NCBI GenBank assembly: GCA_947478845.1
Contig: CANJXC010000010.1
Coordinates: forward strand, 1 to 64,000
Origin: Spirochaetales bacterium
GTDB lineage: Bacteria > Spirochaetota > Spirochaetia > JABEVK01
DNA length: 64,000 nt
Direction of reading: 5' to 3'
The notes under the pieces were generated by a model, which worked only from the letters and a program-made list of their open reading frames with translations, was not told where the DNA came from and searched no databases. Of this stretch, positions 1 to 64,000 are shown piece after piece. Each line of letters begins with the position of its first letter. Position 1 is the stretch's first letter. The position numbers and the translations under genes were made by a program.

Positions 1-92
1 CTCTCGCAGAGTTACCCCTGCTGCCGTTCGACTTGCATGCTTAAAACGTGCCGCCAGCGTTCGTTCTGAGCCAGGATCAAACTCTCCATCAT
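1..92 (-). rRNA. rrs: 16S ribosomal RNA, 5' end (partial)
   Basis: Read on the minus strand, this stretch contains the highly conserved start of bacterial 16S rRNA: AGAGTTTGATCCTGGCTCAG, then the ACGAACGCTGGCGGC block and the GCATGCAAGTCGAACGG block. The gene runs off the left edge of the window, so only about 92 bases are present. The 5' end near 92 is set by aligning AGAGTTTGATC to position 8 of the usual 16S numbering and is good to a few bases. It is transcribed away from adk, with its leader and promoter at 93-350. Confidence 0.97.
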
Positions 93-97
93 ATATA

Positions 98-129
98 CCT
101 TGGCTTGCGCCAAGGCTCTATAATTAGAG
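98..129 (-). repeat. Two inverted repeats just upstream of 16S
   Basis: Immediately 5' of the 16S gene lie two perfect short inverted repeats. One has arms CCTTGGC and GCCAAGG around GCAA (98-115, read on the minus strand). The other is CTCTAATTATAGAG (116-129). The first would form a stable GNRA-type tetraloop hairpin in the leader RNA. Its place, six bases from the predicted mature 5' end, suggests a role in leader folding or processing; that is inference. The pairing is seen directly. Confidence 0.6.
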
Positions 130-178
130 CAATCCAGTCTCCCTCGCCTCTTCTTTCTCTCTCTCCAAGTTCTTATAC

Positions 179-190
179 TGTCAAAGAACA
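179..190 (-). promoter_or_regulatory. boxA-like antitermination site in rRNA leader
   Basis: On the minus strand the leader reads TGTTCTTTGACA, which matches the boxA consensus TGCTCTTTAACA at 10 of 12 positions. BoxA is bound in the nascent RNA by NusB/NusE and lets polymerase resist termination across rRNA operons. Its position between the promoter (318-347) and the 16S gene is right for that job. The TTGACA inside it could be mistaken for a -35 box, but there is no matching -10 at the proper distance. Confidence 0.6.
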
Positions 191-317
191 CGGTTCACCG
201 GAGCTGAACCAGAGGTTTCGGCGTTGCCGAACCATCCTTTGTCAACTCCAAAAACCAGCGGCACCAACTTGCGTTGGGCCCGGAAGCCTCATTGGCTTCG
301 TTTTGAGCGTGAGAAAG

Positions 318-347
318 ACCTTACAGTCCAATCCCCCGTTCTGTCAA
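318..347 (-). promoter_or_regulatory. Probable rRNA operon promoter
   Basis: Minus strand: TTGACA (342-347), an 18-base spacer, then TAAGGT (318-323). The -35 box is perfect and the -10 box differs from TATAAT at three positions, but the same TAAGGT occurs before the tRNA-Leu gene in this window. Transcription would start near 310 and give a leader of about 215 nt. The rest of the 93-485 gap holds the boxA-like site and hairpins, and I see no gene in it. Confidence 0.55.
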
Positions 348-485
348 CAACTTCTTTCTGCTTTCTTGCAGAATCTCGGTTTATTTCCGCCGCCAGCTCA
401 CCAGTTTCGCACCCGGACCGCAGCGGCGAAAGACACCTTAGCAAATACCCCCCCTCTGCGTCAACCACCTTGAGGCGATTTTTAC

Positions 486-761
486 ATGGATTCAAAGTCG
501 CCTCTGATCCATAATAGGAGAATGGAAGAAACGATACCCACCATGCGAGGTTGCTATTGTTGCGGCAAGTGGTTTGTCTTGTCAGAAGGTTCAAGCCAAG
601 TGTACTGTAGCGAGGCTTGCGGGCAGCAGAACCTCTGCTGCACGGTTTGTTCGAGCTACTTCGCCAAGAATAGCGGTTTTCAGGAAAATCCGCCGCTGTG
701 CAGCGAGTCCTGTGCGGCGACCGTGAACCATTATCAATACCTTTTTAAGGAGCAGCAATGA
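486..761 (+). CDS. Small cysteine-rich protein, possible zinc-binding
   Basis: A 91-residue reading frame that I do not recognise as a named family. Its core (from about residue 20) carries regularly placed cysteines: GCYCC, YCSEAC, LCCTVC and LCSESC, which resembles paired treble-clef or zinc-ribbon knuckles. No signal peptide or membrane segment is visible. Its stop overlaps the adk start (ATGA), so the two are probably translated together. The start is uncertain: ATG at 486 has a weak GAGG ten bases upstream, ATG at 522 lies too close to GGAG, and ATG at 543 would still keep all the cysteines. It is transcribed divergently from the rRNA operon. Confidence 0.65.
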   Translation: MDSKSPLIHNRRMEETIPTMRGCYCCGKWFVLSEGSSQVYCSEACGQQNLCCTVCSSYFAKNSGFQENPPLCSESCAATVNHYQYLFKEQQ

Positions 762-1387
762 AACTCGTCTTCCTCGGTCCTCCCGGTGCCGGCAAAGGAA
801 CCTTAGCGACTTTAGCTAAGGAGAACCTGTCTCTCGTCCATATATCTACAGGTGACATCTTTCGGGCCAATATCCGCAATCAGACCCCCTTGGGTGTTCA
901 GGTGAAAGCGATTCTCGATTCCGGTTCTCTGGTCCCGGATGACATAACCATTGCCATTGTGAAAGACCGGCTTCAACAACCCGACGCCTTAGGGGGTTAT
1001 CTGTTGGACGGATTTCCACGAACAATTGTTCAGGCGCAGGCGCTTTCGGGCTTCGAGCAACTCGATGCAGTGGTCAACTTCGTGCTGAAAGACTCGGAGG
1101 TTGTACGCCGGCTATCGGGTCGGCGAGTGTGCAAGTCGTGTGGCACCGGATTCCACTTGACGAGTCTGCCCCCCAAAAAAGAAGGTGTTTGCGACAAGTG
1201 CGGTGGAACGCTGATGCAGAGGCCCGACGACGAGGCCTCTGCCATTCAGGAAAGACTCCGTGTCTACCATGCCCAAACTGCGCCGTTGGTGGAATGGTAT
1301 CAGTCGCGCGGGCTGTTGAAAGAAATTGATGCCTCGCCCGCCCCTGAAACGGTTATGAAAGTCCTGAAGGAGCTTATGGGCCGATAA
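758..1387 (+). CDS. adk: Adenylate kinase
   Basis: Catalyses ATP + AMP to 2 ADP in the cytoplasm and balances the adenylate pool. The 209-residue length fits the long bacterial form. The P-loop GPPGAGKGT is at residues 7-15, the AMP-binding LLDGFPRT at 82-89, and the LID carries four cysteines (C125, C128, C145, C148) in CxxC pairs, the zinc-binding version of the LID. The start ATG overlaps the stop of the Cys-rich protein. The 3' end overlaps the 3' end of apt on the other strand by 14 bases, so there is no room for a terminator between these convergent genes. The two neighbours act on linked substrates (AMP made by Apt is used by Adk). Confidence 0.97.
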   Translation: MKLVFLGPPGAGKGTLATLAKENLSLVHISTGDIFRANIRNQTPLGVQVKAILDSGSLVPDDITIAIVKDRLQQPDALGGYLLDGFPRTIVQAQALSGFEQLDAVVNFVLKDSEVVRRLSGRRVCKSCGTGFHLTSLPPKKEGVCDKCGGTLMQRPDDEASAIQERLRVYHAQTAPLVEWYQSRGLLKEIDASPAPETVMKVLKELMGR

Positions 1388-1943
1388 CTGGTGAATTGGC
1401 TGGCTCAGGGCTTTCCCCCGCATAGTCGATCAGGGTCTGAACCTTTCGGTTACCTAGCACACGTTCCGGGTGCAAAAAAGGAAGGCCCACCACGCAGAAG
1501 AGGTCGGTGACGATGCCACCTGCCGCTTCCAGTAGCTCGGCTGCAGCTTTCAAGGTGCCACCGGTGGCCAGCAGATCGTCCACGACCAAGATTTTTCCGC
1601 CTACGGGGACATCGTGAGGCTGAACTTCGATTACCGCTTCTCCGTACTCGAGGGCGTAGGCCTTTTGGAGAGTCTTGCCGGGTAGCTTTCCTTTTTTGCG
1701 AACCAAGATCAGCGGAACGCCGAGGCTATGGGCCAAAGGGGCACCAAAAACAAAACCTCGCGACTCGACCACAGCAATACCGGCCAGGCCCTTTCCGGCA
1801 TACAATTTGGCAAGCGACTGGTTGACGTGGCGAAAGGCTTCGGGGCTACCGAGGATTCCGGTGATGTCGTAAAACAGGATTCCCTCGTGGGGGAAGTCAG
1901 GAACCTTTCGGATTGCCTTGTCGAGAAGCGTATCGAAGTTCAT
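1374..1943 (-). CDS. apt: Adenine phosphoribosyltransferase
   Basis: Salvages adenine with PRPP to make AMP. The 189-residue protein has the family features: the N-terminal PDFPHEGILFYDIT block (residues 15-28), ESRGF (60-64) and the PRPP-binding loop VVDDLLATGGT (120-130). It runs opposite to adk and ends inside the adk 3' end, leaving a tail-to-tail overlap. Only about 33 bases separate its start from the divergent hydrolase gene, so the two promoters must overlap or lie inside the genes. Confidence 0.97.
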   Translation of the reverse strand: MNFDTLLDKAIRKVPDFPHEGILFYDITGILGSPEAFRHVNQSLAKLYAGKGLAGIAVVESRGFVFGAPLAHSLGVPLILVRKKGKLPGKTLQKAYALEYGEAVIEVQPHDVPVGGKILVVDDLLATGGTLKAAAELLEAAGGIVTDLFCVVGLPFLHPERVLGNRKVQTLIDYAGESPEPANSPVIGP

Positions 1944-1976
1944 CCTTTATCTATAATCGAAGTTGAGGAGCTTGTC

Positions 1977-2771
1977 ATGGTTCTCCATACCAGGGTGCGA
2001 GGAAGCGGTGTTCCCATGGTCTTTTTGCACGGGCTTTTCGGTTCGGGCGACAACTGGTGGGGCCTCGCGGCTCGCATGACGGGTTTGCAGGTACATTTAC
2101 CTGACCTACGAGGTCACGGCCTTTCGCCGAGGGGGGAAATATCGCGGGAGGCCTTGGCCGACGATGTGGCTGATACCATCGAGCAAGCCGGACTTGCGCC
2201 TTGCCTCGTTGGCGGGCATTCCTTAGGGGGGAAAATTGCCTTGGAAGTGGCCTTGAGACACCCTGACTTGGTAAATGGTGTTGTGGCCCTCGACATGGGC
2301 GTACGCGATTACGAGCCTCAATACTTGCCCCACCTGACGGCCCTTCAGGGGCTAGACCTGACCTGGTTGGGTTCGCGCGACGAGGCCCGCAAACAACTGA
2401 ACGGAAAAATCGACTCGGTGACGCTGGCGTTTTTGCTCAAGAGCCTTGTCCCCGACGAGAACAAGGCCGGTGGTTGGAAGTGGCTACTCGACTTGGAAGC
2501 CCTGGCCAGAGGTTACAACGCCATCTGGCAAGGGGTGACACGCGAGTTCGCCCCTTCGGCTGTTCCTGCCCTCTTTCTTTATGGAGGTGCTTCGAACTAT
2601 GTTCGCCCCAGCGACGAGCTTGCCATTCGCAAACGCTTTCCGCGGGCCACTTTGATGCCCGTGCCCGAGGCCGGACACTGGTTGCACGTGGAAAAACCCG
2701 CCGAGGTACTGGCAGCGATGAACCACTGGTTGGTTACTGAACACCTAGCAGGGGTACCCGTGTGGCAGTGA
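1977..2771 (+). CDS. Alpha/beta-hydrolase, YbfF-type esterase family
   Basis: A 264-residue single-domain alpha/beta hydrolase. The HGLFGSGDNWW oxyanion-hole segment (18-28), the nucleophile elbow GHSLGG (80-85, Ser82) and a late GHWLH (about residue 240) supply the usual catalytic elements. The pattern is closest to the YbfF/short acyl-ester hydrolase group; the substrate cannot be told from sequence. I chose ATG at 1977 because AGGAG sits six bases before it; the frame stays open further upstream into the apt region, but that part has no family similarity. The 3' end overlaps the ATL gene by 10 bases. Confidence 0.85.
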   Translation: MVLHTRVRGSGVPMVFLHGLFGSGDNWWGLAARMTGLQVHLPDLRGHGLSPRGEISREALADDVADTIEQAGLAPCLVGGHSLGGKIALEVALRHPDLVNGVVALDMGVRDYEPQYLPHLTALQGLDLTWLGSRDEARKQLNGKIDSVTLAFLLKSLVPDENKAGGWKWLLDLEALARGYNAIWQGVTREFAPSAVPALFLYGGASNYVRPSDELAIRKRFPRATLMPVPEAGHWLHVEKPAEVLAAMNHWLVTEHLAGVPVWQ

Positions 2772-3055
2772 CACCTCGCTCGTGGGAGGACCTGCGAGCC
2801 GTGATTCGCGCGATTCCAGCGGGGGAAGTGATGAGCTACGGCGAGGTGGGTGAAGCGGCCGGTTACCCCAGGGCAGCCCGCACGGTGGCGTGGGTGCTGA
2901 AAACCAGCACGCCTGCAGACGCCCTGCCGTGGCACCGGGTGGTGCGCAAGGACAGGCGAATCGCTATCGCGAATCCTGAAGGGCATTTGCTCCAAAAGCG
3001 GCTTCTTGAGGCCGAGGGGTGGACGGTAGGACCGGACGGGGTGCTGGGGAGGTAG
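2762..3055 (+). CDS. Alkyltransferase-like protein (MGMT family, Cys replaced by Trp)
   Basis: A 97-residue protein that matches the DNA-binding and active-site domain of O6-methylguanine-DNA methyltransferase. The catalytic motif PCHRVV is PWHRVV here (Trp57), so it cannot accept a methyl group. That substitution defines the alkyltransferase-like (ATL) proteins, which bind O6-alkylguanine and pass the lesion to nucleotide excision repair. Other family residues are kept: SYGEVGEAAG (25-34), RAAR (37-40) and the EGHLLQKRLLEAEG end. The start is GTG, overlapping the hydrolase stop, with AGGGG upstream. The role is taken from characterised ATLs; the Trp is seen directly. Confidence 0.9.
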   Translation: MAVTPRSWEDLRAVIRAIPAGEVMSYGEVGEAAGYPRAARTVAWVLKTSTPADALPWHRVVRKDRRIAIANPEGHLLQKRLLEAEGWTVGPDGVLGR

Positions 3056-3178
3056 CAGTTCAGAACTGCAGGGCCCCGCAAGCCACGAATACTGCAAGAC
3101 ACAGAACGGACAAAAACGAGCTAACAACCATGCGCCGGAGCAACTGGATGCGGGTAGAAACTTGCACGCGGACCTCCT

Positions 3179-3194
3179 ACCGGTTTGAACCGGT
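3179..3194. repeat. Short palindrome in the 3056-3256 gap
   Basis: Arms ACCGGTT and AACCGGT flank two bases. Nearby, two CCTAG-type half-sites flank an AT-rich stretch (about 3229-3245). They lie between the ATL gene and the broken response regulator. I see no T-run and no gene in this gap; it may be an old operator or simply decayed sequence. Confidence 0.3.
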
Positions 3195-3256
3195 TGGAGT
3201 AATCTTATGGGGTATCACCTAGCCCGTCTCTAGGATTATTTCCTAGGCGCCCCGCC

Positions 3257-3709
3257 CTACCTCGCTATGAGGCCGAGGTGCCGGGCAAGGGTTACCAGCT
3301 CGCCGTGCGAACGCAGGCCCAGTTTGGTCATGAGGTTGCTACGGTGAGCGATTCGTAGCCTGAGGAAGTTTTCTCGTTGTCGAGCTTCGGCATTCCGGGC
3401 GATATCAGGAAATCGTCGGAAAGGGGTGCGGTGAGCGCTGAAAACAGCGCATCGAGGCTGTCGTCCTTGAGGAAATAGCCGCGCGCCCCGAGTTCGCGAG
3501 CTTGGCTTGCCAAGACAGGGGCGTCGTGCATGGTGAGAACAAAGGTTGGAACTTGGGCGGCAAACTCTTCTAATGCTTCTAGGCACGATTCCCGGCCCAG
3601 GGAAATGTCGAGCAGAAGGAAGTCGAAGGCCGATTCGGCCAAAGCCGTTCGAGCAGCCGCCAAAGTTGGCGCCCAGACCAGCGTCCACCCTGTTGTAAAG
3701 CAGCTTCAT
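3257..3709 (-). pseudogene. Decayed NarL/LuxR-type response regulator
   Basis: Two frames carry pieces of one protein. Frame one (3328-3663 and some codons before it) holds the middle and end of a receiver domain: FDFLLLDISLG with the phospho-acceptor Asp, FVLTMHD, and ARGYFLKDD with the conserved Lys. Frame two (3257 to about 3380) holds the C-terminal half of a LuxR helix-turn-helix: HRSNLMTKLGLRSHGELV. The receiver's N-terminal DD motif is missing because the frame meets a stop about 15 codons upstream, next to the carB stop. The expected linker and the first HTH helices are also missing at the frame change. So it is truncated, internally deleted and frameshifted, and is probably not functional. 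No partner kinase is nearby. Confidence 0.75.
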
Positions 3710-3724
3710 GGCAGCCTCGCTTGC

Positions 3725-6700
3725 TTAATAGTTCAGTGGCCCGCCCAAGTTGGGCATGGGCCGAACGATGTATTCTTTTTTGACTAGGTACTTGATTCCT
3801 TCTACGGTAGCTTTCGCAGCAGACACCGTGGTGGTGTAAGGAATCTTTTTGCGCACGGCTTCGATGCGGATCTGCGCATCGTCGGAATGGCTATAGCGCC
3901 CCTTCGGTGTGTTGATGAGCAAGTTTACCTTGCCCGAGCGCAGGTGATCGATAATGTTGGGGTGCCCTTTCTGGATTTTCTGTACGGTTTCGGCACGGAT
4001 GCCGTTTTCACTCAGAAAGGCGGCAGTTCCCGGCGTGGCTGTGAAAGTGAAGCCCAGCGCGGCGAGGTCTAACGCTATGGGGAGCACCGAAGCTTTATCG
4101 AGGTCGTGCACCGAAACGAAAACGTTGCCTGAGGTGGGAAGCCCGGTGCCCACGCCGGCTTGGGCCTTGGCGTAGGCTTCACCAAAACTGTCACCGGTAC
4201 CCATGCTTTCGCCGGTAGATTTCATTTCCGGGCCGAGAACGGGATCAAGATCGTTAAAACGGTCGAAGGAGAACACCGCTTCTTTCACGGCCCACCCGGT
4301 GAGGCACTTCCCGACTCCCACACCGGTTTTGGGGTCTACCAGACCCTGCTTTTGGAGGTCTTCGCCCATCCAGACCCGCACTCCAGTCTCGACCAGGCTT
4401 ACCCCGCTGGTCTTGGAAAGGAAGGGAACCGTCCGGCTTGCGCGGGGATTCACCTCGAGGATGTAAAGTAACCCATCTTTTTCGGCAAACTGGATATTGA
4501 GAAAGCCCACCACAGGCAATTCACGGGCTATGAGCGCCGTGGCTGCCACCATTTCCTCCAGGATATGGGGCTTGGTCATGAAGGCGGGGAACACACAAGC
4601 CGAGTCGCCCGAATGAATACCGGCGGCCTCAATGTGCTCCATGATGCCCCCAATATAGACATTTTTGCCGTCGCTGACCGCGTCTAGGTCGTATTCAAAG
4701 GCGTCTTCGAGAAATTGATCCACAAGAACCGGCCTTTTGTCGCTCATCTCCACGCCCTTGGCCACAAAGATTTCGAGGTCCTCTGGGGTGCTCGCGATGA
4801 ACATCGAGCGGCCACCCAAGACGAAACTGGGCCTCAAAAGCACGGGGAAGCCAACCTCTTTGGCCATTTTTCGCACTTCAGTGGCGTTGGAGGCCTTGCG
4901 GTTGGCGGGCTGGCGAAGGCCTAGGCGGCTCATAAAGGCCGAAAACAGCCCCCTGTCTTCGGCCGTGTCGATGCCAGCCAGGCTGGTACCGATGATGTTG
5001 GCGCCCCAGTCCCGCAGTTCCTCAGCCATATTCAGAGGCGTTTGACCACCGAGCTGCACCACAACGTCGCGCACCTTTTCCTTGATCAGGATTTCTTTCA
5101 CATGCTCGGCGGTGAGCGGCTCGATGTACAGGCGGTCGGAAACATTGTAATCGGTGGAAACCGTTTCGGGGTTGGAGTTGATGATGATCGTTTTGCGGCC
5201 GTGCTTGCGGTAAGCTAGAGACGCAAGAGTGCAACTGGTGTCAAACTCTAGTCCTTGACCAATCCGATTGGGGCCCGAGCCGAGAATCACCACTGCCTTG
5301 GAGCCGGCCGAGCCGCCTTCGTCCACCTCACCGTAGGTGGAATAGAAGAACGGTGTGGAGGCTTGGAACTCGCCGGCGCAGGTGTCGACAAAGTGGTAGG
5401 ACGAATGCAGGTTGTGATTCTGCCTGAGGGTTTCCACCTCTTTGCGTGCTAGGCCCGACACAACGCTGATGTGCTGGTCCGAAAGACCGGCTTGTTTGGC
5501 TTCCAACAGAAGCTCCCGCGTGAGCGGACCAACTGCAAGTCTTTCTTCCAGAATCACTTGCTCGCTCAGCAGATGAAGAAACCAGGGATCAAACCCTGTG
5601 ATGGGCTGAAGTTCTTTGGCACGGGCTTCCACCCCGGCTGAGCCCGCTTGTTTAAGGGCCGTGAAGGTTGCCAAAAGGCGCTTGGGGTGCAAGGTGTGAA
5701 TCATCGTGTTTAGCTCGTCCGCGCTCACATTTTTAAGAACCTGCAAGCCTTGATAGCCGGTTTCTGCGGCGCGGATGGCTTTGTTGAGAGCTTCCAGAGC
5801 CGTACGCCCGAGGGCCAAGGACTCTCCCACCGACTTCATCTGCGTACCAAGAGTCTTGTAGCCGTTGGGGAACTTTTCGAGCTCGAAACGGGGAACTTTA
5901 ACCGCGCAGTAGTCGAGTGCGGGCTCAAAGCAGCTCACCGTTTTCCCGGTGATTTCGTTGATCACTTCATCGAGGGTGTAGCCCACCGCAAGGCGAGCAG
6001 AACATTTGGCGATGGGAAACCCGGTGGCTTTGGACGCTAAAGCAGACGATCGCGACACCCGGGGATTCATTTCGATCACGATCATCCGGCCATTGGTGGG
6101 GTGAACGGCGAACTGGACGTTGGAACCGCCGCAGTCTATGCCCACCGCGCGCAAAACCAGAATCGAAGCGTCGCGCATGCGCTGGTACTCGCGGTCGCTC
6201 AAGGTTTGAATGGGTGCGATGGTCATGGAATCGCCCGTGTGGACACCCATGGGGTCGATGTTTTCAATGGAGCAGACGACGATGGCGTTGTCGGCTTTGT
6301 CGCGCATCACCTCCATCTCGAACTCCTTCCAGCCGATCAGAGATTCCTCCACAAGGCAGCTGTGCACCGGCGACTCGGTGAGGGCCCGTTCGAGCATGCT
6401 GCGGAACTCCTCGCTCCCCCGGGCAATACCACCGCCCATACCTCCCAAGGTAAAGCTGGGCCTTAAAATGAGCGGAAACCCTGGGTTTATTTCCAGCTCT
6501 TTGGCTTCTTCGTAGCTGGTGACCAGTTTCGAACGCGGACTTTCTAGCCCAATTTCCTGCATTTTCTCCTTGAAGAGGCCTCGGTCCTCGGCTAGGCGAA
6601 TGGCATCGATGTTGGCGCCAATCACCTCGACGCCGTACTTCTGAAGTATGCCCCGGTCGCTCAGGGTGAGGGCTAAGTTGAGCGCCGTCTGCCCTCCCAT

Positions 6701-6967
6701 GGTGGAAATCACCGCGTCGGGGCGCTCGGCCTTCAGAATCTGTTCCATATACTCGGGAGTGAGGGGTTCCATGTAGACGGTATCGGCCAAGCCTGGAGTG
6801 GTCATCATGGTCGCGGGATTCGGATTAACCAAAACGACGGTGTAGCCTTCTTCCTTGAGGGCCTTCACTGCTTGGCTACCCGAGTAGTCAAACTCGCAGG
6901 CCTGACCGATCACAATGGGGCCAGACCCGATGAGTAGGATCTTTTTGAGGTCTTTTCGTGCAGGCAT
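3725..6967 (-). CDS. carB: Carbamoyl-phosphate synthase, large subunit
   Basis: Makes carbamoyl phosphate from bicarbonate, ammonia (channelled from CarA) and 2 ATP, feeding arginine and pyrimidine synthesis. The 1080-residue length is standard. Both homologous ATP-grasp halves are recognisable: N-terminal [23 protein letters not shown] and second-half [18 protein letters not shown]. Each half has its metal-binding run: [17 protein letters not shown] in the first and [17 protein letters not shown] in the second. The C-terminal MGS-like regulatory domain follows, ending near LGGPLNY. The start ATG overlaps the carA stop by one base. The fused pyrBI gene, the next pyrimidine step, is elsewhere in the window at 37651. 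Confidence 0.98.
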
Positions 6968-8127
6968 CAGGCTCTCCTGGGAATGGCATCGAGGAACGAT
7001 TGGAAGATCCAGCTGGAATCGTGGGGTCCAGGAGCGGCTTCAGGGTGAAACTGGGCGCATTTGATGTTACGAGTCTTGTGATAAATGCCCTCGACGGTGT
7101 TGTCGTTGGCGTTGCGAAACCAAACAGCCACGTCGCTCGGCAACGAGGCCTCGTCCACCGCGAAACCATGGTTTTGGCTGGTGACAAAAACTTTGCGCGT
7201 CAACTCGTCTCTCACGGGATGGTTCACTCCATGGTGGCCGAACTTCATTTTGTAGGTTTTGGCGCCCAAGGCGAGGCTAATCAACTGATGGCCCAAGCAA
7301 ATCCCGAACACGGGAACGACGTCGAAAAGGCTTTGGATAAGCGCAATTTGGTCGGAGAGCACGGCAGGGTCACCGGGACCGGAAGAATATAAGACGGCGT
7401 CAGGCTTATGGGCAAGGAGGGAGGCCCTGGACGTTAAGTCAGAAACCACCGTCACCATGGCACCCCGATTCACCAGCTCGCGGATAATGTTCATCTTGAT
7501 GCCAGAATCTACCATCACTAGGTGTGGACTTCCCTGCGGGCCATAGACGGCCGGGTCGCTGGTGCCCACTTCGGTGGTCAGATTGCTACCCTCCATGGGA
7601 GGAAACTGGGCTAAATACTCCATCGCTAAGCGTTTTTCCACCGGCGAAGCTCCAGCTTCTTCGGTGGAAATCAGCACGCCGTTTTGGGCACCCTGATCGC
7701 GCAGATGCAGGGTAAGCCGCCTAGTGTCGGCGCCCGTAAGGCCCGGGGTCTCGTGGCGGGAGAGAAACTCTTCGAGACGCAGGCGACCTTCAGGAACGGG
7801 CCCGGTGTGAAGCGACCGCACGACGAGGGCAGCGCATTTGATTTTGAGCCGATCAACACCTACTTCGGGTCCAATTTCCGACCACTCATCGTCGGCGCCA
7901 TAGTTACCGATATGCGGGTAGGTCATCACCACCAGCTGAGCCGTGTAGGAGGGGTCAGTAAGAATCTCATGGTAGCCCGTCATTCCGGTGTTGAAGACCA
8001 CCTCTCCGGCGGCTTTACGGTCGGACCGCCTAGGCAACAGATCCACCGCCCGCGGAGCGGGCATGCCGAAGGCTTGCCCGGGAAACTCATTGCCATCGGC
8101 CAGAATCAGGCTGCAGAACTTGCGCAT
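6967..8127 (-). CDS. carA: Carbamoyl-phosphate synthase, small (glutaminase) subunit
   Basis: Hydrolyses glutamine and delivers ammonia to CarB. The 386-residue protein has the N-terminal CPSase small-chain domain ([16 protein letters not shown]) and a class I amidotransferase domain with the nucleophile in [10 protein letters not shown] and the His-Glu pair in [17 protein letters not shown] lies just before the ATG. It directly follows the tRNA-Gln gene, from which it is separated by an intrinsic terminator at 8142-8170, so it needs its own start of transcription or read-through. No PyrR-type attenuator is visible in the short leader. Confidence 0.97.
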
Positions 8128-8141
8128 AGGACCTCTTTCTC

Positions 8142-8170
8142 AAAAAAAAACCGGCCAAAGCCGGTTTTTC
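8142..8170 (-). terminator. Intrinsic terminator after tRNA-Gln
   Basis: On the minus strand, AAAAACCGGC pairs with GCCGGTTTTT around a four-base loop, followed by a run of T. It lies 19 bases after the tRNA-Gln 3' end and 15 bases before carA. It should end the tRNA transcript. Confidence 0.85.
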
Positions 8171-8188
8171 ACAATGTTTCCCAATAGA

Positions 8189-8259
8189 CTTCCGGGGAAG
8201 GAGTTGAACCCTCACAAACAGATTCAGAGTCTGTAGTGCTACCATTACACCACCCGGAA
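8189..8259 (-). tRNA. tRNA-Gln (anticodon CTG)
   Basis: Minus strand. The acceptor arms TTCCGGG and CCCGGAA pair perfectly. The D-arm reads GGTGTAATGGTAGCAC. The anticodon stem ACAGA/TCTGT holds loop CTCTGAA, giving anticodon CTG. The T-arm is GAGGG-TTCAACT-CCTTC. No CCA is encoded. A promoter (8277-8305) and a terminator (8142-8170) make it a single-gene unit, placed next to carA, whose enzyme consumes glutamine; that closeness may be chance. Confidence 0.95.
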
Positions 8260-8276
8260 TTGATCATACGACACGG

Positions 8277-8305
8277 AACTTATCAAAATCGACGTGCACT
8301 GTCAA
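8277..8305 (-). promoter_or_regulatory. Promoter of tRNA-Gln
   Basis: Minus strand: perfect TTGACA (8300-8305), a 17-base spacer and TAAGTT (8277-8282). Predicted start is about ten bases before the mature tRNA. The -35 box abuts the T-run of the upstream terminator. The -10 resembles the TAAGGT seen before tRNA-Leu and 16S. Confidence 0.7.
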
Positions 8306-8350
8306 GAAAAAAAGAAAGGGAGCCGGCGGCCTTCCGGCGCAGGACTCCCC
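8306..8350 (-). terminator. Intrinsic terminator after the bS22-like gene
   Basis: Minus strand: GGGAG pairs with CTCCC, extended by a GC-rich inner stem with CCGG arms, then a T-rich run TTTCTTTTTTTC. It lies 22 bases after the stop of the small ribosomal protein gene and ends the long upstream gene series. Confidence 0.75.
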
Positions 8351-8371
8351 TTTTCCATCAAGACGAAAGAT

Positions 8372-8467
8372 CTAGCGGATTCTCTTCTTGTGGCGGTTCT
8401 TGCGCAGTTTCTTCTTGCGTTTATGGGTAGCGATTTTCTTCTTTTTTCGTTTGCGACCGCAGGGCAC
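8372..8467 (-). CDS. Small basic ribosomal protein, bS22 / mS38 (AURKAIP1/COX24) family
   Basis: A 31-residue protein, mostly Lys and Arg, with the family pattern GRKRKKKKIATHKRKKKLRK then NRHKK. This pattern marks the AURKAIP1/COX24 domain proteins, related to mitochondrial mS38 and mycobacterial bS22, which sit in the small ribosomal subunit. The start is GTG with a strong AAGGAG six bases upstream. It lies 39 bases after miaA, with a terminator right behind it. Too short for most gene callers. The family call is based on composition and motif; the subunit assignment follows from the family. Confidence 0.85.
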   Translation of the reverse strand: MPCGRKRKKKKIATHKRKKKLRKNRHKKRIR

Positions 8468-8506
8468 TCTGAACTCCTTACCAAGGATGGTAACGCGACT
8501 ATAGGC

Positions 8507-9448
8507 TCATTCGGGATGAAAAGTCAATGACCATCGCTTCAGGTCGGCGGCCACCGTACCGAGCCGGTCAGGGTGGTGCCACTCAACCCCAGGGAGCGAG
8601 CGGAAAAAGGTCAATTGCCTCTTCGCATAGCGGCGGGAATGCAGCGCAATTGAACGTCGAACTTGCTCTCGGTCGCCCTCGCCATCGACAAGCCAGGGGA
8701 AAAATTCCGAGTAGCCGATTCCCTGCAAGCCAGGACTTTGCGCATGATACCCGTTTCGAAGAAGAGCCCGGACTTCCTCCTCGAGGCCTTGTTCGAACAT
8801 GGCGTCTACCCGGGCTTCAATGCGAGAATAGAGTTCTGGGCGCGGTCGGTCGAGTCCTAGTAACCGCACCTCGTACCCAGGCCTAGGAACGCCGGGCCGT
8901 AGATACCAAGAAAGGGGCCGCCCGGTTTGGAGCCACACTTCCCAAGCCCGGCAAAGGCGGTAACGGTCGCCGGCCTGAATCCGGGATGCCGACACGGGGT
9001 CGACCCCCTCGAGGGCTTCACGGAACCTTGACTCTCCCCACGCCTCCCAATCTTTCTGGGCCTGGAGCCGGTACTGGGGAACAGCAAGGGGGGTGGCCGG
9101 GAGCCCAAACAAAAAATTGGAAAAATAGAAGGCAGTTCCTCCCGAAAGTACAGGAAGTTTGCCCCGGGCGAGGATGTCGTCGACGCAGCGATCGGCCTCT
9201 GTAACGAACTCCCCCACATCAAAAGGCTCCCCAGGAGTACGGATATCGAGCAAATGGTGACGGGGATGTTGGCGGGCGTAGGCATCGGGTTTGGCAGAGC
9301 CAATGTCGAGACCACGGTAAACCTGAACGGAATCGACAACGACAATTTCAGCCCACTGGTCGAAACTTTCGGCGGCGGCAACGGTTTTTCCGACACCGGT
9401 AGGTCCGAAAAGAAACGCTACAGGCTTATTCTTCGAGGCGGTACTCAA
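8507..9448 (-). CDS. miaA: tRNA dimethylallyltransferase
   Basis: Adds a dimethylallyl group to A37 of tRNAs that read U-starting codons. The 313-residue protein has the P-loop FGPTGVGKT near the N-terminus, the substrate motif DSVQVYRGLDIGSAKP and the late GIGYSEFFPWL block, with LHSRRYAKRQLTFFR near the end. All are family signatures. The 5' end overlaps rpoZ by 23 bases, suggesting coupled translation. Confidence 0.95.
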   Translation of the reverse strand: MSTASKNKPVAFLFGPTGVGKTVAAAESFDQWAEIVVVDSVQVYRGLDIGSAKPDAYARQHPRHHLLDIRTPGEPFDVGEFVTEADRCVDDILARGKLPVLSGGTAFYFSNFLFGLPATPLAVPQYRLQAQKDWEAWGESRFREALEGVDPVSASRIQAGDRYRLCRAWEVWLQTGRPLSWYLRPGVPRPGYEVRLLGLDRPRPELYSRIEARVDAMFEQGLEEEVRALLRNGYHAQSPGLQGIGYSEFFPWLVDGEGDREQVRRSIALHSRRYAKRQLTFFRSLPGVEWHHPDRLGTVAADLKRWSLTFHPE

Positions 9449-9617
9449 TTTTCTTGGAGAAAATCTGATGCAGAGAGGTAGAAACCACTTTGCCGCTGTG
9501 GAGGTTTAAGTCTTCATCCCCGATTTCTGTAATCTGGCGGGCGCGGCGGATAACGGCGTTGGTCACTTCGTAGATATTTCCTTCGAAGTTCACGATCTTG
9601 TCGAGATTAATGGCCAT
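9426..9617 (-). CDS. rpoZ: RNA polymerase omega subunit
   Basis: A 63-residue omega-like protein. The core NIYEVTNAVIRRARQI matches the conserved omega helix (in E. coli RFDLVLVAARRARQM), and the short C-terminal tail is typical of spirochaetes. It would help assemble the beta-prime subunit. GGAGG lies before the ATG. It overlaps miaA downstream and follows the TPR protein gene by 54 bases. Confidence 0.85.
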   Translation of the reverse strand: MAINLDKIVNFEGNIYEVTNAVIRRARQITEIGDEDLNLHSGKVVSTSLHQIFSKKIEYRLEE

Positions 9618-9671
9618 TGAGGTCCTCCGGAACCCCCTTTGTACACCAATCAGGCGGGTTTGTAAAGGTGC

Positions 9672-12344
9672 TCAAGGCTTTAGGGCTGCCAGGCGGGCTG
9701 AAACTCTGGCGATGTCGTCGGACTTCCCGGCCGCCTTCCAAAGCTCGAGGGCCTCCTTGAGGGCATTCAGGCGGAACTCCAGGGGAACACCAGGCCCAGC
9801 GGATTTCTCGGTCGTTTCTCGCTGGCGTGCAGACTCTTCAGGTCGCCCTTCCTTTTCCAGAACCTGCGCCAGTCCCATGCGGGCAAAATACACCGACAAA
9901 TCGTCACCGAGACTTTGGGCAGCTTCAAAGTAAGTTCGAGCATCTTCGGTGCGGTTTTTCGCCAGCGACCATTGTCCGGCGATGGTCAAAGCCTGGGAAC
10001 GCTGGCTCGACCAGGGTGCCTCCCTGCTGAGTTTTTGGAGCTCTCCCAAAGCCTGTGCCGGGTCGATATCGAGTTGACTCTTCCACCAGGCCAGATCGAA
10101 CTCGGTACGTACCTGGGGGGTCAGTGGCCAATTGCGGGATTCCTTGACCAGTTGCTCCAGGAGATCCGGGTAGGCAGCACTGGCTGCGCAGGCCGACCGC
10201 GCTACGGCTACGGAGCTTGATTGCAACCCGAAGCGGCCGAAGAAATCCGCGTACCGAGCCAATGCCAACTTTGTGTCGCCAGTGCCCAAAAGGGCACCTG
10301 CTGCTCGTGGAAGGGCTTTTTCGACCAAAGGCGAGGCAGGGTGCAGGCGGATAAGTGTCTCGAAGGCCGCGGTGGCTTCGGACGCTAGCCCCAAGGCCGT
10401 AGCACCTTGGCCGTATAGGAACCAGGCATTGGCACCTACCTCGGTTGTAGCAGCCTCTTTTTCCAACGCCAGCAACTGTTCGTTCGCCCGGGAGATCTGA
10501 CCCAGTTGGAGGTAGGCCAAGGCCATAGCCTGCCGGGTCTGGTCACGGGCCGCCCCCTGGAGGCTGGGAAAGTTCTGGTTCCAACGCTCGAGGGCAGAGT
10601 TCCAATCCTTGCTCTGGGCATAAACATTGCCCGAACGGAACAAGGCTTCACCAGCCCGAAAATCGGCGGGAAACTGCGACGCGAACTGCTGATAGCGGCC
10701 GCTCGCCTTGGCCGGGTCACCCAGCTCTGCCGAGGCTTCCACACCCTCCCAAAGGGCGGTCGCTTTCCGGGCTGGATCGCTCAGGTGAACCGAGGCAGAG
10801 GCAAAAGCCTCCCAAGCGGCGACAAAATTGCGGTCTTTAAGTTGAGCCTTGGCCAAAGCATACCAAGCGTCACCGGCCCAGTCACCGTTGGGCTTTTCGC
10901 GGATGAGGCGCTCCAAAGAGCCCCGAGCAAGCCCCGAGTTTCCGGCGTTCACAAAGGCCTGTCCACGTGCCAGTAGAGCGCGCTCGTAAAGCTCACCCGA
11001 CTTCAGTTCGTTGACCAACCCGTAGAACCAAGACTCCGCCCGCAGAGGCTCGTCACGCTTCAAGTAGACCAACCCCATTTGATAGCGCACCTCGGTAAGC
11101 CGAGAATAGGATGGAAAATCCTTGAGAATCCGGTCAAGATCCCGCAGGGCACCGGAGGTGTCTCCAGCTGGTAGGAGCAAACCCGCTCTGGCATCCAACC
11201 ACTGAGGAAGCGAGGGGGAGGAGGGATACCCCTGGATCAGTCGGCTGAGGATAGTTTGAGCAGGCTTTGCTGCGCCCCCCGCTTGATAGTCCTCGGCAGC
11301 CCGGGAAAGCGTTTGTTCATCCTCGGGCTGGGAGTCCAACAGTTGGGCGGCTTCTAGCCATCGACCATTGGCTTCCAAAATCGAAGCTTGGCGACGCACC
11401 GCCATCAAGACTAGTGTGGCATCGGGGCCTTTGGCAGCCTTGGCCCAAAGGTCCAAATCGGGTTTACCGCTCTCATCTCCCAACAGCGCAAGATTAAGAA
11501 ATAGTTTTTGCCTCACCAAGGGGTCGGTCTCTCGGACAAGCCGCAGAAGAATTGCTTGCCGGCTGGCCTCGTTGTTTCCGGCCTTACGGAAGGCCTCGAT
11601 ACGCCGGGTCTCCCAAAAATCGCGATCGTCGGGAAAAAGCAAGGCCGATTCCTCGATCAGGAGGACGGTGTTGGATCCCGAACCGGTTAGCTCTAGGTCG
11701 ATTCGGGCTTTGCGAGCCTCTTGGTCCCACTTCGAAGCGGGGGCTTCCAAGCTGGCCCTGCGAAACCATTCTAGGGCGTCCGCCATGGCGCCTTCGATTT
11801 GGGCCTGGCGTCCCAAAAGGAGTTCGGCCCTAGCACGCAGGTCGGTTTCTACGCTCAACGCGAGGAACTTTTTCCAAAGATCCACCGCGGCAGCGTCTTG
11901 TTTCATTTGCTGGCGTAGCAGCCCTAGGTGGAACAAAGAACGCACATACCAAAGCTTTTCTTCCGGAAACCCGGCTTGGGCTAACAGTTCGCGCTCGGCC
12001 ACAGGAAGCAGGCCGGCAGCCATAGCTGACACCCCCTTCCAATACGGCAAGCGCTTGCGAAACTCCGAGAGGGGCCAGGTCCGTTCCAGTTTTTGGAAGC
12101 TGTCGAGGGCCAATTGAGGCTGGCCAGCCTGATACTGGCTGACAGCACGCAGGAAGGCTGCGGTGATAGAGCGGGAATCTTCAGGAAACTCTTTCATTAG
12201 CCGCGAGAAAACCGCAATGGCACCGGCATAGTCCTGCCGTCCGAAAGCAGAGCTTCCTTGGTCGAGAAGGTCGTTCGCGCTCGGGCCTGCCCAAAGAGCC
12301 CCCGCCAGGATAAAGAAAAATCCGGCCGTCGCCGGAAACTTCAC
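9672..12344 (-). CDS. Large exported TPR-repeat protein
   Basis: An 890-residue protein with an N-terminal signal peptide (FPATAGFFFILAGALWAGPSA) and, after it, tandem TPR-like helical pairs for nearly its whole length, such as ALDSFQKLERTWP, AERELLAQAGFPEEKLWY and AYLQLGQISRANEQLLALEKE. It is likely a periplasmic protein-interaction scaffold of the Tol-Pal/YbgF or BamD type in general form; the exact role is unknown. I chose GTG at 12344, just after the clpC stop, because it starts directly at the signal peptide; the frame runs on upstream inside clpC, but that part is not convincing protein. Confidence 0.8.
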   Translation of the reverse strand: MKFPATAGFFFILAGALWAGPSANDLLDQGSSAFGRQDYAGAIAVFSRLMKEFPEDSRSITAAFLRAVSQYQAGQPQLALDSFQKLERTWPLSEFRKRLPYWKGVSAMAAGLLPVAERELLAQAGFPEEKLWYVRSLFHLGLLRQQMKQDAAAVDLWKKFLALSVETDLRARAELLLGRQAQIEGAMADALEWFRRASLEAPASKWDQEARKARIDLELTGSGSNTVLLIEESALLFPDDRDFWETRRIEAFRKAGNNEASRQAILLRLVRETDPLVRQKLFLNLALLGDESGKPDLDLWAKAAKGPDATLVLMAVRRQASILEANGRWLEAAQLLDSQPEDEQTLSRAAEDYQAGGAAKPAQTILSRLIQGYPSSPSLPQWLDARAGLLLPAGDTSGALRDLDRILKDFPSYSRLTEVRYQMGLVYLKRDEPLRAESWFYGLVNELKSGELYERALLARGQAFVNAGNSGLARGSLERLIREKPNGDWAGDAWYALAKAQLKDRNFVAAWEAFASASVHLSDPARKATALWEGVEASAELGDPAKASGRYQQFASQFPADFRAGEALFRSGNVYAQSKDWNSALERWNQNFPSLQGAARDQTRQAMALAYLQLGQISRANEQLLALEKEAATTEVGANAWFLYGQGATALGLASEATAAFETLIRLHPASPLVEKALPRAAGALLGTGDTKLALARYADFFGRFGLQSSSVAVARSACAASAAYPDLLEQLVKESRNWPLTPQVRTEFDLAWWKSQLDIDPAQALGELQKLSREAPWSSQRSQALTIAGQWSLAKNRTEDARTYFEAAQSLGDDLSVYFARMGLAQVLEKEGRPEESARQRETTEKSAGPGVPLEFRLNALKEALELWKAAGKSDDIARVSARLAALKP

Positions 12345-12345
12345 G

Positions 12346-14859
12346 TCACCTGACTCCGACGAGTTTGACTTCGGCCGATGGCTGGAACTTCTTGATTTTA
12401 AGAGCCAGCTTGCTACGCCGAAGTTCAACAGTGATGTGGTCGCCGCTTTGCAGCTGACCTTCGAGAATCCGCAGCGACAAGAGGTCTTCGAGTTCCTTTT
12501 GCAGGGTACGGCGGAGCGGCCTAGCTCCATAGGTGACATCGTAACCTTTGGTGATCAGCCAATGTCTGGCTTTTGCGGTAACGTCGATCCGCAAGTTCCG
12601 CTGCAGTAGTCGTTCGCCAATCTCGCCAAGCATGAGGTGAAATATCGATTCCACTTGCTTTCCGGTGAGAGCATGGAAGACCACGATTTCATCAACGCGA
12701 TTGATGAACTCGGGCCGAAACTGCTTCTTGAGCTCGCTGAGCGCAGAGGACCTGATCTCGTTATAGCTCAGCATACCCTCGCCGTTATTAAATCCCAGGC
12801 TTCCGGTACGGGTGATCTGCCGGGCCCCAGCATTCGAAGTCATGATCACCAGGCAGTTGCGGAAACTGACCGTGTGTCCCAGATTGTCCTGAAGTTCGCC
12901 CTCTTCAAGGATCTGGAGCAGAAGGTTGAACACATCAGGGTGCGCCTTCTCGATCTCGTCGAGGAGCACCACGCAATAGGGCCTACGCCGGATTTTCTCG
13001 GTGAGCAGGCCACCTTCCTCGTACCCAATATACCCGGGAGGAGCACCCACTAGCCTGCTGACGTTGTGTTTCTCCATGAAGTCGCTCATATCGAGCCGGA
13101 TGACGTTGTCGGCGGAACCGAAGAGGAACTCGGCCAGTGTTTTGGCGAGCAGGGTTTTACCGACACCGGTAGGACCCAAAAAAATAAAGGAACCGAGCGG
13201 ACGCTTCGGTGAGTTCAACCCGGTGCGGGAGCGGCGTATGGCCGAAGCAATGGCCGCGATGGCCTCGTGCTGGCCGATCACAGATTGGTGAAGCACCTTT
13301 TCGATAGCGAGAAGTTTGTCGGCCTCTGTCTGGGCAATACTGGATAAGGGAATACCCGTGATCTCAGAAAGGATGTTGTAGATGTCTTGAGCGTCCACCA
13401 CCCGCGGAGCGCCCTCGGGACCTGTTTCCCAGCGGGATTTCAGATCCTCGATTTCCTGTTTTACCCGTCTGACGTCGTCCCTGATGGCGGCGGCGTGCTC
13501 GTAACTCTGATTGGTGACCAGGTCATTTTTTTCGCGGGTCAATTGTTCCACTTGAGCTTCGAGATCCTGAATTTCGCGTGGACGGACGGTCGAGGCCAGT
13601 TTTTTGTGAGAGCCGGCCTCATCGAGGAGGTCGATCGCCTTGTCGGGCAGAGACCGGTCACTGATATACCGGCTCGAGAGGGTGGCGGCCGCTTCGATGG
13701 CCTCGGGAAGGTAGGTAACGTTGTGGAACTTGGCGTAACGCGGGGCTATTCCCGTCAAGATTTCTATGGACTGGTCAACGTTAGGTTCCGTGACAAGCAC
13801 GCTTTGAAAACGGCGTTCGAGGGCAGCGTCCCGCTCGATATACTTGCGGTACTCGGAAAGCGTTGTAGCTCCAATGCACTGAATCTCTCCGCGCGAAAGG
13901 GCCGGCTTAAGCATGTTGCTCGCGTCGATGGCTCCTTCGGCGCCTCCGGCCCCGATGATCGTGTGAAGCTCATCGATAAAAAGGATGATGTTGCCTACCG
14001 AGGCGATTTCTTTCATGACCCTCTTCAGCCGCTCTTCAAATTCGCCGCGGTACTTGGTTCCCGCGATCAGGGCTGCTAGGTCGAGGACCATGACCCGTTT
14101 TCCTGCGAGGGCGTCGGGTGCCTGACCACTGACAATGAGCTGAGCCAGAGCTTCTACAATGGCGGTTTTTCCTACTCCGGGCTCACCGATAAGCACCGGA
14201 TTGTTTTTGGTGCGCCGAGCGAGGATTTGAATGAGGCGCTGAATCTCTTTCTCTCGCCCGATCACCGGATCTAGAACCTTTTTAAGTGCCAAGGCGGTGA
14301 GGTCGCGTGAAAACTCATCAAGAGTCGGTGTGGATTTCTTGACCGTGGCTGCCGGACGCTTCCAACGCGAGTCATCGGTGCCAGAGGTACTGGTCCGCTC
14401 TTCTTTGGGCCGCAGAGTGTCACCCCCTGAGAGCTCACTGATGACATCCCGCAGAATCTCAAGGGAAATGGACTTATCGGACAGGTATTGGTTGACCACG
14501 CTTCCCTGCTCCGCCACGGTGGCCAAAAGCAGGTGTTCCGTGCCGATGTATTCATGCCCCAGAGTACGGGCTTCGTTGGCACTTTCCTCAAGGATTTTCT
14601 TGCCCCGTTTGGAAGGAGGAACGTCGCCTAAAATAAAGCCAGACGGTTTGCGGGGAATGGACTTTTCAATTTCCGACTGCATGTCACCAAGATCGAGATT
14701 CATAGACTTCAATGCCTTGTAGCCGATGCCCTCTCCGTCCTTGAGAAGGGCCAAGATGACATGTTCAGGGAGCAGAAGGTCGGAATGAAAGCGACGGGCC
14801 TCTTCCTGAGCCAACTGGGTCAAAATCCGTTGAGCTCGTTGTGTCAGTCCTTTGAACAT
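12346..14859 (-). CDS. clpC: ClpC-type AAA+ protease ATPase subunit
   Basis: Unfoldase that feeds proteins to ClpP. The 837 residues read in order: two Clp_N repeats (LTQRAQRILTQLAQEEARR and HEYIGTEHLLLA), AAA+ module 1 with Walker A GEPGVGKTA, a UVR-like middle segment (SYEHAAAIRDDVRRVKQEIEDL), AAA+ module 2 with Walker A GPTGVGKTLLAK, and the C-terminal D2-small domain. The UVR segment separates ClpC from ClpA and ClpB. The GGAGG upstream supports the ATG. No clpP is in the window. Confidence 0.96.
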   Translation of the reverse strand: MFKGLTQRAQRILTQLAQEEARRFHSDLLLPEHVILALLKDGEGIGYKALKSMNLDLGDMQSEIEKSIPRKPSGFILGDVPPSKRGKKILEESANEARTLGHEYIGTEHLLLATVAEQGSVVNQYLSDKSISLEILRDVISELSGGDTLRPKEERTSTSGTDDSRWKRPAATVKKSTPTLDEFSRDLTALALKKVLDPVIGREKEIQRLIQILARRTKNNPVLIGEPGVGKTAIVEALAQLIVSGQAPDALAGKRVMVLDLAALIAGTKYRGEFEERLKRVMKEIASVGNIILFIDELHTIIGAGGAEGAIDASNMLKPALSRGEIQCIGATTLSEYRKYIERDAALERRFQSVLVTEPNVDQSIEILTGIAPRYAKFHNVTYLPEAIEAAATLSSRYISDRSLPDKAIDLLDEAGSHKKLASTVRPREIQDLEAQVEQLTREKNDLVTNQSYEHAAAIRDDVRRVKQEIEDLKSRWETGPEGAPRVVDAQDIYNILSEITGIPLSSIAQTEADKLLAIEKVLHQSVIGQHEAIAAIASAIRRSRTGLNSPKRPLGSFIFLGPTGVGKTLLAKTLAEFLFGSADNVIRLDMSDFMEKHNVSRLVGAPPGYIGYEEGGLLTEKIRRRPYCVVLLDEIEKAHPDVFNLLLQILEEGELQDNLGHTVSFRNCLVIMTSNAGARQITRTGSLGFNNGEGMLSYNEIRSSALSELKKQFRPEFINRVDEIVVFHALTGKQVESIFHLMLGEIGERLLQRNLRIDVTAKARHWLITKGYDVTYGARPLRRTLQKELEDLLSLRILEGQLQSGDHITVELRRSKLALKIKKFQPSAEVKLVGVR

Positions 14860-14904
14860 GTTGAAAGCCTCCGGGGAACACCTCTGTAAGTATACGAGAA
14901 AATC

Positions 14905-15870
14905 TTAGGAAAGTTCTAGTTTTTTCAGCACCAGCGCCGGAGAGTCGGGGGCCGTTAAGAGCCAGGAACGATGGGTCCCTTTTCGAAAATCGCTGGGCAA
15001 AGTGTAGGGGGTGATTTCTTGGCTCACACACGCAAGGCCAGGAGGAAGGTCCAAACGGAACTTGGTGAAATTGTTGCTGAAGAACAGGATACCTTCGGGG
15101 TTCAGCAGCCCCATGCAACGTTCAATCATCCAGCCATGGTCACGCTGAACGTCGAGAGTCCCATCCATTCTCTTGGAGTTCGAGAACGTGGGTGGGTCGA
15201 GGACAATAAGATCAAACTGCCGCTTCCTTTCTGTGCGCAGAAAATCCAGGGCGTCCCGACGGACCAAACGGTGGGAGGCTGAAGCCAACCCGTTGGCAGC
15301 TAGATTCTCAGCCGCCCAAGCGAGGTACCTTTGGCTAAGGTCGAGAGAGACCGAGGAAAACGCACCGCCGTGAGCCGCATAAACGGTAAAGCTCCCGGTG
15401 TAGGCAAAGAGGTTGAGGACTTTTCGGCCCGCTGAAAGGTCACGAACATAGGCCCGGCTCCACCGATGGTCGAGAAACAGTCCGGTGTCGAGGTAGTCGT
15501 CTAGGTTGACAAGGAACTTTAGGCCTCCTTCCCTCATTTGGCGCCGGGAGCCAGTTTCGGCCAGTTTCTCGTATTGATCCTTTCCCGTTTGCTTTTCCCG
15601 GGTCTTAATATGAAATCTTGAAAGCGGAATCCCCAGTGCCCCCGAAGCAGCCTCAAACACGGCCTCGGGAACCTGTTCAGAGTCGCCGCCAGAGAGCACC
15701 CACCAAACTAACTGGTCTTCATAGAGGTCAATGTGAAAATCAAACCCCTCCACATCTCGCTCGTACACCCGGAAGCAAGACACCTTGTTGACCGAAGCCC
15801 AGTGACGTCGGGCTTTCAGTTGGTGGGCCAACCGCTGCAGGAAGGCTGGAAGGTCGTCTAAAGGTAACAC
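14905..15870 (-). CDS. SAM-dependent rRNA methyltransferase, RlmK-like
   Basis: A 321-residue class I methyltransferase. It has VLNLFAYTGSFTVYAAHGGA (SAM motif I), SVSLDLSQRYLAWAAENLAANG, and the active-site block FDLIVLDPPTFSNSKRM. That block is typical of the RlmK half of E. coli RlmKL, which makes m7G2069 in 23S rRNA, and of RlmI relatives. The PUA domain of RlmI is not evident. The start is GTG, overlapping the HD-protein gene by 13 bases. The exact target base is inference. Confidence 0.85.
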   Translation of the reverse strand: MLPLDDLPAFLQRLAHQLKARRHWASVNKVSCFRVYERDVEGFDFHIDLYEDQLVWWVLSGGDSEQVPEAVFEAASGALGIPLSRFHIKTREKQTGKDQYEKLAETGSRRQMREGGLKFLVNLDDYLDTGLFLDHRWSRAYVRDLSAGRKVLNLFAYTGSFTVYAAHGGAFSSVSLDLSQRYLAWAAENLAANGLASASHRLVRRDALDFLRTERKRQFDLIVLDPPTFSNSKRMDGTLDVQRDHGWMIERCMGLLNPEGILFFSNNFTKFRLDLPPGLACVSQEITPYTLPSDFRKGTHRSWLLTAPDSPALVLKKLELS

Positions 15871-16661
15871 TTGGGTTCCATGCCCTCTAGAAGGGCATAA
15901 AGCTCGACGTGAGCCTTAACCGGGCTGGCTTTGATCTTGGGAAACAAAACTTCTTCCACCTGAAAGAAGCCCACCGACTCGGTCATGTGCACCTCGATCT
16001 TGATGGCACATCGTTCCCCTGGGACGATTTTCACCTTGTCTACCGCGGTGGCGCTGTAGCGGTGAATGTCGCCTAATTTCGCGTCTGTCGCTAGGATCAT
16101 CGGTATGCGGGCCCTTCCCTTTTCCATATCACAGCCATCGGCCACCAGAAGAATTCCTGCTTCCAACGAATGGATGGGAATCGTGGCCATGTGACCCATG
16201 ATGCACTCCATGGCAAGAGAACGGAGCATGATCCGTTTCACCAGATCGTCGGGGTAGAGTTGAGTGAGAGCTCGCTCCAAAATTGGGAGGGCTATCCAGA
16301 TGCCGGTGGTCTCATGGTGCGAACGGCCGAGGCTCATGCCCACATCATGCAGGAAAGCGGCCAGGACAAGAGCCGTTAGGCTGTCTTCGAAGCTACCGAT
16401 TTCTTCTTTTTCCAGACTCAGAGGAATCCCAGAATCCCTGAGGAAGAGCGCCATCTTGACGGCGTTGTAGGTGACCTTGCGCATGTGTACGGGGCCATGA
16501 TCGTTAAAGCCAAGCCGCTTGATGGCAACAATGTTGGAGTAATCCTGCAACGCAGCGACTTCGGCATCATCGCGCAGATACCGGTAGGCCGCCAGCGGGA
16601 GACCCGACAGCCTTGCCTCGATTTTTTCATTGACCAAAAGTTCTTTTGCCGAATGCATCAT
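15858..16661 (-). CDS. HD-domain metal-dependent phosphohydrolase
   Basis: A 267-residue protein of the HD superfamily. Metal ligands are visible as NDHGPVHMRKV (His55, His59), FLHDVGMSLGRSHHE (His105-Asp106, then a His pair), GHMA and VADGCDM. There is no signal peptide or membrane segment. The C-terminal 80 residues form a beta-rich extension ending with the rRNA methyltransferase overlap. Substrate unknown; related HD proteins act on nucleotides or cyclic dinucleotides, and the nearby PilZ gene would fit c-di-GMP signalling, but this is not the HD-GYP motif. It overlaps the upstream TPR gene by four bases. Confidence 0.8.
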   Translation of the reverse strand: MMHSAKELLVNEKIEARLSGLPLAAYRYLRDDAEVAALQDYSNIVAIKRLGFNDHGPVHMRKVTYNAVKMALFLRDSGIPLSLEKEEIGSFEDSLTALVLAAFLHDVGMSLGRSHHETTGIWIALPILERALTQLYPDDLVKRIMLRSLAMECIMGHMATIPIHSLEAGILLVADGCDMEKGRARIPMILATDAKLGDIHRYSATAVDKVKIVPGERCAIKIEVHMTESVGFFQVEEVLFPKIKASPVKAHVELYALLEGMEPKCYL

Positions 16662-17770
16662 GCCTCTCCCTTTTGGATCTGCTCAAGCATACGTGGGGCT
16701 ACCGGATCTTCAGGGTCGTATTCGAGCACAGACTCAAAGAAACTCACCGCCTCATCTTTGTTACCGCCCTTGAGCGCCAAAACGCCCAGATTGGAGATGA
16801 TTTTGGTATTCTCGCCGTCTTCCCTCAGCGCCCTTTCTAGCAGCCTCTTGGCTTCTTTCAGATCCCCGGTCTCCATCGCACAGATGGCCATTTCGTTGGC
16901 TGTGTCGATCAGGTCACCCCCGTTATCGAGGCACTTTTGGAACGCCTGCAGGGCCGGTTCCCAACTTCCCATGCGGCGGTGAGCCCAACCAAGCAGGAAC
17001 CACCCATTCCACACTTTCGGATGCTCTTTCAGAAACTCCTGCAACCGGGTTATACCCTGATCTTCCTGCCCGAGAAGGATAAAGTCGTACGCTTCCTTGA
17101 ACAAAGTATCGAGCCGCTCTTGTCTCTGTGCCTCGGCCAAGGCCTTACGAGCCGCTTTGAGTTTGACTTCATCCTTGCCAAGTTCAAAGTAGGTGTCAAA
17201 CAATCCTTTGGCGCGAACTACATTCTTTTGCTTCAGGTGGAAAAAACCGGCATAGAAGAAAGCATCTGGCATGGGCGGGGTCGAAACCAGGGCCTGCGAG
17301 AACTTTTTTTGGGCCATCGACAACAGATCTTCGGCCTTTGCCGACTGATTGCGACGCGAAAGTTCTTCGGCTTGCTCGTCGTATAAAAGGGCCAAGTTCA
17401 GAAGCGTGCGTGGGTGGGTGGGATCAAGCCCTTCCAGCGCCAAAAAGATTTCTTCAGCAAGCCGAAAGTCCTTGGCTTGGGCCTTGACGATGCCGGTACC
17501 GGAGAGTTCCTGAAACACTTCGGGTCGGATGGCAAGGATAAAGTCGCGAAAGTAATCAAAATCGGTATGGTTCCGTTCCCAAGCCATAATCTTGAGCATG
17601 GCCGCCAAAATCTGTTCCCAGCTGAGGTTTTCCGTCCGCGGCGGGGCACTCCCCCGCCCCTCAACTGGAAGGGGAATCTTGGGGTCAAGAGGGAACCCTG
17701 CCACCTCCCGGGCAAGTTCCGGGGGAACTTGGAGGTAATAGAGCTTGTGCCGGGGTTCATAAAAGGGCAT
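16658..17770 (-). CDS. Cytoplasmic TPR protein
   Basis: A 370-residue protein without a signal peptide. The N-terminal 90 residues (starting MPFYEPRHKLYYLQVPPEL) are unfamiliar; the rest has at least six TPR-type helical pairs, with clear ones at DLIDTANEMAICAMETGDLKEAKRLLERAL and the following ALKGGNKDEAVSFFESVLEYDPED. It is coupled by ATGA to the HD gene and follows the PilZ gene after four bases. Likely a protein-binding partner of one of these neighbours. Confidence 0.75.
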   Translation of the reverse strand: MPFYEPRHKLYYLQVPPELAREVAGFPLDPKIPLPVEGRGSAPPRTENLSWEQILAAMLKIMAWERNHTDFDYFRDFILAIRPEVFQELSGTGIVKAQAKDFRLAEEIFLALEGLDPTHPRTLLNLALLYDEQAEELSRRNQSAKAEDLLSMAQKKFSQALVSTPPMPDAFFYAGFFHLKQKNVVRAKGLFDTYFELGKDEVKLKAARKALAEAQRQERLDTLFKEAYDFILLGQEDQGITRLQEFLKEHPKVWNGWFLLGWAHRRMGSWEPALQAFQKCLDNGGDLIDTANEMAICAMETGDLKEAKRLLERALREDGENTKIISNLGVLALKGGNKDEAVSFFESVLEYDPEDPVAPRMLEQIQKGEA

Positions 17771-17773
17771 GGC

Positions 17774-18592
17774 TTATCCTTGTTTTGTACTCTTTTGGAG
17801 GCGGAGGTGCTCGTTGATCAGCAGCTTGTACTGGTGCGGCACAGAGGCCACGTCAAACTCAACTGAAACTCTCGCTATCTCCCGCCGGTCGACAACCTCT
17901 TCCACATGCACTATTTTTCCTGGCAAAAGGAGCGGAAGTCCTGTCTCCTGAATGACCAGCCTCAAAATCGCAGGACGGTTTTCGAGAAGCTTCACCTCTC
18001 CAGGAAGGAGAACTTGGGAACCACTAAAGGAAAGATCGCGGATCAGGCACTTCCTGTCGATTTTCTCGACGACCAAGATGGCGTTGCAGCTCGTAAACCC
18101 AAGTCTCCGGATCGAAGATTCGGTCACTGCGATGCGTACATCCTTGCGTTTCTGTGCATTGAGGTTGGCTTCAAGAAAACGCCCGAGAATCTCCACTAAA
18201 TCTTCGGGGGGCGTTTGGGTGAACTCAAGGGTCATCAAGTAGAGATCGTTCGCGGCTTCACTTTCGTACCGATTCCAGGCCTTGATCTTCACATTGACGA
18301 AGAAGACCACCGGTTCCGTTGCATCGGGATTACGAAAGCCATAGCGCAGTTGGCAGGTGGAGGTCCCGGCCTCTAAACGCGCCATCTGAGTGGTCTTGAG
18401 GCTGAGGATGATCTTTGCACCCATCAGGGAACTGGAATACAGAAGGCATGGCCAGTCTACGCCCCCCACCTTGAGGTACACCCGGTCCTGAAGGAAAGAA
18501 AGCAGTTGGGTCACTTCTTTGCTGAAAGTAACTTCTACTGCCCCATAAAGTTTGTAGTAGCCTTGCAGCTGCTGGCTTGTCGTGACACCCAT
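17774..18592 (-). CDS. PilZ-domain c-di-GMP-binding protein
   Basis: A 272-residue protein. The C-terminal half has the PilZ signature: KRKDVRI (RxxxR, Arg149 and Arg153) followed by IRDLSFSGSQV (DxSxxG, Asp186-Gly191), the two elements that bind c-di-GMP. The N-terminal 130 residues form a separate beta-rich domain, in the manner of the two-domain PilZ proteins of spirochaetes such as Borrelia PlzA. These link c-di-GMP to motility and host or environment response. It sits between zapA and the TPR/HD pair in one minus-strand series. Confidence 0.85.
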   Translation of the reverse strand: MGVTTSQQLQGYYKLYGAVEVTFSKEVTQLLSFLQDRVYLKVGGVDWPCLLYSSSLMGAKIILSLKTTQMARLEAGTSTCQLRYGFRNPDATEPVVFFVNVKIKAWNRYESEAANDLYLMTLEFTQTPPEDLVEILGRFLEANLNAQKRKDVRIAVTESSIRRLGFTSCNAILVVEKIDRKCLIRDLSFSGSQVLLPGEVKLLENRPAILRLVIQETGLPLLLPGKIVHVEEVVDRREIARVSVEFDVASVPHQYKLLINEHLRLQKSTKQG

Positions 18593-18594
18593 GG

Positions 18595-18894
18595 CTATTG
18601 AAGTACGGAATCGATTTTGTCAATCAGCGCCCGGGTGATCCGTTCTGCTTCGTCAGACTCCGGAGCTGTCAAGGTACCTGGAGACTTGCTCCGCTCCTTG
18701 AGAAGTTCGTCAGCAAGCACTATTCCCGTGAGAAGAGCAATTTTGAGGGGATCTTGGAGTGATACCCCTTGCCGAGTCTCCTCGATTCTCCCCTCGAAAT
18801 ACGTGACGATTTCTTTCAGATAGTCTAGGTTCTCGGTGCTCTTCAACGAGAAAGCGGTACCCAGCAGTTGGACCGACAGCAAGTTGTCTGCCAT
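18595..18894 (-). CDS. zapA: Cell division protein ZapA
   Basis: A 99-residue protein matching ZapA, which crosslinks FtsZ filaments at midcell. It has VQLLGTAFSLKSTENLDYLKE near the N-terminus and a helical tail with the LKIALLTGIVLADELLKE segment. It lies 8 bases after the coiled-coil gene and 2 bases before the PilZ gene, downstream of the infC-rpmI-rplT block. Confidence 0.88.
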   Translation of the reverse strand: MADNLLSVQLLGTAFSLKSTENLDYLKEIVTYFEGRIEETRQGVSLQDPLKIALLTGIVLADELLKERSKSPGTLTAPESDEAERITRALIDKIDSVLQ

Positions 18895-18902
18895 CGGAAA
18901 TC

Positions 18903-19403
18903 TCAGAAAATTCCCAGGCCCGGCTGTTGCGGCTCGGGTTCTTCCTGCTCAGCTTCAGAGGGCGAAAAATCCTGTGCAATGAACTCCGACTGCGGCGTGT
19001 CTTCAGGATGACTCTGAAAGTCTTCTTCTTCGAGTTCCACCGAAGAGGGCGTGTCACTCGAAGTCGGGAACGTTTCTTCTTCCGTTTCCATTGGGACTTC
19101 CTGTGGAGCAAAATCAGCGGATGGTTCTTCAACGGGCTTGGTTTCGGCTTCCGGGGGCAGGTTTGCCGTCGCAGAAAACCCCTCCAGGTTGTCGAGTTCG
19201 TGAAGAGCATTTCGAATCCCTGACTCCATCTCGATTTGAGTGGCCTTGAACCCCTCCAAAAGCGCCTCGAGTTCCTGAAGCCGAACTTCGGTATCCGAAA
19301 GCCTCCCCCGCAGAGAATCATTTTCCTGGCGGAGGTGGACAATGAGCGCAACAGTCTGCTTGACCTTCATTTCCAAGGTCCGAACTTGATCCATGTTGAT
19401 CAT
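18903..19403 (-). CDS. Coiled-coil protein with acidic tail, ZapB-like position
   Basis: A 166-residue protein. Residues 1-70 form a coiled coil with regular heptads (VKQTVALIVHLRQENDSLRG), and the rest is a disordered Glu/Pro/Ser-rich tail. Short coiled-coil proteins next to zapA are often ZapB-like, so a divisome role is plausible; the tail is not part of classical ZapB. It follows rplT by 9 bases. Confidence 0.65.
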   Translation of the reverse strand: MINMDQVRTLEMKVKQTVALIVHLRQENDSLRGRLSDTEVRLQELEALLEGFKATQIEMESGIRNALHELDNLEGFSATANLPPEAETKPVEEPSADFAPQEVPMETEEETFPTSSDTPSSVELEEEDFQSHPEDTPQSEFIAQDFSPSEAEQEEPEPQQPGLGIF

Positions 19404-19412
19404 GATAGGGTC

Positions 19413-19769
19413 CTATGCCGCGACAGACTTGACCTTGGCAACCAGCGCGCTGAACGCTCTTGGGTCTTCGATGGCCATGTTCGAAAGCGCAAGACGGTTG
19501 ATGGCAATCTGGGCCTTGTTCAGACCGTCGATAAAGCGGGAGTAGGTGAGACCTTCGGCCCGCACAGCGGCTGAGATCCGGGTGATCCACAACCGTCGGA
19601 AGTCTCTCTTGCGGGCTCGTCGGTCGCGGGTAGCGTAAACTAGGGCCTTGGCGGCGGCATCCTTGGCTGTACGGAAGTTTGACTTGGCTCGACCTCGAAA
19701 ACCCTTGGTGATTTCGGTGTATTTGCGTCGTCGGTCACTGCGACGGGTACCGTCTACTGCTCTTGGCAT
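19413..19769 (-). CDS. rplT: 50S ribosomal protein L20
   Basis: The 118-residue length and the pattern RRKYTEITKGFRGRAKSNFR, RDRRARKRDFRRLWITRISAA and SRFIDGL are diagnostic of bL20, an early assembly protein of the large subunit. AGGAG lies before the ATG. It is third in the conserved infC-rpmI-rplT order, an operon that L20 often represses through its own mRNA; I cannot identify such a site here. Confidence 0.97.
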   Translation of the reverse strand: MPRAVDGTRRSDRRRKYTEITKGFRGRAKSNFRTAKDAAAKALVYATRDRRARKRDFRRLWITRISAAVRAEGLTYSRFIDGLNKAQIAINRLALSNMAIEDPRAFSALVAKVKSVAA

Positions 19770-19796
19770 GTATTTCTCCTTTAAACTTGCCCACGA

Positions 19797-19994
19797 CTAG
19801 CCGTAGGGCAACATAGTCCGCACGCGGCGGGCTTCGGACTCCGCGAGGATTCCTGGCTGTCCGAGCTTGCGCTTCCGGTTTCGGCTCTTCTTCGTCAATA
19901 TATGTCGCAATCCGAGTTTCTTAAACTTTACCTTACCGGTTGAGGTCAGGTTGTAGCGCTTGGCCGCACTTTTGCGGGTCTTCATCTTGGGCAT
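19797..19994 (-). CDS. rpmI: 50S ribosomal protein L35
   Basis: A 65-residue bL35. The start [20 protein letters not shown] and the basic [16 protein letters not shown] segment are standard. It lies between infC and rplT with 10- and 27-base gaps. AGGAG precedes the ATG. Confidence 0.97.
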
Positions 19995-20004
19995 GCCACC
20001 TCTC

Positions 20005-20520
20005 CTATTTCTTCACCTTGGGGTTGATGATCATGGACATCAAGCGGCCTTCCATCTTGGGAAGACTCTCCATGACATACTGCCCTTCCAGCATCTCTAG
20101 CACCTTGTCGAGCACCTTGCGCCCCAACTCTGGATGCGCCATCTCGCGACCACGAAACCTGATTGTCACCTTGATCTTGTCGCCTTCACCGAGGAACTCA
20201 AGGATATGTTTCACCTTAAACTCGATATCGTGCTTCTCGATCTTCGGCTGCATGCGAACTTCTTTCAGTTGCACAACCTTCTGGTTCTTCTTGGACTCTC
20301 GCAGCTTCTTTTCCTGCTCGAACTTAAACTTTCCAAAGTCCATTATTTTGCACACGGGAGGAACAGAATTCGGTGCCACTTCCACCAGATCAAGGCTCTG
20401 GTCGCGAGCCATCTGCAAGGCATCCATGATCGAAACCACGCGCTGCTCGCCGTCGCCTTCGATCAGACGAACTTCCTTGACCCTGATCTTTTCATTGACC
20501 CGAAATTCTTTTGTCGACAT
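20005..20520 (-). CDS. infC: Translation initiation factor IF-3
   Basis: A 171-residue IF-3. The N-terminal domain has [15 protein letters not shown] and [17 protein letters not shown]; the C-terminal domain has [15 protein letters not shown] and [16 protein letters not shown]. It discriminates the start codon and initiator tRNA on the 30S subunit. The chosen start is ATG with GGAGG upstream; many infC genes use AUU, but that is not needed here. It leads the minus-strand ribosomal cluster and is divergent from the membrane protein at 20647. Confidence 0.97.
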
Positions 20521-20646
20521 ATCCCTCCATTTGGTGCAAGCCGTGATACAGTTTGTGAAACTACCATAAAGGTCGGTTTGTGTCTAGGAGGTTTTCTGGC
20601 GGCCGGACGCCTTGAAACAGCCCGGTAATCGTGCCATGTTGGTGAA

Positions 20647-21333
20647 ATGAACTTCTTCCTACTGCTGTGTGTACCTGTTGGCGCACTGTTAGTCTTCCGG
20701 CTCTGGTACCGGGAGTTCACTCTGGCAGATCTTCTTCGTTCGGGAATCTATTCCCTGGTAGCCAGTCTGCTCGCACTAGTCTTGATCGTCGTTTTTCACC
20801 CTTGGCTCGCCTTCAATGGAGATCTTCTGACTTGCGCCCTCGGACAGACCCTTGTCGGGGCTCTGGTTGCACCCGGAGCCATCACCTTTGCCCATTTAAA
20901 GGCAAGTTGGGCCCCCGGCAAAGGGTTACTCGGTAGCAAGGAAACTGGCTTGGCGCTCGGGTTGACGCTGTGCCTGCTTTACACTTTGGTCGGCACGGGA
21001 GATTTCTTGACAACCGACAGGCAAAGTGACGCCTGGGATCTGTTCCTGTTACCGGCTTTGCGGCTATTTCAGGCTGTGGCCCTAGCTAGGATTGCGACCC
21101 GCTGGTGGGCCTCGCGTGCAAGTGCGCTCTCTTGGAGATGGATGACCCTTCTCATTGCCCTCATTCTTGCCCAACCGTTGCTTGCCACGCTTTGGTTCGC
21201 GGGATTCGGCTGGGCTGTAGCCGTACTCGTCCCTTGTCTGTGGGCCCTTTGGATCGTCCTGAATCTCAGTGCCGCTAGCTGGTCTAGCGGCACTACTTCG
21301 GCTATTGAGGAAGTCCCTCCATCACAGACCTGA
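20647..21333 (+). CDS. Integral membrane protein of unknown function
   Basis: A 228-residue hydrophobic protein with about six predicted membrane helices, for example FFLLLCVPVGALLVF, YSLVASLLALVLIVVF and LIALILAQPLLATLWFAGF. Charged residues are few and clustered in the loops. It has a family-like look of small CPBP- or YoaK-type membrane proteins but no catalytic motif that I can name. It is alone on the plus strand; its 3' end overlaps the end of the convergent HEAT-like gene by about 30 bases. Confidence 0.6.
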   Translation: MNFFLLLCVPVGALLVFRLWYREFTLADLLRSGIYSLVASLLALVLIVVFHPWLAFNGDLLTCALGQTLVGALVAPGAITFAHLKASWAPGKGLLGSKETGLALGLTLCLLYTLVGTGDFLTTDRQSDAWDLFLLPALRLFQAVALARIATRWWASRASALSWRWMTLLIALILAQPLLATLWFAGFGWAVAVLVPCLWALWIVLNLSAASWSSGTTSAIEEVPPSQT

Positions 21334-22489
21334 TATCTCTTTGCACCGCGGGCGTGTAGAGAAAACTTGCTTCAAGTAGCACTGGACGGGCCGCATTGCT
21401 GTTGGCCAGTTTGAAGGCCTGCAGGATGGTCCGGATCTGCTGAATATCGAACACGCTGGTCAGTTTGGAATCTTCCCGTCGGTTGAAATCTTGCATTTTA
21501 TCCGTAAGCAAAGCCACTGCTTGCGGAGTTCCATTGACGCCGAGAACCTGCAGGGTTTTGAGAGTTTCGGAATTGTCCTTAGCCAAAACGGCCGTATGAT
21601 AGGAATCTTTGTACGTGGCCACGTATTCGGGGGTGTGGTCTTGGTATTCTATCAGCATATCAAGGGCTTTCTTCCTCAGATCTGAGAGGCGCGTCGATTC
21701 GACGATGTTGTTGGCAATTAAGCGCACTCCTTCTTGGAGAGCCGCCATCGCTGCCACTGATTTCTGCGCCGGGGAGGCCTTGCTGTCGTCTTCGGCCTCA
21801 AGCGCCCTCAGCTTGTAGAGGTTATTATTTTGGGTCTTGATGATCTTTACCAGCGATTCCGTCGGATCGTCGACTATGAGCTTCAGCATGGTCTTGGCGA
21901 TTTCCTTCACTTTTCGCGCCGGACTATACCAACCTATCGAGGCAAAGAAGGTTGGTTCAAAACCCACCGGATCCTTCATCATGGCCAAAGCTTGGACGAG
22001 TCCAAAGGCCACGATTTCTTGGGCTTTGGCGTTGTCCCGGTCGGGCTGCAGGTTGGTGCTGTCGAGCGCTTTCGCCAAGTCGATGGCGTAATCGGAGGCA
22101 CGAGCCTTGCCTAGAGCCATGGCAGCATCCGAGCGGAGCAGCGGAAAGGTCTTGATTTCCTTGTACACTTGGAACAAAAGGTCCGCCCCGGAAGAATCTT
22201 TAAGGTCTCCAAGAGCATCGATGATCTGCGTAGCCAAACGGACTTTGGCATCGACCTCGTTTGTGTTGCCCAACTCGATCCGGCGAGAAATGACGTCAGT
22301 GAGGGCATTGACCAGCAGGGGAACAAAGGCCGGTTCGCGGAGGCTCCGGATATTCACCATCACCTCGTACCGCATCTGGTCATTGAGGGCCTTGTCGTAA
22401 ATCCGTTCCCATACTACTGACTTCTCATCGGCCTGAAGGAACAGAGTCGGCAAAGCGGTCAGAAGGAGGATCGGAAAAAACCTGTTCAT
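21302..22489 (-). CDS. Exported HEAT-like repeat protein
   Basis: A 395-residue protein with a signal peptide (RFFPILLLTALPTLFLQA) and repeating alpha-helical pairs such as REPAFVPLLVNAL, SGADLLFQVYKEI, RSDAAMALGKARASDYAIDLAKAL and PQAVALLTDKMQDF, typical of HEAT repeats. It is probably periplasmic and binds other proteins. The start overlaps the stop of the upstream lipoprotein gene by four bases, so the two are likely one unit. Confidence 0.7.
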   Translation of the reverse strand: MNRFFPILLLTALPTLFLQADEKSVVWERIYDKALNDQMRYEVMVNIRSLREPAFVPLLVNALTDVISRRIELGNTNEVDAKVRLATQIIDALGDLKDSSGADLLFQVYKEIKTFPLLRSDAAMALGKARASDYAIDLAKALDSTNLQPDRDNAKAQEIVAFGLVQALAMMKDPVGFEPTFFASIGWYSPARKVKEIAKTMLKLIVDDPTESLVKIIKTQNNNLYKLRALEAEDDSKASPAQKSVAAMAALQEGVRLIANNIVESTRLSDLRKKALDMLIEYQDHTPEYVATYKDSYHTAVLAKDNSETLKTLQVLGVNGTPQAVALLTDKMQDFNRREDSKLTSVFDIQQIRTILQAFKLANSNAARPVLLEASFLYTPAVQRDIRSVMEGLPQ

Positions 22490-23373
22490 AATTTTTCCTT
22501 GTTGGGAACTAGGTGGGTGTATTTAACCCACATATAGGTGCGCACTTGCCTCTCGACGAGCCTGCCGCGCACAGTCGTGTTAATTCCCGTGGGAGCCCCC
22601 GAGGAATCGCCGTAGGTAAACTCCAAGGTCCGCAGCAGAGGTTTGAGGGTCTCTTCCTTAATCTTCTGGTCGCCCTTCCAGGTGAAGTTGACCTGCTCGA
22701 CAAGGTTCTCTTTCGCATCCACGCCCTTTCTCGTGATCATATGGCCCTGGGCATCATACTGGCTCTCAAAGGTCGTCAATAGGTTGTTCCCGGCGTCGTA
22801 AACGTCAACGCGGGTATTTTTCCCCTCGTCGTCGTACAGGTATGTCGCTTTGGACTGGACGGCTAGAGTGGCGCCAAGTTTGGTGACCCACTGAACCTTT
22901 TTTCCGTACTGGAAAGTATATTCATTGGACGACAAAGGGATTTCCTTGGGGCTCAAAGTGGTCTGCACCAGCAAATCGCCTTCCGGAGAATAGGTGCAGT
23001 CCTCGAACGACAACAGCTCGCCGGTCTGTGCATTGGTTGTTGTGATCCTCCAAAGATCGCCCTTTGCCTTCCCGGCGCGCGTCTCAACCACCGTACCGTT
23101 GGCGTTGGTGGTTTCCTGCGTTAAGAGCTGTCCTCTTTCCGTGTAGGTCGAAATGACGGTACCCGAAGGATCTCCATTGGGGTAAAACGTCTTAATACTC
23201 AACGGAAGGGCCTCATTCGTGACCATATCAACAAACTTGGGAACTTCGGGGGCGGCAACCTGCGTTTCAGGAGCAACGGCAACTGGCGCCGGAGGAGGCG
23301 GTGGTGTCGAGCACGAAGCGACAATAAGGAAAAGAGCTGCGAATCCAATGCGGGCAATGGAACCGAATTTCAT
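22486..23373 (-). CDS. Lipoprotein with repeated beta-strand motifs
   Basis: A 295-residue protein with a lipoprotein signal ending FLIVASC, then a Pro/Val-rich linker. The body has recurring short motifs such as YPNGDPSGTVISTYTERGQ, YSPEGDLLVQTT, YDDEGKNTRVDVYDAGNN and YDAQGHMITRKGVDA. These resemble the YD / MORN-like repeats (Y-x-x-x-G) of RHS and toxin-delivery or antitoxin-type lipoproteins. GGAGG precedes the ATG. It is coupled to the HEAT-like gene. Function unknown; an outer-membrane or periplasmic location follows from the lipobox. Confidence 0.7.
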   Translation of the reverse strand: MKFGSIARIGFAALFLIVASCSTPPPPPAPVAVAPETQVAAPEVPKFVDMVTNEALPLSIKTFYPNGDPSGTVISTYTERGQLLTQETTNANGTVVETRAGKAKGDLWRITTTNAQTGELLSFEDCTYSPEGDLLVQTTLSPKEIPLSSNEYTFQYGKKVQWVTKLGATLAVQSKATYLYDDEGKNTRVDVYDAGNNLLTTFESQYDAQGHMITRKGVDAKENLVEQVNFTWKGDQKIKEETLKPLLRTLEFTYGDSSGAPTGINTTVRGRLVERQVRTYMWVKYTHLVPNKEKL

Positions 23374-23479
23374 AGGGTTAAACCTCCGATCATATTGCCC
23401 TAGGATAGTGAACTAACCAAATAATTACTAGTATCTCCAGTCCTTGACCATCAGAGAAGAGGCCCCGTACAGTTCTTTC

Positions 23480-24250
23480 ATGCTCCGAATGCTCTTGTTG
23501 TGCGTCTTGGGCGGGTTAGCAATCTCGGGATGCACTCCACCCGTGTTCTACACCGACGCCGTGGTTTCTCTGGCCGCGCCCGAGGTCCTAGCCGCCTGGG
23601 ACAATTCCGGTAGCCTTTGGCCGCCTGCCCGAGTGGATGCCGGGAACGGACGTGCAGATTTTGTCTCACGGGACCTCGAAGACCGGAAATCCTTGCCGCC
23701 GGCCGTTTTACTTGGTTTCAGCGTCAGTGAGAACCAGTTAACCGACTGGAAGAAGAGGTTCCCGACAATAAGGTGGGCAACTGTGGTTCCCGGGGCAAGC
23801 TCAACTAACCTGGTCAACTTCAGCGTTTCGTTAGCGGCAGGATGGACATTGCTGATCCAAAGGGCTGGAGCAGGCAAAGGAAGCAGCGTCCGGGCCGTCG
23901 CCATTGTGCCCGAGTCAACCTCTGCCGAAGTGGTGGCTGGCCTTGGTGCTACTTGGAAAGCTGTGACCGGTGCCGAACTCTTGGTATCCAAGTCAAGTCA
24001 GCCCCTTCAGACCCCCTGGGATGACGTTTTTCAGCTCGACCCGCTAGCAGTAGCCGATGTTTCCGCATCCCCCAAGGCCCGGATCCACACGGGTTTTGGC
24101 GTGTCAGCAACGGGGGTAGCCGGCGGCTTTGGTCTGAGACTCGATGGACGGGCAGCACAAGTTTTGCGCGATGGTCTAGGCGCCTCTGCGGGGACAATCG
24201 TTGAACTTCCCTGGGAAGTCTTTGCACGGAAAGGCCAAGAGAGCTCTTGA
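23480..24250 (+). CDS. Lipoprotein of unknown function
   Basis: A 256-residue product starting at ATG 23480 (MLRMLLLCVLGGLAISGC). The lipobox AISGC lies at the end of a good signal peptide; the ATG further upstream at 23444 would add 12 polar residues before it and is less likely. The mature part holds a Rossmann-like alternation, with VLLGFSVSENQLTDWKKRFPT, VPGASSTNLVNFSVSLAAGW and RAVAIVPESTSAEVV segments, as in substrate-binding folds, but I do not recognise the family. It ends about 25 bases before the flaA promoter. Confidence 0.65.
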   Translation: MLRMLLLCVLGGLAISGCTPPVFYTDAVVSLAAPEVLAAWDNSGSLWPPARVDAGNGRADFVSRDLEDRKSLPPAVLLGFSVSENQLTDWKKRFPTIRWATVVPGASSTNLVNFSVSLAAGWTLLIQRAGAGKGSSVRAVAIVPESTSAEVVAGLGATWKAVTGAELLVSKSSQPLQTPWDDVFQLDPLAVADVSASPKARIHTGFGVSATGVAGGFGLRLDGRAAQVLRDGLGASAGTIVELPWEVFARKGQESS

Positions 24251-24277
24251 AACGGCCTCAACATGCCGTAAATAGGT

Positions 24278-24306
24278 TTGACAAAGGCCGGGGGCATCCC
24301 TATAAT
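24278..24306 (+). promoter_or_regulatory. Perfect sigma-70 promoter of flaA
   Basis: TTGACA (24278-24283), a 17-base spacer and TATAAT (24301-24306): both hexamers match the consensus and the spacing is optimal. Transcription would begin near 24313, about 38 bases before the flaA ATG, which itself has AAGGAG. Such a strong vegetative promoter fits a very abundant structural protein and implies housekeeping rather than sigma-28 control. Confidence 0.9.
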
Positions 24307-24350
24307 TCGAGTTGCCTGTAATTTTACGCACCCGCCCGAAGGAGTAGATC

Positions 24351-25139
24351 ATGAAACGAGGCAGACTGTTTTTTAGTCTGACACTGCTCGTGGCCCTCAA
24401 TGCCGCGCCGACTTTCGCCGACGACGTGGCCCAACAACTGGCTTCCGTCGTTGTTGACAGATTTGATGACGCTAATCAGAGAGTTTGGAACGAGGGACAA
24501 ATCGACAGTACGGAAGACCGCCAGTGGGTTGTGGTTGGAAGCAAGTTCGCCGCGAAAGAAGGTGACGTGCAGTATCCACGACTAGCCTATGTTGATTCCT
24601 GGCCAGACGCTCTTTTCGGCACCAACCCTAATAAGCTTGCACTGAAGAGCTTGGGAGTTTATGCCAAGTTCGACCGCAAGGGGTTCAACTTCTACGAGGT
24701 GTATCCCACCAAGAAGGACGCCACCGGTGCAGTAGTGCCCTACGGCATGCCCTTGCCCGGCATTGCCAAGACCATCGACATCTGGGTCTGGGGACAGAAC
24801 TACAACACCACCTTTGAAATCCACGTGCGTGACTACCGCGGTATCCCCTACGTGCTCAAGGGCGGAAGCCTGCAGTTTACGGGCTGGAAGAACGTTCAGA
24901 TCCCAATTCCAGCCTCCATTCCGCAGACACAACCTTACCTTCCCCATTACCAGCCTCTCAAGTTGACGAAAATTGTCGTTCGCACCGATCCAGAGGAGAG
25001 GGTTGACGGTTTCTACGTCTACTTTGACCAGTTCAAGGTTCTGACCGACATGCATCAGAACCCCTACGACGGTAGGACGTTGATGGATTCGGACTTTATC
25101 AGCAAATACTGGTCGTCGAACCAGACTCAAGGGAAGTAA
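24351..25139 (+). CDS. flaA: Flagellar filament outer layer protein FlaA (first copy)
   Basis: FlaA forms the sheath around the FlaB core of spirochaete periplasmic flagella. The 262-residue protein has a signal peptide (LFFSLTLLVALNAAPTFA), the N-terminal VVDRFDD and later PGIAKTIDIWVWGQNYN, LQFTGWKNVQIPIPASIPQ and VDGFYVYFDQFKVLTDMH, all shared by FlaA proteins. The promoter at 24278 and the AAGGAG site make high expression likely. A second FlaA gene follows after 3 bases. Confidence 0.94.
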   Translation: MKRGRLFFSLTLLVALNAAPTFADDVAQQLASVVVDRFDDANQRVWNEGQIDSTEDRQWVVVGSKFAAKEGDVQYPRLAYVDSWPDALFGTNPNKLALKSLGVYAKFDRKGFNFYEVYPTKKDATGAVVPYGMPLPGIAKTIDIWVWGQNYNTTFEIHVRDYRGIPYVLKGGSLQFTGWKNVQIPIPASIPQTQPYLPHYQPLKLTKIVVRTDPEERVDGFYVYFDQFKVLTDMHQNPYDGRTLMDSDFISKYWSSNQTQGK

Positions 25140-25142
25140 ATC

Positions 25143-25898
25143 ATGAAAAGAATAAGCCTCCTGATTTCTGCACTTCTTCTCATCGCCGCTTCGGTGTCTG
25201 CCCAGAGCGCGGCGGCCCCCGCGGGTACCGTTCAAGGAAGTGGCAAGACCACACCGGATGTGGGCACTCCAGACGCCAATCTGATTGGTGTCGATAAGGC
25301 TCAGCAAGAACTGAAAGAGATTTCCGTCTCGAAGTTTGAGGACGATGGGTTTTGGAACGGCATCATGCCCCGCGACGACGGCTTTATTAGCCTCAGGCGC
25401 TTTGAAGGGTCTCCTGCCGACAAGAAACCACTGCCCGGCGAGACCGCCGCAACAATTGCAGAAAGCGACAAGTACGTTCTCGGCGTGAAGATTCAGCATT
25501 TGCACCGCAGTCAGACCACCTTTGAGATCACACCTATCCGCCCGTTGCCCATTCCCGGAATCAGCAAGACGATTTCCGTGTGGGTTGTTGGCCGCAACGT
25601 GAAGCACGAGCTTTTTGTGATCGTCGATGACCGGTTTGGTGGGCGGGCAAAAATTCCGCTCGGCGATTTGGCCTTTACCGGCTGGAAGAAGTTGACCGCC
25701 GCGATTCCGCCGAATATCCGCCAGTCGGACCCCCGATATGCCAGCAAGCAGGGCATCATGGTCAAGGGTTTCCTCATTGAGACCGATCCTGCGGAGACCT
25801 ATGGTAGCTATTTCATCTATTTTGATGATCTTCGGGCCGTAACCGACCTTTTCTCGGAAAATAACCGGGACGCAGACGATATGATTGACGCTTGGTGA
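25143..25898 (+). CDS. Flagellar filament outer layer protein FlaA (second copy)
   Basis: A 251-residue FlaA paralogue with signal peptide (ISLLISALLLIAASVSAQ). It shares with the first copy the core PGISKTISVWVVGRN, LAFTGWKKLTAAIPPNIRQS and FIYFDDLRAVTDLF, but is clearly divergent elsewhere. It has an extra Ala/Gly/Thr-rich N-terminal linker and a long insert before the core. It follows flaA by three bases, and a strong terminator comes 24 bases after its stop. Tandem, unequal FlaA genes are known in several spirochaetes and may give sheaths of mixed composition. Confidence 0.92.
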   Translation: MKRISLLISALLLIAASVSAQSAAAPAGTVQGSGKTTPDVGTPDANLIGVDKAQQELKEISVSKFEDDGFWNGIMPRDDGFISLRRFEGSPADKKPLPGETAATIAESDKYVLGVKIQHLHRSQTTFEITPIRPLPIPGISKTISVWVVGRNVKHELFVIVDDRFGGRAKIPLGDLAFTGWKKLTAAIPPNIRQSDPRYASKQGIMVKGFLIETDPAETYGSYFIYFDDLRAVTDLFSENNRDADDMIDAW

Positions 25899-25921
25899 GC
25901 AACGCCCGTGAGTTCGTGAAG

Positions 25922-25954
25922 AAGGAGGTGGCGCACAGCGTTGCCTCCTTTTTT
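25922..25954 (+). terminator. Intrinsic terminator of the flaA operon
   Basis: Arms AAGGAGG and CCTCCTT enclose a smaller GGC/GCC pairing and are followed by a run of six T. It closes the two-gene flaA unit. The next gene's start lies just past it. Confidence 0.88.
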
Positions 25955-25979
25955 ATCTTTTGTGACCCTTGGAGCGCTT

Positions 25980-27164
25980 TTGAACCAAGACTTTTCACCC
26001 CACTTCCAGAAGCTGGAACTTTTTCGCGACCTCACACCCAGCGATCTGAATAAGTTTTTGTCTGAGAGCCGCGAGGAGAGCTTCGAAACCGAGCGGGTCA
26101 TTTTTAAGGAGGGGGCGGAGCCTGACCGGTTTTACGTGGTTCTCGAGGGTCAGGTTGAAATCTGGAAGGATTTCGGCACTCCGTATGCGGACATTTTGGC
26201 TATTCACGGCCCGGGGGCGTGTTTCGGGGAGATGTCGCTCATAGATGACTTGCCCCGGAGCGCTACCGTAAAAACGGCCACCCCGGTACGGCTTCTTTCT
26301 CTAGAAAAACCACGATTTAGGCAGATTATCACCGAAAACCCTTCCATTGCTCTCTTGATCATGAGAACCGTCTCTAAAATGGTCAGAGTCAGTAACGATG
26401 CTTTTCAAGTTGGGTTGAGGCAAAAGAACCTGATGCTGGAGACCGCCTACGAAGACTTGAAGCGGGTTCAAGCGGATCGAATCCGCGACGAACGTCTGTC
26501 GACCCTTGGCAAGTTCGCTTCCTTGATCATTCACGATCTGCGCAACCCAATTTCCATCGTGATGGGCTACGGAGAGATGCTGGCCTTACCCTCACAGTCG
26601 CCAGAACGGACTGCCGTGATGGTGCAAAAACTTCTGCTTCAGGTGGAAAAGCTAAACCGTATGGTGGGGGAACTTTTGGATTACTCCCGCGGCAATATAC
26701 GCCTGAGTTTGAGTCCCCTGAGTTTGGGTGACCTTTTTGCAAAACTTGCCGATCAATATTTGAGCCAGCTCAAAGCCAAGAAAGTCGAACTCCGAATCGA
26801 CAACCAGGTCATTGAACCTCTGTTGGTTGATCAAGAACGTCTTATGCGCGTGTTCAGCAACCTGATTGACAACGCCCTCAAAGCCATGCGTCGCGGAGGT
26901 GTTTTGGGCCTTAAGTCTTTCCGACAAGGTGGTGATGTGATAGTTCACGTCTCTGACACGGGGGAAGGCATGCCGGAGGAGGTCGTGAAGAACCTCTTCG
27001 AACCCTTCTTCTCGGCCTCCAGTTCCGGGGGCACCGGATTAGGAATGGTAGTTGTTGCGAATGTGATAGAAGCACACCAAGGCACGGTGAATGTTTCGTC
27101 TGTGCCGGGTGAGGGTACGACGATTGAACTAAAGTTGCCCCTTCATAGGCACAGCTTGGTATGA
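25980..27164 (+). CDS. Histidine kinase with N-terminal cNMP-binding domain
   Basis: A protein of about 394 residues. Residues 1-125 form a cyclic-nucleotide-binding beta-roll (VIFKEGAEPDRFYVVLEGQVEI, then GACFGEMSLIDDLPRSATV, the phosphate-binding cassette). A helical linker leads to a HisKA domain with the phospho-acceptor in IIHDLRNP (about His185), an N-box NLIDNALKAM, and G-boxes DTGEGMP and GGTGLGMVVV. No membrane segment is present, so it senses a cytoplasmic ligand. I set the start at TTG 25980, with GGAG five bases before it; the frame is open further upstream but would begin inside the terminator. It is ATGA-coupled to the OmpA-like gene. No response regulator is adjacent. Confidence 0.88.
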   Translation: MNQDFSPHFQKLELFRDLTPSDLNKFLSESREESFETERVIFKEGAEPDRFYVVLEGQVEIWKDFGTPYADILAIHGPGACFGEMSLIDDLPRSATVKTATPVRLLSLEKPRFRQIITENPSIALLIMRTVSKMVRVSNDAFQVGLRQKNLMLETAYEDLKRVQADRIRDERLSTLGKFASLIIHDLRNPISIVMGYGEMLALPSQSPERTAVMVQKLLLQVEKLNRMVGELLDYSRGNIRLSLSPLSLGDLFAKLADQYLSQLKAKKVELRIDNQVIEPLLVDQERLMRVFSNLIDNALKAMRRGGVLGLKSFRQGGDVIVHVSDTGEGMPEEVVKNLFEPFFSASSSGGTGLGMVVVANVIEAHQGTVNVSSVPGEGTTIELKLPLHRHSLV

Positions 27165-28324
27165 ACCGTGCAGTCTTACTGATTGTTCTTGGTGTTCTGT
27201 CGGCAACTCTCGGGGCGCAAGATGATTCAACAACACGCATTCAGCACAACTTCTATTGGCGCAAGTACATCGATAAAAAGTATCAGGGTGCCGTGTACGG
27301 ATACCAAAGTGGCGTCTGGAAGTTCAAGCCCGCGGGAGGTGGCGCTTCCACCGTGGACTCCCACTACTGGCTGGTGGCAGACGCCAAACGGGACCTGACT
27401 GCTTTCGAGAAGCCGATCAATTCAGAAAGGTCGGCAACCTTTACACTCGCGCCGGATGGAACCATGAGTCAGTTTGAGGGTACTGGGGTTCCCTACTATA
27501 GAAATTATCCCTCTATGCCACCCGAGGATGGCAAGCCTGGGACGGTGTGGCAGGGCAGCGGAGAACTGGTCTACGATTTTCTTGGCTCGGGTGTCTTCAC
27601 GAGGATCCCCATCCTGATTGAGTACCGTTGGGATAAGCTAGCCGACTACTTCGGCGTTCCCGTAATTCAGGTGAAGGCTCAATACGCTTTGCGCTACAAA
27701 ACGGGCATGGACCCAGAAGGTGATCCGCTGATTGACCGAGCTGAAGGGACGCATATTGCGGTGATCAACTACGACGCGACAACTCGCAAGCCTCTTTACC
27801 TCAGTGAGTTAATCAAAGAACAGTTTTTCACAGCAGGCAAGCTTGTCGCCAACGAAGGTAGAGTTTGGACCACGTTCGACGGAATCCCTGCCCTCGAGAC
27901 CGCTGTTGTGACTCAGTCGCTTACCGATCAGTTGCAGAAGGCTCAAATGGATGGTGTCGTTGTTGAGCCGGACCTGCGCGGCGTCAAGTTGACCCTGGAG
28001 AACCTCAGATTTGTTGCTGACAAAGCCCAATTGCTTCCCGGTGAGGAAGATCGCCTGCGCGTGATTGCCAATTTACTCAAAACCGTTGCTGATCGTTCCT
28101 TTTTGGTCATCGGCCACACCGCTGCTATCGGCACCGTGGATTCACAGGTGAGCCTATCCTGGGACCGCGCGCAAAGTATTGTGGAACGTTTGAAGTCCGA
28201 GGGAATCGAGGCCCGCAAGCTCCTCTACGAGGGGAGGGGTGGAACCCAACCGCTGGCCTCCAATGATACGGAGGCCGGGCGCGCCCAGAATCGGCGTGTT
28301 GAGATCATTGTTCTAGACCAGTAA
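27161..28324 (+). CDS. Outer-membrane OmpA-family protein
   Basis: A 387-residue protein with a signal peptide (VLLIVLGVLSATLGAQ), a beta-rich middle region and a C-terminal OmpA-like peptidoglycan-binding domain: VIGHTAAIGTVDSQVSLSWDRAQSIVERL, then GRGGTQPLASNDTEAGRAQNRRVEI. The Asp and Arg that bind diaminopimelate are in the expected places. It anchors the outer envelope to peptidoglycan. Start overlaps the kinase stop; the stop overlaps the end of the convergent tatD by 20 bases. Confidence 0.85.
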   Translation: MNRAVLLIVLGVLSATLGAQDDSTTRIQHNFYWRKYIDKKYQGAVYGYQSGVWKFKPAGGGASTVDSHYWLVADAKRDLTAFEKPINSERSATFTLAPDGTMSQFEGTGVPYYRNYPSMPPEDGKPGTVWQGSGELVYDFLGSGVFTRIPILIEYRWDKLADYFGVPVIQVKAQYALRYKTGMDPEGDPLIDRAEGTHIAVINYDATTRKPLYLSELIKEQFFTAGKLVANEGRVWTTFDGIPALETAVVTQSLTDQLQKAQMDGVVVEPDLRGVKLTLENLRFVADKAQLLPGEEDRLRVIANLLKTVADRSFLVIGHTAAIGTVDSQVSLSWDRAQSIVERLKSEGIEARKLLYEGRGGTQPLASNDTEAGRAQNRRVEIIVLDQ

Positions 28325-29105
28325 CTGCCCATCCGACCAAGGTTCGGAAGTTACTCCGTGTCTGTTGCAAAAACTCTTCCAGGCTCTCACCCCGTAGTTG
28401 CGCAATAGTGGCAGCAGTAATGCTCGCGTTCAGCGGTTGATTAGGTTGACCGCGAAAGCCTTGCGGACTGAGGTAAGGAGAATCAGTCTCCACGAGCAAC
28501 CGGTCGGCAGGAGCCCACCGAGCCACCTCCCGAAGGGCCGAAGAAGAAGGATAGGTCACATTACCTGCAAAACTCAGGTAGAATCCAAGGTCTAGCCCTT
28601 TGCGGGCAAGAGTAAGGTCCGATGAAAAGCAATGAAATATTCCTGGCCCCTTCCAGGCTTCGGCGGCCAAATCCTCAAGCAATTCTTTGTCGGCTTCCCT
28701 GTTATGGATCGACACAGGTTTGGCCAACTCCTGGGCCAGCGAGAGCTGCCTCCGGAACAGTTCGCGTTGCGCCCCCTCATTGTCGCGTCCACGATACCAG
28801 TCAAGGCCGATTTCCCCCAAAATCAGGGCCTTGGGATGCGACAATTGCTTCCTCAGAAGAATCCAGTCGTCGCCACCGACCTTTCCGGCCTCGGAGGGAT
28901 GAATCCCGGCAGCAATATAGACCCCCGGAAAACGCTCGGAAAGCTCTTCACGAGCAGACCCGTCTCGTACGTGGACGGCCATGTCGAGGGCAAGCTCGCC
29001 CCCCCCGGCAAAAAATCGGGTAAGGCATTCCCCGACATCCATTGCCTTGTCGACCATAGCTTGACTGTGGAAATGGCTGTCGATCAAGCCTGTGAATGGT
29101 TTCAC
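28305..29105 (-). CDS. tatD: TatD-family metal-dependent DNase
   Basis: A 266-residue TatD protein. It shows the N-terminal metal motif IDSHFHSQAM, GIHPSEAG, LGEIGLDWYRG, the HNRE metal site, and the late LVETDSPYLSP. Members are exo-deoxyribonucleases or D-aminoacyl-tRNA deacylase-like enzymes. The gene is convergent with the OmpA-like gene and divergent from tRNA-Leu. Confidence 0.9.
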   Translation of the reverse strand: MKPFTGLIDSHFHSQAMVDKAMDVGECLTRFFAGGGELALDMAVHVRDGSAREELSERFPGVYIAAGIHPSEAGKVGGDDWILLRKQLSHPKALILGEIGLDWYRGRDNEGAQRELFRRQLSLAQELAKPVSIHNREADKELLEDLAAEAWKGPGIFHCFSSDLTLARKGLDLGFYLSFAGNVTYPSSSALREVARWAPADRLLVETDSPYLSPQGFRGQPNQPLNASITAATIAQLRGESLEEFLQQTRSNFRTLVGWAVTGLEQ

Positions 29106-29134
29106 TTGTCAAAATCCTCCACTTTTGTTAAGGT
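29106..29134 (+). promoter_or_regulatory. Promoter of tRNA-Leu
   Basis: TTGTCA (29106-29111), a 17-base spacer and TAAGGT (29129-29134), ten bases before the mature tRNA. The -10 is identical to the one at the rRNA promoter. It overlaps the tatD start region on the other strand. Confidence 0.65.
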
Positions 29135-29144
29135 CGAACTCATC

Positions 29145-29230
29145 GCCGGGGTGGTGAAATTGGTAGACACATGGGACTTAAAATCCCCTGGCTGGAAACG
29201 GCCGTGCCGGTTCGATTCCGGTCCTCGGCA
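29145..29230 (+). tRNA. tRNA-Leu (anticodon TAA)
   Basis: Acceptor arms GCCGGGG and CCTCGGC pair with one G-T. The D-arm GGTGAAATTGGTAGACAC, anticodon stem TGGGA/TCCCC-type around loop CTTAAAA, a long variable arm and a GGTTCGATTCC T-loop make a class II tRNA of 86 bases. The anticodon is TAA, read from the loop. No CCA is encoded. Confidence 0.96.
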
Positions 29231-29322
29231 GGAGTTTTGGCCATGGTGGTCTTCTGGTACGTTCCTGTCAATGAGTTTGAGTTTCGCAGGCGTTTGCACT
29301 ACACTTCCCAACAGGAGTTCTC

Positions 29323-30462
29323 ATGCGCCTTTTTGTTATCTTCTTTTTGTTCGTCGTATTTGCTGCTCCCGCATTCTCAGCCGAATCGCCGGTGGTCGTA
29401 AAGAATGACCACTACACGGTAACCTCTTGGGCAGGAGCAGAGAAAGCTGCTGAAACACTCCGCCTGATGGAGGCCTTGCTTCAGAATTACAACCAGTTGT
29501 TTCTTTTTGACCTCAGCAAGCTCCCTGCGCCCCTGAGCGTGACAATATATGCGACCAAGGAAGACTTCGCGAAGGCCATGGAAGGCAAGACACCCGTCGT
29601 ACCTACGGATTTTGTTTTTCTGCAGTATACCGACCCTGCTCTGAGCGTTCTCGCTTGTTGGGCCACCGAAGACATGGCCCATCCGTTGGCTTTCCAGGGG
29701 TTCTATCAATACCTTTGGTCTTTTCTTCCCCGGACGCCTTCGTGGATCGAGACCGGTTTGGCCTACCACTTCTGGAACGTGACCTGGGACGGAAAAGCGC
29801 TCCTGCCAGTTACCGAGGAACCCTTTCTCGACTCTCTGCAAGCCCGCTGGGCTACCGAGGCTCCTACAGACCTCACCCCACTCCTGACTGCCGCTTCGGC
29901 CAATGAATTGGACAGTTGGGCCTTAGTGACATTTCTGCTACAAGCCAGCGACCCGGTATACCCTCGGGTTTTGGGTTCAATCCTGGGGAACCTAGCGCCG
30001 GCAGCTACCTTGGAGGCCAACAGGCAATCGGCTCTCCAACGCTTTCAGAGTGGCAAAAGTTTGCCCCTTGCGGCCAAAGAACTAGTGGCTTGGTGGAAAG
30101 GACAGTCGAGTTTCAGCACGGTACTGGGGCAAGGTGTAGCCAAGATGAAAGAAAAAGACTACGCAGCCGCTCTCAAGCTTTTTCAGGGCGCGTTGCTTCA
30201 GCGCCCATCGGACGAGCAAGCCCAATATTACCTTGGGCTGGCATCCTATGAGCTGAAGGACTACCCGACAGCTGAGACCAGTTTTTCGATGATAGCAGGC
30301 AAGAACCTGCCCGCCGGATTGCTGGAATATGCAAAGGGCCTGACAGCTTTTGCGCAGAAAAAATGGGACGACGCGAAATTATACTTGGGACAAGCCGTGG
30401 AACGCAATGAAGCGGAATATAAGAAGGCTGTGGCTCCGGTGCTAGACCTCATTAAATCCTAG
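29323..30462 (+). CDS. Exported TPR protein, DUF1570-like
   Basis: A 379-residue protein with signal peptide (LFVIFFLFVVFAAPAFSA). The N-terminal 230 residues resemble the peptidase-MA / DUF1570 fold (LSVTIYATKEDFAKAM, PSWIETGLAYHFW), but the zinc-binding HExxH is absent; the corresponding place reads AFQGFYQYL. The C-terminal part carries TPRs (YAAALKLFQGALLQRPSDEQAQYYLGLASYELKDYPTAE). It is thus probably a non-catalytic, periplasmic relative. AGGAG precedes the ATG. Confidence 0.7.
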   Translation: MRLFVIFFLFVVFAAPAFSAESPVVVKNDHYTVTSWAGAEKAAETLRLMEALLQNYNQLFLFDLSKLPAPLSVTIYATKEDFAKAMEGKTPVVPTDFVFLQYTDPALSVLACWATEDMAHPLAFQGFYQYLWSFLPRTPSWIETGLAYHFWNVTWDGKALLPVTEEPFLDSLQARWATEAPTDLTPLLTAASANELDSWALVTFLLQASDPVYPRVLGSILGNLAPAATLEANRQSALQRFQSGKSLPLAAKELVAWWKGQSSFSTVLGQGVAKMKEKDYAAALKLFQGALLQRPSDEQAQYYLGLASYELKDYPTAETSFSMIAGKNLPAGLLEYAKGLTAFAQKKWDDAKLYLGQAVERNEAEYKKAVAPVLDLIKS

Positions 30463-30508
30463 CCGTCAGGATTCTTGTTTTGCAGGACGAGATGGAGGCG
30501 GTTGTGGA

Positions 30509-31153
30509 CTATTCCTGGCGCTTGGACTTCACGAGGCGGGTAAAATCGTTGATGTTTTTGACGACGATTTTGCCCTGATTCAACTCGACCCGACGCTGAT
30601 TCACAAATTGCTTGAGAACCTCTGTTACCTTTTGCACCGATAGACCAGCCCAGTTGGCAATGTCTTCGATGGAGTTTGCAAACACACGTGTAACATCTTC
30701 TGCATCCCCCGTGCGGGTTTGGTTTTCCTCGAGCATCAGGAAGACGTCGGCCACTCGGGCCTGATGGTCGTCACCAAAGTTTAGGATCATGAAACGCCGT
30801 TTCTGGTCGTAGATCCGTTTGCTGAAAAGTTTCAGAAGGTTGAGGACAATCTGAGGTTGGCCTTGCATCAGGACCTCAAAATTAGCCCGGTTGAACTCCA
30901 GGAGCTTGAGGTCGGTAAGTGCAATCGTAGTGGCACTCCTCGGAGCTTCTTCCAAAAGGGCCATCTCGCCAAAAAACTCACCCGGATTTAGAATGTCGAG
31001 GGTCTTTTCCAATTCACCGACAATCTTGACGATCTTCACTTGTCCGCTTTGTATCAGGTAGAAGGCGTCGCCAGGTTCGTATTCACAAAAAATGATGTCG
31101 CCGCCCTTCTTGGTTATGGCGAACCGGTTAAAGATCGAGAGATCCATGGTCAT
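30509..31153 (-). CDS. Crp/Fnr-family transcription regulator
   Basis: A 214-residue protein. The N-terminal cNMP-binding domain has EYEPGDAFYLIQSGQVKI and GEFFGEMALLEEAPRSATTIAL; the C-terminal winged helix has FANSIEDIANWAGLSVQKVTEVLKQF. The phosphate-cassette Arg-Ser pair is present, so binding of a cyclic nucleotide is possible, but the ligand is unknown. It is ATGA-coupled with the cNMP-TPR gene upstream and shares its promoter. Confidence 0.88.
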   Translation of the reverse strand: MTMDLSIFNRFAITKKGGDIIFCEYEPGDAFYLIQSGQVKIVKIVGELEKTLDILNPGEFFGEMALLEEAPRSATTIALTDLKLLEFNRANFEVLMQGQPQIVLNLLKLFSKRIYDQKRRFMILNFGDDHQARVADVFLMLEENQTRTGDAEDVTRVFANSIEDIANWAGLSVQKVTEVLKQFVNQRRVELNQGKIVVKNINDFTRLVKSKRQE

Positions 31154-32142
31154 GCCTTGGCCTCCAGTTCTTTGAGCGCTTTGCGGGTCTTGACCGATAC
31201 GGGCTCGTCTTCCGATGCCAAGGAGAGAATCTTGTTGAAAAAGTTTTTTGCCCAGGTCGCGTCACCCTTGCCCTGATACGCTTTACCGATGAAAAACAAG
31301 GCGTCTTTAAGGTCAGGATGCTTCGGATACTTGGTGATCAACCCGGTAAGTTGTTTAATGGCTTCATCGAACTGCGTGAGGAACACAAGGCAACGGCCCA
31401 TTTCGAACTCGGCTTGGGCAGCGTGATCAGGGTCAGAGTTGGTGCTGACGATTTTTTGGAAAATCTTGAACGCATCGAGGTATTTCTCTTGAGTCACCAA
31501 GGCCACGGCTTCCAAGAACCCCTTGGCGTCAGCACCGGCGGCAACACCCGAAGGCGCCTCAAGATTCGATCCGGAAGCCATTGACGCCGACTCATCGGAA
31601 GGCGAACCACCCACACCCTGTGATGCCTTTCCCGCCAAATCCGAAGCCTGACTTTGAAACTTGCCGTTAGGATAATGGGCAAGGTAGCGGGTGAGAGCAT
31701 GCTGGGCCTGTTTATAGCGATGGTTGTTATAATAGTACTCGCCAATCCCAAAAAGACCCGCCTCAGCGTCCTTGTTGACGCCCTTGGACATCAGATTCTG
31801 AACCTTGCTCACCATGCGGCGCAACTGGTTCGAGAAGACCTTCAGCATCTTCATGATGATTCGAGTGTTGGAAAGCACTAACTGTTCGAACTCAGGAACC
31901 GTAAAAACCAGAACGTCCGAATCGGCAAGGACTCGCGCTGTCTCGTCTCTTGGATATCGGCCTAGGGCGGACTTGACACCGAAGAACTCGCCGGCCGCCA
32001 CTAACTCGTTGATCTCTTCTTTGGTCTCGATATCGTTCGACTTAAGGAGTACCTTACCTGCTTTGAGGATGAAAATCTTGTCCCCAGCGTCCCCCTGGAA
32101 GAAAATGACAGAGTTCGTTTTATACTGGGTGGCTTTAGGCAC
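31150..32142 (-). CDS. cNMP-binding domain protein with TPR tail
   Basis: A 330-residue cytoplasmic protein. Residues 1-110 form a cNMP-binding domain (VIFFQGDAGDKIFILKAGKVLL, then GEFFGVKSALGRYPRDETARV), which lacks the RSA pair of the canonical cassette (here RDETA). A linker leads to a C-terminal TPR region (KYLDAFKIFQKIVS, DEAIKQLTGLITKYPKHPDLKDALFFIGKAYQGKG). I chose GTG at 32142 because GGGAGG sits just before it, rather than an earlier ATG in a stretch without similarity. It lies in an operon with the Crp-type regulator, and a strong promoter sits at 32174-32202. Confidence 0.82.
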   Translation of the reverse strand: MPKATQYKTNSVIFFQGDAGDKIFILKAGKVLLKSNDIETKEEINELVAAGEFFGVKSALGRYPRDETARVLADSDVLVFTVPEFEQLVLSNTRIIMKMLKVFSNQLRRMVSKVQNLMSKGVNKDAEAGLFGIGEYYYNNHRYKQAQHALTRYLAHYPNGKFQSQASDLAGKASQGVGGSPSDESASMASGSNLEAPSGVAAGADAKGFLEAVALVTQEKYLDAFKIFQKIVSTNSDPDHAAQAEFEMGRCLVFLTQFDEAIKQLTGLITKYPKHPDLKDALFFIGKAYQGKGDATWAKNFFNKILSLASEDEPVSVKTRKALKELEAKA

Positions 32143-32173
32143 GTAACCTCCCTCAGGCAAAGGTACCAAGCAC

Positions 32174-32202
32174 AGGATAATTCCCCCCTGCCCCCCTGTC
32201 AA
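32174..32202 (-). promoter_or_regulatory. Promoter of the cNMP-TPR / Crp operon
   Basis: Minus strand: TTGACA (32197-32202), a 17-base spacer made almost only of G (two runs of six), and TATCCT (32174-32179), about 30 bases before the GTG. The hexamers and spacing fit sigma-70. The G-run spacer is unusual and could form a quadruplex on the transcribed or non-template strand. Confidence 0.65.
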
Positions 32203-32232
32203 CCTCATAGAAAAACATTTAGACTCAGCTTT

Positions 32233-33081
32233 ATGGTCGATTTTCATTCCCACTCGACGGCTTCTGACGGCACATTAGCTCCCACTCAACTGGTGGAGCT
32301 GGCCTCCCAACGGGGTCTGGTGGCTCTTGCGTTAACCGACCACGACACAGTGGCGGGGTTGGACGAGGCAAGGCTGGCTTGCCAGGAGCGACATCTCAAG
32401 TTTATCCCAGGAATTGAGTTGGAAATCGCCTTTGAACACGGGGAGTTTCACCTTCTCGGTCTTGGGTTGCGTCAGTGGAAAACGGGCTGGGTCGAAGGGT
32501 TGGCAGAGTTGCAGCGGTTGAGATCCGAGAGGAATCATCGAATTTTTTCCAAAATGAGAGAAGCTGGAATCCGGGGAGATTATTCTGAAATTGAACGTCT
32601 CGCTCAGGGCGGTCAGGTTGGAAGACCACATTTTGCCCGGTTTCTGGTGGAGAGGGGCAAAGTCAACAGTGTCCAAGAAGCGTTCACGCATTTTTTGGGA
32701 AAAGGCCAACTTTTTTACGTGGCCCGTGCAGGTTTAGACCTTGAGGCGGCCATTAGGATGATTCATGAAGCGGGAGCTTTGGCAGTCGTAGCCCATCCAA
32801 AGACGCTCCGAGTGTCACAGACCGTCCTGGAAACTCTCCTCGCCAGCGCCAAAGACAAGGGGCTCGATGGACTGGAGGCCTGGCACCCTGGAGCCGAGCC
32901 AAGGGTGGCCCGCAAATTGGAAGCCCTGGCGCTGAAACTCCGGCTCAAAGTGTCCGCGGGTTCAGATTTCCACGGCGATATCCGACCGGAAAGAAACCTA
33001 GGCTTGACCTCCGGGGGCTTACCCATCGAGGACTCCTTTCTCGAAAAACTCTTCCCGGAAGGGGCGGATAGTTTTCAGTGA
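32233..33081 (+). CDS. PHP-domain phosphoesterase (RNase AM / YciV type)
   Basis: A 282-residue PHP protein with the metal motifs VDFHSHSTASDGTL, LTDHDTVAG, FIPGIELE, AVVAHPK and GSDFHGD. This set matches the TrpH/YciV group, which includes E. coli RNase AM (5' end maturation of rRNA) and nucleoside 3',5'-bisphosphate phosphatases. Its 3' end overlaps the M23 gene by four bases, and it leads a chain of four coupled genes ending at the terminator near 35092. Confidence 0.88.
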   Translation: MVDFHSHSTASDGTLAPTQLVELASQRGLVALALTDHDTVAGLDEARLACQERHLKFIPGIELEIAFEHGEFHLLGLGLRQWKTGWVEGLAELQRLRSERNHRIFSKMREAGIRGDYSEIERLAQGGQVGRPHFARFLVERGKVNSVQEAFTHFLGKGQLFYVARAGLDLEAAIRMIHEAGALAVVAHPKTLRVSQTVLETLLASAKDKGLDGLEAWHPGAEPRVARKLEALALKLRLKVSAGSDFHGDIRPERNLGLTSGGLPIEDSFLEKLFPEGADSFQ

Positions 33082-33986
33082 TCCGATGGACGGGTTTCCT
33101 CTTCTGGTTTTCATCCCTTGCTCTCGCAGCCCAAACTACGCCGCCTTACCCTGAAATCCGCGCCTTGACGTTGGCCAAGGATGGATTGTTCCGTCAACAA
33201 CAAGAACTTGTTGAGCTCGCAGGGCAAGCGATAGCTCGGGGAGACCCATTGCATGAGCTGACTCTGTTTTGTTACCGAATCACCAGCGGCGACGACTTGT
33301 TTTCCCTGGCCAGCCGATTCAACATCCCCTACGAGACCCTGGCGACGCTCAATGGATACAACACCGCCGAAGCTGTGCAAACCGGAGCGTATCTACTTGT
33401 CCCTAGCCAGCCGGGAATCTTCCTGAACCTTGATAGCCCTGGCGAGTTGGACCGGCTGATGGCCGGGTGGCGTGATCCCACCAAAGCCTCGCAGAACATC
33501 AGGCTCCAGCGCAATGGAAAGCCTGTGAGCCTGTCTTTTTTCTCCGGAGAGCGCTTTCACCCCTTGGAAAGGGCTTTTTTTCTCGGCATTCTCTTCCGTT
33601 TTCCCTTGCCCTCGGGAAAACTGACTTCGTCGTTTGGAATGCGGTTAAGCCCCTTCACCGGCCATTCTCAGTTTCACAACGGTATTGATCTTGCTGCCCC
33701 AACGGGTACGGATGTTTATGCTGCCCGCGACGGCAACGTGGTCGAGGTCAAGAAAGGTGATCCCCTGTTGGGAAACTTCGTGCGTCTTGATCACGGTGAC
33801 GGCTACCAGACCGTGTACGGTCACCTTAGTCGCATCGACAGTTCCTTGAACAGCCATGTGCTTTCCGGTACGATTATCGGCAAGGTCGGAAGCACAGGCA
33901 TGTCGACGGGCCCCCATCTGCACTTTGAGATCCGCAGAAAAGGTCACCCGGAAGATCCTGTTTCCTTCTTGCCCACGAAACAATGA
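33078..33986 (+). CDS. M23 peptidase with LysM domain
   Basis: A 302-residue exported protein. A signal peptide (GFLFWFSSLALAAQ) is followed by a LysM domain (ITSGDDLFSLASRFNIPYETLATLNGYN) for peptidoglycan binding, then an M23 domain with SFGMRLSPFTGHSQFHNGIDLAAPTGTDV, DHGDGYQTVYGHLS and GPHLHFEI. All zinc ligands are kept, so it should be an active murein endopeptidase. The start is GTG, coupled to the PHP gene. It resembles the M23 protein at 46793 but is shorter. Confidence 0.9.
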   Translation: MIRWTGFLFWFSSLALAAQTTPPYPEIRALTLAKDGLFRQQQELVELAGQAIARGDPLHELTLFCYRITSGDDLFSLASRFNIPYETLATLNGYNTAEAVQTGAYLLVPSQPGIFLNLDSPGELDRLMAGWRDPTKASQNIRLQRNGKPVSLSFFSGERFHPLERAFFLGILFRFPLPSGKLTSSFGMRLSPFTGHSQFHNGIDLAAPTGTDVYAARDGNVVEVKKGDPLLGNFVRLDHGDGYQTVYGHLSRIDSSLNSHVLSGTIIGKVGSTGMSTGPHLHFEIRRKGHPEDPVSFLPTKQ

Positions 33987-34948
33987 CGCCACACCGTGTG
34001 TTCTTCCTGTTGTCCATCCTCTCGGTAACGGCGTCAACCGCGCTCACGGGCGAGCCGCTCAAAGGAACTTTCCGAGGAGAGGTGCTTCCTGACGGCCCGG
34101 CCGTGGCTCTAGGAACCGAGGAACTGGTGCTGTTGTCGTTGCCACCGGCTACCCGGTTCACCCGAGCTCTTGAGATTGAGGTGCAAATTCCCCGCGAAGT
34201 TCTGCCTTACCGTTCAAGTCTCGCCGTCACCGTGTACCAATATTTCTCGGCTCCTAAGGGCAAGGAACCCGCTTCAGGCGAAAAGCTTGCCGTGGAAGTG
34301 TTACCTCCGAACTCTAGGTTTTATCTGCAGGCTCCCCTGGTACCAAAAGCCGGCTTAAAGGCATCGGTCGATACGGCTGTGCTCAAAACCCTCCAGTTTG
34401 ACCGTGGGTTTCCTCTGGGCCTCATGGTGAGCGTTCTTGACAAGGATGCGCCGGTCGAAGTGCTGAAGGCGCAATTTCAAGTGAAAACCCATTTTCTGAA
34501 CAGTAATCTTGGGGCTCTTTCGGTTGTCACCCCGAACTTGAGTCCTGAGGACCGCAAGCGGTTGCGGCTTCTGGCCAACGGCGTCACACAGCCTTCCGAA
34601 GGCACCATCCTGTTGGAGCCGGGCCTTTATCAACTGGAAGCGACGCTCAGCGGTTTTTCTGGCACCTCGGTCAACGTGTCGGTGGGCCAGGCCAAAGTCA
34701 CGGAAGTGACTCTGGTGCTCGATCCCGAATCACCAACGGTTGTTTTCGAGGCTCCAGAGGGAGCTTCGATCGTTCTTGACGGAAAAAAAGTTATCTGGTC
34801 ACCGGTCACCGCCTTTCCCGTAGACGTTGGACCCCACAACGTGCAGTTGTCTTTGGGGAACAACTTGGTGTCGCAGACCTTTGAGATTCCTCGGGGCGGT
34901 CGTTTCAAAATCCGGCTGAACTTAGAGCTTTTGTTGGAGAAAGAATGA
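33983..34948 (+). CDS. Exported PEGA-like protein
   Basis: A 321-residue protein with a signal peptide (RVFFLLSILSVTASTALTG). The C-terminal 120 residues contain two beta-domain segments of PEGA style: LLEPGLYQLEATLSGFSG and VVFEAPEGASIVLDGKKVIWSPV, then VDVGPHNVQLSLGNN. PEGA domains occur in bacterial surface proteins. The N-terminal half is beta-rich and not recognised. Coupled to the M23 gene upstream. Confidence 0.72.
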   Translation: MTPHRVFFLLSILSVTASTALTGEPLKGTFRGEVLPDGPAVALGTEELVLLSLPPATRFTRALEIEVQIPREVLPYRSSLAVTVYQYFSAPKGKEPASGEKLAVEVLPPNSRFYLQAPLVPKAGLKASVDTAVLKTLQFDRGFPLGLMVSVLDKDAPVEVLKAQFQVKTHFLNSNLGALSVVTPNLSPEDRKRLRLLANGVTQPSEGTILLEPGLYQLEATLSGFSGTSVNVSVGQAKVTEVTLVLDPESPTVVFEAPEGASIVLDGKKVIWSPVTAFPVDVGPHNVQLSLGNNLVSQTFEIPRGGRFKIRLNLELLLEKE

Positions 34949-35016
34949 AAAAACGCCCGGAAAGGGTCAAGTCGCGGGGGGGCAAGGCCGACAAAGAAGA
35001 TGTCGGGCAGATATAG
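34945..35016 (+). CDS. Possible 23-residue basic peptide
   Basis: A short frame (MKKRPERVKSRGGKADKEDV then GQI) that begins at an ATGA junction with the PEGA-like gene, with GGAG eight bases before the ATG. It keeps the coupling seen at the three preceding junctions and ends 43 bases before the terminator. The composition is strongly basic at the N-terminus. The translation signals are good, but the length is at the limit of what chance can give, so it is only a candidate. Confidence 0.4.
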   Translation: MKKRPERVKSRGGKADKEDVGQI

Positions 35017-35059
35017 TTCCCCTCCCAGTTTACTATATCCGACGGCACCCTTCGGGGTT

Positions 35060-35092
35060 GAGACCAGCTCCCCAGCTGGTCTCTTTTTTTTT
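35060..35092 (+). terminator. Intrinsic terminator of the PHP-M23-PEGA operon
   Basis: Ten-base arms GAGACCAGCT and AGCTGGTCTC around a four-base loop, followed by nine T. A very strong Rho-independent terminator between the coupled gene chain and the PBP1 gene. Confidence 0.93.
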
Positions 35093-35132
35093 CCGCCTTG
35101 ACCTGAATGAGGCTTGTATCCTAGTCTGATCC

Positions 35133-37613
35133 ATGGTTTTTTCCGCCCGGCGCAACCGGGTTCTGACCATTGTTGCCCTTCTGGGCCTGACTGTTTGTGC
35201 CGTCACGGGCCTTTTGCTGGGTATGGTAGTCGCCGCCAACACCAACATCCGCAATCAGTCCAACTTCGGTGAGTTTACGCCGTCACTTCCATCTCAGGTG
35301 CTCGACATCAACGGCAACCTCATAACCCAGTTTTTTTCAGACGAACAAAGAGAAATCGTCGCTTATAACGAAGTACCAAGGTACCTCACGACGGCCTTAC
35401 TGACCCGCGAGGACGATGAGTTCTTCCTGCACAATGGATTTTCCTTCAAGGGCACGCTGCGCGCGCTTTGGCAAATGGTCACGGGTCAACTTTTCTCCGG
35501 AGGCAGTACCTTGACCCAGCAACTGGCAGGCAAGCTGTACTCCGACCGTACCCAGATCACCCTCAGCCGCAAACTTGAGGAACTCTGGTGGGCGTTCCAA
35601 CTTGAGAGTCGATTTACCAAGCAAGAGATTCTTGGCCAGTACCTGAACAATATGCCTTTTGGTCATACAACCTACGGGGTCGAGTCGGCGAGCCAGTATT
35701 TCTTCCGCCATTCTGTCCGCGACATCACCGTCGCGGAATCGGCCATTCTCATCATCCAGCTGGTGCGACCGGGGCTCTACTCTCCCATCCGCAACCCCAA
35801 CAGTGCCCGCAAGATCCAAGAAATCATTCTGGCCGACATGGTAAGGCGGGGCTACATCAGCCAAAGTCAGTCGGACGAGTCCTTCAACTTGTATTGGTCG
35901 AACTACGACTACCGACGCGACAGCCTCAGCACTGCGTTCTTTGACCGAAAGGACAAGGCACCCTTCTTTTCGGAGTATATCCGGGGCTTAGTCGAGGAAA
36001 ACCTCTTAGGGCCCCATGACATCTACCGCGACGGCTTGACCATTCACACGACCCTTGATCTCGGGCTCCAAAAAATCGCCGACGAAGTGATGACGAGGGG
36101 AATCGCAGAGACCAACGCGCGCTATCACTCCAATACTGAGATACGAGGCAATGTCGTGGACGCGGAAATCAGTCCGCTGCTGGATATGCTCAGCCTCGGA
36201 TTTAACCTCCCTGACTTCAAAGCAGGTTCTACACAATACCTGCGCGATGCCCGAACCTACCTCAATACGCAGATTTCGCCCACGATTGACATGGCCGCCA
36301 AGCTGTTTGGACTCGACACCGTTCAGGATGCAGCGGTGGCTGCCTACCAGAGTGTCATCGACCTATCGGGTAAAACCCAAGTGGAGGGAGCGCTGATCAC
36401 CCTCGATAATTCCACAGGGTACGTGAAAGCCATGGTCGGTGGTTCTCATTTTGACCGGCTAAATCAGTTCAATCGGGCGGTTCAAGCCAACGTTCAACCA
36501 GGATCGTCGTTCAAACCACTGTTCTATTCGGCGGCAATTGATTCGCACAAATACACGGCCTCCACGATGATTATGGACGCCCCCACCGTTTTCACCTACG
36601 ACGACGGGACGACGTATGAACCGCTGAATTTTCGGGGCCAATGGAAGGGGCCAGTACTCTTGCGTCAGGCCCTTGCTCAATCGATGAACGTTCCAGCCAT
36701 CCAGGTGCTCGCAGGAATTGGCTTCGATGCGGCTATCAACCGGGCCGCCCTGTTGCTAGGTATCAGCGATCCGGTAGAAATTGCCCGGACCTTTCCCCGC
36801 AAGTATCCCTTGGCATTGGGAATCATCGCAGTGGCTCCTATCAAGATGGCGCGGGCTTTCGCCGTGTTTGCCAACCATGGCCGGGCCGTGGATCCAATTG
36901 CTCTGCTTTACATCCAAGACCGCAAGGGCAACACCATCACCAACCCCGCGCTTGATTCCTTGCAAGCGCAGACACTCAAGGGACAAGATTCTCAATTGAT
37001 TTCGGAACAGACAGCCTACATAATGACCGACCTTCTCAAAACGACGGTGGCCACGGGCACCCTTGCGGGGGCCGTTTACGCGGTGGATGGACTCCCGATG
37101 GAAATGGCCGGAAAGACGGGAACCACCCAAAACTGGTCGGACGCATGGACGGTGGGTTACTCACCCTACATGACCACCGCTATCTGGCTGGGCTTCGACA
37201 GGCCGGGAAACTCCTTAGGACTGGAAAACTCCGGTGCCGTCGCCGCGGGCCCCTTGTGGGCCTCGTTTATGAAACAGTCGCATGCAGGCTTGGCCCCCCT
37301 TAAGTTCCAGCGGCCCGCGTCGGGGCTGTACTCGATGGCTGTTGACGCCGAGACTGGCTTGTTGCCATCGGGTGAGCCGGGAGAAAAGGTAATTTCAGAA
37401 ATCTTTCTAGACGGTACGGGTCCGAGGGTCGTGTCTAACATTGCGAACTTCCGCCGTTTGAGAGATCAGGCACTAGCGTCCAATATTCAAGGCGCTCTTG
37501 AAGAAATGACGGGGCGAGTAGCGGGGTCGGGTCTCAACAACGAGTTGAACCTTGACCTGAATCTTGACATCGGCACCGACAACTCCCCTAAAGACCCCAA
37601 CCTTTTGAACTGA
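35133..37613 (+). CDS. Bifunctional penicillin-binding protein (class A)
   Basis: An 826-residue class A PBP that polymerises and crosslinks peptidoglycan. It has one N-terminal membrane helix (VALLGLTVCAVTGLLLGMVVAAN), a GT51 glycosyltransferase domain (REDDEFFLHNGFSFKGTLRAL, GGSTLTQQLAGKLY, ILGQYLNNMPFGHTTYGVESA) and a transpeptidase domain with SxxK as GSSFKPL, SMN and KTGTTQNW. A region of about 70 residues between the two is unusual in having few motifs. The gene stands alone after a terminator. Confidence 0.95.
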   Translation: MVFSARRNRVLTIVALLGLTVCAVTGLLLGMVVAANTNIRNQSNFGEFTPSLPSQVLDINGNLITQFFSDEQREIVAYNEVPRYLTTALLTREDDEFFLHNGFSFKGTLRALWQMVTGQLFSGGSTLTQQLAGKLYSDRTQITLSRKLEELWWAFQLESRFTKQEILGQYLNNMPFGHTTYGVESASQYFFRHSVRDITVAESAILIIQLVRPGLYSPIRNPNSARKIQEIILADMVRRGYISQSQSDESFNLYWSNYDYRRDSLSTAFFDRKDKAPFFSEYIRGLVEENLLGPHDIYRDGLTIHTTLDLGLQKIADEVMTRGIAETNARYHSNTEIRGNVVDAEISPLLDMLSLGFNLPDFKAGSTQYLRDARTYLNTQISPTIDMAAKLFGLDTVQDAAVAAYQSVIDLSGKTQVEGALITLDNSTGYVKAMVGGSHFDRLNQFNRAVQANVQPGSSFKPLFYSAAIDSHKYTASTMIMDAPTVFTYDDGTTYEPLNFRGQWKGPVLLRQALAQSMNVPAIQVLAGIGFDAAINRAALLLGISDPVEIARTFPRKYPLALGIIAVAPIKMARAFAVFANHGRAVDPIALLYIQDRKGNTITNPALDSLQAQTLKGQDSQLISEQTAYIMTDLLKTTVATGTLAGAVYAVDGLPMEMAGKTGTTQNWSDAWTVGYSPYMTTAIWLGFDRPGNSLGLENSGAVAAGPLWASFMKQSHAGLAPLKFQRPASGLYSMAVDAETGLLPSGEPGEKVISEIFLDGTGPRVVSNIANFRRLRDQALASNIQGALEEMTGRVAGSGLNNELNLDLNLDIGTDNSPKDPNLLN

Positions 37614-37650
37614 GGCTCGCTGGTGCCCAGAGCGTCTTATCTGGGGTTCT

Positions 37651-39228
37651 TCAGTCGGTCCAGATATCGTCGTATGTGTGTGGACGCTCGCAATAACGGC
37701 ACACAAATCCATCACCACGGCGCACAAACTCGGCGTTTACCCCTTCGTGCTGACCCGGGTGGCTAATGCAGTTCTCGTTACGGCAACTAATTTCTGCGAA
37801 ATTATAGATGCGAGGGGGCATGTGCAAGCGGTACTTTCGCATCACCTGCTTGCCACGAACAATATTCAGCGTGCAACCGGGACTGAGCGCCGCTAGCTTT
37901 TTGATCTTCTTGAACCCTAAGTCTGGCAGGTCGGGGATGGAAATTAGGCCCTTGACGACATCTGAGGTAACCGAGGCGAACACCCCGTGGCTGGATAGAT
38001 AATCGAGCTGAAGGTTGCGACGGATCTTGTCGAGCAGTTTCCAAACCTGGTCAACCTGTCGTCCGGCTCCGATGTGGTCGATGACTATGCCGTCGTCAAC
38101 CGGTTTGATTCCGGTTTTGTGGCCGTCTGACTTGGCACGCGGTTTGACTTGGACCTCCTGAACAAAGTCATCCGCCGGTAGTTGGTGACGAGACAGAGGT
38201 CCCAGGTAATCGTGACCTAGAACGCCCGATAGCATACCAATGAGCGTGATGCGAGTGAAATATCCGTTGCGCGACTGCTCATCCCATCCATTGAGAGACA
38301 AAGGCGTCACAAAATCGGGTATGGTGGGTGCAATGCGGTTTTGAGGAAGCGGATGGAAGAACTTGCAAAGCGCAGGAAGTTTATCGAGGTGATCGGTGCG
38401 CACCGTAACCGCGTGTTTGAGTCGGGAAACCTTGTCGAGCACATCGTCCCCCATCCGCTCGAGTTGCAGGCGGGTAAAGTACCACACATCGGCCACGTCG
38501 TCCTGGGCAAGGTAATTGTCTATGCTCGTAAACAACCTCACCTCAAAACCGGCTTCGAGCATTTTATGGTGGTAGAACTCAGGAAGGCCCAGTTCGGGCG
38601 GCGCCACGAGGTCGACCCTCACCTTGTGGAAGACGCGCAGACCGTCGGCTTTGGAATGGACAGTCCTTCCGAAGTAGAGGTCTCCAGTGAGGACGATATG
38701 CAGGGAATCACGTTTCCAGCCCCGATGTTCGAGAAACGAAAACTCATCAAGGAACTCCTGCGAAGGGTGTTCGTGGCGGCCATCGCCTGCGTTGATGAAA
38801 CTTGGCGGCGAAATGCCAGCGACTTGGCAATAATCGCCGATGCTTGCCTCGAGGGCACGGCAAACCCCCTCGACTTTACTCCTGATCACAAAGATGGAAC
38901 GTCGGCTGTAGCCTACGAGCATCTTCAAGGTATCGATGAGACTCTCGTTCTTGTTGACCGACGATCGGGCCGCATCGAAATCGCTGACTGTAGCCTGATG
39001 GAACAGCGCTGCATTGCGAAAGGATTCTTTGGTACGGGTGCTGTCCTCTAAAAAAATGAGGTAGACCGAAAGATCTTTGTCGCCCAACCGGTAGGCTTCG
39101 AGATCTCCACCCTGCAGAATGGTGGTTTTGATCTGAGCCGTCTTTGTGTAGAGGTACCATTGCTCATCGAGCGAAAGGTCATCTACCACCGAAACACTTC
39201 GGCCGAAAAAAGGTCCCGGTTGAATCAC
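37651..39228 (-). CDS. pyrBI: Aspartate carbamoyltransferase, catalytic and regulatory chains fused
   Basis: A 525-residue fusion. Residues 1-350 are the catalytic chain: LEDSTRTKESF (carbamoyl-phosphate site), HEHPSQEFLDEF (the HPxQ equivalent), and FHPLPQNRIAP. A linker of about 30 residues leads to the regulatory chain (residues 360-525): GIVIDHIGAGRQVDQVWKLL, then the zinc-binding SCRNENC and FVCRYC. It makes carbamoyl aspartate from the CarAB product. Fused PyrBI is known in some spirochaetes and Thermotoga; in E. coli the two chains are separate. It is one base downstream of the P83/100 gene on the same strand. Confidence 0.94.
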   Translation of the reverse strand: MIQPGPFFGRSVSVVDDLSLDEQWYLYTKTAQIKTTILQGGDLEAYRLGDKDLSVYLIFLEDSTRTKESFRNAALFHQATVSDFDAARSSVNKNESLIDTLKMLVGYSRRSIFVIRSKVEGVCRALEASIGDYCQVAGISPPSFINAGDGRHEHPSQEFLDEFSFLEHRGWKRDSLHIVLTGDLYFGRTVHSKADGLRVFHKVRVDLVAPPELGLPEFYHHKMLEAGFEVRLFTSIDNYLAQDDVADVWYFTRLQLERMGDDVLDKVSRLKHAVTVRTDHLDKLPALCKFFHPLPQNRIAPTIPDFVTPLSLNGWDEQSRNGYFTRITLIGMLSGVLGHDYLGPLSRHQLPADDFVQEVQVKPRAKSDGHKTGIKPVDDGIVIDHIGAGRQVDQVWKLLDKIRRNLQLDYLSSHGVFASVTSDVVKGLISIPDLPDLGFKKIKKLAALSPGCTLNIVRGKQVMRKYRLHMPPRIYNFAEISCRNENCISHPGQHEGVNAEFVRRGDGFVCRYCERPHTYDDIWTD

Positions 39229-39229
39229 C

Positions 39230-40705
39230 TCAGTCCTCCGTATTGCTCTTTTTTTTCAAGGTCGCTGGGTCGAGCAACATGAGCTTGCCATTGGTACCCT
39301 GCACGAACACCCCTGTAGGACCGGAGACGATGCCCGTGGAAGCCTGAAGCGTGTCGGTACCCTTGGCCACAGCCTTCAGTTTCGCGTCAAAGAGTCCAAG
39401 TACCCAGAGGCCTTTGTCATTTTGTGTTAAAGTCAGCACTTGCGTGCCAACGATGACAACGGGGGAATCGGGAGAGATCTCGTCGGTCCCGGCCATCGCC
39501 ACCGACAAATCGTCCTTGCTTAACAACATCAGCCTCACCGCACCGTTGCTGCCCTTGGTGTCACCGGCGGTGACAAGAAAACCGTCTCCAAACACCTGCA
39601 CCCGGGCTGCACGAACTGAATTGAGCTCCGAACGTTTCCAGACTTTGTTGGCTGCCGGATCGACAAGCACAACCTGACCTAGTTTTGACGCGTCGGCCAC
39701 AATCACCACGGGAACCGTGAGAGCTGGCTTGGTGGTGACGGGAGTCGCTGCCACAGCGGTCTTCTCTGGTTGCGACGCAACAATATCTTTGCGTTCAGCT
39801 TGCAAAGCTTGGTCCCGGGCGGCAACCTCTACTTTTGCCTGGTCGACAGCGGCCTTGGCCGTGGTATCGGCAGTTGGTGCGGGCGTGGGAGTCGCGGTCG
39901 AAGCGGTCGGTGGCGTGGTTGTCGATGCCGTGGCGGTGGGGTTGGGAGTCGCCAGAGTGGACTCCTTTTGGGCAATGGCTTTCTGTTCCTGAACTATTTC
40001 GGCCTCTTTGAGATCGGCGAGTTTCTTCCGGGTATCGAGGGCAGCCGGATCGGTCCCCATGTCCTTCACAATGTCTTTGTTGGAAATCTCTTCGGTATTC
40101 ACACCGCCCGCCACCCCCTTCGATAGGCTGCTGCGAAGGGGAATGAGCATCCGTGTCTTGCCTGGCCAGTCTCGATAGTCGATCGACAAGCCGGTGTGTT
40201 CCGGCGGAACCAGCGACGACGCCACCACAGGGGAGTATGCCTGCGGAAAGTACTCGGTCTTGCCACGGTAAAAGGCATTGTAGCGACACACGAAATCAGC
40301 CAGAAGGTCGGCATCGGCAAGATTATATCCAAAGGCCTCCTGGAGGTAGGCGGAAATGATCCAGCCCAGATTGCGGATGTGGTCGACACCTGCCGTCGAC
40401 GAGAGGACCAGAAGGTCGGCGCTCAACAGGGGACTATTGAGGTCGACCACTCTCTGTAAGGTGTATTTGGAGCCGTAGTCTGCCTTGGTCGAGCCACCCT
40501 TGAGTTGGGTTCCCAAGGCAGAGCCGATGCCCTGTATGGCGGCACGGCTTTCAATCACACGGTGAGGTCCGACGTAACTCTTAAACTCGATGCCTTGGAT
40601 CTCCTTGCCTTTGAGCACATCCTCGGCAAGGTTTTGGGCGAACAAAGGACTGGCAAACGCGCAAAGGACGAAAGCCACCAAGCTTTTTCGGTTAAGCAAT
40701 TTCAT
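39230..40705 (-). CDS. P83/100-family exported protein
   Basis: A 491-residue protein with signal peptide (SLVAFVLCAFASPLFAQ). The N-terminal DUF (GIEFKSYVGPHRVIESRAAIQGIGSALG, FVCRYNAFYRGKTEYFPQ, SIDYRDWPGKTRMLIPL) matches the P83/100 antigen family, known from Borrelia BB0744 and treponemes. A Thr/Pro/Ala-rich spacer follows, and the C-terminal 170 residues look like a beta-propeller of repeated G-x-x-L-x-L-D strands. The ATG has AGGAGG. It sits between yhbY and pyrBI on one strand. The family is nearly confined to spirochaetes. Confidence 0.88.
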   Translation of the reverse strand: MKLLNRKSLVAFVLCAFASPLFAQNLAEDVLKGKEIQGIEFKSYVGPHRVIESRAAIQGIGSALGTQLKGGSTKADYGSKYTLQRVVDLNSPLLSADLLVLSSTAGVDHIRNLGWIISAYLQEAFGYNLADADLLADFVCRYNAFYRGKTEYFPQAYSPVVASSLVPPEHTGLSIDYRDWPGKTRMLIPLRSSLSKGVAGGVNTEEISNKDIVKDMGTDPAALDTRKKLADLKEAEIVQEQKAIAQKESTLATPNPTATASTTTPPTASTATPTPAPTADTTAKAAVDQAKVEVAARDQALQAERKDIVASQPEKTAVAATPVTTKPALTVPVVIVADASKLGQVVLVDPAANKVWKRSELNSVRAARVQVFGDGFLVTAGDTKGSNGAVRLMLLSKDDLSVAMAGTDEISPDSPVVIVGTQVLTLTQNDKGLWVLGLFDAKLKAVAKGTDTLQASTGIVSGPTGVFVQGTNGKLMLLDPATLKKKSNTED

Positions 40706-40717
40706 GGGTCCTCCTGG

Positions 40718-41017
40718 TTATTTGGGCAGGTGAACAACCCGCTTCTGGGCGTCCGTTTGATGCCGGTAGTAGATGGCAATATTTCCTACAACACGGACAA
40801 GGGTCATCTGAAGACGGTCGCTGACCGATCTAGCCACTTGTTCGCGCTCCTGTTTGAGCTGCACAAACTTGACCTTGATCAGTTCATGGTCGTTGAGCGC
40901 TTTGTCGATAGCGCCTACAACCTCTTCCGTGATGCCGAGCTTGCCAATATGGACAATGGGTTGCAACGGGTGCGCTTTCCGGGTTAAATACCCCCTCTGG
41001 TATCCTTTCAAATGCAT
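40718..41017 (-). CDS. yhbY: YhbY/CRM-domain RNA-binding protein
   Basis: A 99-residue protein. LTRKAHPLQPIVHIGKLGITEEVVGAIDKALNDHELIKVK then VVGNIAIYYR is the CRM/YhbY pattern. The protein binds pre-50S ribosomal RNA. I set the start at ATG 41017, behind GGGGG, rather than at an upstream ATG that would run into rsmE on the other strand. It leads the minus-strand set with P83/100 and pyrBI. Confidence 0.88.
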   Translation of the reverse strand: MHLKGYQRGYLTRKAHPLQPIVHIGKLGITEEVVGAIDKALNDHELIKVKFVQLKQEREQVARSVSDRLQMTLVRVVGNIAIYYRHQTDAQKRVVHLPK

Positions 41018-41062
41018 GCGAACCCCCAAATGCGACAATACACGAGAAGTCGGGAATAATCC

Positions 41063-41791
41063 ATGAACCTGGTACTTTTTGAGCCCGGTGAGCTGCCCGG
41101 AGTTTTGGACCGGCGGGAATCCCGCGCCGTCCACCTCCTTGAAATCCTGAAATTAGTGCCCGGAGACCGTTTTCTTGCCGGAGAAGTTGATGGAAAGAAG
41201 GGAAGCGCGGCCCTCCTGTCGGTGGGGGCCTCTACGGTGGAACTCGGGGAACAGGAGTTCACTGAACAGGCGCCACCCCTGTTAGACATAAGGCTCCTGA
41301 TTGGCACTCCGCGTCCGCCGACCGCACGACGACTGCTGAAAGACCTGACCACCTTGGGAGCCTGCGAACTCCACTTCATGGCAACAGATCTCGGAGACAA
41401 GTCCTACCTTCAAAGCAACCTCTGGAAAGGCGAGTGGCGAGCGGCGCTCAAAGAAGGGGCTGCTCAAAACCGTAGTACCCGGTTACCCCGAGTTGAACGC
41501 CACGAACGGCTCGGTTCGTTTCTGAAGCTGATTCCGCCCGGCCGGCTCGTCTGCTTTCAGGAACAAGGGCTGTCGTGGAACTCTTTTCACCCGGTTCTGT
41601 TGCAGCAAGGCCCCCTGTGGCTCGCTGTGGGACCCGAAAGAGGCTGGAGCGAAAAAGAAAGCCTCCAATTCGAGACTTTCGGCTGGAGTTTAGCTTCGTT
41701 AGGAAAATCGATATTGCGCACAGAAACCGCCTGTTGTTTGGCTCTTGGCATTGCAGCCTTGGGGCAAGTCAAACCGCATGACCCGGCCTAG
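41063..41791 (+). CDS. rsmE: 16S rRNA m3U1498 methyltransferase
   Basis: A 242-residue SPOUT-class methyltransferase. The N-terminal PUA-like part (RRESRAVHLLEILKLVPGDRF) is followed by the knot with AVGPERGWSEKE and SLGKSILRTETACCLAL, the SAM-binding loop of RsmE. Divergent from yhbY with only 45 bases between. The first half of the SPOUT domain is less conserved than usual. Confidence 0.88.
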   Translation: MNLVLFEPGELPGVLDRRESRAVHLLEILKLVPGDRFLAGEVDGKKGSAALLSVGASTVELGEQEFTEQAPPLLDIRLLIGTPRPPTARRLLKDLTTLGACELHFMATDLGDKSYLQSNLWKGEWRAALKEGAAQNRSTRLPRVERHERLGSFLKLIPPGRLVCFQEQGLSWNSFHPVLLQQGPLWLAVGPERGWSEKESLQFETFGWSLASLGKSILRTETACCLALGIAALGQVKPHDPA

Positions 41792-41841
41792 CGGCCAGCT
41801 GTTCTCAAGCAGCTTACCAGCAAAAGGGCAACTCCTGGTGA

Positions 41842-42309
41842 TCAGCCTGGTCGTTTTCGCAGATCCTCAAGCAGGCGCGGAGCTGAGCGCTCGCATAGGT
41901 GCCACACCATTTCGAAATCGCCCTGCGAGCCGTAATAAGGATCGGGAACGTCCCCGGGGCCGCTGGGGTCGAACTCTCGCATCAAAAAGATTTTGCGCCG
42001 CTCATGTTCTCCGGGAGCCAAACGCTGCAAGTCCCTGAGATTCTGGGAATCCATGGCAAGAATCCTGTCAAACTCGACAAAGTCGGCTGGCAAAACCTTT
42101 CGTGACAGATGAGGCATTTCCAAGTGGTGTTGACGGGCCGACATGAGAGATCTCTCATCGGCTCGTTCTCCATCGTGGTAGCCAGAAGTTCCTGCGGAGT
42201 CAATCAGAAACTCTGCTTCCAAGCCCTCTTGGCGCACCAACTCGCGAAAGACCACTTCTGCAATGGGTGACCGGCAAATATTACCGTGGCAAACAAAAAG
42301 TACTTTCAT
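41842..42309 (-). CDS. Low-molecular-weight protein-tyrosine phosphatase
   Basis: A 155-residue enzyme with the phosphate loop CHGNICRS (Cys7-x5-Arg13-Ser) and the general-acid motif DPYYG near residue 127. In bacteria these often regulate polysaccharide or stress proteins. No tyrosine kinase or polysaccharide gene lies beside it. Downstream it overlaps nothing; upstream is the repeat block at 42341-42596. Confidence 0.92.
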   Translation of the reverse strand: MKVLFVCHGNICRSPIAEVVFRELVRQEGLEAEFLIDSAGTSGYHDGERADERSLMSARQHHLEMPHLSRKVLPADFVEFDRILAMDSQNLRDLQRLAPGEHERRKIFLMREFDPSGPGDVPDPYYGSQGDFEMVWHLCERSAPRLLEDLRKRPG

Positions 42310-42340
42310 AGGATTACAGTTTGACCAAAAACGAAACCTC

Positions 42341-42596
42341 GCTCAAGCGTAGCGAGAAGCGGAGCGTGCTCATGCACGTGAGCACTCGAGCCACGAGCCG
42401 GCGCCGCGGGAATGGCCCGCAGACCACCAGTTCACTGCCACCGAGATGGTACTTCCTCGAGGCCCTGCTCAAGCGTAGCGAGGAGCCATTCTCGCAAGAC
42501 GGCGAGGCAGCGAGAAGCGGAGCGTGCTCATGCACGTGAGCACTCGAGCCACGAGCCGGCGCCGCGGGAGTGGCCCGCAGTAGCTTGAGCAGGGCC
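42341..42596. repeat. Intergenic repeat block: two copies of a 72-bp repeat, one in an inverted-repeat-bounded element
   Basis: Two copies of a 72-base sequence (42351-42422 and 42509-42580) differ at one base. Each includes a hairpin with arms GTGCTCA and TGAGCAC. A 16-base lead (GCTCAAGCGTAGCGAG) precedes both; in the second copy 32 more bases, flanked by AGCGAG, separate it from the repeat. The second unit lies inside a 14-base inverted repeat (GGCCCTGCTCAAGC at 42461-42474 with its complement at 42583-42596), making a 136-base element. No gene is visible in this gap. It resembles a REP/BIME-like or MITE-like element; it does not occur elsewhere in the window. Confidence 0.8.
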
Positions 42597-42601
42597 GATT
42601 C

Positions 42602-42643
42602 AAAAAAAAACGGTATGCCTCTGGACGTCGACGGCATACCGCT
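42602..42643 (-). terminator. Intrinsic terminator after the first DUF115 gene
   Basis: Minus strand: arms GCGGTATGCC and GGCATACCGT around a loop of about 13 bases, followed by nine T. It lies 24 bases after the stop of the DUF115 gene at 42667 and ends the lepB-pbp-DUF115 unit. Confidence 0.88.
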
Positions 42644-42666
42644 TTAGTGGCTTTTCAAGCTCCCTT

Positions 42667-44376
42667 TCATGATCGGTCGACCTCAGATTTACTTGAACGC
42701 AAAAACTGGGATTTCAACGCTGACTCAAACTTCCACGCCGCGAACAAGGATCTAAGGCTCCTTTCCGAGGGAAATGCCCTCCAGGTTTCTACGGCTTGGG
42801 CACCCAGAATTTTCCAAGCCTCGGTGCCCCACAGGCCTTTCCCCAAACGCTCCCAGGCATCCACCCACAACGCCCCAACTTTCTCTGGAAAGGCCAGATC
42901 GTCTAGCGCCTCGAGCGAGCCGGCGCTGGACATCCTGATTGGTCTTGAGGTCCAGTTAGGGACGCGCTGCACGGGCCAGCGTTCGAAAAGTTCGTTGCCG
43001 GCAGACTCGAGTCCCTCGATCAGCGAGCCGACCGGGCTGAGGTTCCAGGCTTTCACCTGAGAGTTCTCAAGCAGCGACAACGACAGCCAACTCCGGTACA
43101 GGTCCATCCTTGGGTCTGAAATCACGGTACCACCGTCGACAGCGGGCCTACGGGTCAGCCCTACTTCTTTCATCCAAGACAGCGCAAGGGTTTCGGCCGG
43201 ACTGGTACGGCGGGCCAAGCGATGAGCGCGTTCTTCAAATTGGCTTCCCCGGACGTGAGTTCCACCCGAGGGGTAGCCCAAATCCAGACCTGCAAAGGCA
43301 ACTTCGGCCGCACCGAGCAGAAGCGCGAGTGACCAAGCACTGGTAGCCACCGAACCGCCCGACTTGAGCACACCGAGATCGCCCCACGCGCTCAGCTCCC
43401 TCTCCCGCAGGAAGGGGACGCTGCTGGAGGCCAGAAAAAGCCGCTCCGGCGCCAAACGCAAGGTGCTCGGGTGACCGACCAACTCCGACACAATCCCAGT
43501 TGGCGGATCCACCGGCCCATCGACGTGACGAGCATTCCAATACTGACCGTCCATGATCACCAAGAAGTCGGCAACCAATCCCGCGCTTTTCAGAGTAGCC
43601 CAGGCGGTGTCGACCGAAATCAGGATGAAACGGTTGCGGTATTTCTTGAGCGTCCCAAGGAGCAGGAACAAGGAAGGGCCGGCAGCAGCGACTACCACCC
43701 GACAGCCCGGCGCCAGCGACCGCAGGGCCTCGACCGCCGTTGGGCTGACACGTGTTTCATCGCCTAGCGCCTCTTCGTTGCGAAACAGATTGCGTAGCCA
43801 AAGAGGACCAAAGCGCTCGAGCGTAGCTTGATTCACCCGGGTCATCGCCTGGAAGTTATCTAGTGCCCGCCCCACCCCTGTCAGCCAGTCACCAAACAGG
43901 GGCACCAGAGACCGTAGGGGTAGCCAAGACACCTTTCGGCAGACGAACTTGGACAAGTAAGTTCCTATTTGGGAGGGATTTCCTCCCAGCATGAGGCTTA
44001 GTCGGGGATTCTCCAGCATAGACGTCAAGTCGATCTCCTCCATCAATCGCCCCAGCCACCAAGGCGAAGGTTCTGCCACAAGAACAGGGAGATCAGGATA
44101 TCGTTCCAAGAGAGCTAACGGGACGAACCCAAGGCCAAAACCGCCAACCACAGCAAAATCTACCTCTGCATCCACCTCCGGAAGCAACTTCTGAGCCTCG
44201 GCTACGGGGTCAAAAGTGCTGGCCAACGTGAAACCTTTCCAACGAGCCGTGACCGCTCCTGAACGCGAGAGGAAAAACTCAGGCAGTTCCGGGGGAGCCT
44301 GGTAATCATGAAGCTCCGCTCCCAGACCTGGAAACCTAGACTCGAGGACCTCCAGGTTTTTTTCAAGCACGGTCAT
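42667..44376 (-). CDS. DUF115 / MptE-like protein (Maf-related), copy 1
   Basis: A 569-residue cytoplasmic protein of the 6-hydroxymethylpterin-diphosphokinase MptE-like fold (DUF115), the core also found in Maf motility-accessory glycosyltransferases. Visible are VDFAVVGGFGLGFVPLALLERYP and VVVAAAGPSLFLLLGTLKKYRNRFILISVDTAW, then GLVADFLVIMDGQ and FAGLDLGYPSGGTHVRGS. The AGPSL segment and the D-x-Q run form the likely nucleotide-sugar site. Maf proteins add nonulosonic acids to flagellins, but this copy's substrate is unknown. It is ATGA-coupled with the PBP upstream and has its own terminator. Two further copies are at 54197 and 55714. Confidence 0.8.
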   Translation of the reverse strand: MTVLEKNLEVLESRFPGLGAELHDYQAPPELPEFFLSRSGAVTARWKGFTLASTFDPVAEAQKLLPEVDAEVDFAVVGGFGLGFVPLALLERYPDLPVLVAEPSPWWLGRLMEEIDLTSMLENPRLSLMLGGNPSQIGTYLSKFVCRKVSWLPLRSLVPLFGDWLTGVGRALDNFQAMTRVNQATLERFGPLWLRNLFRNEEALGDETRVSPTAVEALRSLAPGCRVVVAAAGPSLFLLLGTLKKYRNRFILISVDTAWATLKSAGLVADFLVIMDGQYWNARHVDGPVDPPTGIVSELVGHPSTLRLAPERLFLASSSVPFLRERELSAWGDLGVLKSGGSVATSAWSLALLLGAAEVAFAGLDLGYPSGGTHVRGSQFEERAHRLARRTSPAETLALSWMKEVGLTRRPAVDGGTVISDPRMDLYRSWLSLSLLENSQVKAWNLSPVGSLIEGLESAGNELFERWPVQRVPNWTSRPIRMSSAGSLEALDDLAFPEKVGALWVDAWERLGKGLWGTEAWKILGAQAVETWRAFPSERSLRSLFAAWKFESALKSQFLRSSKSEVDRS

Positions 44377-46244
44377 TGGAGCTCAACCGTAACTTTAAGG
44401 CCTGGGGTAAGGGGTGTTCCGGGTACCGGATCCTGATGAACGACCCAACCCTCGCCACGGAGCTCTATCGATAGGCCGGCGCGGGTCAAAAGGGGCAAAA
44501 GATCCCGTTTAGAGAGTCCGGATAAGTCGGGCAAAGTGTCGACCAAAATCAGTTTGGAGGGCAGGTCGACCTTCACTGAACCGGGGTGGCTCACGACATC
44601 TTCTCCGATTCGTGGCAGGGCCTTGAGCTGAATGAGTTTTTCCGCCACGAGCTTACCCACCGGTGCCGCAATCTGCCCTCCAAGGTAACTGGCACCCATG
44701 GGGTGTTCGATGGTGAGGTAAATGATGTACTGAGGGTTGTCTGCAGGGAGGTAAAGCAGGACGCTGGCCAAGTAATTTTCTTGCGAATATTTGCCCGTTG
44801 CGGGATCTCGCACTTGGGCTGTCCCCGTTTTTCCCGCCAGATCGTAGCCTTCGATGCGCGCCCGTTTACCCGTCCCGGTCTCAACGGTCCCTTTCAGCAT
44901 TTCCAGCACGCCCCTTGCTGTGGCCGGCTGAATCACTTTACGGACTTCTACCCGTGAGTTCTCGGCCAGAACCTCACCGTCGGCGGCCACCACTTTGCTG
45001 ACTACCCAAGGTTTGAGCATCACCCCTGCGTTGGCGAGTACCGATGCAGCTTGGACAATCTGTAGAGCTGAAACTCCGATTTCTTGGCCCATTGCGATGG
45101 TCGGTTTGGAACGGCCCGACCAACTCGACGAGGGCTGGAGAATACCTGGGCTCTCGCCATTGAGCGAGATTCCCGTTACCTCGCCGAAACCGTAACGTCG
45201 CAAACCTGCCTCAAAGGGCTTGGCCTCGATACGGTCGGAGGCGTATCCGGTGCCGGCATTCGAGGAGTGCAGCAAAATCCCAGCCACGTCGAGCCTACCA
45301 TAGATTGCTAGGTCGCGAATGCGAATTACCTCACCGGTTTTTGGAATGGTCGTTTCATAAAAACCGTTGCACTCAAAAGTATCGGTTGGCTTAAGAACCC
45401 CCGCATCGAGGAGTGTCGAGAGCGAGAAGACTTTAAAGACAGAGCCCGGCTCGTAGGCGCGGATCTGCAAGGCATTGTTGCGCACTTCCTCCGAGGCTTC
45501 CTGCACGTGATTTAGGTCGAACCCAGGGCTGGTGGCCCACACCAGTATTTCCCCCGTTTTCGCAGCCGAAACAAGAATGTTGACCCTTGTCGCCTTATTC
45601 TGGGCCAAGGTCTCGGAGGCGATCTTCTCGACCTCGTACTGCAAGATGGAGTCGATGGTCAGGTAAACGGAAGCACCGATTTTTTCGTTTGTCTTTCCTA
45701 TGATTGCTGGCGCAAGAGCATTGTTGTAGGTGTACTCGATGCCTGCAAGGCCGATGTTGTCGACCCCAACGTACCCCAGAAGCGACGCAGCCAAGGGTCC
45801 CTGGGGGTAACTCCGGTCGAACTCCTCCTCCAGATGAACCCCGTTAAGCTCTCCTTTGGCCTTCAGATCCCGCAGCGCGCCGCTTTCTTTTTGCGACAGC
45901 TTTCTTTTGAGATACTGAAACTGCGGTCCGTTTTTGAGTCGGTCGAACAGGCCTGCGGAGTCGAGGCCGAGGATTTCAGACAACTGCGTGGCGGTTGCCT
46001 CGGCGTTGACAATCTGGGGCCGCCAGAGGGTGGCCGTATTCACTTTGTTGCTCACCGCCAGCAAACGGCCCGAACGGTCGAGAACCGGACCACGTTCCAC
46101 CTGCGTAAAAATCAGCCCTGGTCCTTCTCCGAGGGGGGGAAAGAGCATGATCAATCCATATTGCCCGAGGAGCACCAGAGCCACCAAGGCAGTGAGGCCA
46201 AAGAAAATCTTATAGCGGAGGCCTAGGGGGTTTTTCAAAGCCAC
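44373..46244 (-). CDS. Class B penicillin-binding protein with PASTA domain (FtsI/SpoVD type)
   Basis: A 623-residue transpeptidase with an N-terminal membrane helix (IFFGLTALVALVLLGQYGLIML), a dimerisation domain, and a transpeptidase domain with SxxK as EPGSVFKVF, SSN as HSSNAG and KTGTAQ. One PASTA domain closes it (LPDLSGLSKRDLLPLLTRAG, then VVHQDPVPGTPL). It makes division or sporulation-type crosslinks. GTG at 46244 has GGGGAG before it and overlaps lepB by ten bases; the frame is open beyond it but lies inside lepB. Confidence 0.92.
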   Translation of the reverse strand: MALKNPLGLRYKIFFGLTALVALVLLGQYGLIMLFPPLGEGPGLIFTQVERGPVLDRSGRLLAVSNKVNTATLWRPQIVNAEATATQLSEILGLDSAGLFDRLKNGPQFQYLKRKLSQKESGALRDLKAKGELNGVHLEEEFDRSYPQGPLAASLLGYVGVDNIGLAGIEYTYNNALAPAIIGKTNEKIGASVYLTIDSILQYEVEKIASETLAQNKATRVNILVSAAKTGEILVWATSPGFDLNHVQEASEEVRNNALQIRAYEPGSVFKVFSLSTLLDAGVLKPTDTFECNGFYETTIPKTGEVIRIRDLAIYGRLDVAGILLHSSNAGTGYASDRIEAKPFEAGLRRYGFGEVTGISLNGESPGILQPSSSWSGRSKPTIAMGQEIGVSALQIVQAASVLANAGVMLKPWVVSKVVAADGEVLAENSRVEVRKVIQPATARGVLEMLKGTVETGTGKRARIEGYDLAGKTGTAQVRDPATGKYSQENYLASVLLYLPADNPQYIIYLTIEHPMGASYLGGQIAAPVGKLVAEKLIQLKALPRIGEDVVSHPGSVKVDLPSKLILVDTLPDLSGLSKRDLLPLLTRAGLSIELRGEGWVVHQDPVPGTPLTPGLKVTVELQ

Positions 46245-46732
46245 GGTCTCCCCACAAGGTTGTCCCAAGGCACAAAACCCCAGTCCCGGGAATCTTCCGA
46301 GGCCGACAGGTTGTCTCCTACCACAAACAGCGTTCCCCACGGGACAATGGAAACGGAAGACAACCAGTATTCCTGAGCCTGAGAAAGTGGAACATTTCCT
46401 GATGAAGTATAGAGTTGATGAGATGTAACGACCAATTGCTCACCGCTGGTCGCGGCCACCCGTTTTACGACGAGATGGTTACTTTCAGGAGGTTTGACAA
46501 CGACCAGATCACCGACTCGGGGGGGGTTCCAGAAAACTACTGAATCTCCTATGATAGGCCAGCGGAAGCCGAAGGCCGCCCGGTTGACGAGAAGCACCTG
46601 ACCATCGTGAAAGGTTGGCACCATAGAGGTGCCTTGCACCCTCACAAAAGTGAGAAGGAACGACTGGAGGGCCAAAATGAGGACCGCGCAAAGGGGAAAA
46701 ATCAGCAGGTAGGCCCTGCCGTGCTTTTTCAT
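46235..46732 (-). CDS. lepB: Signal peptidase I
   Basis: A 165-residue type I signal peptidase, short as in many spirochaetes. One N-terminal helix (AYLLIFPLCAVLILALQSFLL) is followed by the catalytic Ser36 in QGTSMVPTF and Lys90 in LVVKRVAA, then GDNLSASEDSRDWG. It cleaves Sec and Tat signal peptides at the periplasmic face. It starts the unit with the PBP and DUF115 genes and is divergent from the M23 gene. Confidence 0.93.
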   Translation of the reverse strand: MKKHGRAYLLIFPLCAVLILALQSFLLTFVRVQGTSMVPTFHDGQVLLVNRAAFGFRWPIIGDSVVFWNPPRVGDLVVVKPPESNHLVVKRVAATSGEQLVVTSHQLYTSSGNVPLSQAQEYWLSSVSIVPWGTLFVVGDNLSASEDSRDWGFVPWDNLVGRPWL

Positions 46733-46792
46733 AGAGAATTCATCTTAATCAAGTGCCTCCGGGTTGTCGATACTGTCAGCACGGGAGAGTGC

Positions 46793-47905
46793 ATGAAGGT
46801 TCCAATGCAGATCCAAAAAGTTCAGAAACGCAACCAGTTGACCCGAGCTTACCGACCTCTTCGTCCCGTGCCCGGTTGGGCCACCTCCGCCGGTGACGCA
46901 TACCGCGTCTTGGAAGCAACACTGGTAAGCCGCTTGGAAGACAACCCCTTTCAGGTGCTTCCCTTCGGCCTCGCCCTCTTGGCCTTTATCGTCCTTTTGG
47001 GGTTACTTTCCCCCGTACTGATCCCGGCGCGCGATTTCCGTCTTCCCGGGGACGTCATGGAATTGCCCCAGGACGTGAAACTTCCTCACCTGCTGCTCAA
47101 CAGCCCTGACCTAGGAAACCTTCTCGTGCAGGACTCGCCGGAGGTCTCGATCGCCGAAGCGGTCATCAGCGAAAAAATTCCACCCCTGGAAACGCAAGAC
47201 TACGTGTTAAAAAAAGGCGACATGATTTCGGCGATCGCGAATAAATACAACCTCAACCTAGGAACCATTATCAGCTTCAACAACATTCGGAACGTGCGTC
47301 ACGTTGGGGTTGGCACCTCCCTCGTAATTCCCAACTCCGTGGGAGTTTTGTACACCGTGAAGAAAGGTGACAGTCTCTCAGGTATATCACGGACCTGGAA
47401 GATTGCCTACGAAACGGTTCTTGAAGCCAACCGGTTGACAACTCCCGTTTTGGTTCCTGGGCAGAAGGTTTTTCTCCCTGGCGCCAACCTCTCATCCCGC
47501 GATCTGCGCGAGGCGCTCGGTGAACTGTTCATCTTGCCTACCAACGGAATCATCACCAGCCGCTTTGGCACTCGCAGGGACCCGTTCACTGGCGTGCGGA
47601 CCTTCCACAATGGAGTGGATTTCGCCAACGCCATGGGCACTCCTGTTCGGGCAGCCATGGAAGGGCGTGTAACCGACACCGGCTTCAATTCATCCTATGG
47701 AAATTACGTGCTCATCAGCCACGAAGGTGGGTTTCAAACTCTTTATGGTCACCTGAAGAAGTTCTTGGTATCCGACGGACAGTACGTGAACCAAGGCCAG
47801 CAAGTGGGACTCATGGGCAATACGGGCTACAGTACCGGTACACACCTGCATTTCTCGATTTTCAAATGGAATAATCCACTGAATCCACTCAACTATCTGT
47901 ACTAG
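46793..47905 (+). CDS. M23 peptidase with two LysM domains
   Basis: A 370-residue protein. A positively charged N-terminus leads to a membrane helix (VLPFGLALLAFIVLLGLLSPVLIP), then two LysM domains (YVLKKGDMISAIANKYNLNLGTIISFN, and YTVKKGDSLSGISRTWKIAYETVLEANRL) and an M23 domain with RTFHNGVDFANAMGT, SHEGGFQTLYGHLKK and GTHLHFSIF. The zinc ligands are all kept. It is divergent from lepB. I chose ATG at 46793, preceded by GGGAGAG; the frame extends further upstream into lepB on the other strand. A 39-residue peptide gene follows after 25 bases. Confidence 0.9.
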   Translation: MKVPMQIQKVQKRNQLTRAYRPLRPVPGWATSAGDAYRVLEATLVSRLEDNPFQVLPFGLALLAFIVLLGLLSPVLIPARDFRLPGDVMELPQDVKLPHLLLNSPDLGNLLVQDSPEVSIAEAVISEKIPPLETQDYVLKKGDMISAIANKYNLNLGTIISFNNIRNVRHVGVGTSLVIPNSVGVLYTVKKGDSLSGISRTWKIAYETVLEANRLTTPVLVPGQKVFLPGANLSSRDLREALGELFILPTNGIITSRFGTRRDPFTGVRTFHNGVDFANAMGTPVRAAMEGRVTDTGFNSSYGNYVLISHEGGFQTLYGHLKKFLVSDGQYVNQGQQVGLMGNTGYSTGTHLHFSIFKWNNPLNPLNYLY

Positions 47906-47930
47906 AACGTGCAAAAGACATGGAGGTCCA

Positions 47931-48050
47931 ATGCGCAAGTTTATGATCGTGCTGGTGTTAATGCTGGCGGTGTTTACTTTTGTGGGAGCGCTTGATGAAC
48001 CATCGAGCGAGGCTGCGCTGGCATCGAGCCCCAGCACTCAGCTTCACTGA
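47931..48050 (+). CDS. Small exported or membrane-anchored peptide, 39 residues
   Basis: A short frame with GGAGG four bases before its ATG. The protein is MRKFMIVLVLMLAVFTFVGA then LDEPSSEAALASSPSTQLH: two basic residues, a 16-residue hydrophobic run and a polar, Ser-rich tail, like a signal peptide with a short mature part or a small anchored peptide. It lies 25 bases after the M23 gene, and two hairpins follow. Not a family I recognise. Translation signals and composition make it likely to be real. Confidence 0.6.
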   Translation: MRKFMIVLVLMLAVFTFVGALDEPSSEAALASSPSTQLH

Positions 48051-48051
48051 G

Positions 48052-48080
48052 GCCTAGCAAACCAGGAGGGTTTGCTAGGC
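48052..48080. repeat. Perfect 12-base-pair hairpin without T-run
   Basis: Arms GCCTAGCAAACC and GGTTTGCTAGGC around the five-base loop AGGAG, two bases after the small peptide's stop. No T-run follows, so it may act as an mRNA 3' stabiliser or a weak terminator. Confidence 0.6.
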
Positions 48081-48175
48081 GGGAGTTCTGACACTAAAGA
48101 CTGACTCACCTATCGCTGGTTCCGCCAAACATCCAGACCGCGACGCTGGTCAACCGGTGGAAACCAGTGCCACCG

Positions 48176-48219
48176 GCCACCGCTTTTAAGCGGTTTGCAA
48201 AAAGTCGCTTGGCGGTGGC
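48176..48219. repeat. Nested inverted repeats between the small peptide and DJ-1 gene
   Basis: Outer arms GCCACCGC (48176-48183) and GCGGTGGC (48212-48219) enclose inner arms AAGCG (48188-48192) and CGCTT (48206-48210). It reaches the last base of the convergent DJ-1-type gene. The 48081-48218 gap holds this and no gene that I can see. It may be a bidirectional terminator-like structure or part of a structured RNA. Confidence 0.5.
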
Positions 48220-48794
48220 TACGGCGTCATGAAAAGGGTTTCACGGGCAACCCGGTCGGCAACACTCTGACCACAGAGCAAACCGATGAGTGTTAGGGCA
48301 AACTCAGGAGCTGTCGCCACTGCTCGGCTGGTGATCAGTCGCCCGTCAACAACGACACAGTCCTCGAGGTAAGTGCCCCCAAAGGCCTCATTGTCTGTGC
48401 CGGGGAATCCCGTCCAGCGGCGGCCTCGTAACCTTCCGGTGGGTCCGAGTACCGTAGAGGGAGCGGCACAAATCGCAGCCACGAGTCGCGAGGACAGACC
48501 CACATCAACCATAGCCTGAACTGCGGGCGAAGCAGCCAAGTTGTTGGCCCCAGGCAAGCCCCCGGGCAGAACCAATGCATCCCAGTCGAAAAGAGACCCT
48601 TCATTAACCGAGCTTGAAAGCACCGTGCTGGGAAGCACGACATCACAGGTAACCTTTAGTCCACGCTTGCTGATGACTTCTCGGGTCAGGCCTGCAACCG
48701 TTACTGTCAACCCAGCTCGGCGGCAGAGGTCTATTGGCGCTACGGCTTCCATTTCTTCAAAGCCTTGCGCCAAGACCACCACCACGTGTGCCAT
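48219..48794 (-). CDS. DJ-1/PfpI-family protein
   Basis: A 191-residue protein with the family nucleophile in VAAICAAP (Cys109), the supporting Glu15 in GFEEMEAVAP, and ALVLPGGLPGANNL. Family members include protein deglycase/glyoxalase III-like enzymes and Yaj-type stress chaperones. The start overlaps the stop of the helicase gene by one base, so the two are coupled. Confidence 0.88.
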   Translation of the reverse strand: MAHVVVVLAQGFEEMEAVAPIDLCRRAGLTVTVAGLTREVISKRGLKVTCDVVLPSTVLSSSVNEGSLFDWDALVLPGGLPGANNLAASPAVQAMVDVGLSSRLVAAICAAPSTVLGPTGRLRGRRWTGFPGTDNEAFGGTYLEDCVVVDGRLITSRAVATAPEFALTLIGLLCGQSVADRVARETLFMTP

Positions 48795-50746
48795 CAGTTC
48801 TTCTTACCTAACCCCAGCAGGTTAGCGAGTCTGCCAAACAGACCCCCACTTTTTTTCGGAACCTCTTGGGGAGCCGGTTTGAAGTCTTCACCATATTTCG
48901 ACTTGTAATAGTCAAGGCGATCTTTCGATGGTGGCTGCCCCGGTTTCCCTGGGCCTTTTCCGGCGTTGGCACCCCGGCGATTGTCCCTGCCTCGTCCGCC
49001 CTCGCGGTGACGCCCGGCGTCTCTGTTCCGGTTGCCTGCCTGGCCTTGGCCTTGGACGTGCCCCTCACGACCTGTGGGACCCGTGGCTCCAACTTCCCCC
49101 GCGCCGGAAGCTCCCGCGTTGCGGTTGTCGTTCCCGCGGCCCCGGTCGCGACTGGCGCGACCGGAGTTACCTTCTCGAGGCGTTCCGTCTTCTTTGCGGG
49201 GATTTCGGCCCTTCTTGGAAGGTCCTACAGCGGCCGCGGCGGCGGCAATACGCTCCCCCTGGCTCGACTTAGTACCCTTGGTTTCCATGCCATCCTTGAG
49301 GAAACGCATACCTGTGACCTCGTTTACCAGGGGTGAGGAGCGGATGGTCATCGGCTTATCGCGTTCACGACCCCGGTCCGGACGGCCATCCCGGCGGCCC
49401 CCCTCGGAGCGGCCTGCATCAGGGCGAGGTCCATCTCTGCGTGGCGCACCTTCGCGGCCGGCGGGGTGTTCGCGCGGTGGAACTCCACGGGGTGGGCCTC
49501 CACGGGAACCATCTCGACCACCCCGACTTCCTTCACGTCCACGTCCACGGCCGTCACGGTCCCGGGGGCGTTCGTCGTCGTCTACCTGGATGTGAATACC
49601 CTTGCTCTTGTCGTCTACGGAGTCGGCATCTGTGAACCACGACACCGGAATCTTGACGTTGGCAAACTCTTCGATGGCTTTGAGCCCGTACACATACTTT
49701 TCGCAAGCGAGGGAAACAGCCTTTCCAGACTGCCCCGCGCGGGCGGTACGGCCGATCCGGTGCACGTAATTCTCAGCTTCGGTGGGCAAATCGTAATTCA
49801 CAACCAAATCGAGGCCGTTGATATGCAAGCCTCTGGCGGCCACGTCGGTGGCTACGAGAACAGGTGTCTTGCCAGCCTTCATATCTTCGATGATCTTCAG
49901 GCGTTTGGCCTGCGGAAGGTCACCCATGATGTATTCGGTCTCGTAACCGTTAATTTCCAGCCTTTTGGCCACACGCACTGCATTGTGCTTTGTGTTGGTA
50001 AAAATAATCACCGTTTTGGCATTCTCTTTTTTCATCACGCCAAGAAGAACGCCAAACTTTTCTTCAGTGCTGACGTGATAAAGCTCCTGAGTGATCTTCT
50101 CAACCGTGACGTGTTCCGGCTCGATAACGATTTGTCCGGGGTCGCGCATGTACTCCCAAGCCAAGTTCATCACGTTCGGTGACAGTGTTGCGCTGTAGAG
50201 CATGGTCCTGCGGTCTTCCGGCGGACTCATTGTCCGCAGCATCTGGCGCAGGTCCGGATAAAAACCCATATCGAAAAGGCGGTCGGCCTCATCGATGACC
50301 AGGATTCCCACGTCAGCAAAGCTTGCCTTGCCTTGCCCCACAAAATCGAGCAGACGTCCGGGGGTACCGATCATCACATCGACCCCTTCTGAAAGAAGCT
50401 TCTCTTGCTGGGCGTAACCTACACCACCATAAAAGCTTCCTATGCGGAAGTTTAGGTGCTTACCTAAAGCGGAGGCTTCTTTTTCAATCTGGTCGGCCAA
50501 CTCGCGGGTGGGGGCAATGACCAGCATCTTCCGCCCCTGGAACTTAGGGTCGGTCAACATCAGCTGGAAGCCCGAAATGAGAAACGCAGCGGTCTTGCCG
50601 GTTCCGGTCTGCGACTGGGCTTCAATGTCTTTGTTCTGTGCAATCAGCTGAAAGGTTTCCACCTGCACCGGTGTAGGTTCGACAAAGCCCATGTCCTTGA
50701 TTCCTGCAAGGAGCTTGTCGTTAAAGGAGTACTCGTCAAATGTCAT
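48794..50746 (-). CDS. DEAD-box RNA helicase with RG-rich tail
   Basis: A 650-residue RhlE/DeaD-type helicase. It shows the Q motif TPVQVETFQLI, Walker A SQTGTGKTAAF, DEAD in VIDEADRLFD, SAT in YSATLSPN, and HRIGRTARAG. About residues 395 to 610 form a low-complexity tail with repeated RDG, GRG and RGG-like steps, typical for RNA binding, and the last 40 residues are conserved-looking (KDRLDYYKSKYGEDFKP). It remodels ribosomal or mRNA structures, often in cold or low nutrients. Coupled with the DJ-1-type gene. Confidence 0.93.
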   Translation of the reverse strand: MTFDEYSFNDKLLAGIKDMGFVEPTPVQVETFQLIAQNKDIEAQSQTGTGKTAAFLISGFQLMLTDPKFQGRKMLVIAPTRELADQIEKEASALGKHLNFRIGSFYGGVGYAQQEKLLSEGVDVMIGTPGRLLDFVGQGKASFADVGILVIDEADRLFDMGFYPDLRQMLRTMSPPEDRRTMLYSATLSPNVMNLAWEYMRDPGQIVIEPEHVTVEKITQELYHVSTEEKFGVLLGVMKKENAKTVIIFTNTKHNAVRVAKRLEINGYETEYIMGDLPQAKRLKIIEDMKAGKTPVLVATDVAARGLHINGLDLVVNYDLPTEAENYVHRIGRTARAGQSGKAVSLACEKYVYGLKAIEEFANVKIPVSWFTDADSVDDKSKGIHIQVDDDERPRDRDGRGRGREGSRGGRDGSRGGPPRGVPPREHPAGREGAPRRDGPRPDAGRSEGGRRDGRPDRGRERDKPMTIRSSPLVNEVTGMRFLKDGMETKGTKSSQGERIAAAAAAVGPSKKGRNPRKEDGTPREGNSGRASRDRGRGNDNRNAGASGAGEVGATGPTGREGHVQGQGQAGNRNRDAGRHREGGRGRDNRRGANAGKGPGKPGQPPSKDRLDYYKSKYGEDFKPAPQEVPKKSGGLFGRLANLLGLGKKN

Positions 50747-50808
50747 AAAATCCTTTGAAAACTGCGGCCCAAAAGGGGCCCTGTAGAGAAATTCGCTTTA
50801 GTATAGGG

Positions 50809-51342
50809 TTATTTGCGGAACAAATCTAGTCGTAGCCCGGGAACCAGACTACGGGGCAGGATATCTCGTTCGAGCAGGAGGTCGAGCAGCGAGATGAGTC
50901 CGTAGAACAACGCAATGAGGACGAACCAAGCCAGACGGAAGAATCCGTCAGGAAGCGGTTCCGAAGGAGCAGGCAATACGAGGGTTAGGTCAATAGCCGC
51001 CTCGGGCAATCGAAAGCTCTGACCCTGAATCACCTTGACAGGTATGTCTCCCGCTCGGTACCAACCCAACTGGCGGGCTTCGAGTTCGATGGCCTGCGAA
51101 CTCGTTTTTAGGGCGTCGAAGCGAGCTTGCAACCTGAGGTTGTCGTTTTCGAGAGCCACTAGCTGCCGGTCAAGGCGCTCGACATCAGAGCGCACTCGGG
51201 CTGTCTCTAGAACCCCATTTGGTCCTGTAACGATTTGGAGAAGGCAGAAGGCAGCTGTGGCCAACCACATGGAAAGGAGGATTTTTTTCCCTTTCATTCC
51301 TTCGATTAACGGTGAGGGGGACTGAAAACTATAAAAAAACAT
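50809..51342 (-). CDS. FtsB/DivIC-like septum protein
   Basis: A protein of up to 177 residues. A membrane helix (ILLSMWLATAAFCLLQIV) is followed by a coiled coil (DVERLDRQLVALENDNLRLQARFDAL) and EARQLGWYRAGDIPV, as in FtsB/DivIC divisome proteins. Unlike those, it has a second membrane helix near the C-terminus (RLAWFVLIALFYGLISLLDLLL). The start is uncertain; ATG at 51297 would shorten the N-terminus by 15 residues. A short gap separates it from the helicase gene. Confidence 0.7.
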   Translation of the reverse strand: MFFYSFQSPSPLIEGMKGKKILLSMWLATAAFCLLQIVTGPNGVLETARVRSDVERLDRQLVALENDNLRLQARFDALKTSSQAIELEARQLGWYRAGDIPVKVIQGQSFRLPEAAIDLTLVLPAPSEPLPDGFFRLAWFVLIALFYGLISLLDLLLERDILPRSLVPGLRLDLFRK

Positions 51343-51426
51343 GGCGTAAAGAACCTTTCTTCTGTATCATTAAGCTTGGGTTTGTCTCGCCGATAATGGA
51401 GTCAAACTCTGGGACAGGAGACCGCT

Positions 51427-53286
51427 ATGCCCAACGACAAGGATTTTGAGCTCGACGATTTGGAACCTTTCCCCTTTGATGATGTCCCCTTGGAGGGAGA
51501 CTCTGCCAAAGGCGAAGCTTCCGACGAGTTTGGAGTTTGGGTGAAAAGTGCTCCCGAGGATGTAGAACAAGGGATCTCCGGGTCTGCCGCCGACCAGGAC
51601 ATTGACTTTCCTCATCTTGATGACCTACCGGCCTTAGACGACTTTTCTCACTCCGATGATCCGCCCCGCGAATCGGAGTTTCCCAGCCTTGATGATCTGG
51701 ATCACCTTCCTAGTCTGGACCTCACCGACATGGACATTCCTCCCCCCGCCCCAGTAGCGGCGGAACTTGCCGAGGAAGATTTTCTCTCGAGCGAGGAACT
51801 GGCCAGCCTTGACGACCAGTTTGACCTTGTGTCAGTCAGTGCTGAACCGCTCGAGGGCGAAGAGGACCCGCTGGCAGATGATTTCGACACTCTTGATTCT
51901 GGCCCTGGGACAACTGAGGTTGACAGCGAGGGAGAACCGATGTCCCTCGACGACTTTGTGAGCCTAGATGAAGGTCCACAGACCTCTGGAAGTTCTCAGT
52001 TTTCAGCGAAGGCAGTTTCTCCGCAAGGCGCAGACGAGTTTGATGACGATTTCCTCGATATGGAACTGGACATGAATGACGATATCGAAGACCAGGCGCT
52101 GGAAGTTCTGGAACCTGCCCAAACAGCGGCCGAGGCTTCCGATGCCGTTGACCCCGTGACGGAAGACATAGAGCTGTCGGAGTTCGACGGTTTCGACGAA
52201 ATGAGTCATTTTGAGGAGAAGGTGCAACCCGAAGTTCGGGGTGAAACCGCAGAGTTTGACATCGACCTAGACCCCCATGACCTCAGCTTGGGAGCGGTTG
52301 GAGAGTTCGAGGAAACCGGTCTTGGCGACTCACTCGACCCCGACGACCAGAATGACCTCGAAAAGCTTCAGGTTCTGGAAGACGACTTGACGAGCGGCAT
52401 CCGAGGACCGGGACCAGCGGCGCCGATGAGTTCGCTCGCCGCTTCCGGAAGCGACTTGGCTGCGACCATACTCAGCAAGATTGAGCAGGAACTCTCCTCC
52501 ATCAAGAAAGAAATCGCCGACCTCAAAAAAAATCTCACAGGGTACCGACCAGTTGCCCCGTTGGTCGCTGAACCGGAAGACGCCGGTTTACCTGAATTGG
52601 CAGACATTCCCCCTCACCACGAGCACAAAGGCTTCTTTGATGAGGAAGATGACGAGACAATTGCCCTTACCGGTGACGAGCTAGACACACTGCTTCTCTC
52701 GGCTGACATCAGCGAGGCGGAAGACAGCGGGGTCACGCTTGACGAGGATTTGATCGTGACAGACGACGAGGGAAACCTCCCTCCGCTTTCGGATTTTTCG
52801 GCTCCTGAAAACGAGTTCGACTCGTCTCCCGAAGAAGGACATGTGACCGATGAAGAGTTCTTCGCCGGAACTTCTCTCGAGAACGAGGAAGATTCGCTGT
52901 TTGACGAACCAACCGGTGGCGTTCCCGAAAGCATCGAACTCGAAGACGATGATTTCCCCGATGTTCTGGACGGGGATCAAACTGTGGACGTCTTGGGTGA
53001 GGCATCAAACCCTGGAATCACCGACGAAGAGGAAACGGTTTTTGAATCCACGGATGTCGAAGAAACTCCGGTCGCGCCCGCTACTCCGGTTGAAGCTTCG
53101 TCGGCCAGTGCAACTGCCTCACCCGCCAACCTCCCTGAAAGTATGCGCGGTGAGCTAAGGGCGGTTTTGACCTACATGGACAAACTGCTAGTGTCACTTC
53201 CCGACGATAAGATTCAGGAGTTTGCTGAGTCTGAGCATTTCGAAGTGTATAAAAAACTTTTCGAGGAACTGGGGTTGAAAGAGTAA
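51427..53286 (+). CDS. Very acidic, low-complexity protein
   Basis: A 619-residue cytoplasmic protein, strongly enriched in Asp and Glu, with recurring DDLxxLDD, LDDFxxLD and EEDFLS motifs through the first 270 residues (for example DLDHLPSLDLTDMD). One short coiled-coil segment lies at LSKIEQELSSIKKEIADLKKNL (about residues 350-372). The last 55 residues (SMRGELRAVLTYMDKLLVSLPDDKIQEF, then HFEVYKKLFEELGLKE) look structured and may be the conserved part. No known family. GGAG precedes the ATG. It is the first gene of a plus-strand series with the frameshifted gene and two DUF115 genes, so it may be a scaffold for them. Confidence 0.72.
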   Translation: MPNDKDFELDDLEPFPFDDVPLEGDSAKGEASDEFGVWVKSAPEDVEQGISGSAADQDIDFPHLDDLPALDDFSHSDDPPRESEFPSLDDLDHLPSLDLTDMDIPPPAPVAAELAEEDFLSSEELASLDDQFDLVSVSAEPLEGEEDPLADDFDTLDSGPGTTEVDSEGEPMSLDDFVSLDEGPQTSGSSQFSAKAVSPQGADEFDDDFLDMELDMNDDIEDQALEVLEPAQTAAEASDAVDPVTEDIELSEFDGFDEMSHFEEKVQPEVRGETAEFDIDLDPHDLSLGAVGEFEETGLGDSLDPDDQNDLEKLQVLEDDLTSGIRGPGPAAPMSSLAASGSDLAATILSKIEQELSSIKKEIADLKKNLTGYRPVAPLVAEPEDAGLPELADIPPHHEHKGFFDEEDDETIALTGDELDTLLLSADISEAEDSGVTLDEDLIVTDDEGNLPPLSDFSAPENEFDSSPEEGHVTDEEFFAGTSLENEEDSLFDEPTGGVPESIELEDDDFPDVLDGDQTVDVLGEASNPGITDEEETVFESTDVEETPVAPATPVEASSASATASPANLPESMRGELRAVLTYMDKLLVSLPDDKIQEFAESEHFEVYKKLFEELGLKE

Positions 53287-54193
53287 TGGGGCTTCTTGAC
53301 CGGGCCCAGACCCTCAAAGACGACCAAGAAAAAAAAAACCATTTTCAGGCCTGACCTGGAAAGACGTCCTTCTCTACCTTGAGCAACCTCAAACAGCAGA
53401 CGCTTCCGCGGGCCTGGCGGCGCCCATTGTAACTCTGCTCCCCCGGGTGGCCGACTTTCTTTCTTTGGGCACTGGTTTTTTTCTGGTGCACTCGGTGTTG
53501 GCCCCTCAGCTTGTGCTCAAAGCTTGGACTCTGGAAAAAACAGTCCCCGACTTCAGGCTCGAGTTGCCCCCCCCTCTGCGTCTGCGGCTCTCGGCAGGTA
53601 TACCCCAGTTGCTCGGAGGGCCGGAGAAAGCCGCACTGACGGCCTTTGCTTCCCGATTTGCGAGCCAGCCCAGCCTCCCGTTGGCTCTTCCTTTGGTGTC
53701 GGACACCCAGATACTACTCGGAGTCCTCATCCTTGTGGATTCTCTTCCGTTTGACCTGGAAGACGAAGGGTTTGTTTTGGCGTGGACACAACTCAAATAT
53801 ACCTTTCTCCATTCCTTGTTTCCCAAGTCCCGGGCGCAAAGCGCTTCGCCAACCAAACGACTTCAGCAAACGATGGCCAAAGGTCATCAGCTGCTTGCTG
53901 CCCGGATGGAAACCCGCGGGTTAATGCGTTACGCGGAACAGAAAGGCTTTTTCCCGCATAGGGTGAAAATGCTCCTTGTGAGGGCGGTCACAGAATTGGC
54001 AGGTGAACAGGGTGCTGTCGAAGAGATGGGGCCTTTGCTGACCGCCTACTTTGTGCTTCCTGGAAAAATCGACAAAGATCTACTCTGGCACCAAATACTG
54101 GGGGCCTTGATTTGGCCTGAGGGCTACAACCCGCGCTGGGAGCTTACCGTCCTCAGGTCTGCTGCCGACCTCACCCGGTACCAGGGACGCTAA
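53286..54193 (+). CDS. Conserved-looking protein of unknown function, expressed through a -1 frameshift (or broken by a poly-A error)
   Basis: Frame 0 starts at ATG 53286, overlapping the acidic gene stop by one base, and reads MGLLDRAQTLKDDQEKKNHF before a stop at 53354. The -1 frame, open from that point to 54193, continues naturally as PFSGLTWKDVLLYLEQPQTA. The two meet in a run of ten A (53329-53338) that contains the slippery heptamer A AAA AAC (53333-53339) in exactly the right phase. The joined product is 302 residues. The second part shows alternating hydrophobic helices (VLAPQLVLKAWTLEK, VKMLLVRAVTELAGEQG) and a Trp-rich end. A frame-two start at GTG 53447 is possible but would drop 36 residues. 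I do not recognise the family. The DUF115 gene follows after 3 bases. Confidence 0.6.
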
Positions 54194-54196
54194 AAG

Positions 54197-55717
54197 GTGG
54201 AGTTCCGGAGGGAAGATAGTCCCCGGGGTGTGCGGCTGCTGGTCAACGGCAGGTCGCTCTACTCAACCTACGCTCCTGAAAAGGAAGCCGCCACTTGGGT
54301 CGCCACCTTGCAGCTTTCGGAGAACGCGACCTTGTTTCTCGCTGGCGACTTGCAAGGCCATTTGGCGCGGGCCCTCCTGAGTTCTTGGCCTCATCTGCGC
54401 ATTGTCCATCTCTTGCCTTGCGACCAAACTACGACGTCCCACGAGGCCATTTGGTGCTGGTACCCTAGTCAGGAACCTCTGGAGGTTTTCCTGGAACGTA
54501 TTCTTGACCTGACGGGCCCGGCGGACTGTCATTGGCAGGTGTGGCCGGCCTTGGAGCGAGCCGCCCCCGAGGAGACCCTGGCTTGGGCCACGACTTTCCG
54601 CGATATTTACCGCACAGTGCAGGGCTCCTGGCTGACCCGCAAGTTTTCCGGCAAGCGGTGGTGGCAGAACTCGCTGCGCAATGCAGTCGACTGGGAGCGG
54701 CCGAGATTTCCCCGGGCGGGAAGCAAACCAATTGTTGTTGCTGCTTCCGGACCCTCCCTGGGGGATGGATGGGACCAATTGCGTCTTTACCGAAAAGATT
54801 TTGAACTTTGGGCGCTTCCCTCGAGTTTCGAAGCCCTTCGTCTGCGGGGCTTGGAACCAGATGTGGCCGTGACCACCGACGGCGGATTTTATGCCAAGGA
54901 GCACCTGCAACGCCTCAGTGGTGGTTCTGCGGTGGTGCTTTCAGCTTTGTCCGGTTGCAGTGATCCGGTGTTGTCGCTCTCTCCATCGTTGCTGTTCAGC
55001 CAAGGGTTGCCCTGGGAATCTCGCTTGCTGTCGCGCTTTTCAGGGACTCCTGCCCAGGTTCCCAGTCAAGGCACCGTAGCCGTGACGGCCCTCCAGTGGG
55101 CCTTGGCGCTGACCACAGGCCCTGTCCTCGTCGCTGGCCTCGATTTGGCCTTTTTCGACTATCGAGGTCATGTGTCCGGACACACGGTGGACCGTCGATT
55201 GGCGCTGGAGGTCGGTAGAACCAGCCCTTGGGAAACTATGTGGGCTCAAAGGTGCTTTGCACAGGCCACTGTCAGCCTTGGCGGGGGTCAGCGGACCTCA
55301 CCGGCGATGCGAACCTATGCCCTTTGGCTCGGCAGCAAGACGAGGTTTGGGCGACAGGTGTTTCGCTTGGCACCCACAGCGCTGAGCTGGCAAGGCATGA
55401 TTGCCTGCGAATGGGACCAATTAGGCCCCCTGGTGCGCGGTGGTCGCGAAGAAGCAGGGGTGAGCTGGCATTTACCTCCTGGTTCGTGGCCCGATCGCGC
55501 CCAACGGAGGAGGCTCGTGCGACAAACGTTGGAACTCTGGAGGACTGAACTGAGGCGCGGAGAGTTCAGCGCGGTAACCTTGAGGTCATGGGCAGCAACC
55601 TTGACCCCAGAGGCGCTGCAAGAACACCTGACGCAGGCTAAGGACCCGGTAGACCCAAAAATCTCCGACCTTTCCGGCGTGTTAGGCGATTTTCTCGACC
55701 AGCTGGAACTCTGTTGA
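54197..55717 (+). CDS. DUF115 / MptE-like protein (Maf-related), copy 2
   Basis: A 506-residue DUF115 protein. The nucleotide-sugar core is visible as KPIVVAASGPSLGDGWDQLRLYRKDFELWAL, then GLEPDVAVTTDGGF and GPVLVAGLDLAFFDYRGHVSG. The N-terminal 170 residues are a separate helical and beta domain. The start is GTG, three bases after the frameshifted gene, with no strong ribosome site, so it probably depends on coupling. The 3' end overlaps the next DUF115 gene by four bases. By family, a role in glycosylation (flagellin or surface) is plausible; the substrate is not known. Confidence 0.8.
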   Translation: MEFRREDSPRGVRLLVNGRSLYSTYAPEKEAATWVATLQLSENATLFLAGDLQGHLARALLSSWPHLRIVHLLPCDQTTTSHEAIWCWYPSQEPLEVFLERILDLTGPADCHWQVWPALERAAPEETLAWATTFRDIYRTVQGSWLTRKFSGKRWWQNSLRNAVDWERPRFPRAGSKPIVVAASGPSLGDGWDQLRLYRKDFELWALPSSFEALRLRGLEPDVAVTTDGGFYAKEHLQRLSGGSAVVLSALSGCSDPVLSLSPSLLFSQGLPWESRLLSRFSGTPAQVPSQGTVAVTALQWALALTTGPVLVAGLDLAFFDYRGHVSGHTVDRRLALEVGRTSPWETMWAQRCFAQATVSLGGGQRTSPAMRTYALWLGSKTRFGRQVFRLAPTALSWQGMIACEWDQLGPLVRGGREEAGVSWHLPPGSWPDRAQRRRLVRQTLELWRTELRRGEFSAVTLRSWAATLTPEALQEHLTQAKDPVDPKISDLSGVLGDFLDQLELC

Positions 55718-57381
55718 GCCTCTCCCTTTGGATGGCTAATCTGACAGCCCTGGCACGGCGGACCGATTCCCTGAGTGCCGGTTTGCACGCACGTCTGGAA
55801 TCGTTGGGCCCGTGGACAGGCACTTCTCCCCGCTCCCGCAACGGGCAGGAACTTCCTTCGTGCCCACACGGCAGCGGACGCCGGGCTCTCGAATCAGGTT
55901 TTGACGCGGTGGCGGAGGCTCACAGGTGGGCAAATGAGGTCAAGACGGGGTCGGCTCTGATTGTTCTCGGGGGGGCAGGGCCGGCGGTTTGGCTGGCAGT
56001 GCTCGAGCGTAACCCTAGCCTGGTACTTGTCGTCGAGCCTCGTGCCGAGGTGTGGCAAAATCTGTTCACCCTTCGCGATTTCACCGATTGCATAAGCCAG
56101 AGTCATTGGTACGCTGCTTGTGCCGACCCAGATCAGTGGCTTACCTGGATTTCGGGCCGTTATCATCCGCTTTGGGATGGTTCCCTCGAGCTTCATTTTT
56201 GGAGGGCCGCCACCATGGGGGAGGAGCGATGGGAAAGGCATCAGGAGGCTTTTGCGCGCGCCGTGGGTTCTTGGAGCGGCGATTTTTCGACGCAAGCCCG
56301 ATTTGGGGCGCGTTGGTACCGCAATAGTCTGGTCAATTTGTCCTCCCTTCAACCTTTGGGCCGCGGCAACTTGCGCGACAAACTGACCACTGCTCCCGAA
56401 GGCTGTATCGTTGCCGGTGCCGGACCCTCGCTTGAGTTGGCGCTCGCCGACAAGAAAAACCAAACTCTCCTAGCGGGCCGTCCAGGCAACGGCTGGCTCC
56501 TGTTGAGCACCGACACAGCCCTTCCCGCATTTCTCCTGCGCGGCTATACACCTGATCTCGTGCTGTGCCTTGATGGCCAACTTCCCAGCGCTCAGCACTT
56601 CCATTCGCCCCTGCCGCCCGGGCTCCCTTTGTTGGCCGATCTTGCTGCCTTACCACTGTTTCACCGACTAGGACTCAAAGTCCTTCCCTTTTTGTCGGGC
56701 AATCCATTGGGGCCTGTTATCAGGCGGTTTTTTCCAGGTCTTCCTCAACTCGACAGCGCATCGGGAAACGTTTCGGGCCTCGGGTTGGTTTTCTCAGCAG
56801 GCCTTGGCGCCCGCAAGACGCTTCTTTGGGGTGCCGACCTTTCCTATCCGCATGGAAAAGGCTATGCCCGGGGCACTTACCCCTACGCCCTGCAGGGACA
56901 GCGAACCAATCGCTGTTCTCCCCTTGAAACCAGACTCGGTAGCGCGTGCTATGGTGCCACCGACCTGAGAGTGGTGGGAACGGAAAAGCGCTACACTACA
57001 CCCCTCCTTCGGGAGTATCGTGAACGGATGATGTCCCTTTCGGCAGGACTTCGAACCAATCTGAAGGTTGTTACTACGACAGGGTTTGCACCGTTTCCTT
57101 CTGGTTTGGGCTCCCAATTGCCGAACTTCGTCCCCTTCCAGGGCCCCGGTGATGCTTCCGGCTTTCGGTTGCATTGGTCGGAAAGGCTGTCAAATCTCCC
57201 TAGACTTCCGAAAGGAGAACGGATGATGGAGTTTCTCTCTCGTCTGTCTCACGACCAACAGGAGGACTGGCTGGCGCTTTGGCCCTTGGCGCTGGCCATC
57301 CACCGCGTGGAAGGGTCGCAGCCGGACTGGCAAGATCGACTTGTTGAACGGGCGCTTGAGCCTTTCAAGATTGATCTTTGA
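55714..57381 (+). CDS. DUF115 / MptE-like protein (Maf-related), copy 3
   Basis: A 555-residue paralogue. It contains SALIVLGGAGPAVWLAVLERNPSLVLVVEP near the N-terminus and the second core EGCIVAGAGPSLELALADKKN, WLLLSTDTALPAFLLRGYTPDLVLCLDGQ, then LLWGADLSYPHGKGYARGTYP. Its layout is closer to copy 1 (N-terminal Rossmann-like module plus core) than to copy 2. The start is likely at the ATGA-type overlap with copy 2. The tandem pair suggests that the two work on related acceptors or form one complex. Confidence 0.8.
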   Translation: MSLSLWMANLTALARRTDSLSAGLHARLESLGPWTGTSPRSRNGQELPSCPHGSGRRALESGFDAVAEAHRWANEVKTGSALIVLGGAGPAVWLAVLERNPSLVLVVEPRAEVWQNLFTLRDFTDCISQSHWYAACADPDQWLTWISGRYHPLWDGSLELHFWRAATMGEERWERHQEAFARAVGSWSGDFSTQARFGARWYRNSLVNLSSLQPLGRGNLRDKLTTAPEGCIVAGAGPSLELALADKKNQTLLAGRPGNGWLLLSTDTALPAFLLRGYTPDLVLCLDGQLPSAQHFHSPLPPGLPLLADLAALPLFHRLGLKVLPFLSGNPLGPVIRRFFPGLPQLDSASGNVSGLGLVFSAGLGARKTLLWGADLSYPHGKGYARGTYPYALQGQRTNRCSPLETRLGSACYGATDLRVVGTEKRYTTPLLREYRERMMSLSAGLRTNLKVVTTTGFAPFPSGLGSQLPNFVPFQGPGDASGFRLHWSERLSNLPRLPKGERMMEFLSRLSHDQQEDWLALWPLALAIHRVEGSQPDWQDRLVERALEPFKIDL

Positions 57382-57404
57382 GCCACTGTCCGTATAATGG
57401 CAGT

Positions 57405-58580
57405 ATGAACACGGCTGTGACGCGATTGTACGCGCTCTTGGTGGCGCTCACTCTGACCGCTCTGGTGGCATGGGCCGTTACAGACTGGTTTCAGCTTCAA
57501 GAAAAAGCTTCTCTCGGTGCGCAGGCCGCCCTCCGAAAAACGGCAGGGCTCCTCACCGACTGGGCTATAAGTGCGCCCCCACAAGATCCCACGCGTCTTG
57601 CCGAACTCTTCAGATCGAGTTTGGTGAAAGATGCGCACTGGAAAATGTTGCTTCTCACCTCGCCATCCCACGGAACCGAATACTATCGCGGACCCCGCAC
57701 AGACGGTGATCCCGCAACGTCAGTTCCCACGTGGTCCCCCCGTTTTCCTCGGGAACTGCTAACGCAAGTCGACGTATTTCTGCCCGATGGGCAACCTTGG
57801 GTCTTGAAGGGGGTTTATGAGTTCTACACCAATTCTGAAATCCTGAAACTACTGCGGGCCTCCGGGCTGACGCTGTTGGTGCTGGTGCTCCTCACTACGC
57901 TTCTGGTGTTGATTCAGTCAGCGCGCAAAGAGCCCACGCGCGAGCAAGCTTCCGAACCGCAACCAAGTCGAACTCAGAAAACCGATTTCGAAAGCGCCGA
58001 CGACGAGTACTGGTTTGACGATGAGCTGGATCTCGGTGACCTACCCCCCTTGAACTCTGCCCAAGAAGCCTCCGCTGGACCAAGCCTGCTGGCCCCCAGC
58101 GGTCTGAGTTGGGCACACTTTCTGGAACAGCGCCTGAATTACGAACTGGAGCGGTGCGCGGGCAACAATCAGGATCTGACCTTGCTTTTACTGGGAGGAA
58201 CCGACCTGCAGTCAGAAACTCTGTATCTGGCTTTAGCTCAGGAGGTACGGTCGTCCTTTCCCTCGCTAGAGCTCGACTTTGAGACCAAGGATGAAAAACA
58301 TGGGCCCGGAGTTGCCGTGGTGCTGCCAGATCGGAGTTTGGAAACAGCAATGGCCGAGGCCCAGACATTGGTCGGGCGCATTGACCGTCTGTTCCCGCAA
58401 ATCAAACTAGTGGCGGGAGCGGCCTCCCGCGCTGGACGACTCCTCGGTGCCGCCACTGTGATCAAGGAGGCCTCCTCGGCTCTCGGTCGGGCCCGCCACA
58501 GCAGCACCCGAGTGGTTGGCCTGAAAACCGACCTCGACCGCTACCGCGAACATGTTGTCCGCGCTACCGCAAACTCCTAG
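57405..58580 (+). CDS. Membrane protein with decayed GGDEF-like domain
   Basis: A 391-residue protein. Two membrane helices (LYALLVALTLTALVAWAVTDW and GLTLLVLVLLTTLLVLIQSA) flank a periplasmic sensor-like domain of about 110 residues. An acidic linker (DEYWFDDELDLGDLPPLN) and a C-terminal domain with the GGDEF layout follow: LSWAHFLEQRLNYELER, then KHGPGVAVVLPDRSLETA in place of the active GGDEF loop, and SSALGRAR at the end. The catalytic residues are absent, so diguanylate cyclase activity is unlikely. The frame opens 27 bases earlier (TTG), but ATG 57405 starts right before the helix. Confidence 0.7.
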   Translation: MNTAVTRLYALLVALTLTALVAWAVTDWFQLQEKASLGAQAALRKTAGLLTDWAISAPPQDPTRLAELFRSSLVKDAHWKMLLLTSPSHGTEYYRGPRTDGDPATSVPTWSPRFPRELLTQVDVFLPDGQPWVLKGVYEFYTNSEILKLLRASGLTLLVLVLLTTLLVLIQSARKEPTREQASEPQPSRTQKTDFESADDEYWFDDELDLGDLPPLNSAQEASAGPSLLAPSGLSWAHFLEQRLNYELERCAGNNQDLTLLLLGGTDLQSETLYLALAQEVRSSFPSLELDFETKDEKHGPGVAVVLPDRSLETAMAEAQTLVGRIDRLFPQIKLVAGAASRAGRLLGAATVIKEASSALGRARHSSTRVVGLKTDLDRYREHVVRATANS

Positions 58581-59518
58581 GGCATGTAGAGCAACTGGCT
58601 CAGAGCCCAGTCGTTGATCCAGAACTGCCTCTGTCCATCGCTGGCGGGGATGCGGTTCTGGGCGTCCTTGGCACCGAAGGTCACTTCGGTTTTCGAATTG
58701 TCGCCCCAGCTGAGAACAAGTTTGCCTCCTGAGCCATCCACAGGGGTGGTCTCTTGAGGGCCGAAATAGGCCCCAAAACGGAAGTTAGCCAATTGGTTGA
58801 GCCAATTGTCTGCCTTCGCAGCGCTTTTGTTCAACTGATTTTCCCAGGTTGGTTTGTCGGGAGTTCCGCCTTTGACCAGGTCAAACGAGGTGTATTGAGT
58901 CTTATCCGAGGTTTCCAAACTTCCCGTGTAGGTGATGCGGGTGAGGTCCGACGCTTTTTTTCCCGGTACGAGGGTCAGATCGGCCCACGTGTTGAAGTCG
59001 GTGTCGAGCCCACGAAGCAGACCCCGGTCGGTTTCCCACACCTCAGGAGCGCTTCCTACCTGGACATACACCTTGGTCCCCGTGGAGTCAGCTGATCCAG
59101 CCCGCACTTCGGTGAGCGTCTTCCCGGTGCTGTCTTTGAAGGTCACGAGTTTAGGCTTGTCGAGCCCGTAGTCGGCCAGAGTGACAGAATGGCCCACCAA
59201 GCGTTCGCGCTTGAGCTCAAACGCGGTGGTGAGAAACCCTTCGATGCGCTCAGAGGAAGCGGGGTACGGGTGACCCTGCACGGTGAGCGTCCACGGCCTT
59301 CCCTTGGCCTTGTCCAGCAAAATACCCCCCGGCAGGGAAATGGAACCCACCTGGGCACTCCCCATCCCCGTCATCAAGGCTTCCTGGCTGGCTCTCTGAA
59401 CCACCGACTGCCCCGAAAACACCGAGCCCAACACAGCCGTAAGGGTCAGGACCCCTAAAAGGCTGGAGGTAATGGTGACTTTAGTGTTGTAGTCCATGCG
59501 CAATCCTTGGCTTTTCAT
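58577..59518 (-). CDS. DUF4340 protein of Gld-type ABC system
   Basis: A 313-residue protein with one N-terminal membrane helix (KVTITSSLLGVLTLTAVLGSVFSG) and an extracytoplasmic DUF4340 domain (LDKAKGRPWTLTV, VTLADYGLDKPKLVTFKDSTGK, KVYVQVGSAPEVWETDRGLLRGL). It starts at the stop of the GldG-like gene, so the two are coupled, and completes a four-gene ABC set. Its 3' end overlaps the membrane GGDEF-like gene on the other strand by four bases. Confidence 0.82.
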   Translation of the reverse strand: MKSQGLRMDYNTKVTITSSLLGVLTLTAVLGSVFSGQSVVQRASQEALMTGMGSAQVGSISLPGGILLDKAKGRPWTLTVQGHPYPASSERIEGFLTTAFELKRERLVGHSVTLADYGLDKPKLVTFKDSTGKTLTEVRAGSADSTGTKVYVQVGSAPEVWETDRGLLRGLDTDFNTWADLTLVPGKKASDLTRITYTGSLETSDKTQYTSFDLVKGGTPDKPTWENQLNKSAAKADNWLNQLANFRFGAYFGPQETTPVDGSGGKLVLSWGDNSKTEVTFGAKDAQNRIPASDGQRQFWINDWALSQLLYMP

Positions 59519-61047
59519 CAGTTTTGCTCCTTGCGGCGGCGGCGCAGGAAACGCCACACGCCCCAGCCCAGCACCGAAAGCGGCACGAGAAACAGGTTGA
59601 CAAACGACAGAGCAAACGCGGTGGCGTTGCGCACGGCCTCATCCTGAAGCATAGTCAGAGTCTTTTCTCGGTAGGTCCGGGTTTTGATGGAAAGCAGCGA
59701 CTCATCCTGCGCCAACCACTCCAGAGAGTTCTCCACAAACGCAGCGTTGGCGTTGCTTTGGGTAATTTGCATCAGATCGGTGAGGAAATTGGAGGAACCG
59801 ACCACCAGAAGGCGGGTGGCCGGGCTGGCTTGCCCCGGGGAAAACTCCGACGGAAAAACCCCGGAAAGGGCCACCACCACGTTCTGTTTACCCAGAGTCA
59901 CACCCGGCAACAAACCGGTTCGCGCGGACTGGTCGGGGTCGATGGTGAAGTTCTCTTTCATCAGCCACGACTTCTCGCTCGTCCAGACGAGGGGCTCGGC
60001 CTTGATTCCCGCTTTCTTTAGGTCGGTGAGCGGACTCGCCCACATGAGCGAAAGGCCCGCAAAACGCGCCGTCACGGGGTGGGTGAGCGAGGTGTTCTTG
60101 GGCAAAATCTGTGGCCACAGAGGGTAGCGTCGCAAGGTCACACCTTGGGAACTCTGGAATTGTACCGTGTTGTTGTAGGCGTCGAGCACCAGAGTTTGGT
60201 CAACTTTGACCCCCCAAGTTTCCAAGGCCTTGAGAAGCGGGTTGTCACCGGCCACAACCGCCGGGGCCTGAGGCGTGGCGATGTCGACAAAAACGCCGTC
60301 GGCCGCTACCAGTAGTTTTCCACCCCTTTGCACAAAGTCGTCCACCGGTTTCAATTCGGCCTGCGTCATTCCCTTGCCGCCAGCAACGATGAGAGCGGTG
60401 ACCTCGGGGCCGATGGCCTCGCCCGGCTGCACGGCCACAAAACTACCCATTTTGCTCAGCGCGCTGGAAAGCAGGCGGAACGAGTTGTCCATGGTTTTGG
60501 ATCTATCGGTGATCAACAGGGCAAAGGACTTCGATTTTTGAGTGATCAGCTTGTTCACCCTACTGGTGAGCTCGTATTCCAGGGTATCGAGTTGGTCCAC
60601 TTGCCCCATGACCTCCTGCCGGTTGAGGTACTGAACTACGATACCTGAATACACCATCGCTTGGGTTTGCTGATTTTGCTCTACCACGTTGATCTGGCTG
60701 CCTAAGATGCCCAAACGGGCCATTTCATTCACTTCCCCGGTCTCGGCAGGGTCCACAACCCTTACTTTGACCCTACCGCCGGAAGCCGCCGCATACTCAT
60801 CGAGGAAGTCGGTGAGGCTTTGGGTGATGGGGTAGTAGGTGGTGAGCTTCTTGCTCAGATAGTAGGTGACCCGAATATCTTCCGTGGACTGCGACAAAAT
60901 GTTCAGCGTGGCCTTGGAGATGGACCAAGCCCCTGCCGAAGTGAGGTCGAGCCGGAAGCCAAAAAGGCCAAGATTGACCACCGAGACGGCAAAGACCCCG
61001 AGAACCAGCCACAGCAGCGTCGTTTCGCGTTTTTTTTGGATGCTCAT
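59518..61047 (-). CDS. GldG-like ABC transporter auxiliary protein
   Basis: A 509-residue protein with N- and C-terminal membrane helices (TLLWLVLGVFAVSVVNLGLFGF and FVNLFLVPLSVLGWGVWRFL) enclosing a large periplasmic domain. It has the GldG/ABC-aux features DIRVTYYLSKKLTTYYPITQSLTDFLDEYAAASGGRVKV, VVQYLNRQEVMGQ and LVAADGVFVD. In gliding Bacteroidetes the equivalent works with GldA and GldF; in spirochaetes the substrate is unknown. It follows the permease by three bases. Confidence 0.85.
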   Translation of the reverse strand: MSIQKKRETTLLWLVLGVFAVSVVNLGLFGFRLDLTSAGAWSISKATLNILSQSTEDIRVTYYLSKKLTTYYPITQSLTDFLDEYAAASGGRVKVRVVDPAETGEVNEMARLGILGSQINVVEQNQQTQAMVYSGIVVQYLNRQEVMGQVDQLDTLEYELTSRVNKLITQKSKSFALLITDRSKTMDNSFRLLSSALSKMGSFVAVQPGEAIGPEVTALIVAGGKGMTQAELKPVDDFVQRGGKLLVAADGVFVDIATPQAPAVVAGDNPLLKALETWGVKVDQTLVLDAYNNTVQFQSSQGVTLRRYPLWPQILPKNTSLTHPVTARFAGLSLMWASPLTDLKKAGIKAEPLVWTSEKSWLMKENFTIDPDQSARTGLLPGVTLGKQNVVVALSGVFPSEFSPGQASPATRLLVVGSSNFLTDLMQITQSNANAAFVENSLEWLAQDESLLSIKTRTYREKTLTMLQDEAVRNATAFALSFVNLFLVPLSVLGWGVWRFLRRRRKEQN

Positions 61048-61050
61048 GGG

Positions 61051-61773
61051 TTATTTCCACTTCCTCAAGATGAGGATTTTGGTGTTCAGGTAGAGGAAAA
61101 GTCCGGTAAACCAGACGAAATACAGGGCGTCACGGCTGTCGAGAATGCCCCTTTGGAAGGTTGCGTAACGGGAGTCGAGGCTAAAGAACCTCACGGCGTC
61201 GACCACGGAGGCGGGAAGTCCCACAATGGCGGCGAGGCTACCGCCCACAGCAAACAGAAGAAGCCCGGCCACGGCGAGCAAAAAAGCGGAAATGCTGTTG
61301 GTAGTGAGCCCCGAAAGGAAGACCCCCAGGGCAGTTGCCGCCGCAGAAAGGAAGACGATGCCCACATATTCGCCAAGAATTTCACCGGTCTCGAAGTTCC
61401 CTAGGCCCGAGACAAGGATGGTCATGGGCAGGGTCAACACCAGCATCGCCAGCACAATGGTCCAAGCTCCCAAAAACTTTCCCGCCACCAGATACCCCGT
61501 CTTCACCGGCAAAGTAAGCAGAATCTCGTGGCTCCCCAGCTTGCGCTCTTCAGCCCAGGTTCGCATGGTCAGCGCTGGGATCAAGATGGTGAAAGCCACC
61601 GGAAAGGTGGCAAAGTAGCCACGCAGGCTGGCCGTGTTCTGCACCAAGAACTGGCTGATCCAGAGGAACCAGATTCCGGTGAGTAGCAGGAAAAACAGGA
61701 TGGCACCTACGGCAACGGGGCTACCGGTGGCGGAACGGAGTTCCTTATGCCAGAGGCTCAGCAGGGACTGCAT
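61051..61773 (-). CDS. GldF-like ABC transporter permease
   Basis: A 240-residue ABC-2-type permease with about six membrane helices (VAVGAILFFLLLTGIWFLWI and IVLAMLVLTLPMTILVSGL among them) and the signature WAEERKLGSHEILLTLPVKTGYLVAGKFLGAW. The ATG at 61773 has AAGGAGG at the right distance; an earlier in-frame ATG lies inside the ATP-binding gene. It overlaps that gene by about 29 bases. Confidence 0.88.
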   Translation of the reverse strand: MQSLLSLWHKELRSATGSPVAVGAILFFLLLTGIWFLWISQFLVQNTASLRGYFATFPVAFTILIPALTMRTWAEERKLGSHEILLTLPVKTGYLVAGKFLGAWTIVLAMLVLTLPMTILVSGLGNFETGEILGEYVGIVFLSAAATALGVFLSGLTTNSISAFLLAVAGLLLFAVGGSLAAIVGLPASVVDAVRFFSLDSRYATFQRGILDSRDALYFVWFTGLFLYLNTKILILRKWK

Positions 61774-62698
61774 GGGTTTCCTCCTTGGTGAGTTGGACAA
61801 ATAGATCTTCGAGGCTGATGGTGCACGGTACCAGCGAAATCAGCTTCAGCTTTTGGGCCACAGCGAAATCAAAAAGCGCCTCGCCCCCGGCGATGTCGAG
61901 CGGGAAAGTGCACAGGAAAGTTTCACCCGCGAGTGCGGGTGGCACGCTCAGGCCTGCAACCTTTTCTAGCAGAGGGGCAACCGCCTCGACTTTGGCCCCA
62001 GAGAAGCGCACCTCATAACGGTTACCACCCTGCAGACTGCGGGCAATTTCCTCGGCCCTACCTTCCGCCACAATCTTGCCTTGGTTCATAATGAGCACCC
62101 TTTCGCAGAGGGCCTCGACCTCCTGCATGATGTGGGTGGAGAGAATGACCGTCTTTTCTTGGCCGATTTTGAGGATAAGTTGGCGAAACTCGAGAATCTG
62201 GTGCGGGTCGAGGCCGCTGGTGGGCTCGTCGAGAATCAGGATTTCGGGGTTATGGAGGATGGCCTGAGCAAGGCCAACCCTCTGCCTTTGGCCCTTGGAG
62301 AGGTGACTGGCCACCTTGTTGCGAAACGCCAGTGCGTCGGTTTGGGTCAGAGCTTTGTCGATAGCCTCGGCTTGAAGCGCCTTGTCAATGCCGCGCACAC
62401 CGGCCACAAACTCCAGGTACTCGCCAACGGTGAGCTCTGGATACACCGGGGAGTTTTCGGGCAAATAACCGATAAGGGCCTGCGCCTTCTGAGGTTGCTG
62501 GACAATGTCGATGCCCCCGATGCGGATGTCGCCGGACTGGGGAAAGTGGTAGCCGGTGAGCATCTTCAACAGTGTCGTTTTTCCGGCCCCGTTAGGGCCC
62601 AATAACCCTACAATCTGGCCCTTTCCTACCCCGAAACTCACATCGTTGACCGCTTTGAACTTTCCGTAAGACCGTACGAGATGGTCGACCTGTATCAT
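61745..62698 (-). CDS. ABC transporter ATP-binding protein (GldA type)
   Basis: A 317-residue ABC ATPase. Walker A GPNGAGKTTLLKML, signature LSKGQRQRVGLAQA, Walker B ILILDEPTSGLD and the H-loop STHIMQEVE are all present, with a C-terminal extension of about 90 residues. It powers the permease-GldG-DUF4340 set downstream. Start set at ATG 62698, behind GAGGG; an alternative ATG lies 12 bases upstream. Confidence 0.92.
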   Translation of the reverse strand: MIQVDHLVRSYGKFKAVNDVSFGVGKGQIVGLLGPNGAGKTTLLKMLTGYHFPQSGDIRIGGIDIVQQPQKAQALIGYLPENSPVYPELTVGEYLEFVAGVRGIDKALQAEAIDKALTQTDALAFRNKVASHLSKGQRQRVGLAQAILHNPEILILDEPTSGLDPHQILEFRQLILKIGQEKTVILSTHIMQEVEALCERVLIMNQGKIVAEGRAEEIARSLQGGNRYEVRFSGAKVEAVAPLLEKVAGLSVPPALAGETFLCTFPLDIAGGEALFDFAVAQKLKLISLVPCTISLEDLFVQLTKEETHAVPAEPLA

Positions 62699-62723
62699 GT
62701 TTACCCTCACAACCCGCCGGAGT

Positions 62724-63659
62724 TTACTCCCGGTTGGGAATTTCGATGGTTTGGCCGTCGCGGGACAGAAAAGTAGCCGGAAAAACTTCCCGCGCTTCCG
62801 CCAGCAGACGTTTCAGGTCTTTCTCGTTGCAGCGGGGAGAATAGTGGACCAAGCCCACTTCCTTCACCCCCGCCGCTTTGGCAATTTCCGCGGCCTGGGT
62901 GCTCGTCAGGTGCCGTTTTTCCCGGGCACTGGCCTCCAAGTCGCGGGTGAACATGCCTTCGCAAAGCAGCAAGTCAGATCCTGCCACCTGACCGACAATC
63001 CCCGGGTGGGGAGCCGTGTCGGTGACATAGCTGAACTTGCACCCTTCGCGCGCCCCGCCAAGCACCTCGTCGCTGTTGACTGTGGTGCCCTGGGGGGTCA
63101 CCACACTCTCACCGGCTTGAAGCTTCGACCACAGCGGACCCATGGGAACCCCGAGTTTCCGAGCCTTGTCGGGGTAAAAAATCCCCGGACGCACGTCTTC
63201 CTCGAGCGCGTAACCCACGCAGACCCGGCTGTGGTTAAGCGGGAACGATTTAACCTTGTACCCGTCGCCGGTATAAACCACCTGAGGGTCCTCAGGGTTA
63301 CGAATTTCTTGCACAATGATCTCGTAATTGAGAAACATTTCGAGCGTACGCCGACTGGCGTCAAAAAACTCTTTCACTCGGGCCGGACCTATCAGGTAAA
63401 GGGGTTCGGTGCGGTCGACCTGGCTGGAGAGCATAAGCATTCCCGGCAGCCCGGTGATGTGGTCGGCATGGGTATGGCTGATGAAAATGGCGTTGATTTT
63501 TTTCCAGCGGAGGTTCATGCGCTTGAGAGAGACCTGTGTGCCCTCGCCGCAGTCGAACAGGAAGAGGTCTCCATCGCGCCGAACCAGGGCCGAGGTGAGG
63601 TGCCGGTGGGGCAGAGGCATGGTACCACCGGTACCCAGGACGAAGACTTCGAGGCTCAT
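62724..63659 (-). CDS. rnz: Ribonuclease Z
   Basis: A 311-residue metallo-beta-lactamase-fold enzyme that cuts the 3' trailer from tRNA precursors. It shows FLFDCGEGTQVSLKR, the metal motif SHTHADHITGLPGM, DTAPHPGI and HYSPRC, all RNase Z marks. As both tRNAs in this window lack an encoded CCA, such processing is required. Start set at ATG 63659 (MSLEVFVLGTGG), where family similarity begins. Confidence 0.94.
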   Translation of the reverse strand: MSLEVFVLGTGGTMPLPHRHLTSALVRRDGDLFLFDCGEGTQVSLKRMNLRWKKINAIFISHTHADHITGLPGMLMLSSQVDRTEPLYLIGPARVKEFFDASRRTLEMFLNYEIIVQEIRNPEDPQVVYTGDGYKVKSFPLNHSRVCVGYALEEDVRPGIFYPDKARKLGVPMGPLWSKLQAGESVVTPQGTTVNSDEVLGGAREGCKFSYVTDTAPHPGIVGQVAGSDLLLCEGMFTRDLEASAREKRHLTSTQAAEIAKAAGVKEVGLVHYSPRCNEKDLKRLLAEAREVFPATFLSRDGQTIEIPNRE

Positions 63660-63703
63660 AGGGGCATTAAAATAGCAGAAACACGGACCGATGAACAGGG
63701 CGT

Positions 63704-63767
63704 GCCTTCGCCGGACGAGCCGAAGAGCAGGCACGTGCCTGCTCTTCGACAAAATCCAGACGAAGGC
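63704..63767. repeat. Perfect 28-base palindrome within larger inverted repeat
   Basis: The centre (63721-63748) is a perfect palindrome with arms CGAAGAGCAGGCAC and GTGCCTGCTCTTCG and no loop. An outer pair, GCCTTCG (63704-63710) and CGAAGGC (63761-63767), flanks it. It lies between the oxidoreductase and rnz, both on the minus strand. No T-run follows. It could be a terminator, an operator for a dimeric protein, or an mRNA-end structure. Confidence 0.7.
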
Positions 63768-63787
63768 GTTCCCGCCCGTCGCACCCC

Positions 63788-64000
63788 TTACATGGTGACG
63801 GCTTTGCCGCTCTTTGCCGACTGGTAAATGGCCTCGAGGATCTGCGTTGTCACCAAGGCTTGGCGGGGTTCCACAAGCACGGGTTTGTCACGCATTAGGC
63901 TTTCGAGCCAGCCACGGGCCTCGAGGTCGGCAGGTTTTTGCTCGGCGCCACCAAAATACGCAGGTCCGCTTCCCCCGGAAATGGTCTCTTCGAGCAAAGC
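63788..64000 (-). CDS. Gfo/Idh/MocA-family oxidoreductase, C-terminal end (partial)
   Basis: Only the last 70 or so residues are inside the window; the gene continues past the right edge. The end (WLESLMRDKPVLVEPRQAL, then EAIYQSAKSGKAVTM) matches the C-terminus of NAD(P)-dependent sugar dehydrogenases of this family. Nothing can be said about the cofactor-binding half. The palindrome at 63721-63748 follows its stop. Confidence 0.75.
   Translation of the reverse strand, partial: ALLEETISGGSGPAYFGGAEQKPADLEARGWLESLMRDKPVLVEPRQALVTTQILEAIYQSAKSGKAVTM

Follow-up and report, generated by a model that had tools for sequence, protein, structure and literature searches.

Conserved frameshift recoding in ordinary bacterial chromosomal genes is known from few cases (review PMC5009743). 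In tssM1 of Citrobacter rodentium, proven transcriptional slippage on an A11 run, at about 20%, gives two length variants, both of which are needed, with no stimulatory signals reported (PMC4256274). As at the locus described here, the run lies just before a premature stop and the remainder of the gene continues in another frame, but tssM1 is known from a single species and its run falls late in a secretion gene, whereas ours lies near the N-terminus and is found in 18 families. In Shigella spa13 and other type III genes, slippage at A/T runs also comes soon after the start, 58 codons in for spa13; most of the protein is gained by it, and the following gene is affected as well (PMC5009743). 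Those genes are plasmid-borne, in contrast to the chromosomal spirochaete genes considered here, which have an unrelated product and in which slippage may likewise affect the gene that follows. Like our locus, the dnaX genes of Thermus thermophilus (nine A) and Chlorobi (ten A) are chromosomal, conserve the A9 or A10 run and yield two products, but in Thermus it is the unslipped mRNA that encodes the long form, and the tract lies close to the 3' end, whereas here the unslipped mRNA would usually encode the short form. Magnesium chelatase chlD (PMC3711429, PMC9227772), a case reported in Spirochaeta thermophila too, also combines an A-run, −1 recoding and a bacterial chromosomal gene, with a frameshift efficiency that grows with run length (PMC3711429); it is described as ribosomal frameshifting, and the gene differs from ours. 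Polymerase slippage at A-runs is therefore already known, while this gene and its class-wide conservation appear to be new: the portions available of the literature on DUF115 or on slippage in spirochaetes held no report of it, and an unremarked entry is possible in the 2013 GeneTack survey, which includes ten spirochaete chromosomes.

The locus lies in a 64,000-nucleotide stretch of a Spirochaetales bacterium genome (contig CANJXC010000010.1, positions 1 to 64,000), referred to throughout as the window, and has the following features:

51427..53286, + strand: acidic low-complexity protein, 619 aa, with a conserved C-terminal tail; stop TAA 53284-53286
53286..53354, + strand: short frame-0 ORF, a 22-aa leader (MGLLDRAQTLKDDQEKKNHFQA) and TGA 53352-53354
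53329..53338, + strand: A10 putative slippage tract, followed by CC; one added A in the mRNA would join the frames
53333..54193, + strand: −1 frame protein body (KKKPFSGLTW...), 286 codons and stop
53423..53818, + strand: GAF domain, predicted from a structure model, limits approximate
53849..54190, + strand: degenerate GGDEF-like domain without the GGDEF motif, predicted from a structure model, limits approximate
54197..55717, + strand: DUF115/MptE-like gene 1 (Pfam E 4e-15), starting 3 nt past the long stop
55714..57381, + strand: DUF115/MptE-like gene 2 (Pfam E 7.5e-7; 29.5 bits, below the 34.6-bit cut-off)

The split gene is real, and its geometry is as the original prediction described it. 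Its ATG (53286-53288) overlaps the TAA of the acidic gene and frame 0 ends after 22 codons, while the −1 frame stays open between 53300 and its stop (54191-54193), with 285 codons counted from 53336, and continues the protein, leader and −1 body together making a 302-aa fusion. The two frames meet at the ten A's, which are read in frame 0 as GAA AAA AAA AAC, with the heptamer A AAA AAC in phase; the placement of the gene between an acidic protein and two DUF115 genes is borne out by the neighbouring ORFs and by Pfam. Upstream of the tract in the window, the −1 frame has no start codon, its first being a GTG at 53447. That expression across both frames is programmed is strongly supported by the comparisons below, and programmed slippage of RNA polymerase on the A10 run is probably the best explanation. 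The polymerase would add one A at the run in some transcripts; unslipped mRNA would then encode a short leader peptide only (22 aa here, 15–87 aa elsewhere), and slipped mRNA, carrying A11, would join the frames into the 302-aa protein, consisting of the MGLL leader, GAF and degenerate GGDEF-like domain. The tract would thereby determine how much short product is made relative to the full-length one, and it might influence translation of the DUF115 gene 3 nt beyond the long stop.

No Pfam or NCBIfam family matched the long product of the window, and among 50 homologues the same libraries gave scattered weak GAF/GGDEF matches only. A confident AlphaFold model built from the 50-sequence alignment (pLDDT 86.6, pTM 0.81) folds it as a GAF domain followed by a GGDEF-like domain in which the GGDEF motif is missing. 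Among the best structural matches in Foldseek are the diguanylate cyclase DcsBIS and PelD (4etx, E 6.9e-5), and in a profile search (hmmsearch) PelD also came first, weakly (E 0.0011). We therefore predict a PelD-like protein of GAF and degenerate GGDEF domains, the domain order and fold being like those of PelD, itself a GAF plus degenerate GGDEF receptor of c-di-GMP; sequence similarity is marginal (E 0.001), and whole-chain TM-scores are low (about 0.3), so the orientation of the domains may differ from that in the matches. The neighbours are acidic and DUF115 genes rather than a pel operon, and for this reason we do not file the gene as PelD. Binding of c-di-GMP by the long product is no more than a lead.

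Comparison of tract length in relatives recovered the same A-run break both in the family of the window and across the class. Searching with the long product found homologues in two other genomes of the family, at 48% and 31% identity, both with A10 at the same position and the same −1 break. As the long protein reached three genomes only, the tail of the acidic protein was the better probe; it located two further family members, with breaks at A10 and A9, so that the locus, wherever it was found in the family (five members), has a −1 break at A9 or A10. Intact homologues without an A-tract, which the original prediction would have taken as a refutation, do exist, but solely in other families. 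A search of 297 Spirochaetia genomes with the 47 C-terminal residues of the acidic protein, which are strongly conserved, located the cluster in 179, and the gene downstream of the acidic gene was then read in about 150. The A-run break is present in 49 of them, spread over 18 families and 25 genera, and always goes in the −1 direction; the run at the junction is A10 in 44, A9 in two, A12 in two and A11 in one. In these genes frame 0 stops after 15–87 codons, the −1 frame is open for 261–418 further codons, and the leader motif M..GL[LYMF] opens every one; the run does not keep one phase with respect to the start, and the base 3' of the tract varies too, being G in 33. Such recurrence of the break across genomes and families means that a built-in slippage switch, rather than an error of sequencing, is almost certain. 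Many lineages carry the gene intact and tract-free, and slippage is therefore not essential to it; several single-contig genomes examined were in-frame or tract-free. Two loci first counted as broken (L200 and L205) were false, the tract lying past the frame-0 stop and an alternative start reading through. Most of eight loci left outside these classes open straight through from a different start codon, while one (L213) has no long ORF near the start, one (L188) ends at a contig edge and one (L222) contains N's. Loci outside Spirochaetia were mostly unplaceable or had a different gene next.

Sequence comparisons argue that the tract itself is under selection. When 142 loci are compared by their longest A-run within the first 300 nt, a length of exactly 10 stands out sharply (51 loci), with no such peak in a control window further downstream, and the remaining 130,029 bases of the 54 tract-bearing loci contain no other run of nine or more A's; nor is there a T9 run in those loci. 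The tract is the sole A10 of the genome in G038, G187 and G020 and one of two in G090, G191 and G151, and is retained in a locus of 71% GC (G018). The frame-0 stop follows soon after it, at a median of 6 codons compared with 15 expected (one-sided p 0.0017, one gene per genus). The run is also kept by genes that encode the full protein in frame 0, as A10 in G013, G038 and G011 and as A11 in G036 and G255; the G013 and G038 loci are 63–65% GC. In-frame genes of the AT-rich families f12 and f22 keep it too, where long A-runs are less surprising. A tree of the neighbouring DUF115 protein requires tract bearers to have switched between the broken and in-frame states three times or more, and calls for at least eight changes between tract and no tract; it is a quick tree with long branches, from which the window's own family was left out.

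The genome of the window (2.99 Mb, 22 contigs) has five A10 runs in total, a scarcity that, with the recurrence of the break in 49 genomes, makes the junction at one of them more than a coincidence. Another of the A10 runs (L003; G000:C3:151772-151781) closes off a long ORF at its very 3' end, with 1183 nt open upstream and the stop 11 nt after the start of the tract, a position at which slippage would alter the C-terminus of the ORF. A third (L007; G000:C22:27794-27803) falls within a stretch open in one frame for 1498 nt before and 842 nt after. The window's three other runs of nine A/T (8142-8150, 35084-35092 and 42602-42610) adjoin inverted repeats and look like ordinary intrinsic terminators.

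The original prediction named −1 ribosomal frameshifting on A AAA AAC as the probable mechanism. Its programmed two-frame expression is well supported, but the ribosomal route looks less likely than polymerase slippage on a run of 9–12 A's. Frameshifting on A AAA AAA, A AAA AAG or A AAA AAC would give the same two products from a single mRNA, and several observations fit it: the heptamer is in phase in the window and every A10 contains one, most tracts are followed by G, and efficiency on chlD A-runs, as measured in E. coli, rises with run length (PMC3711429). A uniform direction of shift among orthologues is moreover a published criterion for ribosomal frameshifting, whereas slippage orthologues need not hold one direction (PMC3711429). 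Against polymerase slippage stand the single direction of all 49 shifts, the ribosomal slip sites that any A10 also holds, some upstream Shine–Dalgarno-like 4-mers and the many lineages whose intact gene has no tract. However, errors of transcription at A/T runs are chiefly one-base insertions, commoner than deletions (PMC5574713), and a uniform −1 outcome is for that reason expected under polymerase slippage as well; broken genes share one direction, yet the tract was kept through the broken/in-frame changes on the DUF115 tree.

Ribosomal slippage needs six or seven A's, but no gene among the loci read is broken at a short heptamer or at any run of fewer than nine, despite AAG and GAG being free to encode Lys and Glu. 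From local codon usage, the chance of keeping one further AAA codon over 25 genera would be about 1e-9, a rough figure that treats genera as independent and an argument that is only moderate where Lys is mostly AAA, the genome of the window included. That genome has separate tRNA-Lys for AAA and AAG, which counts against the ribosomal route; Thermus, a user of dnaX slippage, likewise has both (PMC5009743). Nor was a conserved or convincing stimulatory RNA structure found downstream (fold z-score mean −0.45, median −0.03), Rfam had no match at the locus, and Shine–Dalgarno elements 9–14 nt upstream showed no convincing excess, with 4-mers in 28% compared with 14.5% of controls and 5-mers in 4% compared with 3% (25 genera). 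The run also persists in in-frame genes of GC-rich genomes, which likewise speaks against the ribosomal route. Polymerase slippage is favoured because some in-frame relatives keep A10 or A11 and neither a short-heptamer break nor a conserved RNA structure was found, and we consider the ribosomal alternative unlikely. What is constrained is the length of the run, nine at least and usually ten, and the RNA:DNA hybrid of bacterial RNA polymerase is 9–10 bp (PMC5009743); the variable phase and following base of the run count for the polymerase too. With its clean signature, usually exactly ten A's and in GC-rich genomes too, this gene offers a comparative test of ribosomal against transcriptional slippage.

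The gene could instead be a contingency locus, in which replication slippage changes the length of the tract and toggles the gene. Homopolymer runs are capable of such switching, and A10, A11, A12 and A13 were all seen, but a contingency locus predicts a mixture of in-frame, −1 and +1 states, whereas one state is common to whole families, none of the 49 broken genes is +1 and 44 of them have exactly A10. The same counts dispose of the suggestion in the original prediction that tract length varies between cells or was misread. Given the conservation of A10 and the scarcity of other runs of nine or more A's, phase variation and error are both very unlikely, the former improbable to a degree that leaves it little weight. 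Sequencing or assembly error, or a decaying pseudogene, would be suspected from the fact that the broken cases of named origin are metagenome assemblies and homopolymers are error-prone; however, independent assemblies repeat the same length, and runs are not simply collapsed, as A11, A12 and A13 were recovered in other assemblies, while the long frame is intact in every case and gene order is kept, leaving this explanation with next to no credibility. The break does suggest that automatic annotation may call the gene a pseudogene or place its start too late. Equally hard to credit is a pair of separate proteins, the ribosome halting at the short stop and re-initiating in the −1 frame, for the closeness of the frame-0 stop to the tract would suit it, but only four of 49 genes offer an ATG, GTG or TTG in the long frame as far as 30 nt beyond the tract, the first −1 start of the window (GTG 53447) is 93 nt past the short stop, and within the window's genus conserved sequence starts right at the tract.

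Returning to polymerase slippage, we infer that in the in-frame genes it would give a shortened form, so that the trait kept by selection may be the mixture of products rather than the offset of frames. A broader reading, which we put forward tentatively and which may well prove too broad, is that of a class-wide, non-mobile transcriptional-slippage switch in which the MGLL leader peptide and the GAF/GGDEF-like regulator both matter, the tract itself is selected, and the rate of slippage also sets translation of DUF115. Under this broader reading some lineages would reach the same mixture from an in-frame gene, because selection would keep A10 whichever product the unslipped mRNA encodes. The locus adds a conserved recoding case from at least 18 families; besides this wide distribution, it is notable in that in-frame genes retain the tract.

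A nascent-RNA hairpin can promote polymerase slippage (PMC5009743). GC-rich inverted repeats occur near the start of the gene in two places, AAGGCCCGAAG...TTCGGGCCTT in G023, which has no tract, and GGAGGGC...GCCCTCC ahead of the A12 in G048 (loci L019, 1641-1710, and L018, first 70 nt of the gene); they are not general here.

The surrounding genes form an uncharacterised spirochaete cluster of acidic, GAF/GGDEF-like and two DUF115 proteins, with a stoichiometry that seems to be under control. The acidic protein is of low complexity apart from its tail, YMDxLLxSLPxxKIxEFAxSEHFEVYKKLFEELGL. The last 47 residues of the protein (53143-53283) are 71–84% identical in good matches within the class, and a sample of 60 genomes from the phylum, already-known relatives included, had them in 51; the segment looks like a docking tail. 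A DUF115-like ORF follows the split gene in all 69 loci with enough sequence, and a second is usual. The window's first DUF115 gene begins 3 nt past the long stop, and unslipped mRNA would consequently leave about 840 nt untranslated before it; translational coupling between the two is possible, and by analogy with spa13/spa32 of Shigella, slippage may tune DUF115 expression. Immediately after both DUF115 genes, an ORF at 57378-58580 gave a weak GGDEF-like match (E 0.44), on the strength of which another degenerate GGDEF protein may belong to the cluster.
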